In this document: piece by piece, positions 1 through 64,000 of the stretch
Layout: each line of letters begins with the position of its first letter
How positions within the stretch are numbered: position 1 is the first letter of the stretch
Position numbers and translations under genes: made by a program
DNA from: an uncultured Alphaproteobacteria bacterium
Lineage (GTDB): Bacteria; Pseudomonadota; Alphaproteobacteria; Caulobacterales; Parvularculaceae
Assembly: GCA_902826095.1 (NCBI GenBank)
Contig: CADEDN010000001.1
Span: 248,001 to 312,000, forward strand
Direction: 5' to 3'
DNA: 64,000 nt
The notes under the pieces: generated by a model
What the model saw: the letters and a program-made list of their open reading frames with translations, nothing else
Databases searched by the model: none
What the model was told of the DNA's origin: nothing

Positions 1-477
1 GCCGGGCTCGGCGACCGCATTCAGCGCCCGCAGCGCGTCTCCCGTCCCCCAGCCGCCAAGGCCGTAAGCCCTGACGCCGACGGACGGCGTCCACGCATCG
101 ACAAGATCGGCATAGGTCTCGCCGTTATTGACGAGCGATCCGCGCGTGAAGGAATCCCCGAACGCGGCGATCCGCGGCTCGCCGGTGTCGAAAAGATCCC
201 GGAAGCCGTCGGCGTTCGTCGCGTGAAAGTTCCATGCCTCCGCCGCGTGCTGGCGCTCGAAAAAGACAGCGTTCGGCGGCTCGGTGAATCCGAATTTCGC
301 CGACGGCGCGCGCGACGCCGAAACGGCGGAGCAAACGACCCGCTTGATCTCGCTGAACGGCTGCAGCACCGGAAACAGGCGAAGCGTCGCCTCCGCCAAC
401 AGGAGGCCGGCGCCGAGCGATGCGGCGATCAAGGTTGCGACCATGACGCGTTCGCGTTTTTTGGAGGCGGCGGTCAT
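1..477 (-). CDS. SGNH/GDSL-type hydrolase-like protein, partial (3' end outside window)
   Basis: Only the first 159 codons are present; the frame is open to the window edge. Residues 11-32 form a hydrophobic signal anchor, so the product is probably membrane-attached and periplasmic. Residues 104-112 read AAFGDSFTR, a GDS block with the serine expected for the SGNH esterase/acetylhydrolase superfamily, preceded by an N-A-D-G-F-R-D segment common in such proteins from polysaccharide-modifying loci. The catalytic Asp/His would lie outside the window. No Shine-Dalgarno is visible: the ATG is preceded by CCC heptads. Substrate unknown. Confidence 0.6.
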   Translation of the reverse strand, partial: MTAASKKRERVMVATLIAASLGAGLLLAEATLRLFPVLQPFSEIKRVVCSAVSASRAPSAKFGFTEPPNAVFFERQHAAEAWNFHATNADGFRDLFDTGEPRIAAFGDSFTRGSLVNNGETYADLVDAWTPSVGVRAYGLGGWGTGDALRALNAVAEPG

Positions 478-481
478 CGGA

Positions 482-509
482 GGGACTTGGGATTAGGGAT
501 TAGGGATTT
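482..509. repeat. Heptad array H1 (solo arm, GGG every 7 nt)
   Basis: Four GGG triplets at 482-484, 489-491, 496-498 and 503-505 are separated by ACTT, ATTA and ATTA, giving period 7 and a formal G-quadruplex motif on the + strand. It begins 5 nt from the ATG of the leftward SGNH gene, so that gene's leader carries the C-rich complement. No complementary partner arm is seen between 510 and 856, unlike the other arrays in this window. Confidence 0.75.
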
Positions 510-856
510 GTCCATTCTTCCCCCGCTTGCGGGGGCCCTATCCGCGCGTCCTGACCTCGCGGATGGAGCGCGCGCCCTCAGTCGCTGCGCGACAACTCCC
601 CCGTAAACGCAGGGCGATCGCATTTGGTGCGCCACCCTCTCCCGCTTGCGGGAGAGGGCAGGGTGAGGGGTTGTCTGAACGAGGGATTCCCTTCGTTGAC
701 GCCCCCTCACCCCCGGCCCCTCTCCCGCAAGCGGGAGAGGGGGGAAGGCATTGCAGCGCCATATGCGATCGCCATGCCCGTAAACGGGGGAGCAAAGGGC
801 GATCTTTTTCGCATCCTGCGCATCGCTCCGGCCGGGCTGACACTTTCCTGCCGCCA
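510..856. repeat. Gene-free stretch with CTCCCGC-type palindromic repeats
   Basis: No supported gene lies here. It holds a short palindrome at 519-537 (CCCCCGC TTG CGGGGG) and a larger composite element at 634-744: two palindromes of CCCTCTCCCGC/GCGGGAGAGGG type flank a 50-nt spacer whose ends are also complementary (CAGGGTGAGGGG against CCCCTCACCC). Such elements can fold as RNA and are common intergenic repeats in alphaproteobacteria. It lies downstream of cysD and could act as a transcript 3' structure; no T-tract terminator is present. Confidence 0.6.
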
Positions 857-2044
857 TCAAAAATACCCCTCCTGCTTCTTCTTTTCCATCGAAGCGGACT
901 GGTCGTGGTCGATGACCCGGCCTTGCCGCTCGGATGTCGTTGTCAGCAGCATCTCCTGAATGACTTCGGGGAGCGTAGTCGCGCTCGACCGCACGGCGCC
1001 GGTCAGCGGGTAGCAGCCGAGCGTGCGGAAGCGGACAACTTCCATCTTCGGCTTTTCGCCGTTTCTGAGCGGCATTCGCTCGTCGTCGACCATGATCAGC
1101 GCGCCGTCGCGCTCGACGACCGGGCGCTCTTTCGCGAAATAGAGCGACGGGATCGGAATGTTCTCGCGATAAATATATTGCCAGATGTCGAGTTCGGTCC
1201 AGTTCGAGATCGGGAAGACGCGGATCGACTCGCCCTTCATGATGCGCGTGTTGTAGATCGACCAGAGCTCCGGGCGCTGATTTTTCGGGTCCCAGCGATG
1301 CTGCGCGGAGCGGAACGAGAAAATGCGCTCTTTCGCGCGCGATTTCTCCTCGTCCCGGCGCGCGCCGCCGAAGGCGACGTCGAATTTGTATTTGTCGAGC
1401 GCCTGTTTCAGCCCTTGTGTCTTCATCACGTCGGTGTGGATCGCCGAACCGTGCGTGAAGGGGCCGACGCCTTGCCTGAGCCCTTCCTCGTTCACATGAA
1501 CGATGAGGTCGAAGCCGAGCTCTTTCGCGATCCTGTCGCGATGCGCGTACATGTCCTTGAACTTCCAGGTGGTGTCGACATGCATCAGCGGGAAGGGCGG
1601 GCGCGAGGGATGAAACGCCTTTGACGCAAGATGCAGCATCACCGACGAGTCCTTGCCGATCGAATAGAGCATGACCGGGTTTTCCGCTTCCGCCGCGACC
1701 TCGCGCATGATGTGGATCGCTTCGGCTTCAAGCCGGTCGAGATGCGACATCGTCGGCGGGGAGGGGCTCGCGGCGCGCCCATATTCGCCGTTGACCGGCG
1801 GCGGCGCGAATTTCCGCTCAAGGTCCGCCGGCAGGCGGTCCTCGTCCGGGTTCCGCCCGCGTTCGAGCGCGGCAAGGCGGGTCAGCGCCAAATCCATGGT
1901 CTTCAAGGTGAGCTGGCCGCCGGCCTTCAGGCGGGCGAGCCCCTTCCCATCATTGAGCAGCTTGCGGGAGATGGTCGACAGCGAGAGACTTTCGCGTTCG
2001 GCCAGCGATTCCGCCCGTTTCATCAGCTCGTTGATGGTCGACAT
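857..2044 (-). CDS. cysD: Sulfate adenylyltransferase subunit 2 with N-terminal HTH-like extension
   Basis: The C-terminal 297 residues (from an internal Met at 1750) are a full-length CysD: a PP-loop SIGKDSS, then the [14 protein letters not shown] and TLGCYPLT blocks. CysD with the GTPase CysN makes adenosine 5'-phosphosulfate from ATP and sulfate. The start at 2044 gives a further 98 residues: a helical segment ([20 protein letters not shown]) like the small lambda-repressor-type domains of alphaproteobacterial regulators, then a Pro-rich linker. The promoter at 2071-2099 places the transcript start upstream of 2044 and excludes the longer ATG at 2086. No ribosome site stands out before 1750, favouring a true fusion. 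No cysN follows; the next gene is an SGNH protein. Confidence 0.88.
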
Positions 2045-2070
2045 CAGGATGCATCCCACGTTTTGAGGGT

Positions 2071-2099
2071 CATATAGCGGCAGCATGTGTGGGAGTCAA
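2071..2099 (-). promoter_or_regulatory. Sigma70-type promoter of cysD
   Basis: On the minus strand TTGACT (2094-2099), a 17-nt spacer and TATATG (2071-2076) make a near-consensus promoter. Transcription would start near 2064, 20 nt before the ATG at 2044. The two hexamers and the spacer length are identical to those before the Phd antitoxin gene. This supports translation of the N-terminal domain of the cysD fusion. Confidence 0.55.
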
Positions 2100-2125
2100 G
2101 GGGGTTTTCGAAAAAATGTGGGATA

Positions 2126-2141
2126 TGTTCCACGTGAAACA
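2126..2141. other. parS: parS-like ParB-binding site
   Basis: TGTTCCACGTGAAACA is a 16-bp near-perfect palindrome with one change from the widespread chromosomal parS consensus TGTTTCACGTGAAACA. ParB spreads from parS to organise origin-proximal DNA. It sits in the intergenic region between cysD and the GbsR-type gene, upstream of both. No second copy was found in the window. Function is inferred from sequence only. Confidence 0.72.
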
Positions 2142-2172
2142 TTGTGGGCCGCCGAGAATCCCACAAGTAACT

Positions 2173-2299
2173 GTCATCCCGTGCGCGCTGCAGCGCGCAG
2201 CGCTGCTGCGCAGACACGGGACCCCATGCAGCCGAGGCGCTCCAATCTCACGGGGTCCCGGCGCTGCGCGCCGCTTCGTGACGCTCCGGCCGGGATGAC
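2173..2299. repeat. Intergenic GTCATCCCG/CGGGATGAC repeat, copy B1
   Basis: Begins GTCATCCCG and ends CGGGATGAC, with internal palindromes (GCGCGCTGCAGCGCGC and others). Its left part, through CAGACACGGGA, matches the reverse complement of the copy near 50.4 kb, so both belong to one subfamily. It lies in the leader region of the GbsR-type gene and argues against using start codons upstream of it. Confidence 0.75.
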
Positions 2300-2340
2300 G
2301 CTTGTGGAAAAAATTGTCATTCCGCCCCTTGCGGATGCGA

Positions 2341-2379
2341 CCGATATTTCCGATATTTCTGTTATGACAGAAATTACGG
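2341..2379. promoter_or_regulatory. Candidate autoregulatory operator overlapping the GbsR-type start codon
   Basis: Two tandem CCGATATTT units (2341-2349, 2350-2358) run into a 30-bp imperfect palindrome at 2350-2379 whose core is TTTCTG (2356-2361) and CAGAAA (2368-2373). The ATG at 2364 lies in the centre of the palindrome. MarR/GbsR dimers commonly bind palindromes at their own promoters, so autorepression is a reasonable inference. Confidence 0.45.
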
Positions 2380-2939
2380 AAAAGCCCGTCACCCTGACCC
2401 CGGCGATCCGGCGCTTCATTCTGCATTGGGGCGATATGGGCCAGACTTGGGGCGTCAGCCGCTCGGTCGCGCAGATCCACGCGCTGCTCTTCGTTGCGGC
2501 GCGGCCGATGAACGCCGAAGAGATCGCCGACGCGCTGATGCTGGCGCGCTCCAATGTGTCGACATCAATCCGTGACCTGACGAATTGGGGGCTGGCGAGG
2601 CGCGCGCCAATGTTCGGTGATCGTCGGGATTTCTTCGAGGCGGACGGCGATGTCTGGGAAATGGCGTCGAAGATCGTCGCGATCAGGAAGGCGCGCGAGA
2701 TCGATCCGGCGGCGGAGGTTCTGAAATCCTGCCTTGAAGACGCCGCGCACGATCCGGCGGCGGCGCCGGAAGCGGTTCGCCGCCTCACCGAGATGAAAGC
2801 GCTGATCGATCTCCTCAACAATTGGTATGAGCAGATGAACCGCGTGCCGAAATCGCAATTGCTGCCGCTGATCAAACTCGGCTCGAAAGCGGTGGAGCTG
2901 TTGTCGCCGTTTTTGAAAAAGAAGGATGGGAGGCAGTAG
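2364..2939 (+). CDS. GbsR/MarR-family transcriptional regulator
   Basis: A 191-residue protein with an N-terminal winged-helix region: ARPMNAEEIADALMLARSNV is the typical helix-turn-helix, followed by the LTNWGLARR and GDRRDFFEA wing. A C-terminal helical part (about 95-165) would support dimerisation. GbsR-like repressors control osmolyte or exporter genes in other bacteria; the target here is unknown. The start at 2364 was chosen because upstream in-frame Met codons fall in repeat B1. The stop codon lies inside heptad array H2, and the rightward DUF3429 and DUF393 genes follow. Confidence 0.85.
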   Translation: MTEITEKPVTLTPAIRRFILHWGDMGQTWGVSRSVAQIHALLFVAARPMNAEEIADALMLARSNVSTSIRDLTNWGLARRAPMFGDRRDFFEADGDVWEMASKIVAIRKAREIDPAAEVLKSCLEDAAHDPAAAPEAVRRLTEMKALIDLLNNWYEQMNRVPKSQLLPLIKLGSKAVELLSPFLKKKDGRQ

Positions 2940-3050
2940 GCAATGGGCAATGGGCAATAGGCAGCCTGCGGCGCAAAAAGCCGCAATTTTCAGGCCGATC
3001 CGATTTCTGCTTCCCATTGCCCGTTGCCTATTGCCCATTGCCCATTGCTC
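2931..3050. repeat. Heptad inverted-repeat pair H2
   Basis: Left arm 2931-2964 is built of heptads AGGCAGT, AGGCAAT, GGGCAAT, GGGCAAT, AGGCAGC; right arm 3011-3050 is the C-rich complement. Positions 2941-2960 and 3028-3047 are a perfect 20-bp inverted repeat around a 67-nt centre. The left arm contains the stop codon of the GbsR-type gene, and the right arm ends 16 nt before the next ATG, just before its ribosome site. RNA from here would fold into a long hairpin. Confidence 0.85.
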
Positions 3051-3066
3051 AGAGAAGGAGGCGCAT

Positions 3067-3687
3067 ATGACCCACGCAGACATCCTTGAACTCTCCCGCC
3101 GCCAGCCGCGCCGCATCCTTCGAGACGCGATTCGCGCTCCTCAGGATGAAGACGATTTCGGCTTCCATCGGGCAATTCCTCATCTTGAGGAGCGGCCCGC
3201 TTGGGCCGCGTCGCGAAGGATGGACGATAAAGCCGCGCCGCCATTGGCCAACCCGATGACCGGCGCTGCAAGTTTTCTCGCCTATCTCGGCGCCGCGCCC
3301 TTGCTCGCCGCCGCGATCCTTATGATCGCCGAACCTGAAAGCGCCGCCGCCGAACAATTTCTTGTCCTTTACGGCGCCGCGCTTCTCATTTTCTTCGGCG
3401 GCGTGCGCTGGGGCGTCGCCGTCATGAAGCAGAAGGGGCCGACGATGCGCGCGCTTCTCGGCGCCGCCTTGCCGATGCTCGCCGCGCTGCCGCTCCTCCT
3501 GCCCGGCGAGCCTTTTGGAAAAATGCCGATCATCATGGCGCTGATGATTGTGCTTCTCGTCGACGACCTCGGCGCCACGCGCCGCGGCGACGGCGCGCCA
3601 GCCTGGTATCTCGGCGTCCGCGTTCCGCTGACGGTGCTGATCGAGGTCGCGTTCATGGTGGCGCTCGCGGCGGGTATGAGGGGGTGA
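3067..3687 (+). CDS. DUF3429 family membrane protein
   Basis: A 206-residue protein; the ATG at 3067 has an excellent ribosome site (AGAAGGAGG, 6 nt upstream). From about residue 60 it has four to five hydrophobic segments with GAALLIFFGGVRWGVAV, typical of DUF3429 inner-membrane proteins of unknown function. Residues of about 17-52 are encoded by repeat A1, which reads through in frame, so the natural N-terminus may be shorter (MDDKAAPP, at 3222). It overlaps the alternative GTG start of the next gene, suggesting cotranscription with the DUF393 gene. Confidence 0.8.
   Translation: MTHADILELSRRQPRRILRDAIRAPQDEDDFGFHRAIPHLEERPAWAASRRMDDKAAPPLANPMTGAASFLAYLGAAPLLAAAILMIAEPESAAAEQFLVLYGAALLIFFGGVRWGVAVMKQKGPTMRALLGAALPMLAALPLLLPGEPFGKMPIIMALMIVLLVDDLGATRRGDGAPAWYLGVRVPLTVLIEVAFMVALAAGMRG
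3112..3222. repeat. CATCCTTCG-type repeat A1, inside the DUF3429 reading frame
   Basis: Runs from CGCATCCTTCGAGACGCG to CGTCGCGAAGGATG, with inner complementary parts CTCCTCAGGATGA and TCATCTTGAGGAG. The 111-nt span keeps the frame open, adding about 37 codons after codon 15 of the DUF3429 gene. A second full copy lies at 6466-6577 and a half copy at 47644-47688. Confidence 0.8.
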
Positions 3688-3689
3688 CG

Positions 3690-4145
3690 ATGGCGAAGCC
3701 GGCGCCCTATTCCTACCGCGACGATCCGCGCGTTCCGTCCTTCGACGACAGCGAGCCGCTGATCGTGTTCGACGGAGGGTGCGTTCTTTGCGCCGCCGGC
3801 GTTCAGTGGATGGCGAAGCGCGATCCGAAGGGGCGCGCGCGCTTCATCGCAATCGAGGCGCCGCTGGCGCGGGCGCTCTACGAACATTACGCGCTTGATC
3901 CGGTCCGATTCGACACCTTCATGGTGCTGACGAACGGCGTCGCGCGTCTTCGCTGGCAAGGGCTCCTCGCGGCGGGGCGGACGATGCCGGCGCCGTGGTC
4001 GATCGCGGCTCTGCTCGGCCGCCTCATTCCCGACGCGATCGGCGACCGGCTTTACGATTTCATCCAGAAAAACCGCATCGCCTGGTTCGGCGCCCGCAAG
4101 TCCTGCCTTGTTCCGGACGGCGCCTTGCGGGAGCGGTTTCTTTAG
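3690..4145 (+). CDS. DUF393 thiol-disulfide oxidoreductase family protein
   Basis: A 151-residue protein with the DxxCxxC signature near residues 30-38 (FDGGCVLCAAG), the DCC motif of the DUF393/YuxK family, predicted thioredoxin-fold thiol oxidoreductases. The C-terminal ending IAWFGARKSCLVPDG is typical and carries another Cys. A GTG at 3684 is an alternative start overlapping the previous stop. The physiological substrate is unknown. Confidence 0.85.
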   Translation: MAKPAPYSYRDDPRVPSFDDSEPLIVFDGGCVLCAAGVQWMAKRDPKGRARFIAIEAPLARALYEHYALDPVRFDTFMVLTNGVARLRWQGLLAAGRTMPAPWSIAALLGRLIPDAIGDRLYDFIQKNRIAWFGARKSCLVPDGALRERFL

Positions 4146-4209
4146 GCGTTAACCGACAAGACGCGACCGCGCGTGCTAGGCTCGCGCCGCTGACGGGAGG
4201 GCGACGCCG

Positions 4210-4371
4210 ATGATGCGCTGGGTCTTGTTTTTCGCCGTGATCATTCTCGCCGGGGCGGCGGTCACCGCGCTGTGGGCGGGGTGGAGCGCGGATTTGCTGA
4301 AGGCGGTCGTCACTTTCGCTGTCGTCGCGATTGCTTTCGTCGCCCTTTACGCGCTCAACCGGAAGGTCTGA
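4210..4371 (+). CDS. Small membrane protein, 53 aa
   Basis: ATG 4210 to TGA 4371 encodes two hydrophobic helices (LFFAVIILAGAAVTALWAGW and AVVTFAVVAIAFVALYAL) separated by a short polar turn, ending NRKV. A ribosome site (GGGAGG) lies 11 nt before the start, and a GCTAGGCT element resembling the alphaproteobacterial GCTANAWC -10 lies near 4175. No family recognised; probably an inner-membrane hairpin protein. Confidence 0.6.
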   Translation: MMRWVLFFAVIILAGAAVTALWAGWSADLLKAVVTFAVVAIAFVALYALNRKV

Positions 4372-4375
4372 ATTC

Positions 4376-4418
4376 TTGACTTGACCACATGGTCAGACTA
4401 TATGGTCAGGCATGACCA
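4376..4418 (+). promoter_or_regulatory. Promoter and double operator of phd-vapC
   Basis: TTGACT (4376-4381), a 17-nt spacer and TATATG (4399-4404) precede the ATG at 4412 by only 7 nt, so the transcript is probably nearly leaderless. A palindrome TGACCA-CA-TGGTCA (4382-4395) fills the spacer, and a second, TGGTCA-GGCA-TGACCA (4403-4418), overlaps the -10 and start codon. Antitoxin or toxin-antitoxin binding at both would block transcription, as in other type II modules. Confidence 0.7.
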
Positions 4419-4672
4419 TTCAGGTGAACATTGCCGAGGCCAAGGCCAAGCTTTCCGCCCTCATTGAAGCGGCCGAGCGCGGCGAGGAAGTCATCATCGC
4501 CCGCAATGGCCAGCCGGTGGCGCGAATGAGCGCGTTGGCGCCGAAGCGAACGATCCGATTCGGCGTCCTTAAAGATTACGGCTGGACCCAGGAGACGCCA
4601 TTTGAAGTTTTCGCGCCGGAACCGGATGAGGCGATCGACGCGCCGCTGATTCCGGGCGACCCCGACAGCTGA
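4412..4672 (+). CDS. Phd/YefM-family antitoxin
   Basis: An 86-residue antitoxin. N-terminal IQVNIAEAKAKLSALIEAA and EEVIIARNGQPVARMSAL is the Phd/YefM DNA-binding and dimerisation fold; the acidic, Pro-rich C-terminus is the toxin-neutralising tail. Seven bases separate it from the PIN toxin, so the pair is one operon. It most likely represses the double palindrome overlapping its own start codon. Confidence 0.9.
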   Translation: MTIQVNIAEAKAKLSALIEAAERGEEVIIARNGQPVARMSALAPKRTIRFGVLKDYGWTQETPFEVFAPEPDEAIDAPLIPGDPDS

Positions 4673-4679
4673 CCCTTGC

Positions 4680-5057
4680 ATGGGATGCATTCTCGACACC
4701 CACGCGCTGTTGTGGAGTCTTGAGGACTCCCCGCTGCTGACCCAATCGGCGCGCGTCATGATCGCTCAAAACGCGGGCGACGCGTATTTCAGCGCGGCGT
4801 CCGTGTACGAACTGGAATTCAAATCGACCCTCGGCAAATTGCCGCCCTGGCCAAAGCGCGTATCGACGCTCGCCGTCGCCGCCGGCTTTTTCGCATTGCC
4901 GATTTCCCTGGAGGACGCCGAAGCGGCGGCGCGATTGCCATTGATCGGTCGCGACCCGTGGGATCGGCTGATCGCGGCGCAAGCCATTCGGTCGGGACTG
5001 ACGGTCATCACGAGGGATGAGAGCATTGCAAAATTCGGCGCCGCGGTTTTCTGGTGA
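4680..5057 (+). CDS. vapC: PIN-domain toxin, VapC family
   Basis: 125 residues with the PIN ribonuclease acid residues in order: LDTHALLW (Asp 6), SVYELEFK (Glu near 41), GRDPWDRLIAAQA (Asp near 95) and ITRDESI (Asp near 115). VapC toxins are Mg-dependent endoribonucleases that cut tRNA or rRNA and are held inactive by the partner antitoxin, here the Phd-type protein encoded 7 nt upstream. The target RNA cannot be told from sequence. Confidence 0.9.
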   Translation: MGCILDTHALLWSLEDSPLLTQSARVMIAQNAGDAYFSAASVYELEFKSTLGKLPPWPKRVSTLAVAAGFFALPISLEDAEAAARLPLIGRDPWDRLIAAQAIRSGLTVITRDESIAKFGAAVFW

Positions 5058-5069
5058 CGCGGCCCTGCG

Positions 5070-5828
5070 ATGATTCTTGAACCCTTTGAACTCGCGATCC
5101 TCGCCTTCGCCGGATTCGCGTCGGGCTGGATCAACGTGATCGCCGGCGGCGGCTCGCTGCTGACCGTGCCGGTGATGGTGTTCATGGGGATGCCGGGGCC
5201 GGTCGCCAACGGCGCCAATCGCATCGCGATCATCGTGCAGTCGCTGAGCGCGATCGCCTCTTTCCGATCCAAAGGGTTCTCGGACTTCCGTCTGTCGGCG
5301 ACGCTCGCCGCCGCGGCGTCGGTCGGCGCCTTTTTCGGGGCGCAGATCGGCGTTTCGCTCGACGGCGTCTGGTTCAACCGCACCGTCGCGGCGGTGATGA
5401 TCGCGGTCATGATCCTGATGGCGACGGGAGAAGACAAATCAAGACCCAGACCCGAGGCGGCGTCGACAGCGAAAAACCTCGCCCTCGGGCACATTTTGAT
5501 GGTCGGCGCCGGTTTTTGGGGCGGCTTCATCCAGATCGGCGTCGGCTTTCTCATCATGCCTATTCTCTATCGCGTGATGGGATTGGATCTCGTGCGCGTC
5601 AACATGCACAAGGTCTTCATCGCGCTCGTGTACACGCTCGTCGCGTTTCTCGTCTTCGCGTCGAAAGTCGCGATCCTGTGGGAGGCGGGCGCGGCCTTGG
5701 CCCTCGGAACCGCGTTCGGCGGCTGGATGGGCGCGCATGCGACGATTACGAAGGGCGAAAAACTCATCAAGCGCGCGCTCTTTGCGGTGCTGGCCGCGAT
5801 GGCGGTGAAGCTGTTGTTCTTTCCCTGA
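5070..5828 (+). CDS. TSUP (TauE/SafE) family membrane transporter
   Basis: 252 residues, mostly hydrophobic, with two halves: SGWINVIAGGGSLLTVPVM near the N-terminus and GFWGGFIQIGVGFLIMPILY in the middle, the paired glycine-rich loops of the TauE/SafE family. These proteins export sulfite, sulfoacetate or related anions. The ligand is unknown; the orphan cysD 3 kb away is only a weak hint towards sulfur. It starts 12 nt after vapC, but a functional tie to the toxin module is unlikely. Confidence 0.85.
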   Translation: MILEPFELAILAFAGFASGWINVIAGGGSLLTVPVMVFMGMPGPVANGANRIAIIVQSLSAIASFRSKGFSDFRLSATLAAAASVGAFFGAQIGVSLDGVWFNRTVAAVMIAVMILMATGEDKSRPRPEAASTAKNLALGHILMVGAGFWGGFIQIGVGFLIMPILYRVMGLDLVRVNMHKVFIALVYTLVAFLVFASKVAILWEAGAALALGTAFGGWMGAHATITKGEKLIKRALFAVLAAMAVKLLFFP

Positions 5829-5890
5829 CCGCTTTATTGAAACGCGGGACGAACCCGCGCACATTGTTTCATTCAAGGCGGGAGGCTCCA

Positions 5891-6448
5891 TTGAACGCAG
5901 CCATTTATTTCATCGCCGCGGTCGCCCTCATCGCGATCGTCGTCGCCGTTCTCTATAACCAACTCGTCGGCAAGCGGCAGCTTGCGCGCAATGGCTGGTC
6001 CGACATCGACGTGCAGCTCAAACGCCGCGCCGATCTGATTCCGCAATTGGTGACGACCGTCAAAGGCTACGCCGCGCATGAGCGTTCGCTGTTCGAGGAA
6101 ATCGCCGAGAAGCGGAGCGCCGCCCTCGCCGCGGGCGACGATCCCGAAAGGCGCGCCGCCGCGGAAGGCGCGCTGGCGCGCCCGGTCAATCGCATGGTCG
6201 CGCTCGCCGAGGCCTATCCCGATCTCAAGGCGAACCAGAACTTTCTCGACCTGCAGCGTCAGCTCGCCGAAACGGAGGACAAGATTGAAATGGCGCGGCG
6301 CTTTTACAACGGCGCGGTGCGCGAATTGAACATTCTCGTCCATTCGGTCCCGTCGAATGTCGTCGCCGGCGCTTTCGGCTTCAAGGAGAGCGCCTATTTC
6401 GAGATCGCCGACGGCGAGCGGGCGGTTCCGAAGGTTGAGACGCGATGA
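5891..6448 (+). CDS. lemA: LemA family protein
   Basis: 185 residues: one N-terminal membrane helix (ALIAIVVAVLYNQLVGKRQ), then an all-alpha LemA domain with NGWSDIDVQLKRRADLIPQL, YPDLKANQNFLDLQRQLAET and RRFYNGAVRELN, all hallmark segments. The start is TTG at 5891, 6 nt after GGGAGG; no ATG precedes it with a ribosome site. LemA genes often pair with a DUF2207 membrane protein, as here: the stop overlaps an ATGA that may couple translation. Biochemical role not established. Confidence 0.93.
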   Translation: MNAAIYFIAAVALIAIVVAVLYNQLVGKRQLARNGWSDIDVQLKRRADLIPQLVTTVKGYAAHERSLFEEIAEKRSAALAAGDDPERRAAAEGALARPVNRMVALAEAYPDLKANQNFLDLQRQLAETEDKIEMARRFYNGAVRELNILVHSVPSNVVAGAFGFKESAYFEIADGERAVPKVETR

Positions 6449-6465
6449 GCGACATGCGCGGCGCC

Positions 6466-6577
6466 GCATCCTTCGCGACGCGATGCTTCGCATCGCTCCT
6501 CAGGATGAGGACAGAGCTTGTTTCAATGATAACCGCCCTCATCCTGAGGAGGCGCGGAGCGCCGTCTCGAAGGATGC
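6466..6577. repeat. CATCCTTCG-type repeat A2 at the lemA/DUF2207 junction
   Basis: Runs from GCATCCTTCGCGACG to GTCTCGAAGGATGC with inner CTCCTCAGGATGAGG and CCTCATCCTGAGGAG. Its last three-base ATG (6574) supplies the likely functional start codon of the DUF2207 protein. The frame is open through the whole repeat from the ATGA at 6445. Confidence 0.82.
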
Positions 6578-8280
6578 GGCCGCTCACGATCGTCGCCTTG
6601 GTCTGCGTCATCGTCCCCGCGCATGCCGAAGAACGCATCAGCAATTTCGACGTTGCAATCGAGGTCGAACAGGAGGGCGACATCCGCGTCGTGGAGACGA
6701 TTTCGGTCGTCTCTGAGGGCGATCAGATTCAGCGCGGCATATTCCGCGATCTGCCGCGCTTTTACCTCAAAGGCGCGCGCAAGCTTCCTTACGTCTACGA
6801 CGTCAAGAGCGTGACGCGCGACGGCGAGAAGGAGCCCTATGCGATCGAGAAGGAGGGGAACGCCTTTCGCATCCGGATCGGCGACGCAGACGTCTATCTC
6901 GCCGACGGGCCGCACCGATATGCGCTGACCTATGAGGTAAAAAACCAGATCCGCTATTTCGAGAATTATGATGAAATCTACTGGAACGCGACCGGCAATT
7001 ACTGGGCGTTCCCGATCGAACGCGCGCGCGCCGCGGTGAGACTGCCGGGCGGCGCGCCGGCTGTTCAGCATGCGGCCTATACCGGCCATGAAGGCGCAAG
7101 CGGGCGCGATTACGAATACCGCTTCGAGGGCGGCGCGCATCATTTCAATGCGACGAAGCGGATGGCGCCCGGCGAAGGGATGACCGTCGCTGTCGGATTC
7201 GCGAAGGGCGTCGTCGATCCGCCCTCCGCCGCCGATGCGCGCGGCGAATGGCAGGCCGAGAACGCCTCGGCGATCGTTCTTGGCGCGGCGTTCCTGCTGC
7301 TCGGCGGGTATTTTCTCGCCATGTATGAGCGCGTCGGGCGCGACCCGCCGAAGGGCCCGGTGTTCGCGCGCTATGATCCGCCAGCGGATCATTCGCCCGC
7401 CGCCGTCCATTACATCTATCACCGCGGCCTCTCCGGGCACGACGCGCTGATCGCGAGCCTCATCAATCTCGCGATCGGCAAGCGCGTCGAGATCGACGTC
7501 GACAAGACGAGGAAGCTGACGGTGCTGACGAAAGGGCCGGGCGGCCGGGGCGGGCAGCGCTTTTCCGAGGCGGAAGAAGCGCTCGAAGCGCGGCTGATGA
7601 CGGGCGTCGACGGCGCGTTCTCGTTCGGCAAGACCTACAACCCGACATTGACAAGCGCCTATGAGCAGTTCCGCAAATCGCTCGCAAAGAGCTACGGCGC
7701 GGAATATTTCCGCTGGAACACGGGCTATCTCATCCTCGCCGCGCTCGGCGGGATCGGCGCTGTCGTTCTCGCCGCCAATCTCGCGCTTGCCTGGACGAGC
7801 CTTCACACGCTTGTCGCCCTCGGGCTCGGCGCGATGATCCTCGCCGGCGCCTATTTCCTGCCGGCGCCGACGAAGAAGGGGCAGGAGATCCGCACCGAGA
7901 TCGAGGGCTTCCGGCTCTACCTCAAGACCGCCGAGGAAATGCACCTGAACTTGGTCGAGGTCGGCGGCGAGGCGCCGCCGCCGATGACGATCGAGCGCTA
8001 TGAACGGTTCCTCCCTTACGCGATCGCGCTCGGCGTCGAAAAACCGTGGACGGAGCATTTCGAGGCGCTGATGCCGAAAGAGGCCGCCGAGCACCGCCCG
8101 AGCTGGGCGCACAGAAATTACGGCGGCGGGCGCAGCCTTGCGGGCCTCAACAGCGCGCTCGTCTCGAACCTTTCAAGCGGCGTGTCGAACTCGATGCCGA
8201 AATCCTCGGGCTCTTCAGGCTCCGGCGGCGGCGGCTCCTCCGGCGGCGGCGGCGGCGGAGGGGGCGGCGGCGGGTGGTAG
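6574..8280 (+). CDS. DUF2207 family membrane protein
   Basis: 568 residues from ATG 6574. MRPLTIVALVCVIVPAHA is a signal peptide; then an extracytoplasmic DUF2207 beta domain (ISNFDVAIEVEQEGDIRVVE, IFRDLPRFY, NATGNYWAFPI), a membrane helix near 225-245, a cytoplasmic part, two more helices near 375-425, and a Ser/Gly-rich tail of about 30 residues. This is the YciQ-like partner of LemA. An in-frame ATG at 6445 overlaps the lemA stop but would put 43 repeat-encoded residues before the signal peptide; it may have been the ancestral coupled start. Confidence 0.85.
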   Translation: MRPLTIVALVCVIVPAHAEERISNFDVAIEVEQEGDIRVVETISVVSEGDQIQRGIFRDLPRFYLKGARKLPYVYDVKSVTRDGEKEPYAIEKEGNAFRIRIGDADVYLADGPHRYALTYEVKNQIRYFENYDEIYWNATGNYWAFPIERARAAVRLPGGAPAVQHAAYTGHEGASGRDYEYRFEGGAHHFNATKRMAPGEGMTVAVGFAKGVVDPPSAADARGEWQAENASAIVLGAAFLLLGGYFLAMYERVGRDPPKGPVFARYDPPADHSPAAVHYIYHRGLSGHDALIASLINLAIGKRVEIDVDKTRKLTVLTKGPGGRGGQRFSEAEEALEARLMTGVDGAFSFGKTYNPTLTSAYEQFRKSLAKSYGAEYFRWNTGYLILAALGGIGAVVLAANLALAWTSLHTLVALGLGAMILAGAYFLPAPTKKGQEIRTEIEGFRLYLKTAEEMHLNLVEVGGEAPPPMTIERYERFLPYAIALGVEKPWTEHFEALMPKEAAEHRPSWAHRNYGGGRSLAGLNSALVSNLSSGVSNSMPKSSGSSGSGGGGSSGGGGGGGGGGGW

Positions 8281-8294
8281 GCGCCGAAATCCAA

Positions 8295-8398
8295 GTCATC
8301 CCGGCCGGCGCGCAGCGCAGAGCCGGGATCCCTTGCCGCTGGAGCGCGGTCGCGTCACGGGGTCCCGGATCAATCGCTTCGCGATTTTCCGGGATGAC
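8295..8398. repeat. Intergenic GTCATCCCGG repeat, copy B2
   Basis: GTCATCCCGG at the left and CCGGGATGAC at the right enclose internal GGGATCCC and GGTCCCGGAT segments. It is one of two consecutive copies in the 362-nt gene-free stretch between the DUF2207 gene and prpD. Confidence 0.75.
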
Positions 8399-8414
8399 AG
8401 GGTTGGACATTCTT

Positions 8415-8520
8415 GTCTTCCCGGAAATTTGCGAAGCAAATTATCCGGGATCCCGCGAAACCGGAGCGCGGTCGCGACACGAGGTCCCGGATAAATCGCT
8501 GCGCGATTTTCCGGGATGAC
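8415..8520. repeat. Intergenic GTCATCCCGG repeat, copy B3
   Basis: Same family as B2, in tandem with it. It contains AAATTTGCGAAGCAAATTAT, an inner palindrome also present (one base changed) in copy B4 on the other side of prpD but not in the other copies of this window. It ends 21 nt before the TTGACA of the presumed prpD promoter. Confidence 0.75.
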
Positions 8521-8541
8521 AGGGAGGAACAGGTCGGCGCT

Positions 8542-8570
8542 TTGACAGGGCGGTGCGTCTGCGGTTATTT
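8542..8570 (+). promoter_or_regulatory. Candidate promoter of the prp cluster
   Basis: TTGACA (8542-8547), a 17-nt spacer and TTATTT (8565-8570) precede prpD by 72 nt. The -35 matches consensus; the -10 is weaker, as expected for a promoter needing an activator. No PrpR or ScfR-like regulator gene lies beside it. Confidence 0.4.
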
Positions 8571-8642
8571 CCCCGGCGCATTTTGCACCCGCAGCAAGGG
8601 CGCGCCGACGCGCCGCAAGTCACACGTCCAAAAGGAAAACCG

Positions 8643-10175
8643 ATGATCACCCACGCCGTCCGCGCGCACCGCTCGAAGGACCAACTGCCGCGCGAGGAGC
8701 AGCTCGCCTGGAAATTCGCCGAAGTCGCTGCTGATCCCGTGGAGGTTGACGCCGAAGCGACCGACATGATCATCAACCGCATCATCGACAACGCGTCGGT
8801 GGCGATCGCCTCGCTCAACCGGGGGCCGATCAAATCGGCGCGGGCGATGGCCTACGCCCATGCGCGCAAAGGCGGCGCGACCTTGTTCGGCGCGCCGGCC
8901 GGCGAGACGGTCTGCGCGGAATGGGCCGCCTGGGCGAATGGCACGGCGGTCCGCGAGCTCGACTTCCACGACACGTTTCTCGCCGCCGATTATTCGCACC
9001 CCGGCGACAATATTCCGCCCGTGCTCGCGGTCGCGCAGCAGATGGGCAAAGACGGGCGCGCGCTCTTGCGCGGCATCGCAACTGGCTATGAGATTCAAGT
9101 CAATCTCGTGAAGGCGATCTGCCTCCATGAGCACAAGATCGACCACATCGCGCATATCGGACCGTCAGCGTCGGCGGCGATCGGCACGCTGCTTGGTCTG
9201 CCCACGGAGGTAATTTATCAGGCGGTGCAGCAGGGCCTCCACACGACGATCACGACGCGCCAGTCGAGGAAGGGCGAGATTTCAAGCTGGAAGGCGTTCG
9301 CGCCCGCTTACGCCGGCAAACAGGCGATCGAGGCCGTCGATCGCTGCATGCGCGGCGAGGGCGCGCCGAGCCCCGCTTATGAAGGCGAAGACGCGCCGCT
9401 CGCGTGGATTTTGAACGGCCGAACGACGCGCGACCAGGGCGGCTCGCCTTACGAGCCGACCTATCACGTGCCGCTGCCGGCGAAGGGCGAGGCGAAACGC
9501 GCGATCCTCGAGACCTATACGAAGGAGCACTCGGCGGAATATCAGTCGCAGGCCCTCATCGATCTCGCCTTCCGCATGGGCAAGAAGATCAGGGATTTCG
9601 ACAAGGTGACGTCGATCGTCCTCCACACCTCGCATCACACCCATTACGTGATCGGAACGGGAAGCGGCGATCCGCAGAAGATGGACCCGAACGCGAGCCG
9701 CGAAACGCTCGACCATTCGATCATGTACATCTTCGCGGTCGCGCTGCAGGACGGCGAATGGCACCATGTCCGCTCCTATGCGCCCGAACGCGCCAGGCGC
9801 GCCGACACCGTGCGCCTCTGGCGTAAGATCTCGACCGTCGAGGACAAAGACTGGACGCGCCGCTATCACAGCCACGATCCGAAGGAGAAAGCCTTCGGCG
9901 CCAAGGTCGTCATCGCCTTTGACGACGGATCGACCCTCGTCGATGAACTCGGCATCGCCAATGCGCACCCCTTCGGCGCGCGCCCGTTCGGCCGGGCGGA
10001 GTATATCCGCAAATTCCGCACCCTGACGGATGACATTCTTGACCCGAAGGAGTCCGCGCGGTTTTTGGCGCTGGCGCAGCGTTTGCCGAATTTGTCGGCG
10101 GCGGAGGTGATGACGCTCAATCCCGTCGCGCCGAAGGGCTATCTCGCCGAGAACATGGCGAAGGGGATATTTTGA
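8643..10175 (+). CDS. prpD: 2-methylcitrate dehydratase, MmgE/PrpD family
   Basis: 510 residues, full length for PrpD. MmgE/PrpD segments include [46 protein letters not shown] and [20 protein letters not shown]. PrpD dehydrates 2-methylcitrate to 2-methyl-cis-aconitate in propionyl-CoA catabolism. ATG 8643 follows AAAGGA by 6 nt; longer readings enter the promoter. prpB and prpC lie downstream, supporting this assignment over other members of the family. Confidence 0.93.
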
Positions 10176-10188
10176 CGCCCGTGAATTT

Positions 10189-10294
10189 GTCATCCCGGAA
10201 ATTTGCGCAGCAAATTATCCGGGATCCGGCGCGGCTGGAGCGCGGCCGCGTCACGAGGTCCCGGATAAATCGCTGCGCGATTTTCCGGGATGAC
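10189..10294. repeat. Intergenic GTCATCCCGG repeat, copy B4
   Basis: Lies between prpD and the thioesterase gene. It resembles B3 closely, including GAAATTTGCGCAGCAAATTA and the GAGGTCCCGGATAAATCGCT half. Its right end carries an ATG (10290) that could extend the thioesterase by five residues. Confidence 0.75.
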
Positions 10295-10304
10295 AAGGGA
10301 CGAA

Positions 10305-10748
10305 ATGGATAGACCGCTCTCCTCCTCCGCCGAGCGCCGCATCCGCGAGAGCTTCTCGCGTCAGGGCTTCATGAAGAAGCTCGGCGCCCGGATCGTGTCG
10401 CTCGGCGCTGGAACCTGCGAACTCGCGGTCGACTTCGATGAATCGCTGACGCAGCAGCACGGCTATTTTCACGCCGGCGTCACCGCGACGATCGCCGACA
10501 ATGCCTGCGGCTACGCCGCCTATTCGCTGATGCCGGAGAATTCGACCGTGCTGACGACGGAGTTCAAGATCAATCTTCTGGCGCCGGCGACCGGCCCACG
10601 CCTCGTCGCGCGCGGAAGGGTGATCAAGCCCGGGCGCACGCTCGTCATCGCGCAAGCGGACGTGTTTTCCGTTTCGGGTGCGGGCGAAACGCTGGTCGCG
10701 ACGATGCTGGCGACGGAAATCTGTTTGAAGGACAAGGAAGACCGCTGA
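10305..10748 (+). CDS. PaaI-type hotdog-fold thioesterase
   Basis: 147 residues with the hotdog signature QQHGYFHAGVTATIADNACG (Asp at the helix start as catalytic acid) and FKINLLAPATGPRLVARGRV. PaaI-like enzymes cleave acyl-CoA thioesters. Set between prpD and prpB, it may recycle CoA from propionyl- or methylcitrate-cycle intermediates (inference). ATG 10305 follows AAGGGA; ATG 10290 in repeat B4 is the alternative. Its stop overlaps the prpB start (TGATG), so the two are probably cotranslated. Confidence 0.85.
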   Translation: MDRPLSSSAERRIRESFSRQGFMKKLGARIVSLGAGTCELAVDFDESLTQQHGYFHAGVTATIADNACGYAAYSLMPENSTVLTTEFKINLLAPATGPRLVARGRVIKPGRTLVIAQADVFSVSGAGETLVATMLATEICLKDKEDR

Positions 10749-11659
10749 TGCTCTTCACGAAAAAACACGCCGCCGAGAAGCGCGCCGATTTCCGCGCAAA
10801 GCTGAAATCCGGAAAACTCCTGCAGTTTCCCGGCGCGTTCAATCCGCTCTGCGCGCAGCTGATCGAGCGCAAGGGCTTTGACGGCGTCTATATTTCCGGC
10901 GCGGTGATGTCCGCCGATCTCTGCCTTCCCGATATCGGCGTTTCGACCCTGACCGAGTTCGCGGACCGCGGACATCAGATCGCGCGCGTCACCGATCTGC
11001 CGACGATCATCGACATCGACACCGGCTTTGGCGAACCGATGTCGGCGGCGCGGTCCGTCCGGACGATGGAAGAAATGGGCATTTCCGCCTGCCACATCGA
11101 AGACCAGATGATGCCCAAGCGCTGCGGCCATCTCGACGGCAAGGAAGTCGTTGAAACGAAAGTGATGGCGCAGCGGGTGAAGGCCGCATCGGACGCCAGG
11201 CGCGATCCGAACTTCATCCTGATCGCCCGCTCCGACGCGCGCGCGGTCGAAGGGCTCGATAAAGCGATCGAGCGCATGAAGGCCTATGAGGGCGCCGGCG
11301 CCGACATGATCTTCCCCGAAGCGATGGCGAATGAGAAGGAATTCGAAGCGGTCCGCAAGGCGATCAAGGCGCCCTTGCTCGCCAACATGACCGAGTTCGG
11401 AAAATCGCGGCTTTTGAACAAGAGGGAGTTGGAGGCGCTCGGCTTCAACCTCGTGATCTATCCGGTGACCACCTTGCGCCTTGCGATGTTCGGCGCCGAG
11501 AGGGGCCTTGATGCGATCCTCAAAGACGGCGACCAGAACGGCGTTCTTGATATCATGCAGCACCGGCGTGATCTTTACGACCTCCTGCGCTACCACGACT
11601 ACAACCAGTTCGATCAGTCGCTGTATAATTTTCAGGTGACGGATACGCCGAAGGAATAG
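10748..11659 (+). CDS. prpB: Methylisocitrate lyase
   Basis: 303 residues, standard PrpB length. GAFNPLCAQLIERKGFDGVY, DIDTGFGEP (metal-binding) and KRCGHLDGK (active-site Cys loop of the isocitrate/methylisocitrate lyase family) are all present, then IARSDARAVEGLDKAIERM. PrpB splits 2-methylisocitrate into pyruvate and succinate. Start overlaps the thioesterase stop. Confidence 0.95.
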   Translation: MLFTKKHAAEKRADFRAKLKSGKLLQFPGAFNPLCAQLIERKGFDGVYISGAVMSADLCLPDIGVSTLTEFADRGHQIARVTDLPTIIDIDTGFGEPMSAARSVRTMEEMGISACHIEDQMMPKRCGHLDGKEVVETKVMAQRVKAASDARRDPNFILIARSDARAVEGLDKAIERMKAYEGAGADMIFPEAMANEKEFEAVRKAIKAPLLANMTEFGKSRLLNKRELEALGFNLVIYPVTTLRLAMFGAERGLDAILKDGDQNGVLDIMQHRRDLYDLLRYHDYNQFDQSLYNFQVTDTPKE

Positions 11660-11671
11660 CCGGAGACGTCA

Positions 11672-13003
11672 ATGACAAAACAGCCGCATCTGCCGAAACT
11701 GCCGAAAGGCTTCCTCTGGGGCGCCTCGACCGCGGCGGCGCAGATCGAGGGCGCGGCGGCCGAAGACGGGCGAGGCGCGTCGATCTGGGACGCCTTCGCG
11801 GCGACGCAAGGCAAGATCAAGGACGGTTCGACCGGCGCCGTCGCTTGCGACCATTATCATCGGTACAAGGAAGACATTGCGCTGATGAAGCGCCTCGGCC
11901 TTGACGCCTATCGATTTTCAGTCTCGTGGTCGCGCGTTCTGCCGGACGGGGTCGGGACGGCGAACGAAAAAGCGCTCGACTTCTACGATCGGCTGATTGA
12001 CGAATTGCTCGACAAGAAAATCGAGCCGTGGCTTTGCCTCTATCATTGGGATTTGCCGCAGGCGCTACATGAGCGCGGCGGCTGGACCAATCGCGATGTG
12101 GCGCGCTGGTTTGAAGATTACGCCGCGCTGCTCGCGCGCCGTTATGGCGACCGCGTCGTGCGCTGGGCGACCTTCAACGAGCCCGGCGTTTTCACGACCG
12201 CGGGCTATGCGGTCGGCTATCATGCGCCGGGCGTCGCCGATCTTGGCGCCTATCTTGCCGCCGCGCATAATGTCAACCGCGCGCATGGCGCGTCTGTCGT
12301 CGCGCTGCGCGGCGCCGATGTGAAGGGCCAGATCGGCGTCGTCTGCAACCAGCAGCCGGCGCGGCCGGCGTCGCCGTCGGATGACGACAAGGCCGCCGCC
12401 GCGCTCTACGACCTTTTCTGGAATCGGACTTTCGCTGATCCGATGATCCTCGGCGGCTATCCGGAAGGCCTGCAGCCTTTCTTTGGCCCGTTCGTTCAGG
12501 ACGGCGATCTCGAAGCGATCAGGCAGAGGCTCGATTTTCTGGGGGTCAATCACTACTCGCCGACCTATGTGAAAAGCGATCCGGCCGCGCCGGGCGGCCT
12601 CGCGCAGGGAAAGCCGCCCGAGGGCGCTCCAGTAACGATGATGGGGTGGGAGATCGCGCCAAAGGCTTTCGCGCAGACATTGATCCAGGAGGCGGCGCGC
12701 TACAAGCTTCCAATCGTCGTCACCGAGAACGGCGTCGCCGATCGCGCCGAAGTCGGAGAGGGCGGCGAGGTCGACGATCCATTGCGCATCGACTATCTCG
12801 CGAAATATATCGGCGCGGTCGCCAGCGCGATCGAGAGCGGCGCGCGCATCGACGGTTATTTCGTCTGGTCGCTGATCGATAATTTCGAATGGGCGGAAGG
12901 GTACGAGCCGCGCTTCGGCGTCGTGCATGTGGACTTCGAGACGCAAAAGCGGACGCCGAAGCGGTCGTTTGAATGGCTGCGCACGGAGATCAAGAGGCAG
13001 TGA
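11672..13003 (+). CDS. Glycoside hydrolase family 1 beta-glucosidase
   Basis: 443 residues. GFLWGASTAAAQIEGAA at the N-terminus, TFNEPGV near residue 166 (acid/base Glu) and VTENGV near 349 (nucleophile Glu) are the GH1 hallmarks; DNFEWAEGYEPRFG near the end fits the sugar-binding region. No signal peptide, so cytoplasmic action on imported beta-glycosides is likely. It lies 12 nt after prpB and before prpC, an unusual place for a glycosidase. The stop codon is within heptad array H3. Confidence 0.92.
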   Translation: MTKQPHLPKLPKGFLWGASTAAAQIEGAAAEDGRGASIWDAFAATQGKIKDGSTGAVACDHYHRYKEDIALMKRLGLDAYRFSVSWSRVLPDGVGTANEKALDFYDRLIDELLDKKIEPWLCLYHWDLPQALHERGGWTNRDVARWFEDYAALLARRYGDRVVRWATFNEPGVFTTAGYAVGYHAPGVADLGAYLAAAHNVNRAHGASVVALRGADVKGQIGVVCNQQPARPASPSDDDKAAAALYDLFWNRTFADPMILGGYPEGLQPFFGPFVQDGDLEAIRQRLDFLGVNHYSPTYVKSDPAAPGGLAQGKPPEGAPVTMMGWEIAPKAFAQTLIQEAARYKLPIVVTENGVADRAEVGEGGEVDDPLRIDYLAKYIGAVASAIESGARIDGYFVWSLIDNFEWAEGYEPRFGVVHVDFETQKRTPKRSFEWLRTEIKRQ

Positions 13004-13122
13004 GCATTGGGCAGTAGGCAGTGGGCAATAGGTAGTGGGCAGTGGTCGACTGCGACATCGCTGTTCGTCCGAATGTTTCCATCTTACTGCCTACTGCCCA
13101 TTGCCCACTGCCCACTGCCCAT
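12996..13122. repeat. Heptad inverted-repeat pair H3
   Basis: Left arm 12996-13044 is made of heptads such as GGGCAGT, AGGCAGT, GGGCAAT, AGGTAGT, GGGCAGT; right arm 13084-13122 is the complementary CCCACTG/CCTACTG series. The GH1 stop codon (13001-13003) falls in the left arm and the prpC start is 19 nt beyond the right arm. Pairing is imperfect but extensive, with a 39-nt centre. Confidence 0.82.
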
Positions 13123-13140
13123 TTCGCAACAGGGATGAAC

Positions 13141-14277
13141 ATGACGGACTCAGAAGTGAAATACGGTCTTGCCGGCGTCGTCGCCGACGACACGGCCGTC
13201 TCCAAGGTGATGCCGGAGACGAATTCGCTCACCTATCGCGGCTATGCGGTGCAGGACCTCGCGACGAAATGCCGGTTCGAGGAGGTCGCGTATCTGATCT
13301 GGAACCGGGAGCTGCCGACGAAAGCGCAGCTCGCGGCGTTCAACGCGCTGGAAAAGAGCGAGCGCGGAATCTCGCCGGCGATGCTGACGCTGATCGGCAT
13401 GCTGAACCGACACGCGCATCCGATGGACGCGCTCCGGACGGCGGTTTCCTTCATGGGGCAGGCGGACGAAACGGCGGAGGATTCATCGCCAAAAGGCCTC
13501 TATGACAAGTCGATCCGCATGTTCGCGCAAATTCCGGAGATCGTCGCGGCGGATTTCCGCGTCAGAGCCGGCAAGGCGCCCATTCCGACCACCAAGGACC
13601 TCGGCTTCTCCGAGAATTTCTTTCATATGTGCTTCGGCAAGGTTCCGCAGCCGGAAATCGTCAAATGTTTCGACATGTCGATGACGCTCTACGCCGAGCA
13701 CTCCTTCAACGCCTCGACCTTCACGGCGCGGACGATCGCCTCGTCGCTCTCCGACATTTACTCGGCGGTCACGGGCGCGATCGGGTCCCTCAAAGGCCCG
13801 CTCCATGGCGGCGCGAATGAGGCGGTCATGCACATGCTGAAGGAAGTCGGCGGCGCGAAGAACGCGGAAAGCTGGATGATGGACGCGCTGGCGAAAAAGA
13901 AGAACATCATGGGCTTCGGCCACCGCGTCTACAAAAAGGGCGACAGCCGCGTCCCGACCATGACCGACGCCTTCAGGAAAATGGTCGACGTCATCGGCAC
14001 GCCGGAAGCGAGGGAATATTGGGAAATGTCGCGCATCCTCGACAAAATCATGGTGCGCGAGAAGAACATCTATCCGAACCTCGATTTCCCGACAGGCCCC
14101 GCTTATTATCTGATGGGCTTCGAGATACCGATCTTCACGCCGATCTTCGTCATCAGCCGCATCACCGGCTGGACCGCGCATGTGATGGAGCAGCGCGCGG
14201 CGAACAAGCTCGTGCGGCCGCTCTCCAACTATGTCGGCGTGGCGCAGCGCGACGTCGTTCCGATCGAGAAGAGGTGA
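13141..14277 (+). CDS. prpC: 2-methylcitrate synthase / citrate synthase family
   Basis: 378 residues, the short form typical of PrpC. LTYRGYAVQDLA, FNASTFTARTIASSLSDIYS, GPLHGGANEAVM (active-site His), MGFGHRVYKKGDSRVP (second His) and a C-terminal RPLSNYVG are present. It condenses propionyl-CoA with oxaloacetate. Placement after prpD and prpB supports methylcitrate synthase over housekeeping citrate synthase. ATG 13141 has AGGG 7 nt upstream; ATG 13135 is in frame and possible. Confidence 0.92.
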   Translation: MTDSEVKYGLAGVVADDTAVSKVMPETNSLTYRGYAVQDLATKCRFEEVAYLIWNRELPTKAQLAAFNALEKSERGISPAMLTLIGMLNRHAHPMDALRTAVSFMGQADETAEDSSPKGLYDKSIRMFAQIPEIVAADFRVRAGKAPIPTTKDLGFSENFFHMCFGKVPQPEIVKCFDMSMTLYAEHSFNASTFTARTIASSLSDIYSAVTGAIGSLKGPLHGGANEAVMHMLKEVGGAKNAESWMMDALAKKKNIMGFGHRVYKKGDSRVPTMTDAFRKMVDVIGTPEAREYWEMSRILDKIMVREKNIYPNLDFPTGPAYYLMGFEIPIFTPIFVISRITGWTAHVMEQRAANKLVRPLSNYVGVAQRDVVPIEKR

Positions 14278-14362
14278 CCCTCTGTATCCAATCACTTGCC
14301 CTCAGCCGTTGATTCGCTTTTTTGCCGACGGCGTGCTAGGAAGTCAGGCATAGGAAAACATC

Positions 14363-14608
14363 ATGAAGAGAAACTACTTCGTTCGCGCTTGCTGGGATGC
14401 TGACGCAAAGGTTTACTATGCCGAGAGCGATATCGACGGTCTCCATATCGAGGCCGGCACGATCGACGAGTTCGAGGCGGCGATGCTGGATTTGGCGCCG
14501 GAGCTGATTCTCTCCAACCACTATAATGCGTCCGAATTGGCGGACACGCCGCTGAAGGACCTGGTCCCTGCGATCCTCTGGCAGCGGCCGGCCGCGGCGA
14601 GCGCATAG
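14363..14608 (+). CDS. DUF1902 (HicB-like) antitoxin
   Basis: 81 residues of the DUF1902 type: NYFVRACWDADAKVYYAES, DGLHIEAGTIDEFEAAMLDL and a C-terminal hydrophobic segment, the partial RNase H-like fold of HicB antitoxins. It is followed 98 nt downstream by a frameshifted hicA, so it is an antitoxin whose toxin is apparently inactivated. Confidence 0.82.
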   Translation: MKRNYFVRACWDADAKVYYAESDIDGLHIEAGTIDEFEAAMLDLAPELILSNHYNASELADTPLKDLVPAILWQRPAAASA

Positions 14609-14706
14609 GCAGGATTGGCCAACATTGTTGAAGTTCACGCCGATGCGTTGAAAGGGCGAAGCAGCCGTTCCTAGATCAGGCGGATTGATTTCCAGGGAAC
14701 ACCAAC

Positions 14707-14903
14707 ATGGCCGACAGCTATTACCGCGAAGTCGTGGCTGCCCTGCGGCAGCAAGGATACGCGCACAAGGGAAACGCGAAGGGTTCCCACGAAAAATGGG
14801 CGCATGAGAAATCAGGAAGACTCATCATCGTCCCGAGAACCTCAAGAGCCGCCACACGGCAAATGCGATTTTGAAGTCCGCAGGCGTTGAAAGAAAGCTA
14901 TGA
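14707..14903 (+). pseudogene. hicA: hicA toxin gene with a single-base frameshift
   Basis: From ATG 14707 the frame reads a HicA N-terminus: SYYREVVAALRQQGY, then KGSHEKW with the conserved catalytic His, then RLIIVP. It then leaves frame and stops at 14874. The other frame from 14835 continues the family exactly: ENLKSRHTANAILKSAGV, ending at TGA 14901-14903. Loss of one base near 14833-14836 explains this. HicA is normally a dsRBD-fold mRNA interferase. It is broken as it stands unless the base was lost in sequencing. Confidence 0.85.
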
Positions 14904-14952
14904 TGCGGACGCTTGCGGCGCAACGCGGCGGGCGTGGAAAAGGAACACAAGG

Positions 14953-15546
14953 ATGGCGCGCATTCCTCGAGACCGCACGGAGAAGGAACGCCAGCGGGCG
15001 ATGGCGGCGGTCGAAGAGCTCATCCGCTGGATCGGGGATGATCCGAGGCGCGAAGGCCTTGTCGACACGCCGCAGCGCGTGGTCGACGCCTTTCTCGAAT
15101 ATTTCCGCGGCTATGAGGAATGCGCCGACACCTATTTGCAGCGCACCTTCGAGCAGGTCGGCGGCTATGACGAGATCGTGCTGCTGCGCGACATCCCGTT
15201 TCACTCGCATTGCGAGCACCATATGGCGCCGATCCTCGGCAAGGCGCATGTCGCCTATCTGCCGAAGGACCGCGTCGTCGGCATTTCAAAGATCGCGCGC
15301 GTCGTCCACGCCTACGCCAAGCGCCTGCAGGTTCAAGAGCGCCTGACGGCGGAAGTCGCCGACTGCATCCAGCGCGTGCTCGAGCCGATCGGCATCGCCG
15401 TCGTCATCGAGGCGACGCACGCCTGCATGACCTGCAGAGGCGTCGAGACGCCCGGCGTCATCATGACGACGAGCCGGATGATGGGCGTCTTCCGCGAGGA
15501 CCCGCGTTCGCGGCAGGAAGTCATGAAGCTGATGGGGTTTAGTTGA
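14953..15546 (+). CDS. folE: GTP cyclohydrolase I
   Basis: 197 residues. HSHCEHHMAPILGKAHVAYL holds the zinc-binding Cys/His set, followed by GISKIARVVHAYAKRLQVQERL and ATHACMTCRGVETPG with the third Zn ligand. It opens the GTP ring to give dihydroneopterin triphosphate for folate synthesis. ATG 14953 has AAGG just upstream; the 22 additional upstream codons overlap the hicA remnant and are not family-like. The stop codon abuts heptad array H4. Confidence 0.95.
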   Translation: MARIPRDRTEKERQRAMAAVEELIRWIGDDPRREGLVDTPQRVVDAFLEYFRGYEECADTYLQRTFEQVGGYDEIVLLRDIPFHSHCEHHMAPILGKAHVAYLPKDRVVGISKIARVVHAYAKRLQVQERLTAEVADCIQRVLEPIGIAVVIEATHACMTCRGVETPGVIMTTSRMMGVFREDPRSRQEVMKLMGFS

Positions 15547-16055
15547 GGGGGAATCGGGAATGGTGAATCGGGAATGGGGAATAGAGATCGATCCGGAATG
15601 CGGCGACGATCTCACCTTCGGATTCGCTGAAGACGATGGCGTTGCGCCGATCACGGACTATCGCGATCTCGATGTGTGGAAGGCGGCGATGTCGTTTGCC
15701 GCTGCAGTCTATCGCGAAACCGCGGGATTTCCGATCGATGAGCGGTTCGGGCTGACCGCACAGTTGCGCCGCGCCGCTGTTTCCGTTCCGGCAAACATTG
15801 CGGAAGGTTACGGCCGTGAGACAGCCGGCGCCTATATACAATTCTTGCGAGTCTCCCAGGGATCCGCCAAGGAGTTGGAGACGCTCGTGGAGCTTTCTCA
15901 TACGCTTGGGTTCCTGCGCCTGGAGCAGAAAACTGATCTATTCGTCACGCTGACCCGAATCTCAAAAATGCTTCGTGCGCTGATCCGCGCGCTCGAAAGG
16001 AAACGCCAATAACTTCCTCCATTCCCGATTCCCGATTCACCATTCCCGATTCGCC
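15546..16055. mobile_element. Heptad-bounded cassette H4 carrying a four-helix-bundle gene
   Basis: G-rich heptads (GGGAATC, GGGAATG, GTGAATC, GGGAATG, GGGAATA) at 15546-15583 face their complement at 16019-16055. Positions 15551-15575 and 16028-16052 match perfectly over 25 bp, and over 32 bp with one mismatch. The pair encloses one gene of 150 codons. The left arm starts at the folE stop codon; the right arm ends 29 nt before the next start. Mobility is inferred from the inverted flanks and the position, with no transposase seen. Confidence 0.6.
15560..16012 (+). CDS. Four-helix bundle protein (S23 / 23S-rRNA IVS-encoded family)
   Basis: 150 residues. ITDYRDLDVWKAAMSFAAAV, FGLTAQLRRAAVSVPANIAE, GYGRETAGAYIQFLRVSQGS and AKELETLVELSHTLGFL are the four family blocks. 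Relatives are encoded in intervening sequences of 23S rRNA genes, and the Avd protein of diversity-generating retroelements shares this fold; function outside those settings is unknown. The only ATG in frame (15560) lies in the left heptad arm, so the first residues are repeat-encoded. No reverse transcriptase is nearby. Base use is less GC-biased than in folE. Confidence 0.85.
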   Translation: MVNREWGIEIDPECGDDLTFGFAEDDGVAPITDYRDLDVWKAAMSFAAAVYRETAGFPIDERFGLTAQLRRAAVSVPANIAEGYGRETAGAYIQFLRVSQGSAKELETLVELSHTLGFLRLEQKTDLFVTLTRISKMLRALIRALERKRQ

Positions 16056-16084
16056 ACCCACCACTCCCACCCCCGAGGTCCCAA

Positions 16085-16861
16085 ATGTCCTATCAGACCA
16101 TCCTCCTCGAAACTGACGGCGCCGCCGGGATCATCACGCTCAATCGGCCCGAGGCGCTCAACGCGTTTTCGAACCAGCTGATGAATGAACTGACGGACGC
16201 TCTGAAAAAGCTCGAGGCGGACGACGATATCGGCTGCATCGTCATCACCGGGTCGGAGAAGGCCTTCGCCGCCGGCGCCGACATCAAGGAGATGGCGGAG
16301 AAGACCTATATGGAAGCCTACAACGAAAATTTCATCACAAGGAACTGGGAGGAGACGACGCGCTGCCGGAAGCCGGTGATCGCGGCGGTCGCCGGCTACG
16401 CGCTCGGCGGCGGTTGCGAACTCGCGATGATGGCGGATTTCATCATCGCCGCCGACAACGCCAAATTCGGCCAGCCGGAAGTGACGATCGGCGCCATTCC
16501 AGGCGCTGGCGGCACGCAGCGCCTCGCGCGCTTCATCGGCAAGTCGAAAGCGATGGAGATGTGCCTCACCGGGCGGATGATGGACGTGCAGGAAGCCGAA
16601 CGCTGCGGGCTTGTCAGCCGCATCGTGCCCAAGGGCGAGCTGCGCGCCGAGGCGATCAAGACGGCGAAACAGATCGCTTCCTTTTCACGGCCGATCGTCA
16701 TGCTGATGAAAGAGTCGGTCAATCGCGCTTTTGAGACGCCGCTCGGCGAGGGCATGCGCTTCGAGCGGCGGCTTTTTCATTCGATTTTCGGCACGCAAGA
16801 CCAGCAGGAAGGCATGGCCGCCTTCGTTGAAAAGCGAAAGCCGGTTTTCAGGAATCGTTAA
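16085..16861 (+). CDS. Enoyl-CoA hydratase
   Basis: 258 residues, crotonase family. [31 protein letters not shown] (oxyanion hole and first catalytic-Glu region) and [19 protein letters not shown] (second catalytic Glu) are all intact, so a hydratase active on short or medium 2-enoyl-CoA is likely. A role in beta-oxidation is inferred. The stop is followed within 5 nt by heptad array H5. Confidence 0.92.
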
Positions 16862-16865
16862 GTAA

Positions 16866-16980
16866 GGGGGCAGTGGGCAGTAGGCAGTAGGGAATAGGGA
16901 ATAGGCAGAAAGAAAAAGGAATCAGGAAGACCGGCGACGACGCGGAAAACGCCTACTTCCGCCCACTGCCCATCTCCCCT
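16866..16980. repeat. Heptad inverted-repeat pair H5
   Basis: Left arm 16868-16909 has six heptads: GGGCAGT twice, AGGCAGT, AGGGAAT twice, AGGCAGA. Right arm 16951-16980 holds CCTACTTCCGCCCACTGCCC, complementary to part of it. It mixes the GGGCAGT unit of H3 with the GGGAATA unit of H4. The GGG runs also satisfy a loose G-quadruplex pattern. Confidence 0.78.
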
Positions 16981-17031
16981 GGTTAACGGCCCTTTAGCGC
17001 TTCAATCCTAGCGTCGCGCCAGAGAGGGTCG

Positions 17032-17898
17032 ATGCGCACGCTGACAAGGACCGACAGGGCCTCAAGCTCGCTGATGGCCGCCTTCGCGTCAGACATGGCG
17101 GAGGCGATGGCCGTGCGCCGCGCCTCGCTTGAAGCCAAGGCCGCGCGCGCCGAAGCGGAAATGTCGATCAAGGCGCGCGCCGAATTCCTCGCCAACATGA
17201 ATCACGAGCTGAGAACGCCGCTGAACGCCATCATCGGCTTTGCGACGATGCTGAAGGAAGGCGAGACCTACACGCTCACCGCGGAGCAGCGCGATTCCTA
17301 CGCCGACTATATTTTGCAGTCGGCCGATCTTCTCCTCGGCCATATCAACACGCTGCTCGAAGCCGCGGCGCTCGACGGCGGCGCGCTGACGCTTGAACAA
17401 GCGGGCATCGACTGCGGCGCGGCGCTCGACGAGGCGGTCAAGCGCGCGAAGATCGTCGCCGACGCCGCCAAAGTGACAATCGAGGTCAAGTCCGACCGCG
17501 CGCGGTCTGAAGGCTGGGGCGACGGCGTCCGCCTTGCGCAGGCGCTCGATCACATCATCCGCACCGCCGTCAAATTCTCGCCGGAAGGGTCGCGCATCCT
17601 CGTGCGCGCGTCGGTCGAAAAGGACGGATGGGCGGAAATCGCCGTGCGCGACCGCGGTCCCGGCATGACCGAAGAAGAGATCGCAAAGGCGCTGCAGGCG
17701 TTCCGCGAAACCCATCGCGGCCTTGACCGTTCCTTCGCCGGCCCCGGCGTCGGACTGGCGATCGCCAAGACTTTTATCGAACTTCAAGGCGGGCGCTTCA
17801 CGATCAAATCGAAGATCGGCGAGGGCACCTTGATCCGCGTCGCGCTGCCGACGCCCAAAGCCGCGCAAGCGGCGGGCGACATGAAAATGGCGGGATGA
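17032..17898 (+). CDS. Sensor histidine kinase lacking an input domain, altered N-box
   Basis: 288 residues. A short N-terminal coiled coil (residues 25-50) leads to the dimerisation/phosphorylation helix RAEFLANMNHELRTPLNAII with His 58. The catalytic domain has G1 (DRGPGM, 207-212) and G2 (GPGVGLAI, 237-244). The N-box reads DHIIRTAVKFSP, with Thr 178 where Asn normally binds Mg-ATP. No membrane or PAS domain is present and no response regulator is adjacent. It may be weakly active or act as a regulator of another kinase. Stops just upstream exclude a longer reading. Confidence 0.82.
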   Translation: MRTLTRTDRASSSLMAAFASDMAEAMAVRRASLEAKAARAEAEMSIKARAEFLANMNHELRTPLNAIIGFATMLKEGETYTLTAEQRDSYADYILQSADLLLGHINTLLEAAALDGGALTLEQAGIDCGAALDEAVKRAKIVADAAKVTIEVKSDRARSEGWGDGVRLAQALDHIIRTAVKFSPEGSRILVRASVEKDGWAEIAVRDRGPGMTEEEIAKALQAFRETHRGLDRSFAGPGVGLAIAKTFIELQGGRFTIKSKIGEGTLIRVALPTPKAAQAAGDMKMAG

Positions 17899-17952
17899 TG
17901 GGAAACCTAGCCGCGCCGCCGCATCGAACAACCGAAACGATTGGGACCCCCT

Positions 17953-19644
17953 ATGTCGCAAGCCGCCGCTGAAAACGTCACCGCCGTCGACAAGCTGAAA
18001 GCGGTCGCCGCCAAGCGCAAGCAGCGCATCGGCGAAGTCGTGTCGGTCAATGGCAGCCACGCGCTCGTCATGCTGGACGAGGATCGCCCGGATCTCGACC
18101 GCATCCATCGCCCGCAGCTCGGCGCGATTCTGTCGGTCGACACCGGCGCCTGCATCGTTCTCGGCCTCGTCTCGGCGATGAGCGTTCCGGCGCCCTCGCC
18201 CGATTCCGTCGGCAAGGATCTGCGGATCATCGAGCTTGAACTCATCGGCGAATTCACCAAGCCGACGCAAAAAGCCCCGGCGCGCTTTCGCCGCGGCGTC
18301 TCGACCTATCCGACGCTCCACGACGAAGTGCAGCTCGCCGCGCGCGAGGAGCTCGCGGCCCTGTTCGCGGCGAACGGTTCGGCCTCGGTCAGGATCGGCG
18401 TCGTCAAGCAGGATGTCGCGATCCCGGCGACGGTTTCCGTCAACGAGCTTTTCTCGCGCCATTGCGCCATTCTCGGCACGACCGGCGCCGGCAAATCCTG
18501 TGCGATCACTTTGATGCTGACCGCCGTCCTTCAGCGCTACCGTCACGGGCACGTCGTCATCCTCGATCCGCACAATGAATATTCGCATTGCTTCGGTCAG
18601 GACGCGGTCGTCTTCGACACGTCGAGCCTCACTTTGCCTTACTGGATGCTGACCTTTGAGGAACTAGTCGAAATCCTCTATCCCGGCCGCGTCAATTGCG
18701 CCGAGGAGATCGAGATTCTCCAGGACATCATCCCGAGCGCCAAGAAGATGAATATCGGCGCGACGGCCGGCGGCGCAAAGCTGATGGCCGAGCGCCGCGA
18801 CGCCTCGACCATCACGGTCGACACGCCGATCCCGTACCGCATTTCAGAGCTGCTGACCTTGATCGACAAGACGCTCGGCAGTCTCGAAAACGCGCGCGCG
18901 ACCGGCCCCTACAAGCGGCTTCGCGCGCGGCTCCACGGCATCAGCCAGGACGCGCGCTATTCCTTCATGTTCGGCGGCCTGACCGTTCAGGACACGATGT
19001 CGGAATTCTTGAGCCAGCTCTTTCGCATTCCGGTCGAAGGCTCGCCGATCTCGATCATCGAACTTGGCGGCCTGCCGGTCGAAGTCGCGCAAGTGATCGT
19101 CTCGGTCGTCGCGCGCCTTGCTTTTGAATTCGGCCTATGGAGTCATGGCGCGGCGCCGATCGCGCTCGTCGTCGAGGACGCGCATCGCTATGCGCCGTCG
19201 AAGGAAAATGTCGGCTTCGGACCGACAAGGAAAGCGCTCGTCCGGATCGCCAAGGAAGGACGCAAGGTCGGCGTCGCGCTGTTCGTCGCCTCGCAGCGGC
19301 CGACCGAACTCGACGCGACGATCCTCTCCCAGTGCAACACGATCTTCGCCATGCGTCTCGCCAACCAGGCGGATCAGGAGGCGCTGCGCGCCGCCGTCCC
19401 GGACGCGTCGACGAGCCTTTTGTCCTGCCTTCCCTCGCTCGGCCTCGGCGAGGCGATCGCGGTCGGCGAGGGCGTGCCGCTGCCGACGCGCATCCGCTTC
19501 GACGCCTTGCCGCGCGAAGCGGTGCCGCGAAGCCTCACCGCAAGCTTCACCGACGGCTGGTCGGTCGACGTCGACGACAAGAACTTCATCTCGCGCATTG
19601 TTGAACAATGGCGCGCGCAGAAGTTGTTGTTGCCGGACGTTTGA
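17953..19644 (+). CDS. HerA/DUF87-type ATP-binding protein
   Basis: 563 residues. Walker A GTTGAGKS lies near residue 178 and the Walker B-like stretch IALVVEDAHRY near 402, followed by IAKEGRKVGVALFVASQRP, the HerA/VirB4-type RecA fold. An N-terminal beta barrel (IGEVVSVNGSHALVML) matches the HAS-barrel of HerA hexameric translocases. HerA works with NurA nuclease in archaea; no NurA gene is seen here. ATG 17953 is preferred over the TTG at 17941. Confidence 0.85.
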   Translation: MSQAAAENVTAVDKLKAVAAKRKQRIGEVVSVNGSHALVMLDEDRPDLDRIHRPQLGAILSVDTGACIVLGLVSAMSVPAPSPDSVGKDLRIIELELIGEFTKPTQKAPARFRRGVSTYPTLHDEVQLAAREELAALFAANGSASVRIGVVKQDVAIPATVSVNELFSRHCAILGTTGAGKSCAITLMLTAVLQRYRHGHVVILDPHNEYSHCFGQDAVVFDTSSLTLPYWMLTFEELVEILYPGRVNCAEEIEILQDIIPSAKKMNIGATAGGAKLMAERRDASTITVDTPIPYRISELLTLIDKTLGSLENARATGPYKRLRARLHGISQDARYSFMFGGLTVQDTMSEFLSQLFRIPVEGSPISIIELGGLPVEVAQVIVSVVARLAFEFGLWSHGAAPIALVVEDAHRYAPSKENVGFGPTRKALVRIAKEGRKVGVALFVASQRPTELDATILSQCNTIFAMRLANQADQEALRAAVPDASTSLLSCLPSLGLGEAIAVGEGVPLPTRIRFDALPREAVPRSLTASFTDGWSVDVDDKNFISRIVEQWRAQKLLLPDV

Positions 19645-19647
19645 TCG

Positions 19648-19848
19648 ATGGCAATTGTCGGCGTATTTTTCGCTCTAGGATTGGGATTTATTGCGTGGCG
19701 GCGCGAAGAGCGCGGTACTCGCAGGTTCTTGTGGGCGTGCTGCTTCTTGAACTTGGCAGGCTCTGCGTTTTTCGTGCTTTCCGATGATCCTTTCGCATTC
19801 AAACTTCGCGCGACTAGTGACGAGATCGAACCGATATATCGCCGGTAA
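19648..19848 (+). CDS. Small putative membrane protein, 66 aa
   Basis: Starts 3 nt after the HerA-like gene. Residues 1-16 and 27-45 are hydrophobic, separated by RREERGTRRF, a positive-inside loop; the C-terminus is polar. No ribosome site is obvious, so expression would depend on coupling. No family recognised. Confidence 0.4.
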   Translation: MAIVGVFFALGLGFIAWRREERGTRRFLWACCFLNLAGSAFFVLSDDPFAFKLRATSDEIEPIYRR

Positions 19849-19871
19849 ACGCAATCAAGCTCGCAACCGAC

Positions 19872-20132
19872 CTAATCCACCTTCTCCGCCAGCCACGTCT
19901 TGATCAGCGACTGATAGGGCACGTCGCGCTTGTTCGCCTCGACCTTGATCTGTTCGAGCAGCGACACCGGAAGGCGCAGGGAGATCGATGTCGTGGTCGG
20001 CTTCAAATTCGGAAAGCGGACGCGACGCGCTTTGCTCCAATCCACGTACTCCGTCGAATCGTGGCTTTCCCAAAACTCGCGCTCCTCGCGCTCGGTCCGG
20101 AATTTCGGAATGGCCTTAAGCTTCCTTGCCAT
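19872..20132 (-). CDS. brnA: BrnA-type antitoxin
   Basis: 86 residues. REFWESHDSTEYVDWSKAR and ISLRLPVSLLEQIKVEANKR-DVPYQSLIKTWL form the BrnA pattern, a ribbon-helix-helix DNA-binding end. It neutralises the BrnT ribonuclease and should autorepress the brnT promoter. ATG 20132 is chosen (GGAG 10 nt upstream). Its first 17 bases overlap the end of brnT, a typical coupled arrangement. Confidence 0.9.
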   Translation of the reverse strand: MARKLKAIPKFRTEREEREFWESHDSTEYVDWSKARRVRFPNLKPTTTSISLRLPVSLLEQIKVEANKRDVPYQSLIKTWLAEKVD

Positions 20133-20415
20133 GGCGCACACGCTCCTTCGCGTTCATGGGGCGGGCGGAGTTGACACGGATAAGCGATCCGTCCTCTCGC
20201 ATCGTAAAGGTAATGTGAAGCAGGCGCCCATCGTTCGACGCGCCAAGCGCTTGAAATCTTGGTTCATCGGCGCTGTGCTTCACGTCATCCAGAAACAAAG
20301 GATCATTGAAGAACACCTGCTCGGCCTCGCCTTGCGTCACGCCATGCTTGTTTTCGCTCTTCCACGCGTTGCCGACGTCCCAGTCAAAGCCGATGACCAG
20401 ATCGAGGTCGAGCAT
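20116..20415 (-). CDS. brnT: BrnT-type ribonuclease toxin
   Basis: 99 residues. FDWDVGNAWKSENKHGVTQG, AEQVFFNDP, LLHITFTMRED and IRVNSARPMNAKER are the BrnT blocks, with the His, Arg and Glu residues of the RelE-like fold. BrnT degrades RNA and is bound by BrnA. Toxin precedes antitoxin, as usual for brnTA. The ATG lies 6 nt after the -10 element, so the message is probably leaderless. Confidence 0.92.
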   Translation of the reverse strand: MLDLDLVIGFDWDVGNAWKSENKHGVTQGEAEQVFFNDPLFLDDVKHSADEPRFQALGASNDGRLLHITFTMREDGSLIRVNSARPMNAKERVRHGKEA

Positions 20416-20418
20416 GCA

Positions 20419-20449
20419 TGTATATTATCATCATATACAAAAAAGTCAA
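20419..20449 (-). promoter_or_regulatory. brnTA promoter with operator palindrome
   Basis: On the minus strand TTGACT (20444-20449), a 16-nt spacer and TAATAT (20422-20427). The palindrome TGTATAT-N7-ATATACA (20419-20439) covers the -10 region, an expected site for BrnA. The AT-rich block contrasts strongly with the surrounding DNA. Confidence 0.68.
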
Positions 20450-20527
20450 GCGGCAGAGCCTGTCGCCCGGCATTTTTCCGAGCGAGGTCAGCTTTTCTTA
20501 CAGCATCCCCCTGCTAGAGTTGACGCC

Positions 20528-21172
20528 ATGACCAACCCGCCGCTGATCGTCGTTTCGGTGCTCGCGCTCGCGCTCTCGGCGCTGTCGCTGTCGCGCGCGC
20601 CGGCGCCGGCGGGCGTTGACGGCGTCCGCATCAGCAATTTCGAGGCGCTGTTGCCGCTCGGGCCGGAGCGGTTTCCGGCGCTGCCGCCGGCGCCGGACAG
20701 CCGGCATGGCGCTAACGCCTGGCTCGCGATCAATGAGCGCGGCCTCAACGTCATCCGGAAGAGCGAAGGGCTGCGCCTCAAATCCTATTATCTCGCGGGA
20801 CAATGGCTGATCGGCTACGGCCACGCCGGCAGCGCGCGCCAAGGCATGACGATCTCCGCTGAGGAAGCCGACGATCTCCTTGAGCGGGATGTGAAAGACG
20901 CCGAGGAGGCGGTGCGCCGTCTCGTCGCCATTCCGATCAATGAGAATGAATTCTCCGCGCTCGTCTCGCTCGCCTATAATATGGGCCCGTCCGCATTCGC
21001 GCGCACCGAGGTGCTGCGGCGCCTTAACGCCGGCGACCGCAAAGGCGCCGCCGACGCGTTTCGCCACATCATCGCCGCCGACATCGACGGCGAGCGAACG
21101 GTCCTCAAAGCGCTGAAACGCCGCCGCGCCGCTGAGCGCGCGCTTTTCCTTTCGCCGCCGCTCCGCGCCTGA
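20528..21172 (+). CDS. Lysozyme-like protein, GH24 fold with altered catalytic residues
   Basis: 214 residues with an N-terminal signal anchor (residues 5-22). RKSEGLRLKSYYLAGQWLIG then YGH match the GH24 T4-lysozyme core: Glu 80 is kept, but the positions of T4 Asp 20 and Thr 26 are Leu 89 and Leu 94. ALVSLAYNMGPSAF is also typical. It may be a weak muramidase or a peptidoglycan-binding protein. A GCTAGAGT element (20513-20520) ends 7 nt before the ATG, hinting at a leaderless transcript. No other phage genes are nearby. Confidence 0.8.
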   Translation: MTNPPLIVVSVLALALSALSLSRAPAPAGVDGVRISNFEALLPLGPERFPALPPAPDSRHGANAWLAINERGLNVIRKSEGLRLKSYYLAGQWLIGYGHAGSARQGMTISAEEADDLLERDVKDAEEAVRRLVAIPINENEFSALVSLAYNMGPSAFARTEVLRRLNAGDRKGAADAFRHIIAADIDGERTVLKALKRRRAAERALFLSPPLRA

Positions 21173-21245
21173 CGGTACTTTTTGCGACTTCCTTGAGGCG
21201 GTTCTTGCGGCTATGCCGGTGAAGGGCGTTAGCGCGAGAAGGACC

Positions 21246-22289
21246 ATGATGAGACGGACGGCCGCCGCGGCGATCACGCTTCTTGCGGCCTGCGCCGATA
21301 AGCCGGACGGCGTCGTCGTCGGCGCATTGCCGGCGCCGGTGACGAACAACGCCGTCGCCTTCGCCCGCGACGGCGCGGGGCGGGGGACGCTCTATTCCTT
21401 CCTTGGGCTCGGCGCCGGAAAAACATCCGCCGATATTGCGTCCAGCGCCTATGCTTGCGTTGAAGCGACGATGATCTGCCGCCGGATCGAAGACGTTCCG
21501 GTCGCCGAGGGGCGCCTCGCCGCCGTCGCGGCGAGCGTCGCCGGCAAGATCTACCTCTTTGGCGGCTACACGGTCGCCGCCGACGGCGCTGAGAAATCGA
21601 CGCCGGAGGTATTCCGGTTTGATCCGGCAACGGAGCAATATGACCGCGTCGCCGACATGCCGACGCCGGTCGATGATTCGACCGCCATCGTTCTTTTTGA
21701 CCGCTACGTCTACCTCGTCTCCGGGTGGCATGACGACGCCAATGTGACGCTGACGCAGGTCTATGACGCGCAAGAAGACCGGTGGTTTCGCGGGACGGAT
21801 TTTCCAGGCGCGCCGGTCTTCGGCCAGGCCGGCGGCGGCGACCGAACCCATCTTATGGTGATGGGCGGCGTCGAACTTTCCCTCGGCGCCGACGGCAAGC
21901 GCAATTTCGTCGCCAGCAAGGAAGCGTGGATCGGCGCCGTCGCGGAGGAGGCCCCAGACAAGATCAAATGGGAACGCCTGCCCGCGCCGCCCGTCGGACC
22001 ATTTTATCGGATGGCCGCCAGCAGCGGGCTTGACGCGATCTATGTCGCGGGCGGCGGCGACAATCCCTATAATTACGACGGCGTCGGCTATGACGGGGTT
22101 CGGGCGCGCCCTTCATCGAGGGTCCTCGCGCTCGACGCGCGAAAGAAGGCATGGCGCATCATCGGCGACATCCCGGCGTCGATGGATCATCGCGGCCTCG
22201 TCGCCGGCGATGAAGGGCTCTATGTCCTCGGCGGGCTCGGACCCGAATTGGACGTTCTCAACACGATCACGCGCATCAAGGCGGAGTAG
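21246..22289 (+). CDS. Kelch-repeat lipoprotein
   Basis: 347 residues. ITLLAACADK is a lipobox, so it is a lipoprotein. Kelch motifs recur: GKIYLFGGYTVA, RYVYLVSGWHDD, DAIYVAGGGDNP and EGLYVLGGLGPE, each with the double Gly, forming a beta-propeller like galactose oxidase or sialate epimerases. No catalytic residues are assigned. ATG 21246 follows GAAGGA. Fgh-type esterase gene follows by 4 nt. Confidence 0.8.
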   Translation: MMRRTAAAAITLLAACADKPDGVVVGALPAPVTNNAVAFARDGAGRGTLYSFLGLGAGKTSADIASSAYACVEATMICRRIEDVPVAEGRLAAVAASVAGKIYLFGGYTVAADGAEKSTPEVFRFDPATEQYDRVADMPTPVDDSTAIVLFDRYVYLVSGWHDDANVTLTQVYDAQEDRWFRGTDFPGAPVFGQAGGGDRTHLMVMGGVELSLGADGKRNFVASKEAWIGAVAEEAPDKIKWERLPAPPVGPFYRMAASSGLDAIYVAGGGDNPYNYDGVGYDGVRARPSSRVLALDARKKAWRIIGDIPASMDHRGLVAGDEGLYVLGGLGPELDVLNTITRIKAE

Positions 22290-22293
22290 AACC

Positions 22294-23139
22294 ATGGACC
22301 GCGTCTCATCCTCGAAATGCTTCGGCGGCGAACAGGCCGTCTACAAACATTCAAGCGCCGAGACGAAATGCGACATGCGCTTTTCGGTCTTCACGCCGCC
22401 GGCGGACATTCACGGCAAGGGTCCTTATTCGACGCTTTTCTGGCTTTCCGGCCTTACCTGCACGGAGGAGAATTTCATCATCAAGTCGGGGGCGCAGCGC
22501 ATCGCCGCCGAGCTCGGCTTGATGATCATCGGGCCTGACACGAGCCCGCGCGGGGAGGGCGTCCCGGACCTTGAGCCGAAGACCTATGATTTCGGCGTCG
22601 CCGCCGGCTTTTATCTCGACGCGACCGAGGCGCCGTTCCGGTCGCAATACCGGATGTATTCCTACGTGACCGCCGAGCTTCCCGCGCTCATCGCGGCGCA
22701 TCTGCCGACGGACGCCCATCGCACCGGGATCTTCGGACACTCGATGGGCGGGCACGGCGCGATCACCCTGCATTTGAAGAACCAGACGATGTTCCGCAGC
22801 TGCTCCGCCTTCGCGCCGATCGTCGCGCCGAGCCTTGTTCCGTGGGGGCGCAAAGCGTTCACGCATTATCTCGGGACGGATGAATCAAGCTGGGCGGAAT
22901 ATGATTCGACGCGGCTCCTTGAAACACGCGGGGCGAGCAAGGCGCATATCCTCATCGATCAGGGAGCGTCCGATCCGTACCTCGCCGAACAGCTGCGCCC
23001 GCAGCTCTTCGCCGACGCCGCGAGGAAGGCCGGGCAGAAGCTCACCCTCAACATGCGCGAGGGTTATGATCATTCCTTCTATTTCATCTCGACTTTCATC
23101 GAGGATCATCTGCGCTGGCATCGAGCGGCGCTCGGCTGA
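22294..23139 (+). CDS. fghA: S-formylglutathione hydrolase
   Basis: 281 residues, esterase D family. FWLSGLTCTEENF, GPDTSPRGEGVP, FGHSMGGHGA (nucleophile Ser) and a final GYDHSFYFI (catalytic His) are characteristic. It releases formate from S-formylglutathione in formaldehyde detoxification. The usual partner, glutathione-dependent alcohol dehydrogenase, is not in the window. Confidence 0.93.
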   Translation: MDRVSSSKCFGGEQAVYKHSSAETKCDMRFSVFTPPADIHGKGPYSTLFWLSGLTCTEENFIIKSGAQRIAAELGLMIIGPDTSPRGEGVPDLEPKTYDFGVAAGFYLDATEAPFRSQYRMYSYVTAELPALIAAHLPTDAHRTGIFGHSMGGHGAITLHLKNQTMFRSCSAFAPIVAPSLVPWGRKAFTHYLGTDESSWAEYDSTRLLETRGASKAHILIDQGASDPYLAEQLRPQLFADAARKAGQKLTLNMREGYDHSFYFISTFIEDHLRWHRAALG

Positions 23140-23207
23140 GGGCGCGGTCGGCGGGAAAGCGCGCGACCGCGCCGGTTTTGGGACGACGAGCGGGAAGGAA
23201 TGCGATT

Positions 23208-23984
23208 GTGACGCACAAAACCGCGGCGATATTGGCGATCGGCGATGAGCTGCTTTCGGGCCGCACGCGCGACGCCAATATCCATTATCTTGCGACCTGG
23301 CTCGCCGATCGCGCGATCCAGCTGAAGGAAGCGCGGATCGTCGCCGATGACGAACGGGCGATCGTCGCGGCGCTGAATGCGTTGCGCGCGGCCTATGATT
23401 ACGTCTTCACCTCGGGCGGCATCGGCCCGACCCATGACGACATCACCTATGAAGCGATCGCGAAAGCTTTCGGCCGCAAGGTCGTCGAGCACCCGGAGGC
23501 GCTCCGCCTCATCGCCCGATGGTATGAGGCGAAGGGCGAGGAGGTCACGGTCCCGCGCCGGCGCATGGCGCTGATGCCGGAAGGCGCGACGCTGATCCTC
23601 AATCCGGTCACCGGCGCGCCCGGCGTCCGCATCGATAACGTGTTTGTGATGGCCGGCGTGCCGTCGATCTTTCAGGGCATGCTGAACGCGGTCGAGACGG
23701 CGCTTGAGCGCGGGGTGATGATCCATTCGCGCGCGGTCACCGCCATGCGTCTGCCGGAATCGCGCCTCGCCGGGCCGCTGCTCGCGATCCAGACGGCGCT
23801 CGAAGGCGTTTCGATCGGCTCTTATCCGATCGACGGCGATGAGAAAGGCGTCACCATCGTCGCGCGGTCGCAAAGCGTCAGGGCGGCGGAGGCGGCGATC
23901 GACAAGGTCGCAGCCGCGATGCGCGCGCTCGGCGCGGAGCCGGTCATCGGCGAAAGACCTGATCGCGAAAAAAGGGGGCGGTGA
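23208..23984 (+). CDS. CinA-type molybdopterin-binding-fold protein
   Basis: 258 residues. AAILAIGDELLSGRTRDANI, FTSGGIGPTHDDITYEAIAK and NPVTGAPGVRIDNVFVMAGVPS are the CinA N-terminal (COG1058) blocks. The C-terminal PncC nicotinamide-nucleotide amidase domain is absent, as in many alphaproteobacterial short forms. Proposed activity is ADP-ribose pyrophosphatase-like. GTG 23208, 7 nt after GGAAGGAA, is the likely start. Confidence 0.88.
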   Translation: MTHKTAAILAIGDELLSGRTRDANIHYLATWLADRAIQLKEARIVADDERAIVAALNALRAAYDYVFTSGGIGPTHDDITYEAIAKAFGRKVVEHPEALRLIARWYEAKGEEVTVPRRRMALMPEGATLILNPVTGAPGVRIDNVFVMAGVPSIFQGMLNAVETALERGVMIHSRAVTAMRLPESRLAGPLLAIQTALEGVSIGSYPIDGDEKGVTIVARSQSVRAAEAAIDKVAAAMRALGAEPVIGERPDREKRGR

Positions 23985-24043
23985 CGGCGGATGCGGGAGC
24001 GGCGTAGAATGCGGCCCGCCGGGATGAGGCAAGGAGAGGGAAG

Positions 24044-25093
24044 ATGAGAAAGACGATTTTGATTTTATCGGCCGCGGCGGCGGCTTTGGCGGCGGCGCCC
24101 GCGATGGCGGCGGGCGGCGGCGGCGGAAGCGGCGGATTGCCGTCCTCCAGCGGGCCGAGGGTTGACCCTGCGGAAGCCTTTCGCGACGGCGTCGAGGCGC
24201 TGCAGGCGAAAGACTACAAGAAGGCGGAAAAGAAATTCGGCGACGTTCTTTCCGCCGCGCCCAAGCACCCGGAAGCCAATTACTACATGGCGCTCGCCAA
24301 GATCGGCAACGGCAAGTCGAAAAACGCCGTCCGCTATCTCGAAAAGGCGATCAAGGAGCGGCCGAATTTCGTCGAGGCGCGCGAGCGTCTGGCGCTGGTT
24401 TCGATCGAGCTCGGCGAGCCGGACGTCGCGCGCGAGCAACTGACCGCGATCGAAGGGTTGAAGGCCGAATGCGCCGCGGCCGGCGATTGCGAGGCGGCCT
24501 TCGTCGCCCGCGTCGACACCGCGATCGAGCGCGTCAACGCCGCGATGGGCGCGGCGACCGCGACGGAAGGGCCGGACGCCGCGGCGCCGGCGGAGACCGC
24601 GGAGCCGGAAGGCGCGCCGGAGGATGCGTCCGGGGATGCGCCGTCGGACGATCAGTCATCCGATGATCAGCCAGCGGACGATCAGCTCTCGCTCTTCTTT
24701 GCGCCGCGCGACGAGGGCGTTTCGCACTATATGGGCGCCGTCCGCCTCATCAATGAGGCGCGCTATGGCGAGGCGATCGCCGACCTCCACAAGGCGCAGG
24801 CGATCGTCGGCCCGCATCCGGACATCCTCAATTATCTCGGCTATTCGCACCGAAAGCTCGGGATCATGGACAAGGCGCAGGACTATTACGCACAGGCGCT
24901 CGCCCTCGACCCGGACCATAAGGGCGCGACCGAATATCTCGGCGAACTCTATCTTGAGATCGGCGAGATCGACGAGGCAAGGCGCCAGCTGGCGCGACTC
25001 GACGCGATCTGCGCCTTCGGCTGCGTCGAGCGGGAAGACCTGGCGCGGCTCATCGCGCTCAAGGAAACCGACCGCCGGGCGGAGCGCCAATGA
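24044..25093 (+). CDS. Exported tetratricopeptide-repeat protein
   Basis: 349 residues: signal peptide MRKTILILSAAAAALAAAPAM, a Gly-rich linker, TPR units near 45-115, an acidic Ala/Asp-rich spacer (about 180-215) and further TPR units near 225-330 (DILNYLGYSHRKLGIMDKAQ). Probably a periplasmic scaffold. Its stop overlaps the start of the cytochrome-like gene (ATGA), so both are likely made together. Confidence 0.8.
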   Translation: MRKTILILSAAAAALAAAPAMAAGGGGGSGGLPSSSGPRVDPAEAFRDGVEALQAKDYKKAEKKFGDVLSAAPKHPEANYYMALAKIGNGKSKNAVRYLEKAIKERPNFVEARERLALVSIELGEPDVAREQLTAIEGLKAECAAAGDCEAAFVARVDTAIERVNAAMGAATATEGPDAAAPAETAEPEGAPEDASGDAPSDDQSSDDQPADDQLSLFFAPRDEGVSHYMGAVRLINEARYGEAIADLHKAQAIVGPHPDILNYLGYSHRKLGIMDKAQDYYAQALALDPDHKGATEYLGELYLEIGEIDEARRQLARLDAICAFGCVEREDLARLIALKETDRRAERQ

Positions 25094-26028
25094 TCATCCG
25101 GCTGGCGGCGGCGGCGCTATGCTGTTCGCAGGCCGCCGCCGAGCCGCTTGAGGACGCGCGCTGGGCGCGGCCGGACGCCGACATCGTCCGTATACTGACG
25201 ACATCGCCCGGCGAGTGCCTGCGCCCGCCCGCGACGAAGGAGGAGGCGCGCCGGGTCGAGATCGGCCGCGCCGCCTTCCGCACGCCGTTCCTGTTCGGCG
25301 GAACCGCCGCGCGCGCGGGTCTCTCCTGCAATTCCTGCCACCGCGACGGCCATGACAATCCGGACTTCTTCCTTGAGGGATTGAGCGGCGCGCCGGGCGC
25401 GGCGGACGTGACGTCGTCGGTCTTCAGCAAAGTGCGCGAGGACGGCGTCTTCAACCCCGTGACGATCCCGACGCTCGTCGACGCGGGGAAGAAATCGTCG
25501 TTCGGCGCGACTTCGCCCCATGGCTCGCTCGACGAATTCATCGCGAGCGCTGTCGATGAGGAATTCGCCGGCGCGCCGCCGCCGTCGGTCATCCCTGCGA
25601 TCGCCGCCTATGTCGCCGCGCTCGACAGCGCGGCGTGTCCCAAGGAGCCGGCGAAGACGACGCTTGACGCCGCCATGAAAGACGCAAGGCGCGCCCTGCT
25701 GACGGCGCAGGCCGCCTTTGAAAGCGGCGACGCCGAAACGGCCTCGTTTCTTCTCCTCGCCGCGCGCGGCGCGCTCGGCCGCGTCCATCAGCGCCTGCAA
25801 GGCGATCGGCTCGAAAAAGAGCGCGCGACGCTGACGGCGCTGTCGGCCGCGATCGGCGATGTCCGCGCGGCGGCGGGCGACAAGCAAGCCGCGCTGGCGG
25901 GCATGCCGACGCTTCTCGATCAATTTGACGCCGCGCAGCGCAGCCTCCGCCGCGCGCGAAAAAAGACGCTGTTTGAGCCGAAAGCGCTGAGGCGATGGCT
26001 TGAGGCGCGGGAAGAAGCGCCGCATTAG
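25090..26028 (+). CDS. Exported c-type cytochrome-like protein
   Basis: 312 residues with a signal peptide ending near SQAAA. One haem-binding motif, CNSCH (Cys 80, Cys 83, His 84), follows AARAGLS, and the context RAAFRTPFLFGGTAARAGLS with FNPVTIPTLVDAG recalls MauG/di-haem peroxidase-type proteins, but only one CxxCH is present. The C-terminal 130 residues are Ala-rich helices. Function unknown; redox partner of the adjacent TPR protein is a guess. Confidence 0.7.
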   Translation: MIIRLAAAALCCSQAAAEPLEDARWARPDADIVRILTTSPGECLRPPATKEEARRVEIGRAAFRTPFLFGGTAARAGLSCNSCHRDGHDNPDFFLEGLSGAPGAADVTSSVFSKVREDGVFNPVTIPTLVDAGKKSSFGATSPHGSLDEFIASAVDEEFAGAPPPSVIPAIAAYVAALDSAACPKEPAKTTLDAAMKDARRALLTAQAAFESGDAETASFLLLAARGALGRVHQRLQGDRLEKERATLTALSAAIGDVRAAAGDKQAALAGMPTLLDQFDAAQRSLRRARKKTLFEPKALRRWLEAREEAPH

Positions 26029-26034
26029 GGTCGC

Positions 26035-27414
26035 ATGCTCAGCGTCTTCGACATATTCAAGATCGGCATCGGTCCTTCGAGTTCGCACACGGTCGGGCCG
26101 ATGCGCATCGGCCTGCGCTTCCTTGCGGAAGCGAAAGAGGCGGGCGCGCTCGCGAAGGCCGCGCGCGCGAAGGTCGATCTTCACGGCTCGCTGGCGCTGA
26201 CCGGCATTGGTCACGGCACGGATAAAGCCTCGATCCTCGGCCTTCTCGGCTTCGCGCCGGATGCGACCGATCCGGACGAGGCGGAAGCGGCGGTCGCGCG
26301 CGTGCGCCAGACAAAACGCCTGAAGCTGCACGAGGGCCCGGAGATCGCTTTCGACCCGGCGCGCGACATCGATCTGCGCGGCGACATCATTCCAAGCCTC
26401 CACCCGAACGAGATGCGGCTCGCCTTGTCGGACGCATCCGGCGCCGAGATTTTCGCGCAGACCTATTATTCCGTCGGCGGCGGCTTCATCGCCAGCGCGA
26501 AGCAGCTGACGGCGCCCGCCCCAGGCGACATGATCAAGGACCCGCATCGCTCGCCCTACAGCTTCGGCTCGGCGGCGGAGCTGCTTGCGATATGCCGGCG
26601 TGAGAACATTGCGATCGACGAGGTGATCTTCAGGAATGAAGACGCGATCCGCCCGCGCGCCGAGACGCAGGCCGGCCTTGACCGGATTTGGACGGCGATG
26701 CGCGACTGCATCGACCGCGGTCTTCGGACGTCCGGCGTGCTGCCCGGCGGGCTCTCGGTGACGCGGCGCGCGCCGGGGCTGTTCCGGAAATTGCAGGAAG
26801 CCCCGCTCGCCAATGAGCGCGAGCAGCTCTTTGACTGGCTCAATGTCTACGCGATGGCGGTCAATGAGGAGAACGCCGCCGGCGGGCGCGTCGTCACCGC
26901 GCCGACCAACGGCGCCGCCGGGATCATTCCCGCCGTTCTGAAGCATTATTGCGAGGACGGGAACGATACGCATACGGAGCATGTGCGGCGGTTCCTCGCG
27001 ACCGCGGCGGGGATCGGCATGCTCTACAAGCAGCGCGCCTCGATCTCCGGCGCCGAGATGGGCTGCCAGGGCGAGGTCGGCGTCGCCTGTTCGATGGCGG
27101 CCGGCGGCCTCGCCGCGGTCTGGGGCGGCGCGCCGGACGAGGTCGAGCACGCCGCCGAGATCGGCATGGAGCACAATCTCGGGCTCACTTGCGATCCGGT
27201 CGGCGGCCTCGTGCAGATCCCCTGCATCGAGCGCAACGCGATCGGCGCGGTCAAGGCCGTCAACGCCGCGCGCCTCGCGCTCCGCGCTTCCGAAAGCCAC
27301 AAGGTCTCGCTCGACCAAGTGATCGAAACCATGCGTCAGACCGGCCTCGACATGAGCCGGAAATACAAGGAGACGAGCGAAGGCGGGCTTGCGGTGAATG
27401 TGGTGGAGTGCTGA
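26035..27414 (+). CDS. sdaA: L-serine ammonia-lyase (iron-sulfur)
   Basis: 459 residues, single-chain type. [20 protein letters not shown] starts the beta subunit-like domain; [17 protein letters not shown] and [20 protein letters not shown] belong to the alpha domain, with [19 protein letters not shown] supplying Fe-S cysteines. It deaminates serine to pyruvate using a [4Fe-4S] cluster. Starts 6 nt after the cytochrome gene. Confidence 0.95.
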
Positions 27415-27437
27415 CGAGCGATGAAGGGTGAGCGTTC

Positions 27438-28004
27438 ATGAAGCCGGTTCACCGCAACGCATGGATCGCCAGCGGCTTGATTGTCGTCGCGATCGCCGGC
27501 GCCGTCGCCTATTCTTCCGGAAGGGAATATAAAATTCGCTTCACCGAGGCGCAGATTCAATCGACTCTCGCGGCGCGCGCGCCGTTCACGGATACTTATT
27601 TCCGCATCTTTGAGGTGACGCTCGCGTCGCCGCGCGTCGAACTGATTGACGACAGCGATCGGGTGAAAGCGGGCGCCGACGTCATTCTCAACATATATGT
27701 CAACGACGAGCCGAGGCCGCTTGGCGGGTCGATCGACTTTTCTGGGTCCGTCGACTATGTCGCCGAGCGCGGCGAATTCTTTCTTGTCGAACCGACCATC
27801 GAAAACCTTGATGTCGAGGGAGTTCCGGCGGCATTTGAAAAGCGCGTGCGATCCGTCCTTGAATTGGCGATCGCGAATTTCTACGAGACGCGGCCGATCT
27901 ATCGTCTGACCGGCGACAAACTTGAAAAGAGAGCGGCGCGCATGCTCTTGCGCGATGTGCATGTCGCCGATGACGTGCTGACGGTCACGCTTGGCTTGCC
28001 GTAA
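27438..28004 (+). CDS. DUF1439 family membrane-anchored protein
   Basis: 188 residues. One N-terminal helix (AWIASGLIVVAIAGAVAYSS) anchors a periplasmic domain; FTEAQIQSTLAARAPF and the terminal YRLTGDKLEKRAARMLLRDV are the DUF1439 (YceB-like) ends. These lipid-binding-like proteins have no settled function. It converges with the MFS gene, 12 nt apart; the GC-rich hairpin across the junction lacks a T tract. Confidence 0.78.
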   Translation: MKPVHRNAWIASGLIVVAIAGAVAYSSGREYKIRFTEAQIQSTLAARAPFTDTYFRIFEVTLASPRVELIDDSDRVKAGADVILNIYVNDEPRPLGGSIDFSGSVDYVAERGEFFLVEPTIENLDVEGVPAAFEKRVRSVLELAIANFYETRPIYRLTGDKLEKRAARMLLRDVHVADDVLTVTLGLP

Positions 28005-28016
28005 GGGACGGCGGCT

Positions 28017-29267
28017 CTACGCCGCCGCTTCGCTGTCGCGCTTTTCTTCCTCCGCCCCGATCTCGAACACGGTCGGCGACGCGCTTTTGGGCACCGGCGT
28101 GAACGGCGTCTTCTGTTCGCCGGGAACCGGCGGGCGAACGAGGATCCGATAAAGGCAGAACGCCGAAAAGCCGACATAGATCGTCGCGATGTAGAGGAAG
28201 AGCGAGGGCGGGCCGAACGCCGCCATCACGCTCGCGCCGAGCGTCGCGCCGACGACGGAGCCGCAGCCATGCAGCAGCAAGAGGCCGCCATTCGTCGAGA
28301 CCGCCTCGCCGGGCGATGCGTGATCATTCGCATGCGCGGCGGTCAGGCCGAACATCGGGACGATGAAGGCGCCGAACAGGGCGCCAAGGCCGAGCAGCAA
28401 TTCAGGCGACTCGCCGCCAAAGCGTGACAGCGCGATCGCGCTCGCGATGCCGAGAAGCGCCGCGCCCAGCATGACGCGCCGGCGGTCGATGCGGTCGGAA
28501 AGCCAGCCGAGCGGCCATTGGAGAACGGCGGCGCCGATGATGACGGCGCTGATGAACGCCGCGATGTTCGCATTATCGTAGCCAAGCTCTTGCGCGTAGA
28601 CGGCGCCGACGCCCCAGAACGCCGCATTGGCGAGGCCGACGAGCGGCGCGCCGACGGCGGCGACCGGCGACACGTTGAAGAGGCGCCGGATATCGAGCCG
28701 CGCGGTTTCGATCGGCTTCGGCGCGTCGCTCTTCGTCAGCGCGACGGGAACGAGCGCGAGCGACATCAGGATCGAGACCGCCGCGAAGAGATGGAAGTCG
28801 GCGGGGCTCGCCGTCGCGAGGAGCGCATTGCCGGCGGTCGTCGCCGAGAGGTCGATCACGCGGTAGACGGACAAAATGCGCCCGCGATTGGCGTTCGTCG
28901 CGCGCTCATTGATCCAGCTTTCGATGACCATGATGAGGCCGGCGAAACAAAAGCCGGTGATCGCGCGCAAGACCGCCCACGCCCAGACGTCGATGACCAT
29001 CGGGTGAATGAGCGCCGACGCCGACGCGATCGAGGCGAGGGCGAGAAACGTCCTGATATGCCCGACCGATTTGATGAAGGCCGGATTGAACCGGCAGCCG
29101 AGAACGAACCCGGCGAAATAGGCGGACATCAAGACGCCGATCAGCGAGGTCGGAAACCCCTCGATATTGGCCCTGACGGCGAGCAGCGTCCCTTGCAGAC
29201 CGTTGCCGGCAAGCAGGATCGCGGCGGCGAACAGCAGCGATGAAATGGCGGCGACGGCGCGGAACAT
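28017..29267 (-). CDS. MFS transporter
   Basis: 416 residues, about 12 hydrophobic helices. GWLSDRIDRRRVMLGAALLG is the major-facilitator loop signature between helices 8 and 9, and NERATNANRGRILSVYRVID fits the YcaD-like subfamily of drug/metabolite exporters. Substrate unknown. Its start lies 131 nt before the tRNA-Leu gene on the other strand. Confidence 0.88.
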   Translation of the reverse strand: MFRAVAAISSLLFAAAILLAGNGLQGTLLAVRANIEGFPTSLIGVLMSAYFAGFVLGCRFNPAFIKSVGHIRTFLALASIASASALIHPMVIDVWAWAVLRAITGFCFAGLIMVIESWINERATNANRGRILSVYRVIDLSATTAGNALLATASPADFHLFAAVSILMSLALVPVALTKSDAPKPIETARLDIRRLFNVSPVAAVGAPLVGLANAAFWGVGAVYAQELGYDNANIAAFISAVIIGAAVLQWPLGWLSDRIDRRRVMLGAALLGIASAIALSRFGGESPELLLGLGALFGAFIVPMFGLTAAHANDHASPGEAVSTNGGLLLLHGCGSVVGATLGASVMAAFGPPSLFLYIATIYVGFSAFCLYRILVRPPVPGEQKTPFTPVPKSASPTVFEIGAEEEKRDSEAAA

Positions 29268-29398
29268 GAATCAGGGCGCGAGGGGCGAAGGGCCTTACTG
29301 CGGTTACGCGCGCTCGCGCCGGCTTTCAAGGCGGCGGATCGTCCGGGCGCTTTGCGGGCCCCCGCGATGAATGCTAATCGCCGTCCTGATCGACAGGC

Positions 29399-29485
29399 GC
29401 GGGCGTGGCGGAACTGGTAGACGCAACGGACTTAAAATCCGTTGAGGGAAACCTCGTGTGGGTTCGAGTCCCACCGCCCGCACCA
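29399..29485 (+). tRNA. tRNA-Leu (anticodon UAA)
   Basis: An 87-nt class II tRNA. Acceptor strands GCGGGCG (29399-29405) and CGCCCGC (29475-29481) pair; the anticodon arm ACGGA-CTTAAAA-TCCGT places TAA at 29433-29435; a variable arm GAGGGAAACCUC type and TTCGAGTCC T-loop follow. CCA is encoded at 29483-29485. Confidence 0.97.
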
Positions 29486-29515
29486 GATCGATCTTGCGAT
29501 CGCAAGGAGGCGTTC

Positions 29516-30352
29516 TTGAGCGCGAACGACGTCGCCCCTGTCGAGGTGATGAGGGGAGAGGGGCCGGTCATCCTCGGCATGCCGCATGTCGGAACGCATG
29601 TTCCGGGCGATATTTTCGACCGGTTGAATGAGGAAGGCCGAACCCTGCGCGACGCCGACTGGCATGTCGATCGCCTTTATGAGGGCCTCCTCGCCGATCC
29701 GACCATCGTGCGCGCGACGTTTCATCGCTATGTCATCGACGCCAATCGCGACCCCTCCGGCGCGTCGCTCTATCCGGGACAGAACACGACGACGCTCGTC
29801 CCGCTGACGAATTTTGACGGCGCGCCGATCTGGAAAGCGGGCGCCGAGCCCGGCGGGCGCGAAACCGAGCGCCGGCTTGAACGATTTCACCGGCCCTATC
29901 ACCAGGCGCTGGCGCGCGAAATCGACCGCGTGAGAGAAACGTGCGGCGTCGCCATTCTCTATGATTGCCATTCGATCCGCTCACGGATTCCTTTCCTGTT
30001 CGACGGCGCGCTGCCTGATCTCAATGTCGGCACCAATGACGGCAGGACCTGCGCCCCTTCGGTTGAAAGCGCCGTGCGCGCCGTCGCGGAAGCGTCGCCT
30101 TTTCGGGCGGTCGTCAATGGGCGCTTCAAAGGCGGCTGGACGACGCGCCGCTATGGCAGGCCCGCCGACGGCGTTCATGCGGTGCAGATGGAGCTGGCGC
30201 AGCTGAATTACCTGCAATCAGAAGCGCCGCCTTTCGCCTATGACGGCGCGCGCGCGGCGCAGCTGCGCGGCGTCCTCAAGGAAATCCTTCACCGGCTCGC
30301 GGAATGCGCGGCGCGCCTGCGCGACGGAACGGCGCAAGGGGCGGCGGGATGA
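29516..30352 (+). CDS. hutG: N-formylglutamate amidohydrolase
   Basis: 278 residues. VILGMPHVGTHVPGDIFDRL, DANRDPSGASLYPGQNTTTL, ILYDCHSIRSRIPFLFDG and NGRFKGGWTTRRYGRP are the FGase family blocks with metal-binding His residues. It hydrolyses N-formylglutamate to glutamate and formate. The start is TTG 29516, 5 nt after AGGAGG; longer readings run through the tRNA. The stop overlaps the hutF ATG (ATGA). Confidence 0.94.
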   Translation: MSANDVAPVEVMRGEGPVILGMPHVGTHVPGDIFDRLNEEGRTLRDADWHVDRLYEGLLADPTIVRATFHRYVIDANRDPSGASLYPGQNTTTLVPLTNFDGAPIWKAGAEPGGRETERRLERFHRPYHQALAREIDRVRETCGVAILYDCHSIRSRIPFLFDGALPDLNVGTNDGRTCAPSVESAVRAVAEASPFRAVVNGRFKGGWTTRRYGRPADGVHAVQMELAQLNYLQSEAPPFAYDGARAAQLRGVLKEILHRLAECAARLRDGTAQGAAG

Positions 30353-31710
30353 CGAAAATTTTTGCAAAGCGCGCACGGATCAAAGACGGTTGGGCGAAGG
30401 ACGTCGCGGTGACGCTTGCGGATGGGAAGATCGCTGCCGTGACGCAAGGGCCCGCGCCGGCCGACGCTGTGCGCGTCGATACGCTGCTGCCGGCGATCGC
30501 CAATCTGCACAGCCATTCCTTCCAGCGCGCGATGGCCGGCATGACGGAATATCGGCTGACCGGGCGCGATTCTTTCTGGACCTGGCGCGAGCTCATGTAT
30601 CGCTTCGCCGCCAAGATCACGCCGGATCAGCTGCAGTCGATCGCCGCGCTCGCTTTCATGGAAATGCAGGAGGCTGGCTTTGCGAGCGTCGGCGAGTTTC
30701 ATTATCTGCACCACCGGCAAGACGGTTCGTCCTACGCGGCGATCGACGAGCTTTCGCAGCGGATTTTCGCGGCGGCGGCCGAGACCCGGATCGGCCTCAC
30801 GCATCTTCCCGTGCTCTATATCTATGGCGGCGCGGGCAAGAAAGCGCTCGCGGCGGAGCAGGCGCGGTTCGGCAATGATGTCGATCGGTTCGACCGCCTT
30901 GTCGTCGCCGCGAAGGCGAATATCGCGAATGTCGGCCCGGACGCGCTTGTCGGCATCGCGCCGCACTCGCTGCGCGCGACCGCGCCCGACGAGCTTGCGC
31001 GCGTCATCGCCGCGCATCCGGCGGGACCCGTCCATATTCACATCGCCGAACAGCCGAAGGAAGTCGCTGAAATTGAAGCATGGCTCGGCGCGCGGCCCGT
31101 CGACTGGCTGCTTCATCATGCGCTGGTCGATGCGCGCTGGTGCCTCGTCCATGCGACCCACATGTCGGCGTCCGAAACGCGCGCGCTCGCGGCGAGCGGC
31201 GCGGTCGCGGGCCTTTGTCCGATCACCGAGGCCAATCTCGGCGACGGGCCTTTCAACGGCGCGGATTATGTCGCGGCCGGCGGCCGCTTCGGCGTCGGCT
31301 CCGACAGCAATGTCAGGATTTCCGTGACGGAAGAGCTTCGCACGCTCGAATATTCGCAGCGTCTGCGCGATCTCTCGCGCAACATATTGACGGCCGGCGG
31401 CGCCGGCGTCGGCGAAACGCTGTATCTTGGCGCGGCGAAAGGCGGCGCGCAGGCGCTCGGACGCGACGCCGGAATCATCGAGGCCGGAAAGCTCGCCGAT
31501 CTCGTCGCGATCGACAGCGCGGCGCCGAGCCTTTGCGCGCTCGCTGACCATCAATTGCTGGACGGCTATTGCTTCGCGGCGGGCGACGATGTCGTCACGG
31601 ATCTGTGGTCGGCGGGACGCCATTGCGTGCGGCAGGGCAGGCACGTCGCGCGCGAGGCGATCGTCTCATCCTATCGCAAGGCGATCGCCGGGCTGGTCGC
31701 TGACGTTTAG
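30349..31710 (+). CDS. hutF: Formimidoylglutamate deiminase
   Basis: 453 residues, amidohydrolase superfamily. LLPAIANLHSHSFQRAMAGM holds the HxH metal ligands; TWRELMYRF and VGEFHYLHHRQDGSSYA are typical of HutF; VHIHIAEQ and GVGSDSNVRIS complete the metal site. It converts N-formimino-glutamate to N-formyl-glutamate and ammonia, which HutG then cleaves: the five-step histidine pathway of alphaproteobacteria and pseudomonads. hutH, hutU and hutI are outside the window. Confidence 0.95.
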   Translation: MTKIFAKRARIKDGWAKDVAVTLADGKIAAVTQGPAPADAVRVDTLLPAIANLHSHSFQRAMAGMTEYRLTGRDSFWTWRELMYRFAAKITPDQLQSIAALAFMEMQEAGFASVGEFHYLHHRQDGSSYAAIDELSQRIFAAAAETRIGLTHLPVLYIYGGAGKKALAAEQARFGNDVDRFDRLVVAAKANIANVGPDALVGIAPHSLRATAPDELARVIAAHPAGPVHIHIAEQPKEVAEIEAWLGARPVDWLLHHALVDARWCLVHATHMSASETRALAASGAVAGLCPITEANLGDGPFNGADYVAAGGRFGVGSDSNVRISVTEELRTLEYSQRLRDLSRNILTAGGAGVGETLYLGAAKGGAQALGRDAGIIEAGKLADLVAIDSAAPSLCALADHQLLDGYCFAAGDDVVTDLWSAGRHCVRQGRHVAREAIVSSYRKAIAGLVADV

Positions 31711-31720
31711 TGGTTGACCG

Positions 31721-31840
31721 ACCCCCTCCGTCGGCTTTGCCGCTGCCTCCCCCGCTAAAGCGGGGGAGGCAAGGCAAGCGCTGCCTCTTTCCTCCCCCGC
31801 TTGCGGGGGAGGTGGCGAGCGCAGCGAGCCGGAGGGGGGC
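31721..31840. repeat. CTCCCCCGC-type palindromic repeat between hutF and hutD
   Basis: Outer ends CCCCCTCCG and CGGAGGGGG enclose two palindromes, CCTCCCCCGC TAAA GCGGGGGAGG and CCTCCCCCGC TT GCGGGGGAGG. It fills the space between convergent genes and could end both transcripts through structure. Confidence 0.72.
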
Positions 31841-31868
31841 CGTCAATTCCCGATTATCGTTAGTCGCC

Positions 31869-32405
31869 TCAATCGATCGACACCAGCAGCGCGGCGGCGC
31901 CGTCCTTAACATTGATCTCGATCGGCAAATCATGCGCCTCGAATTGCGCGAAGGCGCCCGGCGCGACGGCGCCGATCTTTAGGGTCATGCACGGCGCCAG
32001 CAACGGCAGAACGCCAAAGGCGCGCGCGCGGCGATGCCGCCCGGGCTCAAGGCGCGCGACATCGGCAGCGACGCGCGCGGGATCGAAGATCAAATTGAAA
32101 TCGCGAACACTGCCTGAAACGAGATCGCAGTCGATCGCCAGATCGCCGCTGAACCGAACCGGCCGCCCGAGCGTCGCTTCGATGACGCCGCTGTCGTGAC
32201 GAAGCCGCAGACCAGCGCCCTCGACGACCGTCAATATGCGCGTCGCGCCGGGAAAATGCGAAAACGGACCGTCCCGATCGACATCCGCGAGCGACAATCG
32301 CCAGAGCATTCCTTTGTCGTCCGAGAGCCGGGCGATTTCGCGCGTGACGCCGCCGCCGTTTTTCCAGGGCTGCGCGGGAAGATCGTCAAGCATGAAGATT
32401 TTCAT
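31869..32405 (-). CDS. hutD: HutD family protein
   Basis: 178 residues, cupin-like. PAQPWKNGGGVTREIA near the N-terminus and FSHFPGATRILTVVEGAGLR are HutD signatures. HutD is thought to limit hut operon activity by sensing an intermediate. ATG 32405 is chosen over the upstream reading that overlaps the glycosyltransferase. It is convergent to hutF and 10 nt behind the glycosyltransferase gene, so transcription may be tied to that unrelated operon. Confidence 0.88.
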   Translation of the reverse strand: MKIFMLDDLPAQPWKNGGGVTREIARLSDDKGMLWRLSLADVDRDGPFSHFPGATRILTVVEGAGLRLRHDSGVIEATLGRPVRFSGDLAIDCDLVSGSVRDFNLIFDPARVAADVARLEPGRHRRARAFGVLPLLAPCMTLKIGAVAPGAFAQFEAHDLPIEINVKDGAAALLVSID

Positions 32406-32415
32406 TTTCGCCGCC

Positions 32416-33930
32416 TCAATTAGGACAGGCGCCGGCGTCATAGAGAATGACCGGACCCGCGCCGCGCAGGATTTCATTGAGCCGCCTTGAAGGACTTGCC
32501 GAAAGGCCGATCGCCGCGAGCGCGCGATGCGTCAGCGGCTTCCTGCGGACCGCATCTCTCATGACTTCTCGCCATTGGGGTTCGGCGGCGAAGTCGTAGG
32601 CGGATCCGTCGGGCGTTGCGCGATAGATCAGTCCGCAGGCCTGCGCCGGTCGGCCTTTATGCGAAACGACGCGCCGTCGGCTTTCGTCGTCGCTGACGCC
32701 CGCGAGAAGCAAGAGCGTCCGCGTCCGCGCCGCCGTCGCATGATCAGTCGTCACGCTTGCGCCCGTATCGATCATCAGGCGGGCGAGATGGCGCGATTCC
32801 GAATATTCGTCATAGCGGCGAAAGTCGATGATCGCCGCGTTGAGCGAAAAGAGCGCCAGAAAGACCGCAACGCCGAGCGTCCGGCCGCGCGTTTCATACA
32901 AGTGACCCACATAGGCGCCAAGGCTCAGGAAGGAGGCGTATGCGACGATCGGATAATAGTCGTTCGATTTGAGATTGAGCCCATAGGCCGCGCCGACATA
33001 GGCAAAGAGCGCGCAAAGGCCGAAGAGCCGCGCGATATCGCGTCTTGTCTTGTCGGCGAAACGCGCGCGGAATCCCTTGTCCAGAAATACGGCGCCGGCG
33101 AGCACGAGGAACAGCGTCGTTTCGGCGGCGCTGATCAGATAGAAGATGGGCTGCACGACATAATCCGCCGGGCTCTTGGCGGGCGTGATGATGTCGACAT
33201 AGGGATTGGCGCCGCGGTGGCCGAAATCGATCAGATAGCGGTAAAGCGGATCGCCCGTGACGGCGCCGTAAGCGATCATTTCGATAATAATCAAGGCGGC
33301 AAAGCCGGCGCCTGTCGCGAAAATCGCGGGCCATGAAAGCGGCCGTCGCAGAAGGAGGAACAGGGCGAAAGCCGCGGGAAGAAAAATCGCGACTTCGCGG
33401 CAAAGCCAGGCGCCGCCGGCGACGGCGCCGGCGAGGGCGTAGCGCTTGGGCCCGGCGCCGCCTTTGACGGCGTCCGCGAAAATCCAGATCGAAAGCGCGA
33501 CGAAAAACGCTTCAACGCCGCTGATCGAGACTTCCGACTGTTTGGTGACGAAGAAGGCGGATGTCGCGACAAGCGCCGCCGCGGCGGCGGCGCCCGCCGC
33601 GCCAAGATGGCGGCGTCCAAAGAGCAGCGTGATTGCGACGAGGCCGCCGGCGAAGAGAACATTCGGCAGCGCCGCCGCAAGCTCGCTCGCGCCGAACGCG
33701 GCGAAACTCGCCGCCATCGGGACGATCAGCGGCAGGCGCAGCGCCCAATGCGTCGTCCCGAGCGTCGGCCCGTCTTCACGCCAACGGAGCGCCGCGTCGA
33801 TATATTTTCCGGAATCATTGGGCGCAAGGCCGCTCCAGCCAATGAGCAAGGTTGCGAGGAAAAGGAGGGCGATGACGCCGGCCGCGATCGCCGGTCTGTC
33901 AAACCAGTCCGTTCGATACTCAGCCTTCAT
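32416..33930 (-). CDS. GT39-like membrane glycosyltransferase
   Basis: 504 residues with about 10 helices. GLAPNDSGKYIDAALRWRED gives the acidic periplasmic loop after helix 1 expected of PMT/ArnT-type (GT-C) enzymes; a soluble tail of about 110 residues follows. Such enzymes use polyprenyl-phosphate sugars. Acceptor unknown. It lies 24 nt after the phosphodiesterase gene, suggesting a shared surface-modification or export task. Confidence 0.75.
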   Translation of the reverse strand: MKAEYRTDWFDRPAIAAGVIALLFLATLLIGWSGLAPNDSGKYIDAALRWREDGPTLGTTHWALRLPLIVPMAASFAAFGASELAAALPNVLFAGGLVAITLLFGRRHLGAAGAAAAAALVATSAFFVTKQSEVSISGVEAFFVALSIWIFADAVKGGAGPKRYALAGAVAGGAWLCREVAIFLPAAFALFLLLRRPLSWPAIFATGAGFAALIIIEMIAYGAVTGDPLYRYLIDFGHRGANPYVDIITPAKSPADYVVQPIFYLISAAETTLFLVLAGAVFLDKGFRARFADKTRRDIARLFGLCALFAYVGAAYGLNLKSNDYYPIVAYASFLSLGAYVGHLYETRGRTLGVAVFLALFSLNAAIIDFRRYDEYSESRHLARLMIDTGASVTTDHATAARTRTLLLLAGVSDDESRRRVVSHKGRPAQACGLIYRATPDGSAYDFAAEPQWREVMRDAVRRKPLTHRALAAIGLSASPSRRLNEILRGAGPVILYDAGACPN

Positions 33931-33954
33931 GGCGATCCGCGCCGGAAACTCCGC

Positions 33955-35520
33955 TCACGCCGAAGCGGCTACCGGCGTTCGCGTAGCGACGCAATCTGCC
34001 GGCGCGTCGTCGAAAAGCGCCGCCGCGCAGCGGCCGAGATCCTTGATGTCGCGGACGGCGCCGAAGGCCGCGGAATGCGCGCCCGGCCCGATGGCGAGGG
34101 CGAAAGCGTCCGGCGCATGGTTGCCGCCTCTGCCGGTTTCGAGTTGCGCGCGGATCTCGCCGATCGTCGGCGAATGGATCGCGGTCGCCGGTGCGTCGGG
34201 CCTGTAGCCGACAATGAGATCGGGAATACGCTCCGTCCGCGCGCCGGGAAACAGTCTGTGCGCGTCCAGAATGTCGCCGAACAGCGGTTCGCCCGTCGCC
34301 GCGACCTTGATCTTCATGAGCTCGGCGATCAGCCAGCGGCGATAATCGGCGAGCGCCGCGCCGTCGGCGTCGAAATAGCCGTCGCTCTCGCGGCCCTTGA
34401 TGTTGAAGCGGATGAAGGCCTCGCCGCCCGAGGCGCAGCGGAACGACGGCGTTCTTGCAAAATCGATCCCGCCGAGCAGCGTGCGGTTGACGACGAAATC
34501 CTGAACGTCCTCGCCGAGCGCTTCGGCGAGCGCGTATTGCAGGCGATAGGGAACATGCGCGCGAAGGCGCGCGATCAAGCCGGGCTTGCGCTTTGCGGGC
34601 GCGCTCTCGCCGCGCTCCTTCGCAAAGGCGGCGTTGAGGCGGGCGAGGATCTCGTCGAGGAAATGATCCTGCGCGCGGTTCGCCGCCATGCCGTGCAGCG
34701 CCATCAGCAGGATCGTCGTCCGCCCGTCATCGACCTTTTGCAGCAGCCGCCCAAGCTCGCGGTCCTGCGCCTTGTAGACTTCGAGCAGCGCTTCCTTGTC
34801 CGCCTGCGATCCGAAATCGCCGTCGACGACAAGGAGATTGTGGCCGGCGCGATGGATCTCGTAATAGCCGACGACGAAGAACCGCCAGTCCTCGCGCTCC
34901 ATCAAGAACAGCGTCGCGTCGGTCTTGCGGCGCATCGCGTCAATCATGCTGTCGCGGATGCGCCGGCTCTGGGCGAGCGACTTCGGCACCGGCACTTCCT
35001 TGCCGATCGGCCGGCGCCCGAAGCGGCGCTTGATCTCGGCGAGCAGCGTCCGGTCGGTCGACGTCGCCGCGCCGCTGCTCTGGAAGGACCAGTTGAAAAT
35101 CTCAAGGCAAGGCGATTTCGCGGGATCAAGCGTGAAGCCCGCGTCAAGCGCGATCGACTTGACGCCCCGCCGCGCGAGACTGTGCCAGAACGGCTCAAAA
35201 TGGAATTTGTCGATCCAGTCCATTTTCGACGTGCGCTTGAAACGCATCGCGTCGGCGCACCACTGGAAAGGATAATAATGGCCGTGAACGCCGGGGTCCT
35301 CGCCGGAAGCGAAGGTCGGCCAGACCGAGGCGCTCATATGGGCGGCGGGCGAGGAGAGTTCCGATAATGCGCCGTCTTTCATCATGCCGCGCAACACCGG
35401 CAATGCATCAAGATGCGCCTGCGCGAATTGAAGGCTCATCGCGTCAACCATGACCATCAGGACGCGCGGCTCGCCCTGCGGCGCGCGACTGTCTTGTCGG
35501 TTAAAGCTGTGAACCCCCAT
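33955..35520 (-). CDS. Type I phosphodiesterase / nucleotide pyrophosphatase family protein
   Basis: 521 residues from ATG 35520. RVLMVMVDAMSLQFAQ gives the metal-binding Asp; SASVWPTFASGEDPGVHGHY carries the nucleophile (Thr) region of the alkaline phosphatase superfamily; LLMALHGMAANRAQDHFLDE replaces the usual SDHG metal site with ALHGM, a deviation. IPDLIVGY fits the third site. No signal peptide is seen. Possible substrates are nucleotide sugars or phospho-lipids. Confidence 0.75.
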   Translation of the reverse strand: MGVHSFNRQDSRAPQGEPRVLMVMVDAMSLQFAQAHLDALPVLRGMMKDGALSELSSPAAHMSASVWPTFASGEDPGVHGHYYPFQWCADAMRFKRTSKMDWIDKFHFEPFWHSLARRGVKSIALDAGFTLDPAKSPCLEIFNWSFQSSGAATSTDRTLLAEIKRRFGRRPIGKEVPVPKSLAQSRRIRDSMIDAMRRKTDATLFLMEREDWRFFVVGYYEIHRAGHNLLVVDGDFGSQADKEALLEVYKAQDRELGRLLQKVDDGRTTILLMALHGMAANRAQDHFLDEILARLNAAFAKERGESAPAKRKPGLIARLRAHVPYRLQYALAEALGEDVQDFVVNRTLLGGIDFARTPSFRCASGGEAFIRFNIKGRESDGYFDADGAALADYRRWLIAELMKIKVAATGEPLFGDILDAHRLFPGARTERIPDLIVGYRPDAPATAIHSPTIGEIRAQLETGRGGNHAPDAFALAIGPGAHSAAFGAVRDIKDLGRCAAALFDDAPADCVATRTPVAASA

Positions 35521-35657
35521 GAACCCCGCCTGACGCATCCTCAGGAAAAGCACGGTCTATACCAGTCCGGATTTGACGAGGCGAGTCCGCATGATGCGCT
35601 CGCGAACCGGCGGCGCGGACAATTTTCCGCGCGCCCGCCGACGCGCCTCGCGAAGCG

Positions 35658-36590
35658 TCAGAAGTCAGGCTTCAGGCTGACTTTTTCGAGTTCTCTCGCG
35701 ACCATGCGCCCCAGCACGGCGGGGCCGATCCAGGTCAGGAGGCAGAAGGCGACCCAGAAGATCGCGGCGCCGTTGGCGATTGCAGGCGGCGCTGACCGCA
35801 GCACGGTCCTCGCCAGAATGTTGTAGCCGATCCAAAGGCCGATCAGGATGAACACGCGCGTCTTGCCGTCAAACTGCTGCATGAACATCGCCCATCCCCA
35901 CCACAGGGCCATCAGCGGGTTTTTCTTGATTTTGGTCTGGCAGAGAAGATTGACCGCGGCTTCATTCTGCGCGTCGTGACGCAGCGCCCAGAGCGCCAGA
36001 TCATGCGCCTTCTCAAGGTCATTGCGCCTCAACGCGATCTTTCCGCGTGCGATCAGCAAGTAATCATTGTCGACGACATGGTCTGGCGCGCTCGCCAGCA
36101 GCGTGTCCGCCGCGTCGAGTTCGCCTTTGTCGATGAGGAAGTCGGCGTAAGAGGAAATGACGGAAGGGTCGGCGGGATCGAGCCTTAGCGCCTCTTCGAA
36201 GGCCGTGCGCGCCTCGTTGAGCTTCGCGCAGGAATCAAAGAGCGCGCCGAGCAGGCGGTGCGACTCCGCGTCTTCAGGGTCAAGTTCGATCGCGCGCCGG
36301 ATCGATTGTTCCGCGAGCGCGAAATCCTTCTGGCGCAGATGGGCGAGCCCTTCGACGCGGTGGGCGAGTATGAGCGAGGGGTCGGTCGAAAGGGCCGCTT
36401 GCGCCTCCTTCAGCGCATCCTTGGCGAAACCCTTGTCGATGAAGCAGGCGGCGAGCAGCGCTTGCGCATAGGCGTGATCGGGATGGCGGGCGAGCACGGC
36501 CTTGATTTCGTCAATTGCGCTGTCGAGGCTTCCTGCGGCGATGAGCGCATGCGCCTTTGCGAGCGAGCCTTCCATCGTGTCGTCTGTCAT
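35658..36590 (-). CDS. TPR protein with C-terminal membrane helices
   Basis: 310 residues. Six or so TPR units span residues 8-215 (HPDHAYAQALLAACFIDKGF, DPEDAESHRLLGALFDSC and others), then two membrane helices near 235-300 (VFILIGLWIGYNIL, IFWVAFCLLTWIGPAVL). A cytoplasmic scaffold fixed to the membrane is likely. It starts 9 nt after the AAA+ gene, so the ATPase may act at this scaffold. Confidence 0.8.
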   Translation of the reverse strand: MTDDTMEGSLAKAHALIAAGSLDSAIDEIKAVLARHPDHAYAQALLAACFIDKGFAKDALKEAQAALSTDPSLILAHRVEGLAHLRQKDFALAEQSIRRAIELDPEDAESHRLLGALFDSCAKLNEARTAFEEALRLDPADPSVISSYADFLIDKGELDAADTLLASAPDHVVDNDYLLIARGKIALRRNDLEKAHDLALWALRHDAQNEAAVNLLCQTKIKKNPLMALWWGWAMFMQQFDGKTRVFILIGLWIGYNILARTVLRSAPPAIANGAAIFWVAFCLLTWIGPAVLGRMVARELEKVSLKPDF

Positions 36591-36599
36591 CGGGCGGCG

Positions 36600-37949
36600 C
36601 TATTTGGCGTGGCGATCAAGGAAGGCGACGACATCGTCGTAGAGCCCGCCCTGATTTGCGTATTTCGCGTAGTTTCGCGCCGATGTCAGCCATTCGATCG
36701 TCGTCGCTTTGACGGTCTTCAGCGCCTCGGCGAAATGCGTCGGCGAAATCGGCGCGACGGAACCGGAAAGGCTCTCTTCGATCGCGAGATCGCACGCCTC
36801 CTCGACAAGGCTCGCGAGATCGGCGCCGGAAAATCCCGAAGTCTGGCGCGCGATCATGTCAAGATCGAGCGTCGGCGATTGCGGGCGCTCCGCAAGCAGG
36901 CGGGCGAGGATCTCGCGGCGCGCCGGCGCGTCGGGTGGGGGCACGAAAATGAACCGGTCGAACCGTCCATGGCGGCGAAAGGCGCTGTCGATCGCCCACG
37001 GAACATTGGTCGCCGCCAGAATGAGGACGCCCTCGTTGACGCTCCCGAAACCGTCCATCTCGGCGAGAAATGTCGACACCATGGCGGCGCCAGTCGAGGA
37101 CTCGCCGAAGCGGCGGCGCGCGGCGAGCGCTTCAAGCTCGTCGAAGAACAGCACGGCCGGCGCCTGCTGGCGCGCTTCGCGAAAGATCGCCGCGAGACGC
37201 TTTTCCGACTCGCCGATATACATGTCGAGCACGTCGGGGATTTCGACATTGACGAATTTGGCGCCGCATTCGCCCGCGGTTGCGCGCGCCAGCATCGTCT
37301 TGCCGCAGCCGGGCGGGCCGTACATCAAAACGCCGCCGCCGGACTTCTTGCGAAAGCGCTGGAACAGGGACGGTTTCTGGAACGGCAGGATGATTTTTCG
37401 ACTGATCTGCGCCTTGACGTCGTCGAGTCCGCCGACGTCGGAAAAGCGGATCCGGTCGCGAACGGCGAGCGGCGCAAAGACCGGTTCGTCGCCTGGTTGG
37501 TCGCCGATTGGCCGGCCAGTGAGATCAACGATTGTCGCGCCGCGCGTTTTCGCCGGCGCCGCGGCGAGGCGCGCATCGATCGCGGCGTCGCGAAGCGCCG
37601 CGTCTTCTGCGACAAGCGGCCGATAAGTTTCGACGGCGTCGCCGAGCCGGCCCAACGCGATCAGCGCCCGCACGCGATCGAGCTTCTCGTCATTGCTGTC
37701 GCCCGCAGCCCAGGCAAGCGCGCCTTCCCCGCGATCGGTTTCAAGCAGCAACCGGCTCACAAGAGACTTGACGGGCGCGGAGAGCGCGCCGTTCTTTGGC
37801 GGGCCGGCACAGAAGAAATCGAGAGCCGCGGCTTGGTCGGCCGTTTCACGTGCGGCGCGGATGAGGCTTCGATAGAGCGCGTCCGAGGCCGGCGCCGCGC
37901 GACAAACCTCGATCAGGTCGTTCAAAGCTTCGTTCTCTTCGGCCGCCAT
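36600..37949 (-). CDS. AAA+ ATPase, CDC48/FtsH-like single module
   Basis: 449 residues. The N-terminal 160 residues are helical, perhaps TPR-like. FSDVGGLDDVKAQISRKIIL opens the AAA module; Walker A is GPPGCGKT, Walker B AVLFFDELEAL, sensor 1 LAATN and the Arg finger region FRRHGRFDRFIF, then the C-terminal lid TSGFSGADLASLVEEAC. This is a remodelling ATPase of the classic AAA clade; no protease domain. ATG 37949 follows GGAGCGCGCAAGGG; ATG 37976 and 37967 are alternatives. Confidence 0.87.
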   Translation of the reverse strand: MAAEENEALNDLIEVCRAAPASDALYRSLIRAARETADQAAALDFFCAGPPKNGALSAPVKSLVSRLLLETDRGEGALAWAAGDSNDEKLDRVRALIALGRLGDAVETYRPLVAEDAALRDAAIDARLAAAPAKTRGATIVDLTGRPIGDQPGDEPVFAPLAVRDRIRFSDVGGLDDVKAQISRKIILPFQKPSLFQRFRKKSGGGVLMYGPPGCGKTMLARATAGECGAKFVNVEIPDVLDMYIGESEKRLAAIFREARQQAPAVLFFDELEALAARRRFGESSTGAAMVSTFLAEMDGFGSVNEGVLILAATNVPWAIDSAFRRHGRFDRFIFVPPPDAPARREILARLLAERPQSPTLDLDMIARQTSGFSGADLASLVEEACDLAIEESLSGSVAPISPTHFAEALKTVKATTIEWLTSARNYAKYANQGGLYDDVVAFLDRHAK

Positions 37950-37996
37950 GCCCTTGCGCGCTCCCATGATCCGCACAAGGCCTTAGCACGCCGCCC

Positions 37997-38923
37997 TTAA
38001 AGCCGGAACGCCTTCAGCGCCGCTTTGGCGATCGGTTCGCCCCATTCCTGGACGAAGTGGCCGGCGTCGGCGATCTCCATCGGTTCGGGGCAGCCTTTGA
38101 TGAATTTCCGCAAGTAATGCATCGACGGCGGGCCGAGGACCGGGTCCTGCATGCCGACGGCCATGAAGCTCTCGCCGTTCCACTCTTCCGACCAGAACTT
38201 CCGGGCGCGGAGGGATGTCTCGACGCCCTCCTTCGACAAGGGCGTCAGATCCGCGGCTCCTTGCTCTTTCAGCATCACGAGTTCCGGAAAGCGGCGGACG
38301 CCGCCCTTGTAGCGCTGGTCGGGAAAGGGCGCGTCATAGGCGGCCATTTCGGCGTCGGAGAGGATCGGCGTCGCGCGCTTCATCAGCTCGCCGACTTTGA
38401 GGTCCGGCTGCGACCGGTTGAACGCGCGCCACATGGCGAAACCCGCCGGCGCTTCCTCGCCGCCGGGAAGGCCGGTGTTCATGACGATGAGGCGGGTGTA
38501 GCGTTGCGGCGCCGCCATCGGCAAGGTGAGGCCGAGGACGCCGCCCCAATCCTGCACGACGAGACAGATGTTCTTCAGATCGATGCGCTCGACGAAAGCG
38601 AGCAGCGCGTCGCGGTGGAAATGATAGGTGTAGAGATTATCGTCGACCGGCTTGTCCGAGCGGCCAAAGCCGAACATGTCGACGGCGACGGCGCGATGCC
38701 CCGCCGCAGTGAAGACCGGGATCATCTTGCGGAAGAGATAGGCCCATGACGGCTCGCCATGGATCATGAGGAACGTCGCTCTCGCGTCCTTCGGCCCCTC
38801 ATCGACATAATGCATGCGGAGGCCCTCAAAGCCCTTGAAGCCCTCGACATAATGCGGCGCGTAAGGCCAGCCGGGGAGATCGGCGAAACGGTCGTCGGGC
38901 GTTCTGAGGGCTTCGATGGGCAT
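37997..38923 (-). CDS. Haloalkane dehalogenase-type alpha/beta hydrolase
   Basis: 308 residues. LRTPDDRFADLPGWPYAPHY at the N-terminus, HGEPSWAYLFRKM (oxyanion hole and halide-binding Trp), VQDWGGVLGLTLP (nucleophile Asp with Trp), VGMQDPVLGP (acid) and DAGHFVQEWG (His) match subfamily HLD-I. It would hydrolyse carbon-halogen bonds, releasing an alcohol and halide. Physiological substrate unknown. ATG 38923 has AAGGA upstream. Confidence 0.88.
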   Translation of the reverse strand: MPIEALRTPDDRFADLPGWPYAPHYVEGFKGFEGLRMHYVDEGPKDARATFLMIHGEPSWAYLFRKMIPVFTAAGHRAVAVDMFGFGRSDKPVDDNLYTYHFHRDALLAFVERIDLKNICLVVQDWGGVLGLTLPMAAPQRYTRLIVMNTGLPGGEEAPAGFAMWRAFNRSQPDLKVGELMKRATPILSDAEMAAYDAPFPDQRYKGGVRRFPELVMLKEQGAADLTPLSKEGVETSLRARKFWSEEWNGESFMAVGMQDPVLGPPSMHYLRKFIKGCPEPMEIADAGHFVQEWGEPIAKAALKAFRL

Positions 38924-39022
38924 CGGCGGGATCCTTGCGGCTTGCGTCCATGATGACGCCGCGGATGGCGGCGCGTAAAGCGCCTTGCGCATCAAAGCGC
39001 CGGGCGAAGATGTGGCGACGCG

Positions 39023-40237
39023 TCACCTTGCGGCGGGCGCGGTTCTGACGCCGTCGGCGATATCGCCGCTCGGGTAAAGGACGACCTCTTCTCCTTGCGC
39101 GAGGCCGCCGAGGATTTCGGCGTCGGCGCCGTTGTTATGGCCGATGTCGACGATCGTCTGCGCGGCGCGGCCGGCGGCGATCTTGTAGACCGCCCATTTC
39201 TCGCCGACGCGAAAGAGCGCGCTCGCCGGCGCCTTCAGCGCGTCGTTATTTTCCCAGACGACGATCCGCGCCTCGACGCGGTAGCCGTCCCCGAGTTTCT
39301 CGCTGTCGTTTCGCCCGCCTTCAAGGCCGATGATGGTGTTGACGCGCTGCTCTTCGACGCCAAGCGCCGAAATCTTGGTGAAGCCCAGCGGCTCAATGCG
39401 CAGGACGACGCCGGCGAGCACGCCGTCGCCGCCCCATTTGTCGATGATGACGCGGTCGCCGACCGAGACCTTGACGGCGTCGGTTGACAACAGCTCGGCG
39501 ACGACTTCAAGGTCCGTATGCGGATCGCCGATTTCGAGAATCGGCTGGCCGGCCGAAACGATCGCCTCGCTCTCCTGGAGAACGCGCAGGATATGTCCGG
39601 AGACCGGCGCCGTAATGGCGATCGGATCGGGCCTTGCGCTTTCCGGGGCGGCGTCGTCCGGCGATTTCAGCATCGCTTCGGCGCGCGCAAGTTCGGCCTC
39701 CCGCATGGCGACCGCCGCGATCGACGCTTCAAGCGCCGCCCGCGCGCCGGTCAGCGTGATCTCGGCGCGGTCCAATCCGCGTTTGGCGAGCGCGCCGCCG
39801 TTGAAGAGCTCCCGAGCGCGCTCTGCTTCCTGCCGGCTGAAATCGGCGTCGGCGCGCGCGCGTCTTGTCTCGGCGCGGGCGAGGGCGAGACCGGCGCGCG
39901 CCTCCTCGACGGCGGCTTCGGCCTGTTCGCGCGTCCGGATGTCGAGCGCGGCCGGATAGACCGGCGCCAACTCCGCGACAATCGTTTCGCCTTTGACGAC
40001 GTCGGCCCCGGCGTCGAAGGCGACGCGAAGCAGGCGGCCATTGATTGGCGCCGAGACGACATAGCGGTCGCGTACGCGGGTTTTCGCCTCTTCATCGATT
40101 GTCGACATCATGGCGCCGCGCGTCACGACGCCGACATCGACCGCGACCGCCCTCGGCCGGAATGCGAAAGCAAGAAACGCCGCGATCAGCGCGGCGGCGG
40201 CGCTGATGACGACAAGGCGCGATGTGAGGCCCTTCAC
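39023..40237 (-). CDS. HlyD/MacA-type periplasmic adaptor
   Basis: 404 residues. One N-terminal membrane helix, then a biotinyl-lipoyl half (FDAGADVVKGETIVAELAPV), a long coiled coil (residues 80-175, EQAEAAVEEARAGLALARAE), the matching half (ITAPVSGHILRVLQESEAIV) and a beta barrel. It links an inner-membrane exporter to an outer-membrane channel. It is 4 nt after the FtsX-type permease, giving a full tripartite set minus the outer-membrane protein. Confidence 0.9.
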   Translation of the reverse strand: MKGLTSRLVVISAAAALIAAFLAFAFRPRAVAVDVGVVTRGAMMSTIDEEAKTRVRDRYVVSAPINGRLLRVAFDAGADVVKGETIVAELAPVYPAALDIRTREQAEAAVEEARAGLALARAETRRARADADFSRQEAERARELFNGGALAKRGLDRAEITLTGARAALEASIAAVAMREAELARAEAMLKSPDDAAPESARPDPIAITAPVSGHILRVLQESEAIVSAGQPILEIGDPHTDLEVVAELLSTDAVKVSVGDRVIIDKWGGDGVLAGVVLRIEPLGFTKISALGVEEQRVNTIIGLEGGRNDSEKLGDGYRVEARIVVWENNDALKAPASALFRVGEKWAVYKIAAGRAAQTIVDIGHNNGADAEILGGLAQGEEVVLYPSGDIADGVRTAPAAR

Positions 40238-40241
40238 GCGG

Positions 40242-42602
40242 TCACTCCCTCGATTTCAGCACCGGCACGAGATCGAATTTGTTGATGTCGCGCTGCACCG
40301 CCGCGCCCGCCGCGGCGGCGGCGATCAAGATGACGATCGCGGCAAAGCCGAACCCCTGCGCCTCGACGACGACTGGAATCGAATAAAGGTCGGTGCTCAT
40401 CGCCGTCGCCACATAGGTCCAGAGCAGATAGCCGATCAGGGCGCCGACCGGCAATGCGAGGATCGACAGCGCCCCAAGCTCGCCGAGCAGCACATAGCCC
40501 GTCTCGATCTTGGTGAAACCGAGAATGCGCAATGTCGCAAGATCGCGCTCGCGTTCGATGAAGGCGATGCGCGCGTTATTGTAGACGACGCCCGCCGCGA
40601 TGATGATCGATATCGCCATCATGATCGACCGGAATGTGCCAGGGCCCTCGTCGAGCAGCTTCTTGAAATTCAGATAGGCCTCGCGTCTTAAACTGACGCC
40701 AGCAGCCATCGGCATGTCTTTGAGGCGCTGATAGATCGCGTCGCTCGCGGCGGGGTCGATCTTCAAATGCGCGCCGGAAATGCGCCCCTGTTCCTTGAGC
40801 GCGCGGCCAAGCGCCTCGCTGTTCATGTAGACCGGCGTTCCGACGAGGCTGTCGACAAATCCTGCGACTGGAATCTGAAGCGTCGGGCGGCGTCCTTCGC
40901 GGATTTCGACGGTGAGCGTGTCGCCGACCCTGATCCGCAGCGCCTCGGCGTATTGGCGCGCGAGAATGATCCCGTCGCCCGCGATCCGCACCTCTCGCAA
41001 ATCGGAATCAAGCGCGCGGCTAAGGCGCGGCGCGTCGGCGAGGCCGGCGATTGTCGCGATCCGCTCGCGGCCGCCATGGACGAGCAGCGCCGGCGCGGCG
41101 CGAAAGGGCTCCGCGACGAGGACGCCGTCGATGCGTTTGAAGTCGTAGAGCGTCGTTTCCGACAAGGGCTCGGCGAAGGTGACGAGAATGTCGCTGCGGT
41201 CGATGATGTTGAAGCTCGTCTCCAGCATGTAGTCGACGGCGCTTGTCTGGAACCGCATCATGACCGCAAGCCCCATCGCGGCGCCGACGCCAAGGCAGGT
41301 GAGGCCGGCGCGAACCGGACTGCGCAACAGCCGGCGCAAGATCATGCGCGTCGGCTGATCGACCTTGAACAGCGCCGCCCCGAGCGCGCCGCGCCGCGAA
41401 TATTTCGGCGGCGCGGGCGGGCGCATGGCGATCGCGGGGGCGAGCCGCGCGGAAGAGGCGACGGCGATGAGGCCGCCGAGCGCGGCGGTCATGCCGCTCG
41501 CGGCGAGCGCGGCGCCCAAGGTCCGGTATTCCGGCAGGAAAATCAGGAAGGGGAAATAGAAATAGCGCTGATAGATCGCCGTAATCATGCGTCCGAGATA
41601 AAGCCCGCCGAGCCAGCCGGCGATCGTTCCAAGGACGGCGATGATCAGGGCGAAGAGGAGGTAATGGAAAGCGATCTCTAGATTGGAAAAGCCGAACGCC
41701 TTCATGAGGCCGATCTGCGAGCGCTCGGTCTGGACGAGCCGCGTCATCACGATGTTCAGCAGGAAGGCCGACACGGCGAGGAAGAGCGGCGTCATCACGC
41801 GATCCATGGTCGCAAGCTGTTTCAGCTCCTCGACGAGATATTTGTTGGAGATCTGGTCCGCGCGCGCATAGGCGCCGGTCGCGCCGTAAGGCGCAAGCAG
41901 CCGGTCGAGCGCCGGCAGCGCCCGCCTTTCGTCCGCGCCGTCTGACAGCGTCAGGACCGCTTCGTTGAACGCGCCGTCAAGATCGTAGGCGGCCTCCATC
42001 GCTTCGCGTCCGATCCAAAGCACCGCGAAGCGCTTCGGGTCGGAGGCGATGTCGCCGGGCGGGATCGTGTAGATGAACTCCGGCGAGAGGGCGAGGCCGG
42101 CGATGCGGAACGTCTGAAGCGCGCCATGCAGGGTGACGGCGATCGCGTCGCCGGGGCGGATCGCGTGCTCGCGGGCGAAGGGTTCGAGCAATAGCGCCTC
42201 GCTCGTCGAATGCGGCGCCGGCATGCGCCCGTCGACGAGATGCACGTCGTTGATGCGCCGGTCGGCGCCGGCGTCGATTGAAACGAGCCGCGCGCTGATC
42301 GGCGCCGGAAAATCATCGAGATTGACGAGGCCGGCGCCGCTGATGCGTCCTTCCGCCGACGCGACGCCGTCGATCGCGCGAATGTCCTCGATGAGCCGGT
42401 TCGGCGCGCGAGTCACCGGCGCATAAAGATCGGCGACGCGATAGCGGTCGTAATAGGCCCGCATCGTCGCGTCGAGCGAGGCGATCATCCCGCGCGACAT
42501 GACGAGCAGCGCGATGCCGGCGCCGATGACGAGGACGATCGCCAGCGCCTGGCCTTTCACCCGCCACAGATCGCGCAAGAGCTTGACGTGAAGCTTTCTC
42601 AC
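40242..42602 (-). CDS. ABC transporter permease, FtsX/MacB-like, two repeats
   Basis: 786 residues from GTG 42602, which overlaps the ATPase stop (GTGA). [20 protein letters not shown] starts the first helix, a large periplasmic domain follows, then two FtsX blocks of three to four helices each (about 265-425 and 670-775). This double-FtsX architecture is found in LolC/YbbP-like exporters that move lipids or peptides from the membrane rather than across it. Cargo unknown. Confidence 0.88.
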
Positions 42603-43315
42603 CAGACGAGCGCCTCGGGCGATGTCTTCGACGCATTGACGTCGACCTTGCGCAGCGCGCCGTCGGCGAGATGCAGCACCCGGTCGGCGATCGCCGCCGT
42701 CGCCGCCGCGTGGGTGATGATGAGCGTCGTCGCGCCGAGCGTTTCGTTCAGCGACTGCAACGCTTTGAGAACGCCGACGCCGGTCTTGATGTCGAGCGCG
42801 CCGGTCGGCTCGTCGCAAAAGAGGACGCTCGGGCGTTTGGCGATCGCCCGCGCGATCGCGACGCGCTGCTGCTCGCCTCCGGAGAGTTCCGACGGGAAAT
42901 GGCGGGCGCGATCCTTGAGGCCGACCATGTCGAGCGCTTCGATCGCGTTCATGGGCGTCTCGGCGATCTCGGCGACAAGCTCGACATTTTCCGCCGCGGT
43001 CAGCGACGGCATCAGATTGTAGAACTGGAACACGAAGCCGACATGGCGACGGCGATAAAGCGTCAGGCCGCGATCGGTCATGGTCACAAGATCGGCGCCT
43101 TCAAACAACGCCTCGCCGGAGGTCGCGCGGTCGATCCCGCCGAGGATGTTCAACAGGGTCGACTTGCCGCTGCCCGACGGCCCGAGCAGCACGACAAGCT
43201 CGCCCCGCGGAATTTCAAGGTCGACCGCGCGCAGCGCATGGACCGCCGTCGGCCCCTCGCCATAGACCTTGGAAAGGCTGCGCGTCCGGAAGGCGAGGGG
43301 GCGTTCTGGCGTCAT
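42599..43315 (-). CDS. ABC transporter ATPase, LolD/MacB-like
   Basis: 238 residues. Walker [11 protein letters not shown]-loop [18 protein letters not shown], signature [19 protein letters not shown] and Walker [13 protein letters not shown] are intact. It powers the permease and adaptor encoded next (43315 to 39023 form one operon by overlap and 4-nt spacing). Confidence 0.94.
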
Positions 43316-43492
43316 CGTCGACCTCGTTTCGCGAACCCTTATGGCATGACGAGGCGCGCTGATTTGACCCGGATCACACGCACGCCGCCAGCGGCGCGGA
43401 TCGCGCCCGCAATCTGGCGTTTGGGCCGGTCAGCCCCTATGTAGGCGAGAGCGATGTCCGGCCCCTGCCGGACCTTGAGGAATGGCGCGATC

Positions 43493-44581
43493 ATGGACGT
43501 CACGGCGAAATCGCCGAGCGGGCCCCAGAACTTCCCGATGGCGGAAGCGCGCCTCATCGCGCGCCGCTTCGCCGAGCCCGATCCGAAAATCTACTGGCCG
43601 GATTTCCTCGTCAGCGCGGGCGTCGGCTGGAGCGCGTTCGCGGGCGCCGTCTTCGCCGCGCCATGGTCGCCGGCGCAAATCGCGCTGACGCTCGTTGCAT
43701 CCTTCGCGCTCTTTCGGGCGGTGTTGTTCACGCATGAACTCGCGCATCTGAAGAAGGGGAGTTTCGGCCTCTTCCGCTTCGTCTGGAATATTCTTGCGGG
43801 GATGCCGTTCCTCGTGCCGTCCTATTCCTATACAGGCGTTCACATCGACCATCACCGGCCGGGCGTTTACGGATCGACGCGCGACGGCGAATATGTCTCC
43901 TTCGGCGCCGGCAAGCCGTGGCGGACGGTCGGTTATGTGCTGCTGTCGTTCATCCTGCCGCCGCTCTTGCTGTTCCGCTTCGTCGTGTTGACGCCGCTCT
44001 CATGGATCGTGCGACCGCTGCGCCAAATCATCTGGCGGCATATGTCGTCGCTGGCGATCGATCTCGCCTATGACCGCCATCCCCAGAACAAGGACGATGA
44101 CGAGACTTGGCTGTTGCAGGAAACGGCGACGTCATTTCTCGCGGTGAGCGTCGTCGCGCTCGTCGCGGCGGGCGTTCTGCCGCTCGCGGTTCTCGGCGTC
44201 TGGTACGCGACGACGGCGACGATCCTCTTTGTGAATTCAATCCGGACGCTCGGCGCGCACGCTTATCGCCACTCGGGCGACGCAACGGTGTCGAAGACGG
44301 AGGAATTCCTCGATTCGATCAACGTGCCGTCGGAAGATCTCGTCTCGAAGCTGATCGCGCCCGTGGGCCTCAGGTTTCACGCGACGCATCACCTTTTCCC
44401 GGCAACGCCCTATCACAATCTGCCAAAGCTCCACGCGGCGCTCGAAGCCGAGCTGTCGGACAACGCCGCCTACCTTACGACGAGCCGCGCCAGCTTTGTC
44501 CATGCGCTGCAAACGCTCTGGAAAGACGCGCGCGAGGCGGACCGGCGCCGCGGCGACGCCGGGCGGATGGCGGCGGAATAG
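43493..44581 (+). CDS. Membrane fatty acid desaturase-family protein
   Basis: 362 residues with hydrophobic helices and three histidine boxes: HELAH (81-85), HIDHH (117-121) and HATHH near 303, the di-iron site of acyl-lipid desaturases/hydroxylases. The start at 43493 is uncertain because TGAGGAATGG lies 13 nt upstream. It reads divergently from the ABC operon, with 177 nt between starts that hold no gene. Confidence 0.87.
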   Translation: MDVTAKSPSGPQNFPMAEARLIARRFAEPDPKIYWPDFLVSAGVGWSAFAGAVFAAPWSPAQIALTLVASFALFRAVLFTHELAHLKKGSFGLFRFVWNILAGMPFLVPSYSYTGVHIDHHRPGVYGSTRDGEYVSFGAGKPWRTVGYVLLSFILPPLLLFRFVVLTPLSWIVRPLRQIIWRHMSSLAIDLAYDRHPQNKDDDETWLLQETATSFLAVSVVALVAAGVLPLAVLGVWYATTATILFVNSIRTLGAHAYRHSGDATVSKTEEFLDSINVPSEDLVSKLIAPVGLRFHATHHLFPATPYHNLPKLHAALEAELSDNAAYLTTSRASFVHALQTLWKDAREADRRRGDAGRMAAE

Positions 44582-44654
44582 CCGCCCTCAGCGCCCCGCT
44601 CTGGCGGCGCGCGCAAAGTCCGGTATGCTCAGGCCCAGCGAAAAGGGGTGTTTT

Positions 44655-45878
44655 ATGAAACGCATAGGGGTGGCGATCGCAATGCTGGCGCTCGCAAGCT
44701 GCGGGGCGAAATCGGAAGCGCAGACCGGAGGTTCGCAGCGGGCGGCGCCGGCCGGCCAAAACACCATCGCCATGCCATCGGGTCCGGCGCGCAGCGAGGC
44801 GAACGCCGCCCCGCTGGCGCCGCGCCGGCCTCTGCCGCCCGGCGTCTATGCGGTTGAGAAAAAGCAGATCATGGACGCCTCCGGCTTCGAGCGGCCGCTT
44901 GTCGCCGGCACGATCATGATCCCGGCGGGATGGTCAATGCAAGGCGGCATTCAGTGGTCGCCGGCGGGCCCTTGCGGGCCGGACTTCGCCTCTAACGTCT
45001 CGATGCGCTCGCCGGACGGCGCCTTCGCCGTGACCGTCGTTCCTTCGCAGACATGGATCGGCGCGCGCACGAATTTTCCGCTCGACAAATCGCAAGGGCC
45101 GCAATGCCCGGAGGCGTTCTTCACCACGGCGCGCGAATTCCTTGAGGCGAGCGCCGTGCGGATGTATCCCGGCGCGCGCGTCATCGACTATCGGGCGCTG
45201 CCTGAGAAAACGAAACCGCTGAAGGACATGCTGGCGCAGATGCCGGCGCAGCCGCCGATGCAGGGGATGGAGCACGCGATCGACTTCGACGCCGGCGAAG
45301 TGCTCATCGCCTATCAGCAAAATGGGCAAGAGATGCGCGCGGCGATCAGCGCGATGGTCACGCTGACGCGCATGCGCGTCGCTGACATGATCAACCCCGG
45401 CCAGATCGCGCTCGACCAGGTGACGGGCGCGCCGACGGAACTGGTCATCGTCAGCGCGCCGGCGGGCGCGCTCGATCTCAGCCTGAGGGACCGGATTCAG
45501 AAAAGCACGCGCTTCAGTCCCGAATGGATGCAGAAGATCAGCGCCTATTTCGCTGAGAAGAACCGCATCAACGCCAAAGGCGCCGCGGACCGCCACGCCA
45601 TCCGCATGGATGCGATCAAGAAGCAGGGCGAGATCATCAACGGCATGTATGAGGACCGCCAGCTGTCGAGCGACCGCAACCAGCGTGAGTTCATCGAGTC
45701 GGTCCGCGGCGTCGAAACCTACGACGATCCGGCTTATGGCGGCCCGGTGCAGCTTGACGCCGCCTATGACCACGCCTGGCGCGTGAACGGCCAGGACTCC
45801 TATATCATGACCAATGACGTGAACTTCAACCCGGGCCAATATGGGCTCGACGCGCAAAAACTCGAAGTCTCGCGCTGA
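44655..45878 (+). CDS. Uncharacterised lipoprotein, 407 aa
   Basis: IAMLALASCGAK is a lipobox near residue 16, followed by a Pro/Ala-rich linker and a soluble domain with a Cys pair (PAGCGPD-like and QCPEAF). No family is recognised. The sequence resembles a secreted beta-rich protein followed by a helical part (residues 280-350) and a C-terminal segment ending in YIMTNDVNFNPGQYG. It starts after AAAAGGGG. lpdA follows by 14 nt, without an evident functional link. Confidence 0.75.
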   Translation: MKRIGVAIAMLALASCGAKSEAQTGGSQRAAPAGQNTIAMPSGPARSEANAAPLAPRRPLPPGVYAVEKKQIMDASGFERPLVAGTIMIPAGWSMQGGIQWSPAGPCGPDFASNVSMRSPDGAFAVTVVPSQTWIGARTNFPLDKSQGPQCPEAFFTTAREFLEASAVRMYPGARVIDYRALPEKTKPLKDMLAQMPAQPPMQGMEHAIDFDAGEVLIAYQQNGQEMRAAISAMVTLTRMRVADMINPGQIALDQVTGAPTELVIVSAPAGALDLSLRDRIQKSTRFSPEWMQKISAYFAEKNRINAKGAADRHAIRMDAIKKQGEIINGMYEDRQLSSDRNQREFIESVRGVETYDDPAYGGPVQLDAAYDHAWRVNGQDSYIMTNDVNFNPGQYGLDAQKLEVSR

Positions 45879-45892
45879 GCGGAGAAGCAAAG

Positions 45893-47308
45893 ATGGCGGA
45901 AAAATCCTGTGACCTCGTCGTCATCGGCTCCGGCCCCGGCGGCTATGTCGCGGCGATCCGGGCGGCGCAGCTCAAAATGAAGGTGATCATCGTCGAGCGC
46001 GACGCGCTTGGCGGCGTCTGCCTCAATTGGGGCTGCATCCCGACCAAGGCGCTGCTGCGGACCGCCGAAGTCTATACGAACATGAAGCACGCCGCCGATT
46101 TCGGCCTCAAGGCGGAAAACATCGGCTTTGATCTCGACGCCGTCGTCAAGCGCTCGCGCAATGTCGCGGGCAAGCTCTCGGGCGGCATCGGCTACCTGAT
46201 GAAGAAGAACAGGATCGAGGTCGTGATGGGGACGGCGCGGCTCGAAAAGGGCGCTCCGGCGCCGACCGTCCGTGTCAAGACGAAAGACGGTGAGGACGTG
46301 ATCAAGGCGAAGCACGTCATCCTCGCGACGGGCGCGCGTGCGCGGACGATCCAGGGCGCCGGCCTTGAGCCGGACGGCAAGTTCGTCTGGACGGCGAAGG
46401 AAGCGATGATCCCGGACATCATGCCGAAATCGCTGCTCGTTATCGGCTCGGGCGCAATCGGCATCGAATTCGCGAGCTTCTATCGCGCCCTCGGGGCCGA
46501 GGTGACGGTCGTTGAAATGCTGGGTCGCATCCTCCCCGCCGAGGATGAGGAAATATCGGCCTTCGCCTTCAAGCAGTTCCGGAAGGCCGGCATGAAGATC
46601 CTGACCGGCGCGACCGTCGCCGGCCTCGAAAAAGGCAAGGCGTCGGTCATGGCGAGCGTCAAGACCGCGGATGGAAAGACCGAGACGATCGAGGCCGAGC
46701 GCGTCGTCCTCGCGATCGGCATCGCTGGCAATGTCGAAAATCTGGGGCTTGAAGCCTTGGGCGCCAAAATCGAGAAGGGCCATGTCGTCGTCGACGAATG
46801 GCTGAAAACCGGCGTTCCGGGCCTCTACGCCATCGGCGATCTCGTCGGCCCGCCTTGGCTCGCGCACAAGGCGAGCCATGAAGGCGTCATCTGCGTCGAA
46901 AAGATCGCCGGCGTTCCGGGCGTTCACCCGCTCGAAATCACCAAAATTCCGGGCTGCACCTATTCAAACCCGCAAATCGCCAGCGTCGGCCTCACCGAAG
47001 CGCGCGCGAAAGCCGCCGGCAAAAAAGTCAAAGTCGGCCGCTTCCCCTTCAACGGCAACGGCAAGGCGATCGCGCTCGGCGAACCCGAAGGCATGGTGAA
47101 GACGATCTTCGACGAGACGACCGGCGAACTCTTGGGCGCCCACATGATCGGCGCCGAAGTGACCGAACTCATTCAAGGGTTCGCCATCGCGCGGACGATG
47201 GAAGGGACGGAAGAGGACCTCATGCACACTATCTTCCCGCATCCGACCTTGAGCGAGATGATGCATGAGGCGGCGCTCGACGCCTATGGGCGGGTGGTGC
47301 ATGTGTGA
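45893..47308 (+). CDS. lpdA: Dihydrolipoyl dehydrogenase
   Basis: 471 residues. FAD site VVIGSGPGGYVAAIRAAQL, redox disulfide GGVCLNWGCIPTK (Cys 43 and Cys 48), NAD site LVIGSGAIGIEFASFY and the C-terminal FPHPTLSEMMHEA with the catalytic His-Glu. It reoxidises lipoyl groups of 2-oxoacid dehydrogenases. It stands apart from the E1/E2 genes here. Confidence 0.96.
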   Translation: MAEKSCDLVVIGSGPGGYVAAIRAAQLKMKVIIVERDALGGVCLNWGCIPTKALLRTAEVYTNMKHAADFGLKAENIGFDLDAVVKRSRNVAGKLSGGIGYLMKKNRIEVVMGTARLEKGAPAPTVRVKTKDGEDVIKAKHVILATGARARTIQGAGLEPDGKFVWTAKEAMIPDIMPKSLLVIGSGAIGIEFASFYRALGAEVTVVEMLGRILPAEDEEISAFAFKQFRKAGMKILTGATVAGLEKGKASVMASVKTADGKTETIEAERVVLAIGIAGNVENLGLEALGAKIEKGHVVVDEWLKTGVPGLYAIGDLVGPPWLAHKASHEGVICVEKIAGVPGVHPLEITKIPGCTYSNPQIASVGLTEARAKAAGKKVKVGRFPFNGNGKAIALGEPEGMVKTIFDETTGELLGAHMIGAEVTELIQGFAIARTMEGTEEDLMHTIFPHPTLSEMMHEAALDAYGRVVHV

Positions 47309-47696
47309 GGGAGCGCAGATAATCAATTGCGGGCATTCGCGTGCGGCTTCCAGGGAGCAACGCTCCGGGCGAATTTTTCAAATTGAACGCAGCAAGCGTA
47401 GGGTGCATTAAGGCCGATGGCCGCAATGCACCGTATCCGCCGCCGAGCGGCGCATTGCGCCTCACGAGATGCCGAACGCGCTGCGCCATTCGTCCGTATC
47501 AAAACCAATCCCCTCCGGCGCTTCGCGCCGCCTCCCCTTTCCAAGGGGAGGGGATCCGGACGCGCCTCCTTTCTTTCACCCCCTTGGAAAGGGGGCGGAG
47601 GGATTGGGGCTGTTTCAGCCTGATCTCACCAGCCGCACCGCCGCCTCATCTTGAGGAGCGATGCGCAGCATCGCGTCGCGAAGGATGCAACCCGCT
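47309..47696. repeat. Gene-free stretch with several repeat elements
   Basis: No supported gene. It holds a GGGTGCATTAAGGCC/GGCCGCAATGCACC hairpin near 47400-47443, a palindromic element at 47507-47609 (AATCCCCTCCGG to CGGAGGGATTGGGG with CCTTTCCAAGGGGAGG and CCCTTGGAAAGGG inside), and a half copy of the CATCCTTCG family at 47644-47688. It separates convergent lpdA and the histidine kinase gene. Confidence 0.65.
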
Positions 47697-49004
47697 CTAC
47701 GCCGGCAATTTCATCACTGCGCGCAGGCCGCCGGCGGGCGAGGCTGCGAGCGTCACGTCGCCGCCATGGCTTCTCGCGACGTCGCGCACGACCGAAAGCC
47801 CAAGGCCGACGCCTTCATTCGAGCGCCGCGCCTCGTCGAGGCGAAAGAACGGCTTGAAAACGTCGCTGCGCTTGTCTTCGGGAATTCCAGGGCCGTCATC
47901 ATCGACGATGATCGACACATAAGGGCCCATGCGCTCGGCGGTGACGGCGACGCGCGCCGCGTATTTCAACCCGTTGCCGACAAGATTGGCGATCGCGCGT
48001 TTCAAAGCGTCGCGTCTGCCGTCAAAGCTGATCTTCTGCGGCAGGTCGACCGTGACGCGGGCGCCGTCCGGATCGGCGTCTTCGGCGACTTCGCGCGCAA
48101 GTTCGGCGAGATCGAAGGTTTCAGGTTCGCCCGACGTCGCGCTGTCGGAGGCGAATTCGAGATAGGCGTTGATCATCGTCTCCATCTCGGCGACGTCGCT
48201 TTTGAGTTCTTGCGCGTCGGCGCTGTCCGGCAGCAGCGCGAGCGCCAGCTTCATCCGCGTCAACGGCGTGCGCAGATCATGGCTGACGCCCGCGAGCATG
48301 GTCGCGCGCTGGTCGAGATGGCGTTTGATGCGCTCGCGCATGGCGATGAAGGCGCGTCCCGCGCGCCGCACCTCCGTCGCGCCGGAAGGCTTGAATTGCG
48401 GCATGTCGCGCCCGCGTCCGAACGCCTCCGCCGCGGCGGCGAGCCGCAGGATCGATCGCACCTGGTTGCGCAGGAAGACGATCGCGATCGCGCCGAGAAG
48501 GAGCGACGTGCCGATCAGCCAGAACAGGAACGCCGGCCCGGTCGTCGCGAACACGCGGTCGCGAAACGGCAGAAAGACAAGCGCGCCGTCTTTCGTCTGC
48601 ACACGGATTTCAACATAGGCCGGCCAGCTCTTGGTGTCGAACCAGAAGGGCCGCTTCAGCTCCTCTTCAAGCTGGCGGTCAAGCGTCGCGTTATAGAGGT
48701 TGAAAGGCGAGAGTTTGTTGCGCTCCGGGATCGGCTTGCCGCTCTCAAACCGGGTCGAGATGTCGAGATCTTCGAGCGCGATTCCTTCGACGCGCTCGCG
48801 GTCGGCGCGCGTCGCGGCCTCCTCATAAAGACGCGTCAGCAGCGCGATCTGGCCGGCGATGTTCGCCGACTGGTTCGCCGTCACCGTGTCCCAGTGCCGG
48901 TCGAAGAAGGCGTAAGTTATGACCGACTGCATCAGAAAAATCGGCAGAATGACGATCAGCGCCACCCGGCCGTAGAGACTCTTCGGCATGAAGCGCTTCA
49001 GCAT
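47697..49004 (-). CDS. EnvZ-type sensor histidine kinase
   Basis: 435 residues. Helix 11-32, a periplasmic sensor (about 33-155), helix 156-178, HAMP linker, then VSHDLRTPLTRMKLALALL with His 242, the N-box NLVGNGLKYA, G1 DDDGPGIP and G2 NEGVGLGLSVV. The LTRMKLALALL pattern is that of EnvZ-like kinases. It follows its regulator gene by 2 nt. Stimulus unknown; osmotic or envelope sensing is plausible. Confidence 0.92.
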   Translation of the reverse strand: MLKRFMPKSLYGRVALIVILPIFLMQSVITYAFFDRHWDTVTANQSANIAGQIALLTRLYEEAATRADRERVEGIALEDLDISTRFESGKPIPERNKLSPFNLYNATLDRQLEEELKRPFWFDTKSWPAYVEIRVQTKDGALVFLPFRDRVFATTGPAFLFWLIGTSLLLGAIAIVFLRNQVRSILRLAAAAEAFGRGRDMPQFKPSGATEVRRAGRAFIAMRERIKRHLDQRATMLAGVSHDLRTPLTRMKLALALLPDSADAQELKSDVAEMETMINAYLEFASDSATSGEPETFDLAELAREVAEDADPDGARVTVDLPQKISFDGRRDALKRAIANLVGNGLKYAARVAVTAERMGPYVSIIVDDDGPGIPEDKRSDVFKPFFRLDEARRSNEGVGLGLSVVRDVARSHGGDVTLAASPAGGLRAVMKLPA

Positions 49005-49006
49005 CG

Positions 49007-49699
49007 TCAGTCGGGGATCAGCATGTAGCCGACGCCGCGCACGGTCTGGAGATAGATCGGCGTGCGCGGGTCGTCCTCGATCTTTTTCCGGATGCGGGTG
49101 ATCTGCACGTCGATCGAGCGCTCCATCGGCGTCGAGGTCTGTTCGGCGAGCGCGAGGCGCGAGATCGCCTCGCCGGGTTTGGCGGCGAGGACGCGCAGCA
49201 AGGCGAGTTCGCCGGCGGTCAGTTTGACCAGTTCGCCGTTGCGGCGCAGCTCGCCGCGGCCAGGCTCGAACGTCGCCGCGCCGAAAGCGAGCGTCTGCCG
49301 GTCGCGCGCGATCGGACGAGACCGGCGCAGCAGCGCGCTGATGCGCAAGAGAAGTTCGCGCGGCTCGAACGGTTTGGAGAGATAATCGTCAGCGCCGCGC
49401 TCCAGCCCCTCGATGCGGTCCTCGGGAAGGCCGCGCGCCGTCAATAGCAGGATCGGCACATTCGACGCCGCCCGGATTTTCTCGGTGAGATCGAAGCCGG
49501 ACATGCCGGGCATCATCACATCGAGAATGAGCAGATCAAACTCCATCGAACCGAGGAGTTCGCGCGCTTCGGCGCCGTCCCGCGCCGTCGAGACGCGCAG
49601 GCCGTTGTCGGTCAGATAGCGTTTGAGGAGCGAGCGAATGCGGTCGTCGTCATCGACAACGAGGATATGGGGCGATTTCTCGGCGATCGTCTTGGACAT
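49007..49699 (-). CDS. OmpR-family response regulator
   Basis: 230 residues. Receiver acid pocket VVDDDDR, phosphoacceptor Asp 60 in LLILDVMMPG and the SKPF lysine, then a winged-helix DNA-binding domain ending in RIRKKIEDDPRTPIYLQTVR-GVGYML. Paired with the EnvZ-like kinase downstream and 15 nt after pgsA, so possibly read from the pgsA promoter as well. Confidence 0.93.
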   Translation of the reverse strand: MSKTIAEKSPHILVVDDDDRIRSLLKRYLTDNGLRVSTARDGAEARELLGSMEFDLLILDVMMPGMSGFDLTEKIRAASNVPILLLTARGLPEDRIEGLERGADDYLSKPFEPRELLLRISALLRRSRPIARDRQTLAFGAATFEPGRGELRRNGELVKLTAGELALLRVLAAKPGEAISRLALAEQTSTPMERSIDVQITRIRKKIEDDPRTPIYLQTVRGVGYMLIPD

Positions 49700-49714
49700 G
49701 CGCGCTCTTTGAAT

Positions 49715-50269
49715 TCAGCCGGGCCGGTCGCGCAAGAGGCTGACGGCGCGGGCGACGTAGGCCGCGCCGGTTGAGACCGTCAAAACGGCGGCGAGCCAGA
49801 AGATTGCGGCCGCCGCCGGCCGCAGCGATTGGCCGGCGAGCCCGCCTGGGGCCGAGGCGAGGAGGAGCGCGACGCCGACGAGTTGCGCCGTCGTCTTCCA
49901 TTTCGCGAGCGTCGTCACCGGCAAAAGCGCGCCGCGTCCGGCCAGCGCCTCCCTGAGGCCGCCGACAAGGATCTCGCGCAGCAGCATCGCGAGCGCCGCG
50001 ATGACGCCAAGGTCGCGGATGACGCCGTTGCGGACGAGCAGGAGGAGCGCCGCCGCCATCAGCAGTTTGTCCGCCACGGGGTCGAGCGCGGCGCCGAGCG
50101 CGGAAATTTCGCCGCGCGCGCGCGCGACCCAGCCGTCGACAAAGTCCGTCGCCGCGGCGATCGCGAAGATGAAGAACGCCGCGTTCATCGCCCATGGCGC
50201 GTCGATGAAGAACATCGCGGCGAACGGCGCGATCAGAAAAATGCGCAGGGCGGTGAGAAGATTGGCCAT
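49715..50269 (-). CDS. pgsA: CDP-diacylglycerol-glycerol-3-phosphate 3-phosphatidyltransferase
   Basis: 184 residues, four to five helices. DGWVARARGEISALGAALDP-VADK fits the CDP-alcohol phosphotransferase motif DGx2ARx8Gx3Dx3D. It makes phosphatidylglycerol phosphate. ATG 50269 starts MANLLTALRIFLIAP, the usual N-terminus; the longer upstream frame enters repeat DNA. Confidence 0.92.
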   Translation of the reverse strand: MANLLTALRIFLIAPFAAMFFIDAPWAMNAAFFIFAIAAATDFVDGWVARARGEISALGAALDPVADKLLMAAALLLLVRNGVIRDLGVIAALAMLLREILVGGLREALAGRGALLPVTTLAKWKTTAQLVGVALLLASAPGGLAGQSLRPAAAAIFWLAAVLTVSTGAAYVARAVSLLRDRPG

Positions 50270-50370
50270 AGGCCGCGAGTATAGCGCCCGTTTGCGCCGC
50301 CTGCCCACCCCGCCTTCCGATCGCTCCAGGCCATGCGCGACGCGCGGCGCCCGCCGCCATATCCGCGCTG

Positions 50371-50483
50371 GAACGCAGCGCTGCAGCGCTGATCCTGGAC
50401 CCCGGGAGTTTTGCGGCGCTCCCGCCGCACGGGATCCCGTGTCTGCGCGGCAGCACTTCGTGCTGCAGCGCGCACGGGATGAC
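50371..50483. repeat. Intergenic GTCATCCCG repeat, copy B5 (reverse orientation)
   Basis: Ends in CGCGCACGGGATGAC; its reverse complement begins like copy B1 (GTCATCCCGTGCGCGCTGCA) and shares CAGACACGGGA. It fills part of the 368-nt gene-free stretch between pgsA and cobS. Confidence 0.7.
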
Positions 50484-50543
50484 AATTGACTGATTTCCGC
50501 CGCCCCAACCGGTTGACGATCCGTACCAGGAACACCTGATCGC

Positions 50544-50596
50544 GGCGGAATTTTGGGACGATTCCGCCAGGGCGGAGTCCGGCCGGAGGCGGAATT
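50544..50596 (-). terminator. Possible 3' hairpin region downstream of cobS
   Basis: GGCGGAAT/ATTCCGCC units occur at 50544-50551, 50561-50568 and 50589-50596, allowing two alternative stems downstream of the cobS stop. There is no U tract after them, so intrinsic termination is doubtful; an AT-rich block (AATTATATAAG) lies between this and cobS. Confidence 0.3.
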
Positions 50597-50637
50597 TCTT
50601 TAATTATATAAGCGGTTTATTCAACGCGGCGCGCTTC

Positions 50638-51633
50638 TTACGCGACTTCCACCTGATAGGCGGCCTCGGGAAGGTCTTCGCCGAAGGCGCGCTGATAGAA
50701 TTCGGCGACGGTCGGGCGCTCAAGTTCGTCGCATTTGTTGAGGAACGTCACCCGGAACGCATAGCCGATGTCTTGGAAGATTTCGGCGTTCTGCGCCCAG
50801 GTGATGACCGTCCGCGGGCTCATCACCGTCGCAAGATCGCCGTTGATGAAGGCGTTGCGCGTCATGTCGGCGACGCGCACCATCGCGCTGATCGCCTGAC
50901 GGCCTTCCTTGGAATTATAGAGCGGCGCCTTGGCGATGACGATTTCCACTTCCTCGTCATGCGCGAGATAATTCAGCGTCGTGACGACCGACCAGCGGTC
51001 GAGCTGGCCCTGATTGAGCTGCTGCGTGCCGTGATAAAGCCCGGTCGTGTCGCCAAGGCCGATCGTGTTGGTCGTCGAGAACAGGCGGAACCAGGGATTT
51101 GGATGCAGGACCTTGTTCTGGTCGAGCAGGGTCAGGCGCCCTTCCGCCTCAAGAACGCGCTGGATGACGAACATCACGTCCGGGCGCCCGGCGTCATATT
51201 CGTCGAAAACGAGCGCGACGGGGCGCTGGAACGCCCAGGGAAGAATGCCTTCCTTGAAGGCAGTCACCTGCACGCCGTTTTCGACGACGATCGCGTCCTT
51301 GCCGATGAGGTCGATGCGGCTGATATGGCTGTCGAGATTGACCCGCACGCAAGGCCAGTTGAGGCGCGCCGCCGTCTGTTCGATATGCGTCGACTTGCCG
51401 GTGCCGTGATAGCCCTGCACCATCACGCGGCGATTATAGGCGAAGCCGGCGAGGATCGCGCGCGTCGTTTGCGGATCGAAGCGATAGGCGGCGTCGACCG
51501 CCGGCACATATTCGTTCGCCTTCGAAAAAGCCGGCACCGGCGTTCTGAAATCGACGCCGAAGACTTTCTTGGCGTCGACCGTCGTGTCAGGCTTTTCCAG
51601 GAACTTGTCGTCAATACCGGCCATAACGCCCAT
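50638..51633 (-). CDS. cobS: Cobaltochelatase subunit CobS
   Basis: 331 residues. [40 protein letters not shown], Walker [23 protein letters not shown] and [20 protein letters not shown] mark the AAA+ CobS subunit, which with CobT and CobN inserts cobalt in the aerobic B12 route. cobT is not in view, though it normally lies next to cobS; transcription runs towards pgsA. ATG 51624 is an equally likely start. Confidence 0.93.
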
Positions 51634-51732
51634 TCTATCGCTGAAATCGCGGCGGACCCTTGCCCGAAAGGCGGGGGATTTCAAGGGCGGCTTGCTGCGT
51701 CAGAGAGCGGGGCGATCGCACAAGGGGCGCGA

Positions 51733-52368
51733 TCAGCAAAACCCCGCCTTCTTCAGGATATGATGGGCCCGCACGACTTCCTGGAGCTGCGTCTCCGCGC
51801 TGCGATCCCCGCCATTGGCGTCCGGGTGGAAGCGGCGGAGCAGTTCAGCGTAGCGGCGGCGGATCTCGCCGGCTTCGGCCGAGGCGGCGAGATCAAGCGT
51901 TCCGAACGCCTTCTCCTGCAGCTTGGTGAGCGGCCTTCCATTGCGCAGGGACGTGCGCGTCTGGGCGGCGGCTTTCACGGCCTCCGAAAAGATGCCATGC
52001 GCGTCGCGAAGGTCGGCGGGACCGCGCGCCTTCGCGGCGCTGCGCGCCCGATCGTTCTTTCCCATTTTCCAGGTCGGCCGATCGCCATAGATGTTGGCGA
52101 GCCTTGCGGCTTCGGCCTGCGCCGGGGAGAGGCCCTCGAAAAAATTCCATTGCGCGTTGTGGGCTTTCGCATGCGCCTCGCACAGCCAGACCTTGGTCTC
52201 GACGTCGCGCGGCGATTTCGCCGCCCGGACGGCGGCCTTGCGGGCGCAGCCCTCAATGTCGCAAACGCGCGTATGCGCCCGCGCCCAGACCGGCGTCTCG
52301 GCGGCCTTGTCGGCGGGCGGGCGGACGCGGATGTCGTAGCCGAAGCGCGGACGATAGGGCGTGCTCAT
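51733..52368 (-). CDS. DnaJ-like J-domain protein
   Basis: 211 residues. The J domain is C-terminal: ALGTLDL-like FGTLDLAASAEAGEIRRRYA then RFHPDANGGDRSAE with the HPD triad. The N-terminal part has CDIEGCARKA and WLCEAHAKAHN, a Cys/His set that could bind zinc. This unusual order is conserved beside cobS and bolA in alphaproteobacteria. It would recruit an Hsp70 to an unknown client. Confidence 0.88.
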   Translation of the reverse strand: MSTPYRPRFGYDIRVRPPADKAAETPVWARAHTRVCDIEGCARKAAVRAAKSPRDVETKVWLCEAHAKAHNAQWNFFEGLSPAQAEAARLANIYGDRPTWKMGKNDRARSAAKARGPADLRDAHGIFSEAVKAAAQTRTSLRNGRPLTKLQEKAFGTLDLAASAEAGEIRRRYAELLRRFHPDANGGDRSAETQLQEVVRAHHILKKAGFC

Positions 52369-52374
52369 GGGTCG

Positions 52375-52403
52375 ATTATGATGCGCCCGGCCAGTTGATA
52401 CAA
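52375..52403 (-). promoter_or_regulatory. Promoter of the J-domain gene, probably leaderless
   Basis: On the minus strand TTGTAT (52398-52403), a 17-nt spacer and CATAAT (52375-52380). The ATG at 52368 is 6 nt beyond the -10, which places it at or next to the transcription start. Confidence 0.45.
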
Positions 52404-52457
52404 TCTTGACAGAAGCGTAGGCGCAAGCGAGGCGGTCAAAGAACCGTGAAAATCCGG

Positions 52458-52751
52458 ATGGTTAAGGTGAAGGTCGCCGAAATTATTGAAGAAAAGCTCC
52501 GGGCGGCGTTCGCGCCCCAATTGCTCGAGGTGAAGGATGAATCCCACCTGCATGCGGGGCATGCGGGATCCCGCCCGGGGGGCCAGTCGCATTTCCGCCT
52601 GCTGATCGTCTCGCAAGGCTTTGAAGGCCTGCCGCGGGTCGCCCGCCAGCGCGCGGTCAATGATCTCCTGCGCGAGGAGTTGAAGGAGCAAATCCACGCC
52701 CTCGCGATGCGGGCGCTGACGCCGGAAGAATGGGCGCGCGAAGCGACCTAG
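52458..52751 (+). CDS. bolA: BolA family protein
   Basis: 97 residues. KVAEIIEEKLRAAFAPQLLE, DESHLHAGHAGSRPGGQSHF and FRLLIVSQGFEGLPRVARQR are BolA signatures; His in the HAGH region can ligate a [2Fe-2S] cluster with monothiol glutaredoxin. GTG 52446 is a possible start four codons upstream. Confidence 0.92.
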   Translation: MVKVKVAEIIEEKLRAAFAPQLLEVKDESHLHAGHAGSRPGGQSHFRLLIVSQGFEGLPRVARQRAVNDLLREELKEQIHALAMRALTPEEWAREAT

Positions 52752-52780
52752 AATGTCGGGCGACAGAGGACGCGGCCATC

Positions 52781-53380
52781 ATGGATGATCTGGGCTCGGC
52801 GCCGGCGACGCTTGCGCTGATCGGCGTCAATATTCTGATCAGCCTCTATGCGTTCTATGGCGACCGGACTTTCATCAACCAGTTCGCCTTTCAGGTCGCC
52901 GCGGTCCGCGATCTGAAGCAGCACTACCGGATGGTGACGTCGAGCTTCCTGCACGGCAACCTTCCCCATCTCCTCCTCAATATGATGACGCTGTTCTTTT
53001 TCGGACCGGTGGTCGAAGATCAGCTCGGCAAGCTCGGATTTCTCGTCGTCTATTTCGGATCGATCCTGGCGAGCGGCTTCGTATCGCTTCGCGTCAACCG
53101 GAACAATCCGGCCTATTCCTCTGTCGGCGCGTCGGACGCCGCGTCCGGAATCGTGCTTTCCTATTGCTGCTTCTTTCCGTTCAGCAGCCTTTACATCCTG
53201 TTCCTGCCGTTTCCGATCCCGGCGATTTTATACGGCGTCCTGTTCATTGCGATCTCGGCGCAGCTGATGGAGCGTTCCAATCGCGTGATCGCGCATGAGG
53301 GCCATCTCGGCGGCGCGCTCGCAGGCGCGGCGCTGACAGTGCTGATGCGCCCCGACGTTTTGACGCGCCTTTTCAGCTGA
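52781..53380 (+). CDS. Rhomboid family intramembrane protease
   Basis: 199 residues, about six helices. SFLHGNLPHLLLNMMTLFFF holds the rhomboid HxxxxHxxxN element; the catalytic Ser is 118 in SSVGASDAASG and the His 175 in AHEGHLGGALAG. The Gly after the catalytic Ser is replaced by Asp (GASD instead of GASG). It probably cleaves single-span membrane proteins. Confidence 0.87.
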   Translation: MDDLGSAPATLALIGVNILISLYAFYGDRTFINQFAFQVAAVRDLKQHYRMVTSSFLHGNLPHLLLNMMTLFFFGPVVEDQLGKLGFLVVYFGSILASGFVSLRVNRNNPAYSSVGASDAASGIVLSYCCFFPFSSLYILFLPFPIPAILYGVLFIAISAQLMERSNRVIAHEGHLGGALAGAALTVLMRPDVLTRLFS

Positions 53381-53440
53381 TTTTGCGCCGCCGTCGCCCG
53401 ATGCTATGCTGACCGTTCAAGATCAAGTGAGGACAAATCA

Positions 53441-53944
53441 ATGCGGAAACTGACGATTTTGGCGGCGCTCTTGACGATCGCCGCCTGTGCGACGGCGGTC
53501 GGCACGGCCTATGCGCCGGCGGATCGCCAGGGCTACGGCTATGTCGCGACGCGCATCGAGGGCGACCGTTTCCGCGTTTCGTTCGCGGGCGACGGCGCGA
53601 CGCCCGCCGATGTCGTTGAAGATTACGCCCTCCTTCGCGCCGCCGAGATCGCGGTTGAAAACGGCTATGACTGGTTTCGGGTCGTCGGCCGGTCGCTCGA
53701 CGAGCGCGAAAAAGGCGGCGTCGGTCTTGGCGCCGGCGTCGGCGGCGGCGGGCGCAATGTCGGCGTCGGCGTCGGCGGCAATCTTGGAACCGTCGGCGCG
53801 CGCAAATTCTACACCGCCAATCTTGAAGTCCTTTATGGCAAGGGCGAGAAGCCGCAAGGCGACGATCGCGGCGAAGTCTATGACGCGCGGTCGGTGATCG
53901 AGACGATCAGAGCCCGGATGCCGGCGCCGGCGGCGGCGCAATGA
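53441..53944 (+). CDS. CC0125/CC1285-type lipoprotein
   Basis: 167 residues. TILAALLTIAACATA is a lipobox. APADRQGYGYVATRIEGDRF, LLRAAEIAVENGYDWFRVV and a Gly/Val-rich stretch (GVGGGGRNVGVGVGG) fit a Caulobacter lipoprotein family of unknown role. A GCTATGCT -10-like element is near 53403. Its stop overlaps the cupin start. Confidence 0.83.
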   Translation: MRKLTILAALLTIAACATAVGTAYAPADRQGYGYVATRIEGDRFRVSFAGDGATPADVVEDYALLRAAEIAVENGYDWFRVVGRSLDEREKGGVGLGAGVGGGGRNVGVGVGGNLGTVGARKFYTANLEVLYGKGEKPQGDDRGEVYDARSVIETIRARMPAPAAAQ

Positions 53945-54480
53945 TCTGGGACGCGCTCCGGCGGATCGTCACGGAAAACGACAAGGCGGGCCGCTCTTTC
54001 GTGAAGATCGACGACCGCGCGGCGAAGGTCCTTGCGGTCGACGAAGCGGGCCTTGCTGAAATCTGGACGGCGGCGCTCGGCCAAACTCTCTTCGACGGCG
54101 CCGATCGCTTAAAGTCGGAGGATGTCCGGCTCGAACCCGCGCCGGGCGCGGTCAAAGTGCGCTGGTTCACCATATCGCCGGAAAATTCGACGATGTCGCC
54201 GGCCGAAAAGGATCAGCAGGCGGCGTTTGCGTTCGCCGCCTGCGGCGCTTCTCACGCGCGCGTCGACACGGCGCGCCATCCGATGATGCACAAGACCGGG
54301 ACGCTCGATGTGATTGTTCTTGTGAAGGGCGCTGTCGATCTGCTGCTTGACTCCGGCGACGCGAAATCCCTGAAGCCCGGCGACATCGTCATCCAGCGCG
54401 CGACCAATCACGCCTGGGTCAACCGAGGGAAAGAGACCGCGCTGCTAGTCGCGGTATTGATCAGCGCTGACAGGAAATAG
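53941..54480 (+). CDS. Cupin-domain protein
   Basis: 179 residues. The cupin barrel is in the C-terminal half: DTARHPMMHKTGTLDVIVLV, KGAVDLLLD, LKPGDIVIQRATNHAWVNRG. The metal-binding His pattern is partly kept. Substrate unknown. Starts within the lipoprotein stop (ATGA) and ends 1 nt before the next gene. Confidence 0.8.
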   Translation: MIWDALRRIVTENDKAGRSFVKIDDRAAKVLAVDEAGLAEIWTAALGQTLFDGADRLKSEDVRLEPAPGAVKVRWFTISPENSTMSPAEKDQQAAFAFAACGASHARVDTARHPMMHKTGTLDVIVLVKGAVDLLLDSGDAKSLKPGDIVIQRATNHAWVNRGKETALLVAVLISADRK

Positions 54481-54481
54481 C

Positions 54482-54898
54482 ATGAGAGACGAAAATCTGG
54501 CCGCGGTCTTCAATGAATCGAATGCGCCATTCGCAAAAATGCTCGGCGTCAAGATGACGCTGGCGACAAAAGAGCGGCTGGAGGCGGAACTACTCGTCAC
54601 GCCGGATCACTGCACGATCCCGGCGAGCCTGCATGGCGGCGCGCTCATGGCGTTCGCTGACAATCTCGGCGGCTGCGGCGCGTTCCTCAATATGCCGGAA
54701 GGGATGATGACGACGACCGTCGAAAGCAAGACGAATTTCCTGAGGCCGATCCCCGTCGGACAAAAGGCGCTCGCGGTGACGACGCCTGTTCACATCGGCA
54801 AATCGCTACAGGTCTGGAAGACGGAAATCAGTCGCGAAGACGGGAAGCTCGCGGCTGTCGTCACCCAGACGCAGATGATCCTGCCGATGCGCGGGTAG
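54482..54898 (+). CDS. PaaI-type thioesterase
   Basis: 138 residues, hotdog fold. DHCTIPASLHGGALMAFADN and TNFLRPIPVGQKALAVTTPV are typical; ESKTNFLRPI follows the beta-strand core. Last gene of a three-gene set (lipoprotein, cupin, thioesterase). Its 3' end overlaps the 3' end of rsmA on the other strand by 38 nt. Confidence 0.85.
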   Translation: MRDENLAAVFNESNAPFAKMLGVKMTLATKERLEAELLVTPDHCTIPASLHGGALMAFADNLGGCGAFLNMPEGMMTTTVESKTNFLRPIPVGQKALAVTTPVHIGKSLQVWKTEISREDGKLAAVVTQTQMILPMRG

Positions 54899-55718
54899 AC
54901 GCGAGCTTCAGGAATTCGTCGACGCTCAATTCCTCGGCGCGGCGCGTTGAATCGATTCCGGCGGCGGCGAGGCGCGCTTCCGCCGCGTCTCCCCACAACG
55001 ACTTCATCGACGACCGGAGCATCTTGCGCCGTTGGCCGAAGGCCGCCTGCGTCGCCGCTTCGAGGCCGCGAAAATCGGCGAGCGGGCGTTCCGCCGGGCG
55101 GAAGAGGATGACGCTCGATTGAACTTTCGGCGGCGGCGTAAAGGCGCGCGCCGGCAGGTCGAATGCGCGCGACGGCTGCGACGCCGCCTGCGCGATCACC
55201 GAAAGGCGGCCGTAATCGTCCGACCGCGGCGGCGCGATGATGCGGTCGCCGACTTCCTTCTGGAACATCAGCGCCATCAAGGACCATAGCGGCGGCGCGT
55301 CCTGATGATTGGCGCGCAGCCATTTGATCAGGAGTTCGGTCGAGATGTTGTAGGGAAGATTGGCGACGATCTTGACGACGCGCCCCTTTGCGAGCGCGCG
55401 CTCGTCCGTCTTCAGCGCATCATTTTCGATCAGCGAGAGCTTGCCCGCATAAGCGCCGCCAAGCTCTTCAAGCGCTGCGATGCAGCGACGATCACGCTCG
55501 ATGGCGATCACTTCCGCGCCGGTTTCGAGCAGCGCGCGGGTCAGCCCGCCAGGTCCAGGGCCGACTTCAATGACGAGATCGTCTGGGCCGACGTCAGCGG
55601 CGCGGGCGATTTTTCGGGTGATGTTGAGATCGAGAAGGAAATGCTGGCCGAGCGCTTTCCTGGCGCCAAGGTCATGCCGGGCGATGACGTCGCGCAGCGG
55701 CGGCAGTCCGTCATTCAT
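54861..55718 (-). CDS. rsmA: 16S rRNA dimethyladenosine transferase
   Basis: 285 residues. ARKALGQHFLLDLNITRKIA, SAM-binding VIEVGPGPGGLTRAL and catalytic NLPYNISTELL (the NLPY motif) identify KsgA/RsmA, which dimethylates two adenines of the 16S 3' hairpin. Its start overlaps the pdxA stop (ATGA). Confidence 0.96.
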   Translation of the reverse strand: MNDGLPPLRDVIARHDLGARKALGQHFLLDLNITRKIARAADVGPDDLVIEVGPGPGGLTRALLETGAEVIAIERDRRCIAALEELGGAYAGKLSLIENDALKTDERALAKGRVVKIVANLPYNISTELLIKWLRANHQDAPPLWSLMALMFQKEVGDRIIAPPRSDDYGRLSVIAQAASQPSRAFDLPARAFTPPPKVQSSVILFRPAERPLADFRGLEAATQAAFGQRRKMLRSSMKSLWGDAAEARLAAAGIDSTRRAEELSVDEFLKLASTRASAGSSASG

Positions 55719-56731
55719 TGCGCGGCGCGTCGTGTCGCCGCCATTGACGCGGCGAGCCGGATCGCGGCGATCAAGCTCGACGGATCGGCTGTTCCCTTGC
55801 CGGCGATGTCGAGCGCCGTGCCGTGGTCCGGCGATGTCCTGATGATCGGCAGCCCAAGCGTCACATTGACCGCATCGTGAAACGCCAGTGTTTTCGCCGG
55901 AATGAGCGCCTGATCATGAAGCATGCAGAGCGCCGCATCATAGGATTTGCGCGCTTCGGCGTGGAACATCGTGTCGGCGGGAAGCGGCCCGACGACGCTG
56001 ACGCCGAGGCGTCTGAGGCGCTCGATCGCCGGGACGATGATGTCCCGATCTTCGGTCCCGATCGCGCCGCCTTCGCCGGCGTGCGGATTAAGGCCGGAGA
56101 TCGCAAGACGCGGCGCCCCGATGCCAAAATCCTGTTTCAGCGCTTCGACGACAATCATCGATTTGTCGACGATCATTTCCGTCGTCAGCGCTTCGATCGC
56201 CTTGCGCACGGGCAAATGAATGGTCAGCGGAACGCTGCGGAGCGCCGGCCCGGCGATCATCATGACCGAACCAAATCGTCGGCCTTGCGGCATCGGCGTT
56301 CCGGCCGTCAGCGATTCCAGAAACTCCGTGTGGCCGGGGAACCGGAAACCGCCGGCGATGAGGCTCGCTTTCTGGATCGGGTTGGTGACCACGGCGGCCG
56401 CGCCGCCTGACAGTGCGTAACCGACGGCGCGCTCGATCGAGGCGATGACGCAGGGCGCGGACGCTGCGGCCGCTTTTCCAGCCGTCGCGGAAACGGGCAT
56501 TTCAAGATCGATGACAGGCAACGCCCTGACGAATGCGCGCCCGGCGTCGCTCGGGGCGCTGATCGCTGAAACCGGGAAGGGCGCTCTTGCATAGACCGCC
56601 GGGTCGGCGATTGCGAAGAACGCTGGTCCGGAAACGCGCAGCGCTTCATACGCCTTGATCGTGATTTCCGGTCCGACGCCGCCCGGTTCGCCCATGGTGA
56701 GCGCGATCGGCGGACCGGGATTGGGGGACAT
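55715..56731 (-). CDS. pdxA: 4-hydroxythreonine-4-phosphate dehydrogenase
   Basis: 338 residues. IALTMGEPGGVGPEI at the N-terminus, FPGHTEFLESLTAGTPMPQG (metal His) and ISGLNPHAGEGGAIGTEDRD are PdxA hallmarks. It acts in the long pyridoxal-phosphate pathway. It lies 11 nt after surA in the classic surA-pdxA-rsmA order. Confidence 0.96.
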   Translation of the reverse strand: MSPNPGPPIALTMGEPGGVGPEITIKAYEALRVSGPAFFAIADPAVYARAPFPVSAISAPSDAGRAFVRALPVIDLEMPVSATAGKAAAASAPCVIASIERAVGYALSGGAAAVVTNPIQKASLIAGGFRFPGHTEFLESLTAGTPMPQGRRFGSVMMIAGPALRSVPLTIHLPVRKAIEALTTEMIVDKSMIVVEALKQDFGIGAPRLAISGLNPHAGEGGAIGTEDRDIIVPAIERLRRLGVSVVGPLPADTMFHAEARKSYDAALCMLHDQALIPAKTLAFHDAVNVTLGLPIIRTSPDHGTALDIAGKGTADPSSLIAAIRLAASMAATRRAAQ

Positions 56732-56742
56732 CCGGCGCGCGC

Positions 56743-58119
56743 CTAGCCTTGCGTCGCAGCCGCCGCCGATCGCCGCTCCTGTTCGACCTCAGCCGGCGAT
56801 TTCAACCGGATGTCGACGGTCGACTTGCGTTCGACATCGCGCAGATATTGCTGCGCGATGCGCTCAAGCTGGCGATTGTAGAGCCGATCCTCGATCGCTT
56901 CGCGCGAGGGAATGCCGAGGCCTTCGTCGACCTCGCAGGCAAGAAGAACGTGCAAGGCGTCGTCAGCCTCGACGATCTCGCTGAGCTCGCCGCGCCGCAG
57001 GCTCTCGACGGCTGGGCGGAACCGTTCATCAATCGACGCCAAAGTCGCGTTTTCGATCATCGCGACGCCGACGTCCGCGCCGAGATCCTGCCGCAGCGTT
57101 CGGCCGCCGGCGCAGGCCTCGGATGTCTTCAGCTTCTCAAGCGCTGTCCGCGCCGCCGCGCGGCCTGTCGAAATCGGCGTTGATGCAAAGGCGAGTGTCC
57201 ATGTCATTTCGCCCTGCTTGACGGCCGCGCGCTTGTCGCGAACGGCGAGGATCATGAAGGCGCCTTCGGACGGAATCGGATTGGTGACGGCGCCGACCGG
57301 CAGTTGGCGAACCGCTTCATCGAGTTCAGCGGGAAGCTCGCCGGCGCGCACCCAGCCCATGTCGCCGCCGCCGGCGGCGGTGGTGCAGGCCGAAAATTGC
57401 TGCGCGATGACGGCGAAGGGAACGCCCTTGCGCATCTGCTCAAGGAGCTGCATGCCGCCTTCATAATAGGCCTGCGCCTGATCGGGCGAGGGCACGGGAA
57501 TGCAGATTTCGGAAATCAACGTCTGTTCTTGCGTCGCGTCGGCGCGCATCCGCGCGATCGTCGTTTCGACTTCGTCGTCGCTGACCCGCACGCGCTTGCC
57601 ATAGCGCCCCTGCACGATCCGCGGCCAAACGATCTGCGATTCAAGCTGCGATTTCAACGTGTCGATCGAAATCCCATCGGCCTTGAGCGCGCTTTCAAGC
57701 TGTTCAACGGTGAGGCCGGCCTGGCCGGCCATGCCGCGAAGCTGGCTGGCGACTTCGCCTTCTTCGGGTTTGACGTCGAATTCCTTGGCTTCTTGAAACT
57801 TCAATTGCTCCTCGACGAGGTCGCGGATGGCTTGACGTTGCAATTGCGGCAGCATTTGCGACGTGATGCGCCCGCCCGCCGACATCAGCATCAGCTTCAT
57901 GCGCTGCTGGACGTCAAAGGTGGTGATGACCTTGTCGTTAACGATCGCCGCGACGGCGCTCGCCGGGCCCTTATAGGTCTCGGGAATGCCCTTGCGGTCG
58001 TCGGCCGGCCTTTGAGCAAGGGCCGCCCCGGCGAAACACGCCGCTGCAACCATCCCAAAGGCTGTTGATCTGAATAGGGAATCCGCTGTTTTTCCGCTCA
58101 CGCGCAACTGCTCCAACAC
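56743..58119 (-). CDS. surA: Periplasmic chaperone SurA (parvulin)
   Basis: 458 residues from GTG 58119, after AGGCGGG. A signal peptide ends at AALAQRPADD. The SurA N-domain (ASAVAAIVNDKVITTFDVQQ) is followed by one parvulin domain (GGGDMGWVRAGELPAELDEA) and a C-terminal helix set. It assists outer-membrane protein folding, including LptD encoded upstream. Confidence 0.9.
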   Translation of the reverse strand: MLEQLRVSGKTADSLFRSTAFGMVAAACFAGAALAQRPADDRKGIPETYKGPASAVAAIVNDKVITTFDVQQRMKLMLMSAGGRITSQMLPQLQRQAIRDLVEEQLKFQEAKEFDVKPEEGEVASQLRGMAGQAGLTVEQLESALKADGISIDTLKSQLESQIVWPRIVQGRYGKRVRVSDDEVETTIARMRADATQEQTLISEICIPVPSPDQAQAYYEGGMQLLEQMRKGVPFAVIAQQFSACTTAAGGGDMGWVRAGELPAELDEAVRQLPVGAVTNPIPSEGAFMILAVRDKRAAVKQGEMTWTLAFASTPISTGRAAARTALEKLKTSEACAGGRTLRQDLGADVGVAMIENATLASIDERFRPAVESLRRGELSEIVEADDALHVLLACEVDEGLGIPSREAIEDRLYNRQLERIAQQYLRDVERKSTVDIRLKSPAEVEQERRSAAAATQG

Positions 58120-58231
58120 GCCTGACCCGCCTTTCAATAGCTGACTCGGCGGTAGGCCTCGACCCCCGATCTCGCGCGGAAAATAGACGAAATTGGGGTG
58201 GGCGCAACCGAGGGGCGCCAAGGGTTGGCGC

Positions 58232-58807
58232 CTATTCTCGATCAAGGCGCTGAGTTCGGGCCCACAGCGAGCTTGGAGCGCTGCCGCTGGCTTGCGTTTT
58301 GCGCGCAGCCGCAATCATCAGCACGACGCCTGCAATAAGGCCGATGAAGCCGCCTAGGTAGGAATAATTGTGCATCGTTCCGGCCCGAGCGAAAGCGACT
58401 GGGTCTTCCACGGACCGGCCAGCCATCCAAAGCGGCAAATGTTGCTCATCGATCAGCACGAAGCTGAACGCCAACGCCGCCAAGCCTATCAGCATCGCCG
58501 TTGATACAACCAGTATCGCAGAACGAACATACGCACGGCAAAACTCGCTGATTCCGCGAACGAAGAGCCCGGCGATGTAAATGGGCGATCCAATCAGAAT
58601 GCCCATCCACCACGAGGCATTCCACCCGACGATGCTTGCCCCGAGCCGATTGCGTAGTGTTGGATCGATCGCGAACTGAATGAATTTGAAGTCGTGATAA
58701 TAGCTGGGCGCTATGGTGTACGAAATCTGATCGTGCACCGCCCCGTAGGCGCCTGCAAGGATGCAGGCGAACGCAAGTGAAATCGGAAGTAGAGCAAGAC
58801 GGGTCAC
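58232..58807 (-). CDS. Hypothetical membrane protein, 191 aa
   Basis: Four hydrophobic helices: near 5-22, 65-82, 95-118 and 146-166. No family recognised. It lies between surA and lptD, which are usually neighbours, and its codons look less GC-rich than theirs (many AAT, ATA, TTG). It may be a late insertion. The stop lies 112 nt before surA. Confidence 0.6.
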   Translation of the reverse strand: MTRLALLPISLAFACILAGAYGAVHDQISYTIAPSYYHDFKFIQFAIDPTLRNRLGASIVGWNASWWMGILIGSPIYIAGLFVRGISEFCRAYVRSAILVVSTAMLIGLAALAFSFVLIDEQHLPLWMAGRSVEDPVAFARAGTMHNYSYLGGFIGLIAGVVLMIAAARKTQASGSAPSSLWARTQRLDRE

Positions 58808-58849
58808 AGCCGAAGCAAGATTATTGATCTTGAAAGCGCCATAACAGCT

Positions 58850-61258
58850 CTAGTTCACCAGCGAGCGCAAGGTGAATCGCACAAGGAACGCTTCGTCGGG
58901 TTCAAGGCCCTGGTCTTGCGTCCGGTCGCGCCGGTAAGTCAGTTCAAACAGCGAGCACTCATCCTCGTAGCCGAGAATGAAATCCTGGCGAATGGTGCCG
59001 TTCCTCGGCACTTGCTGATTGAAGGTCGGCGACAAGGGATCGGTGTCGAGGCGCGTTCCCGGATTGAGGTTTTCGCGCCAGCCGACGCCGGTGTACCAAT
59101 TTTTCGTCAGCTTGAAGTTCATCCGGGCGTTCAGCTCCTCGCGTCGCCGTTCGCCGCCGATCGAGACTTCGTCGTCGAGGCGCACATAGCTCGCATTGCC
59201 CCTAAAGCGCCAGTAATTGAGATAGATCATCGACTCGGCGCGCTTCAGCGATCCGTCGTCATCGGCGATCCGGAACCGGTTTTCGACGCCGACAATATTC
59301 TTGTAGCGGATGTTCAGTGAGCCGACATAATCGGAGCTTTCGTCGCCAAGGCCGGTCGATCGGTCGAAGGCGGCCGATTCCTGGAGGCGAAACTGCTGCC
59401 CGATTTCGCCTTCAAGCGTGATCCCGTTGTCGAAGACCGCCGCCGCCGCGACGCCGGCGTTCATGCGCTGACCGTCCTCGAAAGCGTCAAAGCCTGTCGA
59501 TTTGTTGAATTGGAAGAGGCCCGCGTAATCGAACTCGACGCTCTGCGAATCCTCATTGATGATGTCGGCGCCGTTGCGGTTCGTCGGGCTCGCGACAAGC
59601 TGCACCCGCGGCTCGATGAAGAGGCGCGCGCCCTCCATGCGCCGCGTCAGCGGATACGACCATTCGACGCCGACCGACGGCGCAAAGCGCCCGTTAAGCC
59701 GATTGTCGTCGGCGATCGGCTGCTGGTTCTCGGTTCCTTCATTGAGGTCTTCATAACGGAAGAGATCGCCGCGAAGCTCGGCGAAGGCGTTGAGCCGGTG
59801 CCCGCCCGCGGTGATGTGTTCTTTCTCCCAAAGCGCGCTCGCCGTCAGGCGCCGCGTGTCGACGCCGCTCGTGCGCTGGAGCGACGCGAAGTTGAAATTG
59901 AGGCGCGCCGTCCCGCCGATTTCCGGCGGCGCAAATTCATGGCGGAAATCGATGACAGGCAAGACATAGGGCGTCACACGCGCCACATCCGGCCCCTCGA
60001 CAGCGAGCGGATCGATGGTCTGCCGGATCTGATTGCAATTGGCGGCGGAAATGACGAGGCGCTCGCCGGTTGGAAGATCGCAGATCGTCGTCGTGCGCAG
60101 TTCCTGGAACGTGTAGCTGTCGATGCGCAGCTGGGTCTTCGAATCGCCCCAACGCAAATAGGAATTGCTTCTCAGCCGGTTTGTCAGCGATGTGTCGAGC
60201 TCCTTTCGCAGATCGCCGCGCCGCTGCACGTCGTAGCGCCGCAGGTAGGTGTCGTCGGACGCGCGTTCGACATCGTAACCGATCCGCAAGCGGTCGCTGA
60301 AATCGCGATAGCCTTTGGCGAAGACATGCCACCGTTTGCCGGGGACGTCGACTTCAGTCGGATCGGGCTCATAGTCGATGAAGCCGCCCTGCAACACCTG
60401 ATAGCCGTGGTCGTCGCGCCGGCGGTACTCGCCCTGCCAGAGGACGCCGTCGTTCGACGTGTATTTTGGGTAGAACGTCGCGTCCTGGTGATTTGATATC
60501 GCGAGGTAATAGGGGATCTCGACATTAAATCCGAGGCGGGAGGACGCGCCGATCAGCGGCGTCAGGAATCCGGATTGGCGTTCGACGGACGGATCGGGCG
60601 CCTGCAGGAACGGCGCATAAAGGATCGGAACGCCCTTGATTTCGAAAAACGCGTGATGGAATCGAACGACCTTTCGTTCCTCGTCGCGCGTCACTCTAAG
60701 GGCCTTGACGCGCCAGGTCGGCGTTTTGCCGTCGCCTTCCGCGTCGCAGACATTGCAGGCGGTATAGACGGCGTTCTTGAGGCGAGTCCGCGCGCCTTGC
60801 TCCCGCACAGCCGAGTCGGCGGCGAGGCGGGTTTTTTCTTCAAGGATCGCGCTGAAATTTTCAGCGATGCCGTCGCGAAGATCGCCCGTCAGTTCGACGC
60901 GCCCGGCGAACGCCGTCTCCAGATGTTCGTCAGTGATCGACACATTGCCCTCGGCGACGACAATGTCCGTCGCCGGGTCATAAATCAGCTTGTCCGCCCG
61001 CAGGTATCGCTCGCCGAAATAGGCGCGAACATTGCCTTCCGCGACAATCGGCGATTCGTCCTTTTCGCGCGTGACGGTTTCCGCTTCGAACAGGATGCGT
61101 TCGCGCTCCGGCGCCGCGGCCTGCGTCGCCGCCCCGGCTCGTTCGCCGACCGACGGATCTGCCGCCGGCTGGGCCGCCGCACGCCCGAACGCCGCGCCGC
61201 ACGCGCCAACGAGCGCCGACGTCGCCAGAAGGCGCGCGATCAATCGGGACGGAAACAA
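58850..61258 (-). CDS. lptD: LPS-assembly protein LptD
   Basis: 802 residues. A signal peptide is followed by the OstA/LptA-like N-domain (PIVAEGNVRAYFGERYLRAD, DIVVAEGNVSITD), then a beta barrel ending RFTLRSLVN with a C-terminal pattern of outer-membrane proteins. Cys residues in CNVCDAEG and TICDLPTG may form the disulfides needed for maturation. It inserts LPS into the outer leaflet. Confidence 0.93.
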   Translation of the reverse strand: MFPSRLIARLLATSALVGACGAAFGRAAAQPAADPSVGERAGAATQAAAPERERILFEAETVTREKDESPIVAEGNVRAYFGERYLRADKLIYDPATDIVVAEGNVSITDEHLETAFAGRVELTGDLRDGIAENFSAILEEKTRLAADSAVREQGARTRLKNAVYTACNVCDAEGDGKTPTWRVKALRVTRDEERKVVRFHHAFFEIKGVPILYAPFLQAPDPSVERQSGFLTPLIGASSRLGFNVEIPYYLAISNHQDATFYPKYTSNDGVLWQGEYRRRDDHGYQVLQGGFIDYEPDPTEVDVPGKRWHVFAKGYRDFSDRLRIGYDVERASDDTYLRRYDVQRRGDLRKELDTSLTNRLRSNSYLRWGDSKTQLRIDSYTFQELRTTTICDLPTGERLVISAANCNQIRQTIDPLAVEGPDVARVTPYVLPVIDFRHEFAPPEIGGTARLNFNFASLQRTSGVDTRRLTASALWEKEHITAGGHRLNAFAELRGDLFRYEDLNEGTENQQPIADDNRLNGRFAPSVGVEWSYPLTRRMEGARLFIEPRVQLVASPTNRNGADIINEDSQSVEFDYAGLFQFNKSTGFDAFEDGQRMNAGVAAAAVFDNGITLEGEIGQQFRLQESAAFDRSTGLGDESSDYVGSLNIRYKNIVGVENRFRIADDDGSLKRAESMIYLNYWRFRGNASYVRLDDEVSIGGERRREELNARMNFKLTKNWYTGVGWRENLNPGTRLDTDPLSPTFNQQVPRNGTIRQDFILGYEDECSLFELTYRRDRTQDQGLEPDEAFLVRFTLRSLVN

Positions 61259-61353
61259 AAAACCTCCGGCGCAGCGGCCCTAGAAAACCCAAGAACTTCG
61301 CATGGTTAGCTGAGCCGTTCCGGTTGGTCCATGGGGCGGCGGGAAAGGCCCCA

Positions 61354-62445
61354 TCAGGTCTCTTCGTGGCGCAACAACGTCGATATCGCGACGATCGCAG
61401 CGGCGAGAGCCGGCGTCCATGCGGCGAGCGCCGCGGGCGCGACCCCTGATTCGCCAAGCGCCGTCGACATTTCCGAAAGGACGTAGAGGAGGAAGCCGGA
61501 CCCGACCGCGGCAAAGATGAGGCGCGGCGCGCCGCCCGACCGCATCGGGCCGATCGAAAAGATCGCCGCGATCAGAACCATGGCGACGAGCTTCAGCGGC
61601 GTCGAGCAAAGATCGTGGAAGCGGATATCGTAGCGGATCGTCGGCAGGCCCGCGGCCTCGGCGAGCATGATGAAGCGCGGGAGATCCCAGATCGACATCG
61701 ATTCGGGCGGCGGGACGCTCTCGCGAAGGTCCGCAAGCGTCAGTTTCGTCGGCACCGAATAGAGCGGCGTGCGCTGCGAGAATTTGTCTCCCGCCGCTTT
61801 CATGCGCGCGTCCTTGAGTTCGATCGTGCGTCCGGCGAGCACGGCTTCCGGCGCGTCGATTCGCTCTTCAAAGGCGCTGTCCGGCGACAGCCGCCAGATC
61901 GTCACTTTCTGCAAGGCGCCGCGCGCCGCGTCGAAACTCGCCGCGTTGATGATCAAAAGTTCGCCGGCATCGCGCTGGCGCAGCCAGATGCCGTCGCCGA
62001 AAACCCGCATCAGGCTCGACGACTGGCCGCGAATCTCGTTTCGCATTTTTTCGCCATAGGACATCATGCGCGACGACATCGGGTCGATCGCGACAATGAC
62101 GAAAAAGCCGGCCAGCGCCGCGAAAATGGCGGCGGGCCCGATGAGCCGCCAGACCGACAGGCCCGCGGAGCGCATCACGGCGAGCTCGGATCGCCGGTTC
62201 AGCTGATGAAACATCCAAAGCGAACCGAACAGAAATATGAACGGCATCATCGTCTGCGCCAGCGCCGGCGTCCGCAGCAACGTCAATTGCAGCGCGTAAG
62301 CGAAATCGCCCCTGAATTTCGAGGCGAACCTCAAATTCTCGATGAGATCGACCAGAATGACCATGCTGGCGAGCGCGCCGAACAGCGCGACGACGGCGAA
62401 AGCGATCCTTCCAATAATATAACGGAACAAGGTCGTCGGCGGCAT
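61354..62445 (-). CDS. lptG: LPS export ABC permease LptG
   Basis: 363 residues, six helices with a large periplasmic domain between helices 3 and 4. FRYIIGRIAFAVVALFGALA and ELAVMRSAGLSVWRLIGPAA (coupling region) are typical. With LptF and the LptB ATPase it extracts LPS from the inner membrane. One nt from lptF; lptD starts 95 nt later. Confidence 0.93.
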   Translation of the reverse strand: MPPTTLFRYIIGRIAFAVVALFGALASMVILVDLIENLRFASKFRGDFAYALQLTLLRTPALAQTMMPFIFLFGSLWMFHQLNRRSELAVMRSAGLSVWRLIGPAAIFAALAGFFVIVAIDPMSSRMMSYGEKMRNEIRGQSSSLMRVFGDGIWLRQRDAGELLIINAASFDAARGALQKVTIWRLSPDSAFEERIDAPEAVLAGRTIELKDARMKAAGDKFSQRTPLYSVPTKLTLADLRESVPPPESMSIWDLPRFIMLAEAAGLPTIRYDIRFHDLCSTPLKLVAMVLIAAIFSIGPMRSGGAPRLIFAAVGSGFLLYVLSEMSTALGESGVAPAALAAWTPALAAAIVAISTLLRHEET

Positions 62446-62446
62446 A

Positions 62447-63574
62447 TCAGGTGCGCGCCTCGCTCGCGACGGCCGACGGGCGCTTTGCGTCGATCCTTAT
62501 GACATCCATGATGAGCAGCGCCGCGACGACGGCCGCAAGAATCGGCGTTGCGTAGATCAGCCAGTATTGACCGATTTCCGACGCCTCTCCCTGCAGGATG
62601 ATGCCGGCGACTCGAAGCGCGCCCGCCGCGGCGCAAGCGATCGCGATCCTGATCGCGTAGCCCCTGCGATCATAAGGCCCGCCGATCAGCGCATAGATCG
62701 CGATCAGGACATAGGCGAACGCATAGAGCGGCCCTGCGAGCCGCCCATGTCCTTCGCCGATCAGCCTTTGCGCGTTCTCGCGGTCCCAGTTCTGCGTCAT
62801 GTCGGGGTTGAACAATTCGCCGAGATAGCGCTCGGTCATCTCAAGCTGCAGCACGCCGGGGTCGCGTTTGAACGCGCCGAGATTGATCGCCGTCCTGTTG
62901 AAGACGACGATGTCGACCTCGCCGGTCTTCGGGTTGACGCGCTGGATATTGCCGTCCGAAAGATGAAGCACCGGACCAATGCTCGTTTCCTGCATCAGCG
63001 CGCGCCGCGCCATATAGGTTTCAGCATGATCGCCGCCTCGGTAGTCGTGAATGAGCAGTCCCGAGAGCTGGCCGCCGGGCCGGGCGTCGTCGACATAGAC
63101 CGTGAAGCCCTCGGCGACGGTCAGGAATTCGCCGCTCCGCAATACGGATGTGACAAAATCAGCGCGGATGTCGGCGACTTCTCGCTTTAGCTCCCGGTAG
63201 CTTCGCGGCATCAGGTCGACATTGATCCACAAGGTCAAAAGCGCGCCGATCAAGGTGATCAGCAGGATCGGGCGCGCGACTTGCGCGCGGCTGACGCCCG
63301 CCGCGAACATGACGGCGATTTCGCTGTCGGCGTGAAGCCGATGCAAGGCGAAGATCGCCGCGGCGAAAAGGCCGAACGGTATGATCACTGCAAGCAGGCT
63401 CGGCACGATCAGCAAGGTCAGCCAGCCGAACATCGCCAGGGTCTGACCGTGCTCGACGATGATATCGATGCGCTGCAGGCTCTGGGTCAGCCATACGATC
63501 AAGGTCACAATGGCGGTCGCGAACAGGAACGGCGTCCACATCTGACGAAAAATGTAGCTGTCGAGACTCTTCAA
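62447..63574 (-). CDS. lptF: LPS export ABC permease LptF
   Basis: 375 residues from TTG 63574 (LKSLDSYIFRQMWTPFLFAT). Six helices; SLLAVIIPFGLFAAAIFALH and DSEIAVMFAAGVSRAQVARP give the family coupling helix. No clear ribosome site precedes 63574; a GTG at 63664 would add 30 non-family residues. The gene diverges from pepA, the common alphaproteobacterial arrangement. Confidence 0.9.
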   Translation of the reverse strand: MKSLDSYIFRQMWTPFLFATAIVTLIVWLTQSLQRIDIIVEHGQTLAMFGWLTLLIVPSLLAVIIPFGLFAAAIFALHRLHADSEIAVMFAAGVSRAQVARPILLITLIGALLTLWINVDLMPRSYRELKREVADIRADFVTSVLRSGEFLTVAEGFTVYVDDARPGGQLSGLLIHDYRGGDHAETYMARRALMQETSIGPVLHLSDGNIQRVNPKTGEVDIVVFNRTAINLGAFKRDPGVLQLEMTERYLGELFNPDMTQNWDRENAQRLIGEGHGRLAGPLYAFAYVLIAIYALIGGPYDRRGYAIRIAIACAAAGALRVAGIILQGEASEIGQYWLIYATPILAAVVAALLIMDVIRIDAKRPSAVASEART

Positions 63575-63773
63575 GCGGGCGCCCGGATCGATATGGATGA
63601 TGGGACAGGTGATCGGGCTTTTAGATGCATTCGGCGCCAAGGTCGATTCGCAAGGGCGTGACACTGTTGCCAGCTTTTGGCCGGCATCCTAGGAAGTGTC
63701 GCGAATCCGAGCGCCGTCGCCAGTTTGCTCTTGCCTGCCGGGCCGGCCGCAAATCATGAAAAAGAGGACGCCC

Positions 63774-64000
63774 ATGAAAATCGCCTTTTCGAAAGCTGCA
63801 GCGCCGTCCGGCGTCGCCCTCATCGTTCCCGCTTTTGAAGACGGCGATCCGACCGATGCTCATGCGGCGCTGAACGCTGCAACGTCGGGCGCGCTCGCCA
63901 AAGCGATCAAGGCGGCGAAATTCAGCGGCAAGAAAGGCCAGGCGCTCGAACTCGTGGGGCTTCATGGCGCTGAGTCGACGCGCATCGTCATGGTCGGCGC
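63774..64000 (+). CDS. pepA: Leucyl aminopeptidase, N-terminal part (cut by window end)
   Basis: 75 codons of the N-terminal domain: KIAFSKAAAPSGVALIVPAF and a GKKGQALELVG stretch followed by RIVMVG, as in M17 aminopeptidases. The catalytic domain lies outside the window. ATG 63774 has AGAGG 7 nt upstream; ATG 63756 is in frame. The assignment leans on divergence from lptF. Confidence 0.72.
   Translation, partial: MKIAFSKAAAPSGVALIVPAFEDGDPTDAHAALNAATSGALAKAIKAAKFSGKKGQALELVGLHGAESTRIVMVG

Follow-up and report, generated by a model that had tools for sequence, protein, structure and literature searches.

AAA unfoldases that lack a protease and pull proteins from membranes are known from eukaryotes. 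Pex1/Pex6 has two rings, Msp1 has a membrane anchor of its own, FtsH is a bacterial membrane AAA protein, and the partner of the defence ATPase IetA is the protease IetS. The unfoldase Pex1/Pex6 acts by threading and is recruited by Pex15, a helical protein with a tail anchor (PMC5762779); the passages of that paper that bear on the complex present Pex1/Pex6 as a heterohexamer and the core of Pex15 as 12 helices, and do not term these TPR. Msp1/ATAD1 is described in PMC9273213 as an AAA protein that removes membrane proteins, and in PMC6017811 Cpa appears as a Cdc48 homologue from Actinobacteria.

The window, that is, the whole stretch of 64,000 nucleotides of DNA analysed here, encodes on its minus strand an ATPase that may act in a comparable way. 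The AAA+ ATPase gene (36600-37949) was recognised through Pfam, alignments of homologues and a phmmer search of the PDB; its reading frame extends to a GTG at 37976, and the start was set at the ATG at 37949 because this is the codon that the homologues fit. The gene for a TPR membrane protein (35658-36590), identified by Pfam and an AlphaFold2 model, begins 9 nt past the ATPase stop. Further along the same strand are a PF01663 phosphodiesterase-like gene (33955-35514), whose frame extends to a GTG at 35553 and whose ATG at 35514 aligns with the start in the congeneric genome G003, and, after 24 nt, a GT-C (PMT_2) gene (32416-33930), the 3' end of which is overlapped by a HutD gene (31869-32477). 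A dehalogenase-like gene (37997-38995, minus strand) ends 47 nt before the ATPase. The place, common strand and two gaps of the four genes from ATPase to GT-C are as the preliminary description gave them; the HutD and dehalogenase-like genes do not figure in it. A terminator between the TPR and phosphodiesterase genes was considered and set aside: folding of this stretch is no better than that of shuffled sequence (z -0.08), and a terminator scan returned 8 sites against 8.6 in shuffles.

The association of the first two genes recurs widely. From 80 ATPase loci fetched, those with 1700 nt or more of room were treated as testable, L021, L062, L075 and L079 being omitted for having too little. 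In 74 of the 75 testable loci, which come from Pseudomonadota, Myxococcota and Acidobacteriota, the ATPase is followed by a TPR gene on the same strand. Such counts are not independent, since the loci are related and 28 of them carry a Pseudomonas or Lysobacter label. In the window's family an adjoining TPR gene is present in all five genomes that carry the ATPase, the window's own counted among them; four of the five are apparently the same as L009-L012 among the 75 loci. Six of seven actinomycete records opened read as ATPase followed by TPR, and in the five with a gene table the ATPase is followed directly by a gene whose product, inspected by eye, looks like a TPR protein with membrane segments, the two genes overlapping by 4 nt in four of these records. 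ATPases with no TPR neighbour also exist, in L061, G052 and G056. Judged by these sequence comparisons, the ATPase gene and its TPR neighbour make up a two-gene module that is closely spaced and self-contained.

The ATPase is a classical AAA protein in its Pfam scores, which exceed the cut-offs (AAA, PF00004, 137.9 bits; AAA_lid_3, 44.4 bits), and in its Walker A and Walker B motifs, arginine-finger region and lid. It consists of an N-terminal helical region (approximately aa 1-170), which is read as TPR-like from its sequence, a single AAA module and a conserved C-terminal block (NYAKYAN...); no protease domain was detected by Pfam, nor any hydrophobic segment by hydropathy. The Walker A motif GPPGCGKT (37296-37319), the pore-loop-1-like segment MYIGE (37209-37223) and the FFDE of the Walker B motif VLFFDE (37137-37154), all on the minus strand, are unchanged in 22 of 22 homologues chosen for alignment. 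MYIGE, which we take to be the pore loop from general AAA anatomy, differs in the divergent members, where the segment reads DRWIGSSE and DRYIGGTE (G052/G056) or DKFIGEPE (G182). Among the best 60 of 282 PDB matches found by phmmer, the nearest solved AAA modules by sequence are those of Cdc48/p97, AFG2 and VCP-like ATPases, and no Msp1 or ATAD1 chain is present. In its own genome the ATPase has one other match, probably FtsH, at 42% over 227 aa.

With respect to Cdc48/p97, AFG2, the VCP-like ATPases and Cpa, the window ATPase is distinguished by its TPR-like N-terminal region and its TPR membrane partner; furthermore, it has one AAA stretch where Cdc48/p97 has two modules, and scores 204.7 bits against a curated threshold of 802.65. 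It resembles FtsH in its AAA part only, reaching 198 bits against a cut-off of 600, and has neither the C-terminal zinc protease domain of FtsH nor, in place of the N-terminal membrane helices of that protein, any hydrophobic segment, the latter also setting it apart from the self-anchored Msp1/ATAD1. The pair may also be likened to Pex1/Pex6 with Pex15 (Pex26, APEM9), where a helical adaptor anchored at its C-terminus recruits an AAA unfoldase to a membrane (PMC5762779). The window pair differs in its one AAA module, TPR-like N-terminal region, two-helix hairpin anchor and bacterial host, and no homology is claimed.

The partner exceeds the Pfam cut-offs for TPR_19 (59 bits) and other TPR models, and comprises a TPR solenoid (approximately aa 6-223), two membrane helices and a conserved C-terminal tail. 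Its AlphaFold2 model has a mean pLDDT of 90.9, with both C-terminal membrane helices predicted with good confidence; together with hydropathy, the model places helix 1 at aa 242-262 (35805-35867, minus strand) and a long helix 2, with its membrane part at the start, at aa 269-303 (35682-35786, minus strand). The tail RELEKVSLKPDF (35661-35696, minus strand) follows the family pattern [KR]EL..V.L..[DEG][FY]-COOH. Among 78 TPR homologues with a length of 280 aa or more, 77 end in F or Y, and these are all of the uncut ones, the remaining protein being cut by a contig end; F and Y together make up 5.4% of residues in the uncut proteins. The aromatic tail is absent from the six actinomycete TPR proteins read, and is therefore not a universal docking element.

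The reading preferred here, to which a probability of roughly 0.5 is attached, is that a Cdc48/AFG2-type unfoldase docks on an inner-membrane TPR adaptor and extracts or remodels membrane proteins, in the manner of Pex1/Pex6-Pex15. The ATPase would assemble as a ring and be recruited by the TPR protein to the inner membrane, on its cytosolic side, possibly through contacts between the TPR regions, through the aromatic C-terminal tail, or both; it may then thread membrane-associated clients through its pore, resulting in their extraction or remodelling. Recruitment of the Pex type is proposed for the window pair from the adjacency of the genes and the predicted anchor. Points that weigh against the reading are the ATPases that stand alone, the missing aromatic tail in actinomycetes, the altered pore-loop segment of the divergent members and, as set out below, the lack of a small membrane protein in the window's family and the patchy distribution.

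In most other lineages examined a further gene accompanies the pair. A membrane protein of about 160 aa is encoded between the ATPase and TPR genes in 69 of the 75 testable loci, and is found in two of 299 sampled phylum genomes, adjoining the ATPase both times. Its model (pLDDT 91.3) contains helices of membrane length; an N-terminal motif, Y-x-I-x-DEP, is present in 71 of 74 clustered ORFs, and four of nine residues invariant across 31 aligned sequences fall within the first 12. A Foldseek search with it returned nothing at E <= 0.001 (best E 3.5), and the two members tested have no Pfam match. As neither the ATPase nor the TPR protein scores above the threshold of any NCBIfam model, and no description was found in the literature searched, the preliminary view that no named system has such a composition holds.

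In those lineages, which do not include the window's family, the small protein could belong to the machinery as its third member or serve as a dedicated client. The regularity of its position and N-terminus speaks for an explanation in which the ATPase and TPR protein assist the assembly or quality control of a single, dedicated client in the membrane, this protein in most lineages examined, with its N-terminal Y-x-I-x-DEP tail as a recognition tag. Such an explanation is possible but doubtful, given that the pair occurs without the small protein in the window and in L009-L012, that a search of the rest of G000 at E <= 1e-6, in which 12 of 14 candidates were scored, gave no copy, and that no gene separates the pair in the five actinomycete records with gene tables. 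The preferred reading, of an unfoldase docked on a membrane adaptor, can be extended to a bacterial dislocase comprising a single-module TPR-AAA unfoldase, docked by the tail on a TPR-hairpin adaptor, with the Y-x-I-x-DEP protein as receptor or client. It would range from actinomycetes, where both the tail and the small protein are missing, to Pseudomonas and the myxobacteria, and has no description in the literature searched; in this full form the proposal is speculative and rather unlikely.

The module is patchily distributed: of 299 genomes sampled in the phylum, four have it, counting that of the window, which speaks against a housekeeping role. Such patchiness would also suit an anti-phage or other conflict system, and the ATPase is similar to the models for the defence ATPases IetA (2.4e-27) and TRIP13 (8.6e-19); the TPR protein has weak matches to PrimPol (E 0.008) and PDC-M71B (E 0.005), its Pseudomonas counterpart matching PrimPol at 9e-5. 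The TPR and small membrane proteins, the two run against PADLOC in a search for an Iet partner, matched none. However, the ATPase matches are confined to the AAA part, the score against IteA (IetA) is 92.2 bits where the NCBIfam cut-off is 510, and the partner is a TPR membrane protein. Furthermore, the ATPase tree groups largely by genus, and the same neighbours recur in 14-15 of 15 loci labelled Pseudomonas (nadK in 15, a metallophosphatase in 14 and pepN in 14, identified from translations) and 13 of 14 labelled Lysobacter (an M13 peptidase, likewise identified, shared with their kin), unlike a mobile island. A conflict system built around the ATPase seems improbable.

The only neighbouring ORF family found across many genus labels is an apparent serine/threonine protein kinase (12 ORFs under 10 labels, among them Acidobacteriota and myxobacteria); the five that were placed lie 1.2 to 5.9 kb away, on one strand or the other. 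Since myxobacteria are rich in such kinases and the position is not kept, this is given little weight. Otherwise neighbours recur within single lineages only. The Nonomuraea copy adjoins a polyketide synthase gene; none lies within 6 kb at five other actinomycete copies with gene tables. The PAO1 genes PA3084-3086 were considered as a candidate for the three-gene form and dropped, PA3086 figuring in a review of rhomboid proteases.

It is equally hard to credit a role like that of PilF/PilW-type TPR proteins, with the module helping to build an envelope machine for pili, secretion or exopolysaccharide. The PilW model does score 74.4 bits against the TPR protein and a PilF structure is among its Foldseek matches, but the cut-off is 154 bits, the matches shown span TPR solenoids of many functions, and no pilus or secretion family was noticed by eye among the recurring neighbours listed.

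The phosphodiesterase and GT-C enzymes exceed their Pfam thresholds (Phosphodiest, PF01663, 71.3 bits against a gathering score of 23; PMT_2, 46.2 bits). The full metal site of type I phosphodiesterases/nucleotide pyrophosphatases includes the Asp of an S-D-H-G motif; at the putative counterpart the window and G003 proteins read ALHGM and that of G005 SLHGM, and a search for a PDB match to align against gave none at E <= 1. In G003 the gene string is that of the window (dehalogenase-like, phosphodiesterase, GT-C, HutD, HutF, FGase, MFS); at the junction where the window carries the AAA-TPR pair, its dehalogenase and phosphodiesterase genes are separated by 124 nt that hold no gene. Neither pair follows the dehalogenase gene in five other congeners. 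Of 61 genomes, comprising 60 relatives and the window's own, seven have the ATPase and four the phosphodiesterase; the two occur together, like the two gene pairs, only in the window's own. No phosphodiesterase or GT-C homologue was found near the ATPase in the flanking DNA examined at any of the 80 loci. The G003 junction and the lack of co-occurrence among the 61 genomes and 80 loci lead us to reject a four-gene unit: by these comparisons the enzymes are flanking genes that belong elsewhere and merely adjoin the pair in the window's genome. The set of four in the preliminary description consequently fails the neighbourhood-conservation search proposed there, while its AAA-TPR partnership stands. 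The surface-glycan assembly or turnover machine suggested for all four is, despite the short spacing on one strand within each pair and a second GT-C in the same genome (41% identical) beside genes reading as glycosyltransferases, very improbable on the same evidence.

The glycan machine of four genes, proposed from the letters alone, was an accident of neighbourhood. The AAA-TPR genes form a bacterial pair that recurs but has no name, encoding a likely protein-unfolding motor and its membrane-anchored partner. A bacterial module of two or three genes that recurs and has the anatomy of a eukaryotic dislocase would offer a simple model for finding substrates; culturable strains of Pseudomonas, Lysobacter, Myxococcus and Streptomyces are among its hosts.

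The ATPase (36600-37949), TPR membrane protein (35658-36590), phosphodiesterase (PDE, 33955-35514) and GT-C (32416-33930) genes are all present on the minus strand with the spacings originally described, and match the Pfam families AAA and AAA_lid_3, TPR, Phosphodiest (PF01663) and PMT_2, respectively, each over its cut-off. The window spans 248001-312000 of contig C1 in a 3.79-Mb genome; among the named relatives that the ATPase scan recovered, those closest to it belong to Parvularculaceae. The ATPase start was taken as the ATG at 37949, in accord with homologues, while that of the PDE is most likely the ATG at 35514, which aligns with the ATG of the homologue in a congener (G003) and would therefore leave 143 nt between the TPR and PDE genes.

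The grouping of these four genes into a single set, proposed in the preliminary description as a surface-glycan machine, is not supported by their distribution. Each protein was searched against the window's genome (G000) and 60 relatives, using cut-offs that are unequal between proteins and a sample in which some genomes are incomplete (G003 81%, G005 72%). The ATPase matched seven of the 61 genomes (E <= 1e-60; G000, G012, G014, G020, G025, G052 and G056), the TPR protein five (E <= 1e-25; G000, G012, G014, G020 and G025), the PDE four (E <= 1e-20; G000, G003, G005 and G006, the last weakly at 27% identity) and the GT-C eight (E <= 1e-15); only in G000 are the AAA-TPR and PDE-GT-C pairs found together. 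The decisive case is the congener G003, in which contig C360 shares the gene order of the window, with identities of 62-93%: dehalogenase, PDE, GT-C, HutD, HutF, FGase and MFS (HutF, FGase and MFS being named from translations, HutD from a Pfam match and the dehalogenase by exceeding the PRK00870 cut-off). The dehalogenase-PDE junction there is 124 nt long, and contains neither an AAA nor a TPR gene. In five further congeners, neither pair follows the dehalogenase (82-85% identity) within the fetched stretch. Furthermore, no homologue of the PDE, GT-C, dehalogenase or HutD was detected near the ATPase at any of 80 loci (blastp E <= 1e-4), when ORFs of at least 90 aa were searched over up to 8 kb per side, or less on short contigs. 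Of the nine genomes of the genus, counting the window's, eight retain the haloalkane dehalogenase-like gene itself (37997-38995; PRK00870 score 354.2 bits, cut-off 265) at identities of at least 82%.

Even the PDE and GT-C genes are thinly supported as a unit, because among the 61 genomes they adjoin one another only in G003 and the window; the G005 PDE lies on a different contig from that genome's GT-C, flanked by a divergent membrane protein gene and a helicase-like gene. The canonical metal motif of the pyrophosphatases is S-D-H-G, whereas L-H-G-M stands at the expected site in the window PDE and its relatives in G003 and G005. Hence activity should not be assumed, the metal site of the PDE-like protein (33955-35514) possibly being altered or lost. 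A second GT-C gene in G000 (ORF 6283-7839 of L107, the locus at C1 50000-64000), 41% identical to that of the window, adjoins genes reading as glycosyltransferases, and this neighbourhood is a likelier one in which to seek glycan functions.

By contrast with the four-gene set, the partnership of the ATPase and TPR genes is borne out. A scan of genome contigs identified 218 ATPase relatives among stretches containing its peptide patterns, and the best 80 of these were taken. Loci were considered testable when their ATPase ORF was clustered and had 1700 nt or more past it. In 74 of these 75, all but L061, a homologous TPR gene is found downstream on the same strand. The 74 loci represent 43 hand-made genus labels, with every MAG counted as its own label, and the events are not independent, as Pseudomonas accounts for 15 of the 75 and loci with a Lysobacter label for another 13. 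Four loci with too little room (L021, L062, L075 and L079) were not counted, and neither was L053, where the ATPase ORF fell outside the cluster; two TPR ORFs nonetheless lie downstream of it. A membrane protein of approximately 160 aa is encoded between the two genes in 69 of the 75 loci, those lacking it being L009-L012 (apparently from genomes G014, G025, G012 and G020, respectively), L061 and the Rickettsiaceae MAG L082. The module is patchy: of 299 sampled Pseudomonadota genomes, counting the window's, four have the ATPase (E <= 1e-80) and two the middle protein (E <= 1e-6), which adjoins the ATPase in both; five first-look candidates were scored per genome for the former and at most 12 for the latter. 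In G182, another of the four, the middle slot holds a divergent protein of 131 aa starting YRINDEA, its gene overlapping each neighbour by 4 nt. In two Parvularculaceae MAGs (L011 3828-5618; L012 8279-10110) a second TPR membrane protein, approximately 30% identical to the window's, follows the pair, and a family of ORFs reading as serine/threonine protein kinases is present in the fetched flanks of 10 genus labels (L022, L024, L031, L038, L039 and others).

Similar pairs are seen in actinomycetes. Ten records in the plasmid collection, all actinomycete, match the Nonomuraea ATPase (E <= 1e-60), of which seven were examined and five had gene tables. In all five, the gene directly after the ATPase reads by eye as TPR with membrane segments, overlapping it by 4 nt in four cases and lying 2 nt away in one; its annotation is TPR protein in three records and hypothetical in two. 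The frame after the Nonomuraea ATPase reads likewise, and that in S. nigrescens, a record lacking a gene table, has two hydrophobic segments. In Nonomuraea gerenzanensis (L121 92-8048), translations indicate that the pair follows a polyketide synthase, a crotonyl-CoA reductase-like gene and a SnoaL-like gene, and it is possibly part of a biosynthetic cluster.

The window ATPase has no protease domain or hydrophobic segment, and p97/Cdc48, VCP-like ATPases and AFG2 rank top among the best 60 of 282 PDB matches. The 22 homologues chosen for alignment share Walker A, the MYIGESE segment, the Walker B FFDE and the R-x-G-R-F-D-R region without variation; the MYIGESE segment is different in the proteins of G052, G056 and G182, which are divergent and fall outside this alignment. 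The N-terminal 170 or so residues are interpreted as TPR-like. No TPR model matches the window protein itself at E <= 0.001; a Pseudomonas homologue matches TPR_14 (E 0.0006, under its cut-off) and TPR-like repeats are visible by eye in the Nonomuraea ATPase. An 82-row tree places the window ATPase with L009-L012 (99/93) and next with G052 and G056 (99/92). Each of Pseudomonas and Microbulbifer has a clade to itself, and so very nearly do the rows labelled Lysobacter, one of which (L084) lies elsewhere; Nonomuraea, L082 and G182 are on long branches of unsure placement. The ATPases of G052, G056 and L061 have no same-strand TPR frame in the stretch examined. L007 and L008 (from G052 and G056) are solo members of this ATPase family from the same order, on a long branch beside the clade of the window ATPase.

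In its structural model the TPR protein comprises a solenoid (helices 6-223) and, beyond it, two helices at 242-262 and 269-303 (pLDDT 90.9), and its most striking feature is the extreme C terminus. There were 79 clustered TPR ORFs, one of which (L075) is shortened by a contig end; the other 78, of at least 280 aa, all differ in sequence and come from 75 loci and 44 labels, a count inflated by relatedness. The final residue is F or Y (57 and 20) in 77 of these, these residues constituting 5.4% of the proteins, and the remaining ORF is the second copy in L011, shortened by a contig end. Upstream, Glu is found at -11 in 74/78, V, F or I at -7 in 75/78 and L or F at -5 in 76/78. The aromatic tail is missing from the six actinomycete TPR proteins examined. 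The middle protein is confidently modelled as membrane-length helices with a coil N terminus (pLDDT 91.3), and its first 12 residues include four of the nine that are invariant (31 chosen sequences). The two members tested against Pfam have no match at E <= 1, and the protein has no PDB fold match with E <= 0.001.

The conserved AAA-TPR pairing and the intact ATPase motifs are established. No description of a bacterial AAA-TPR module was found among the openly licensed papers searched, judged from titles and the starts of abstracts. The TPR partner carries a predicted membrane hairpin, and its TPR domain would be cytosolic, because there is no N-terminal hydrophobic segment and, by eye, basic residues lie by the hairpin. 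The ATPase would assemble as a ring, be recruited and thread membrane clients. PMC5762779 describes recruitment of the threading motor Pex1/Pex6 by Pex15, a helical protein with a tail anchor; this is the closest working analogy, as a likeness in mode of action rather than kinship.
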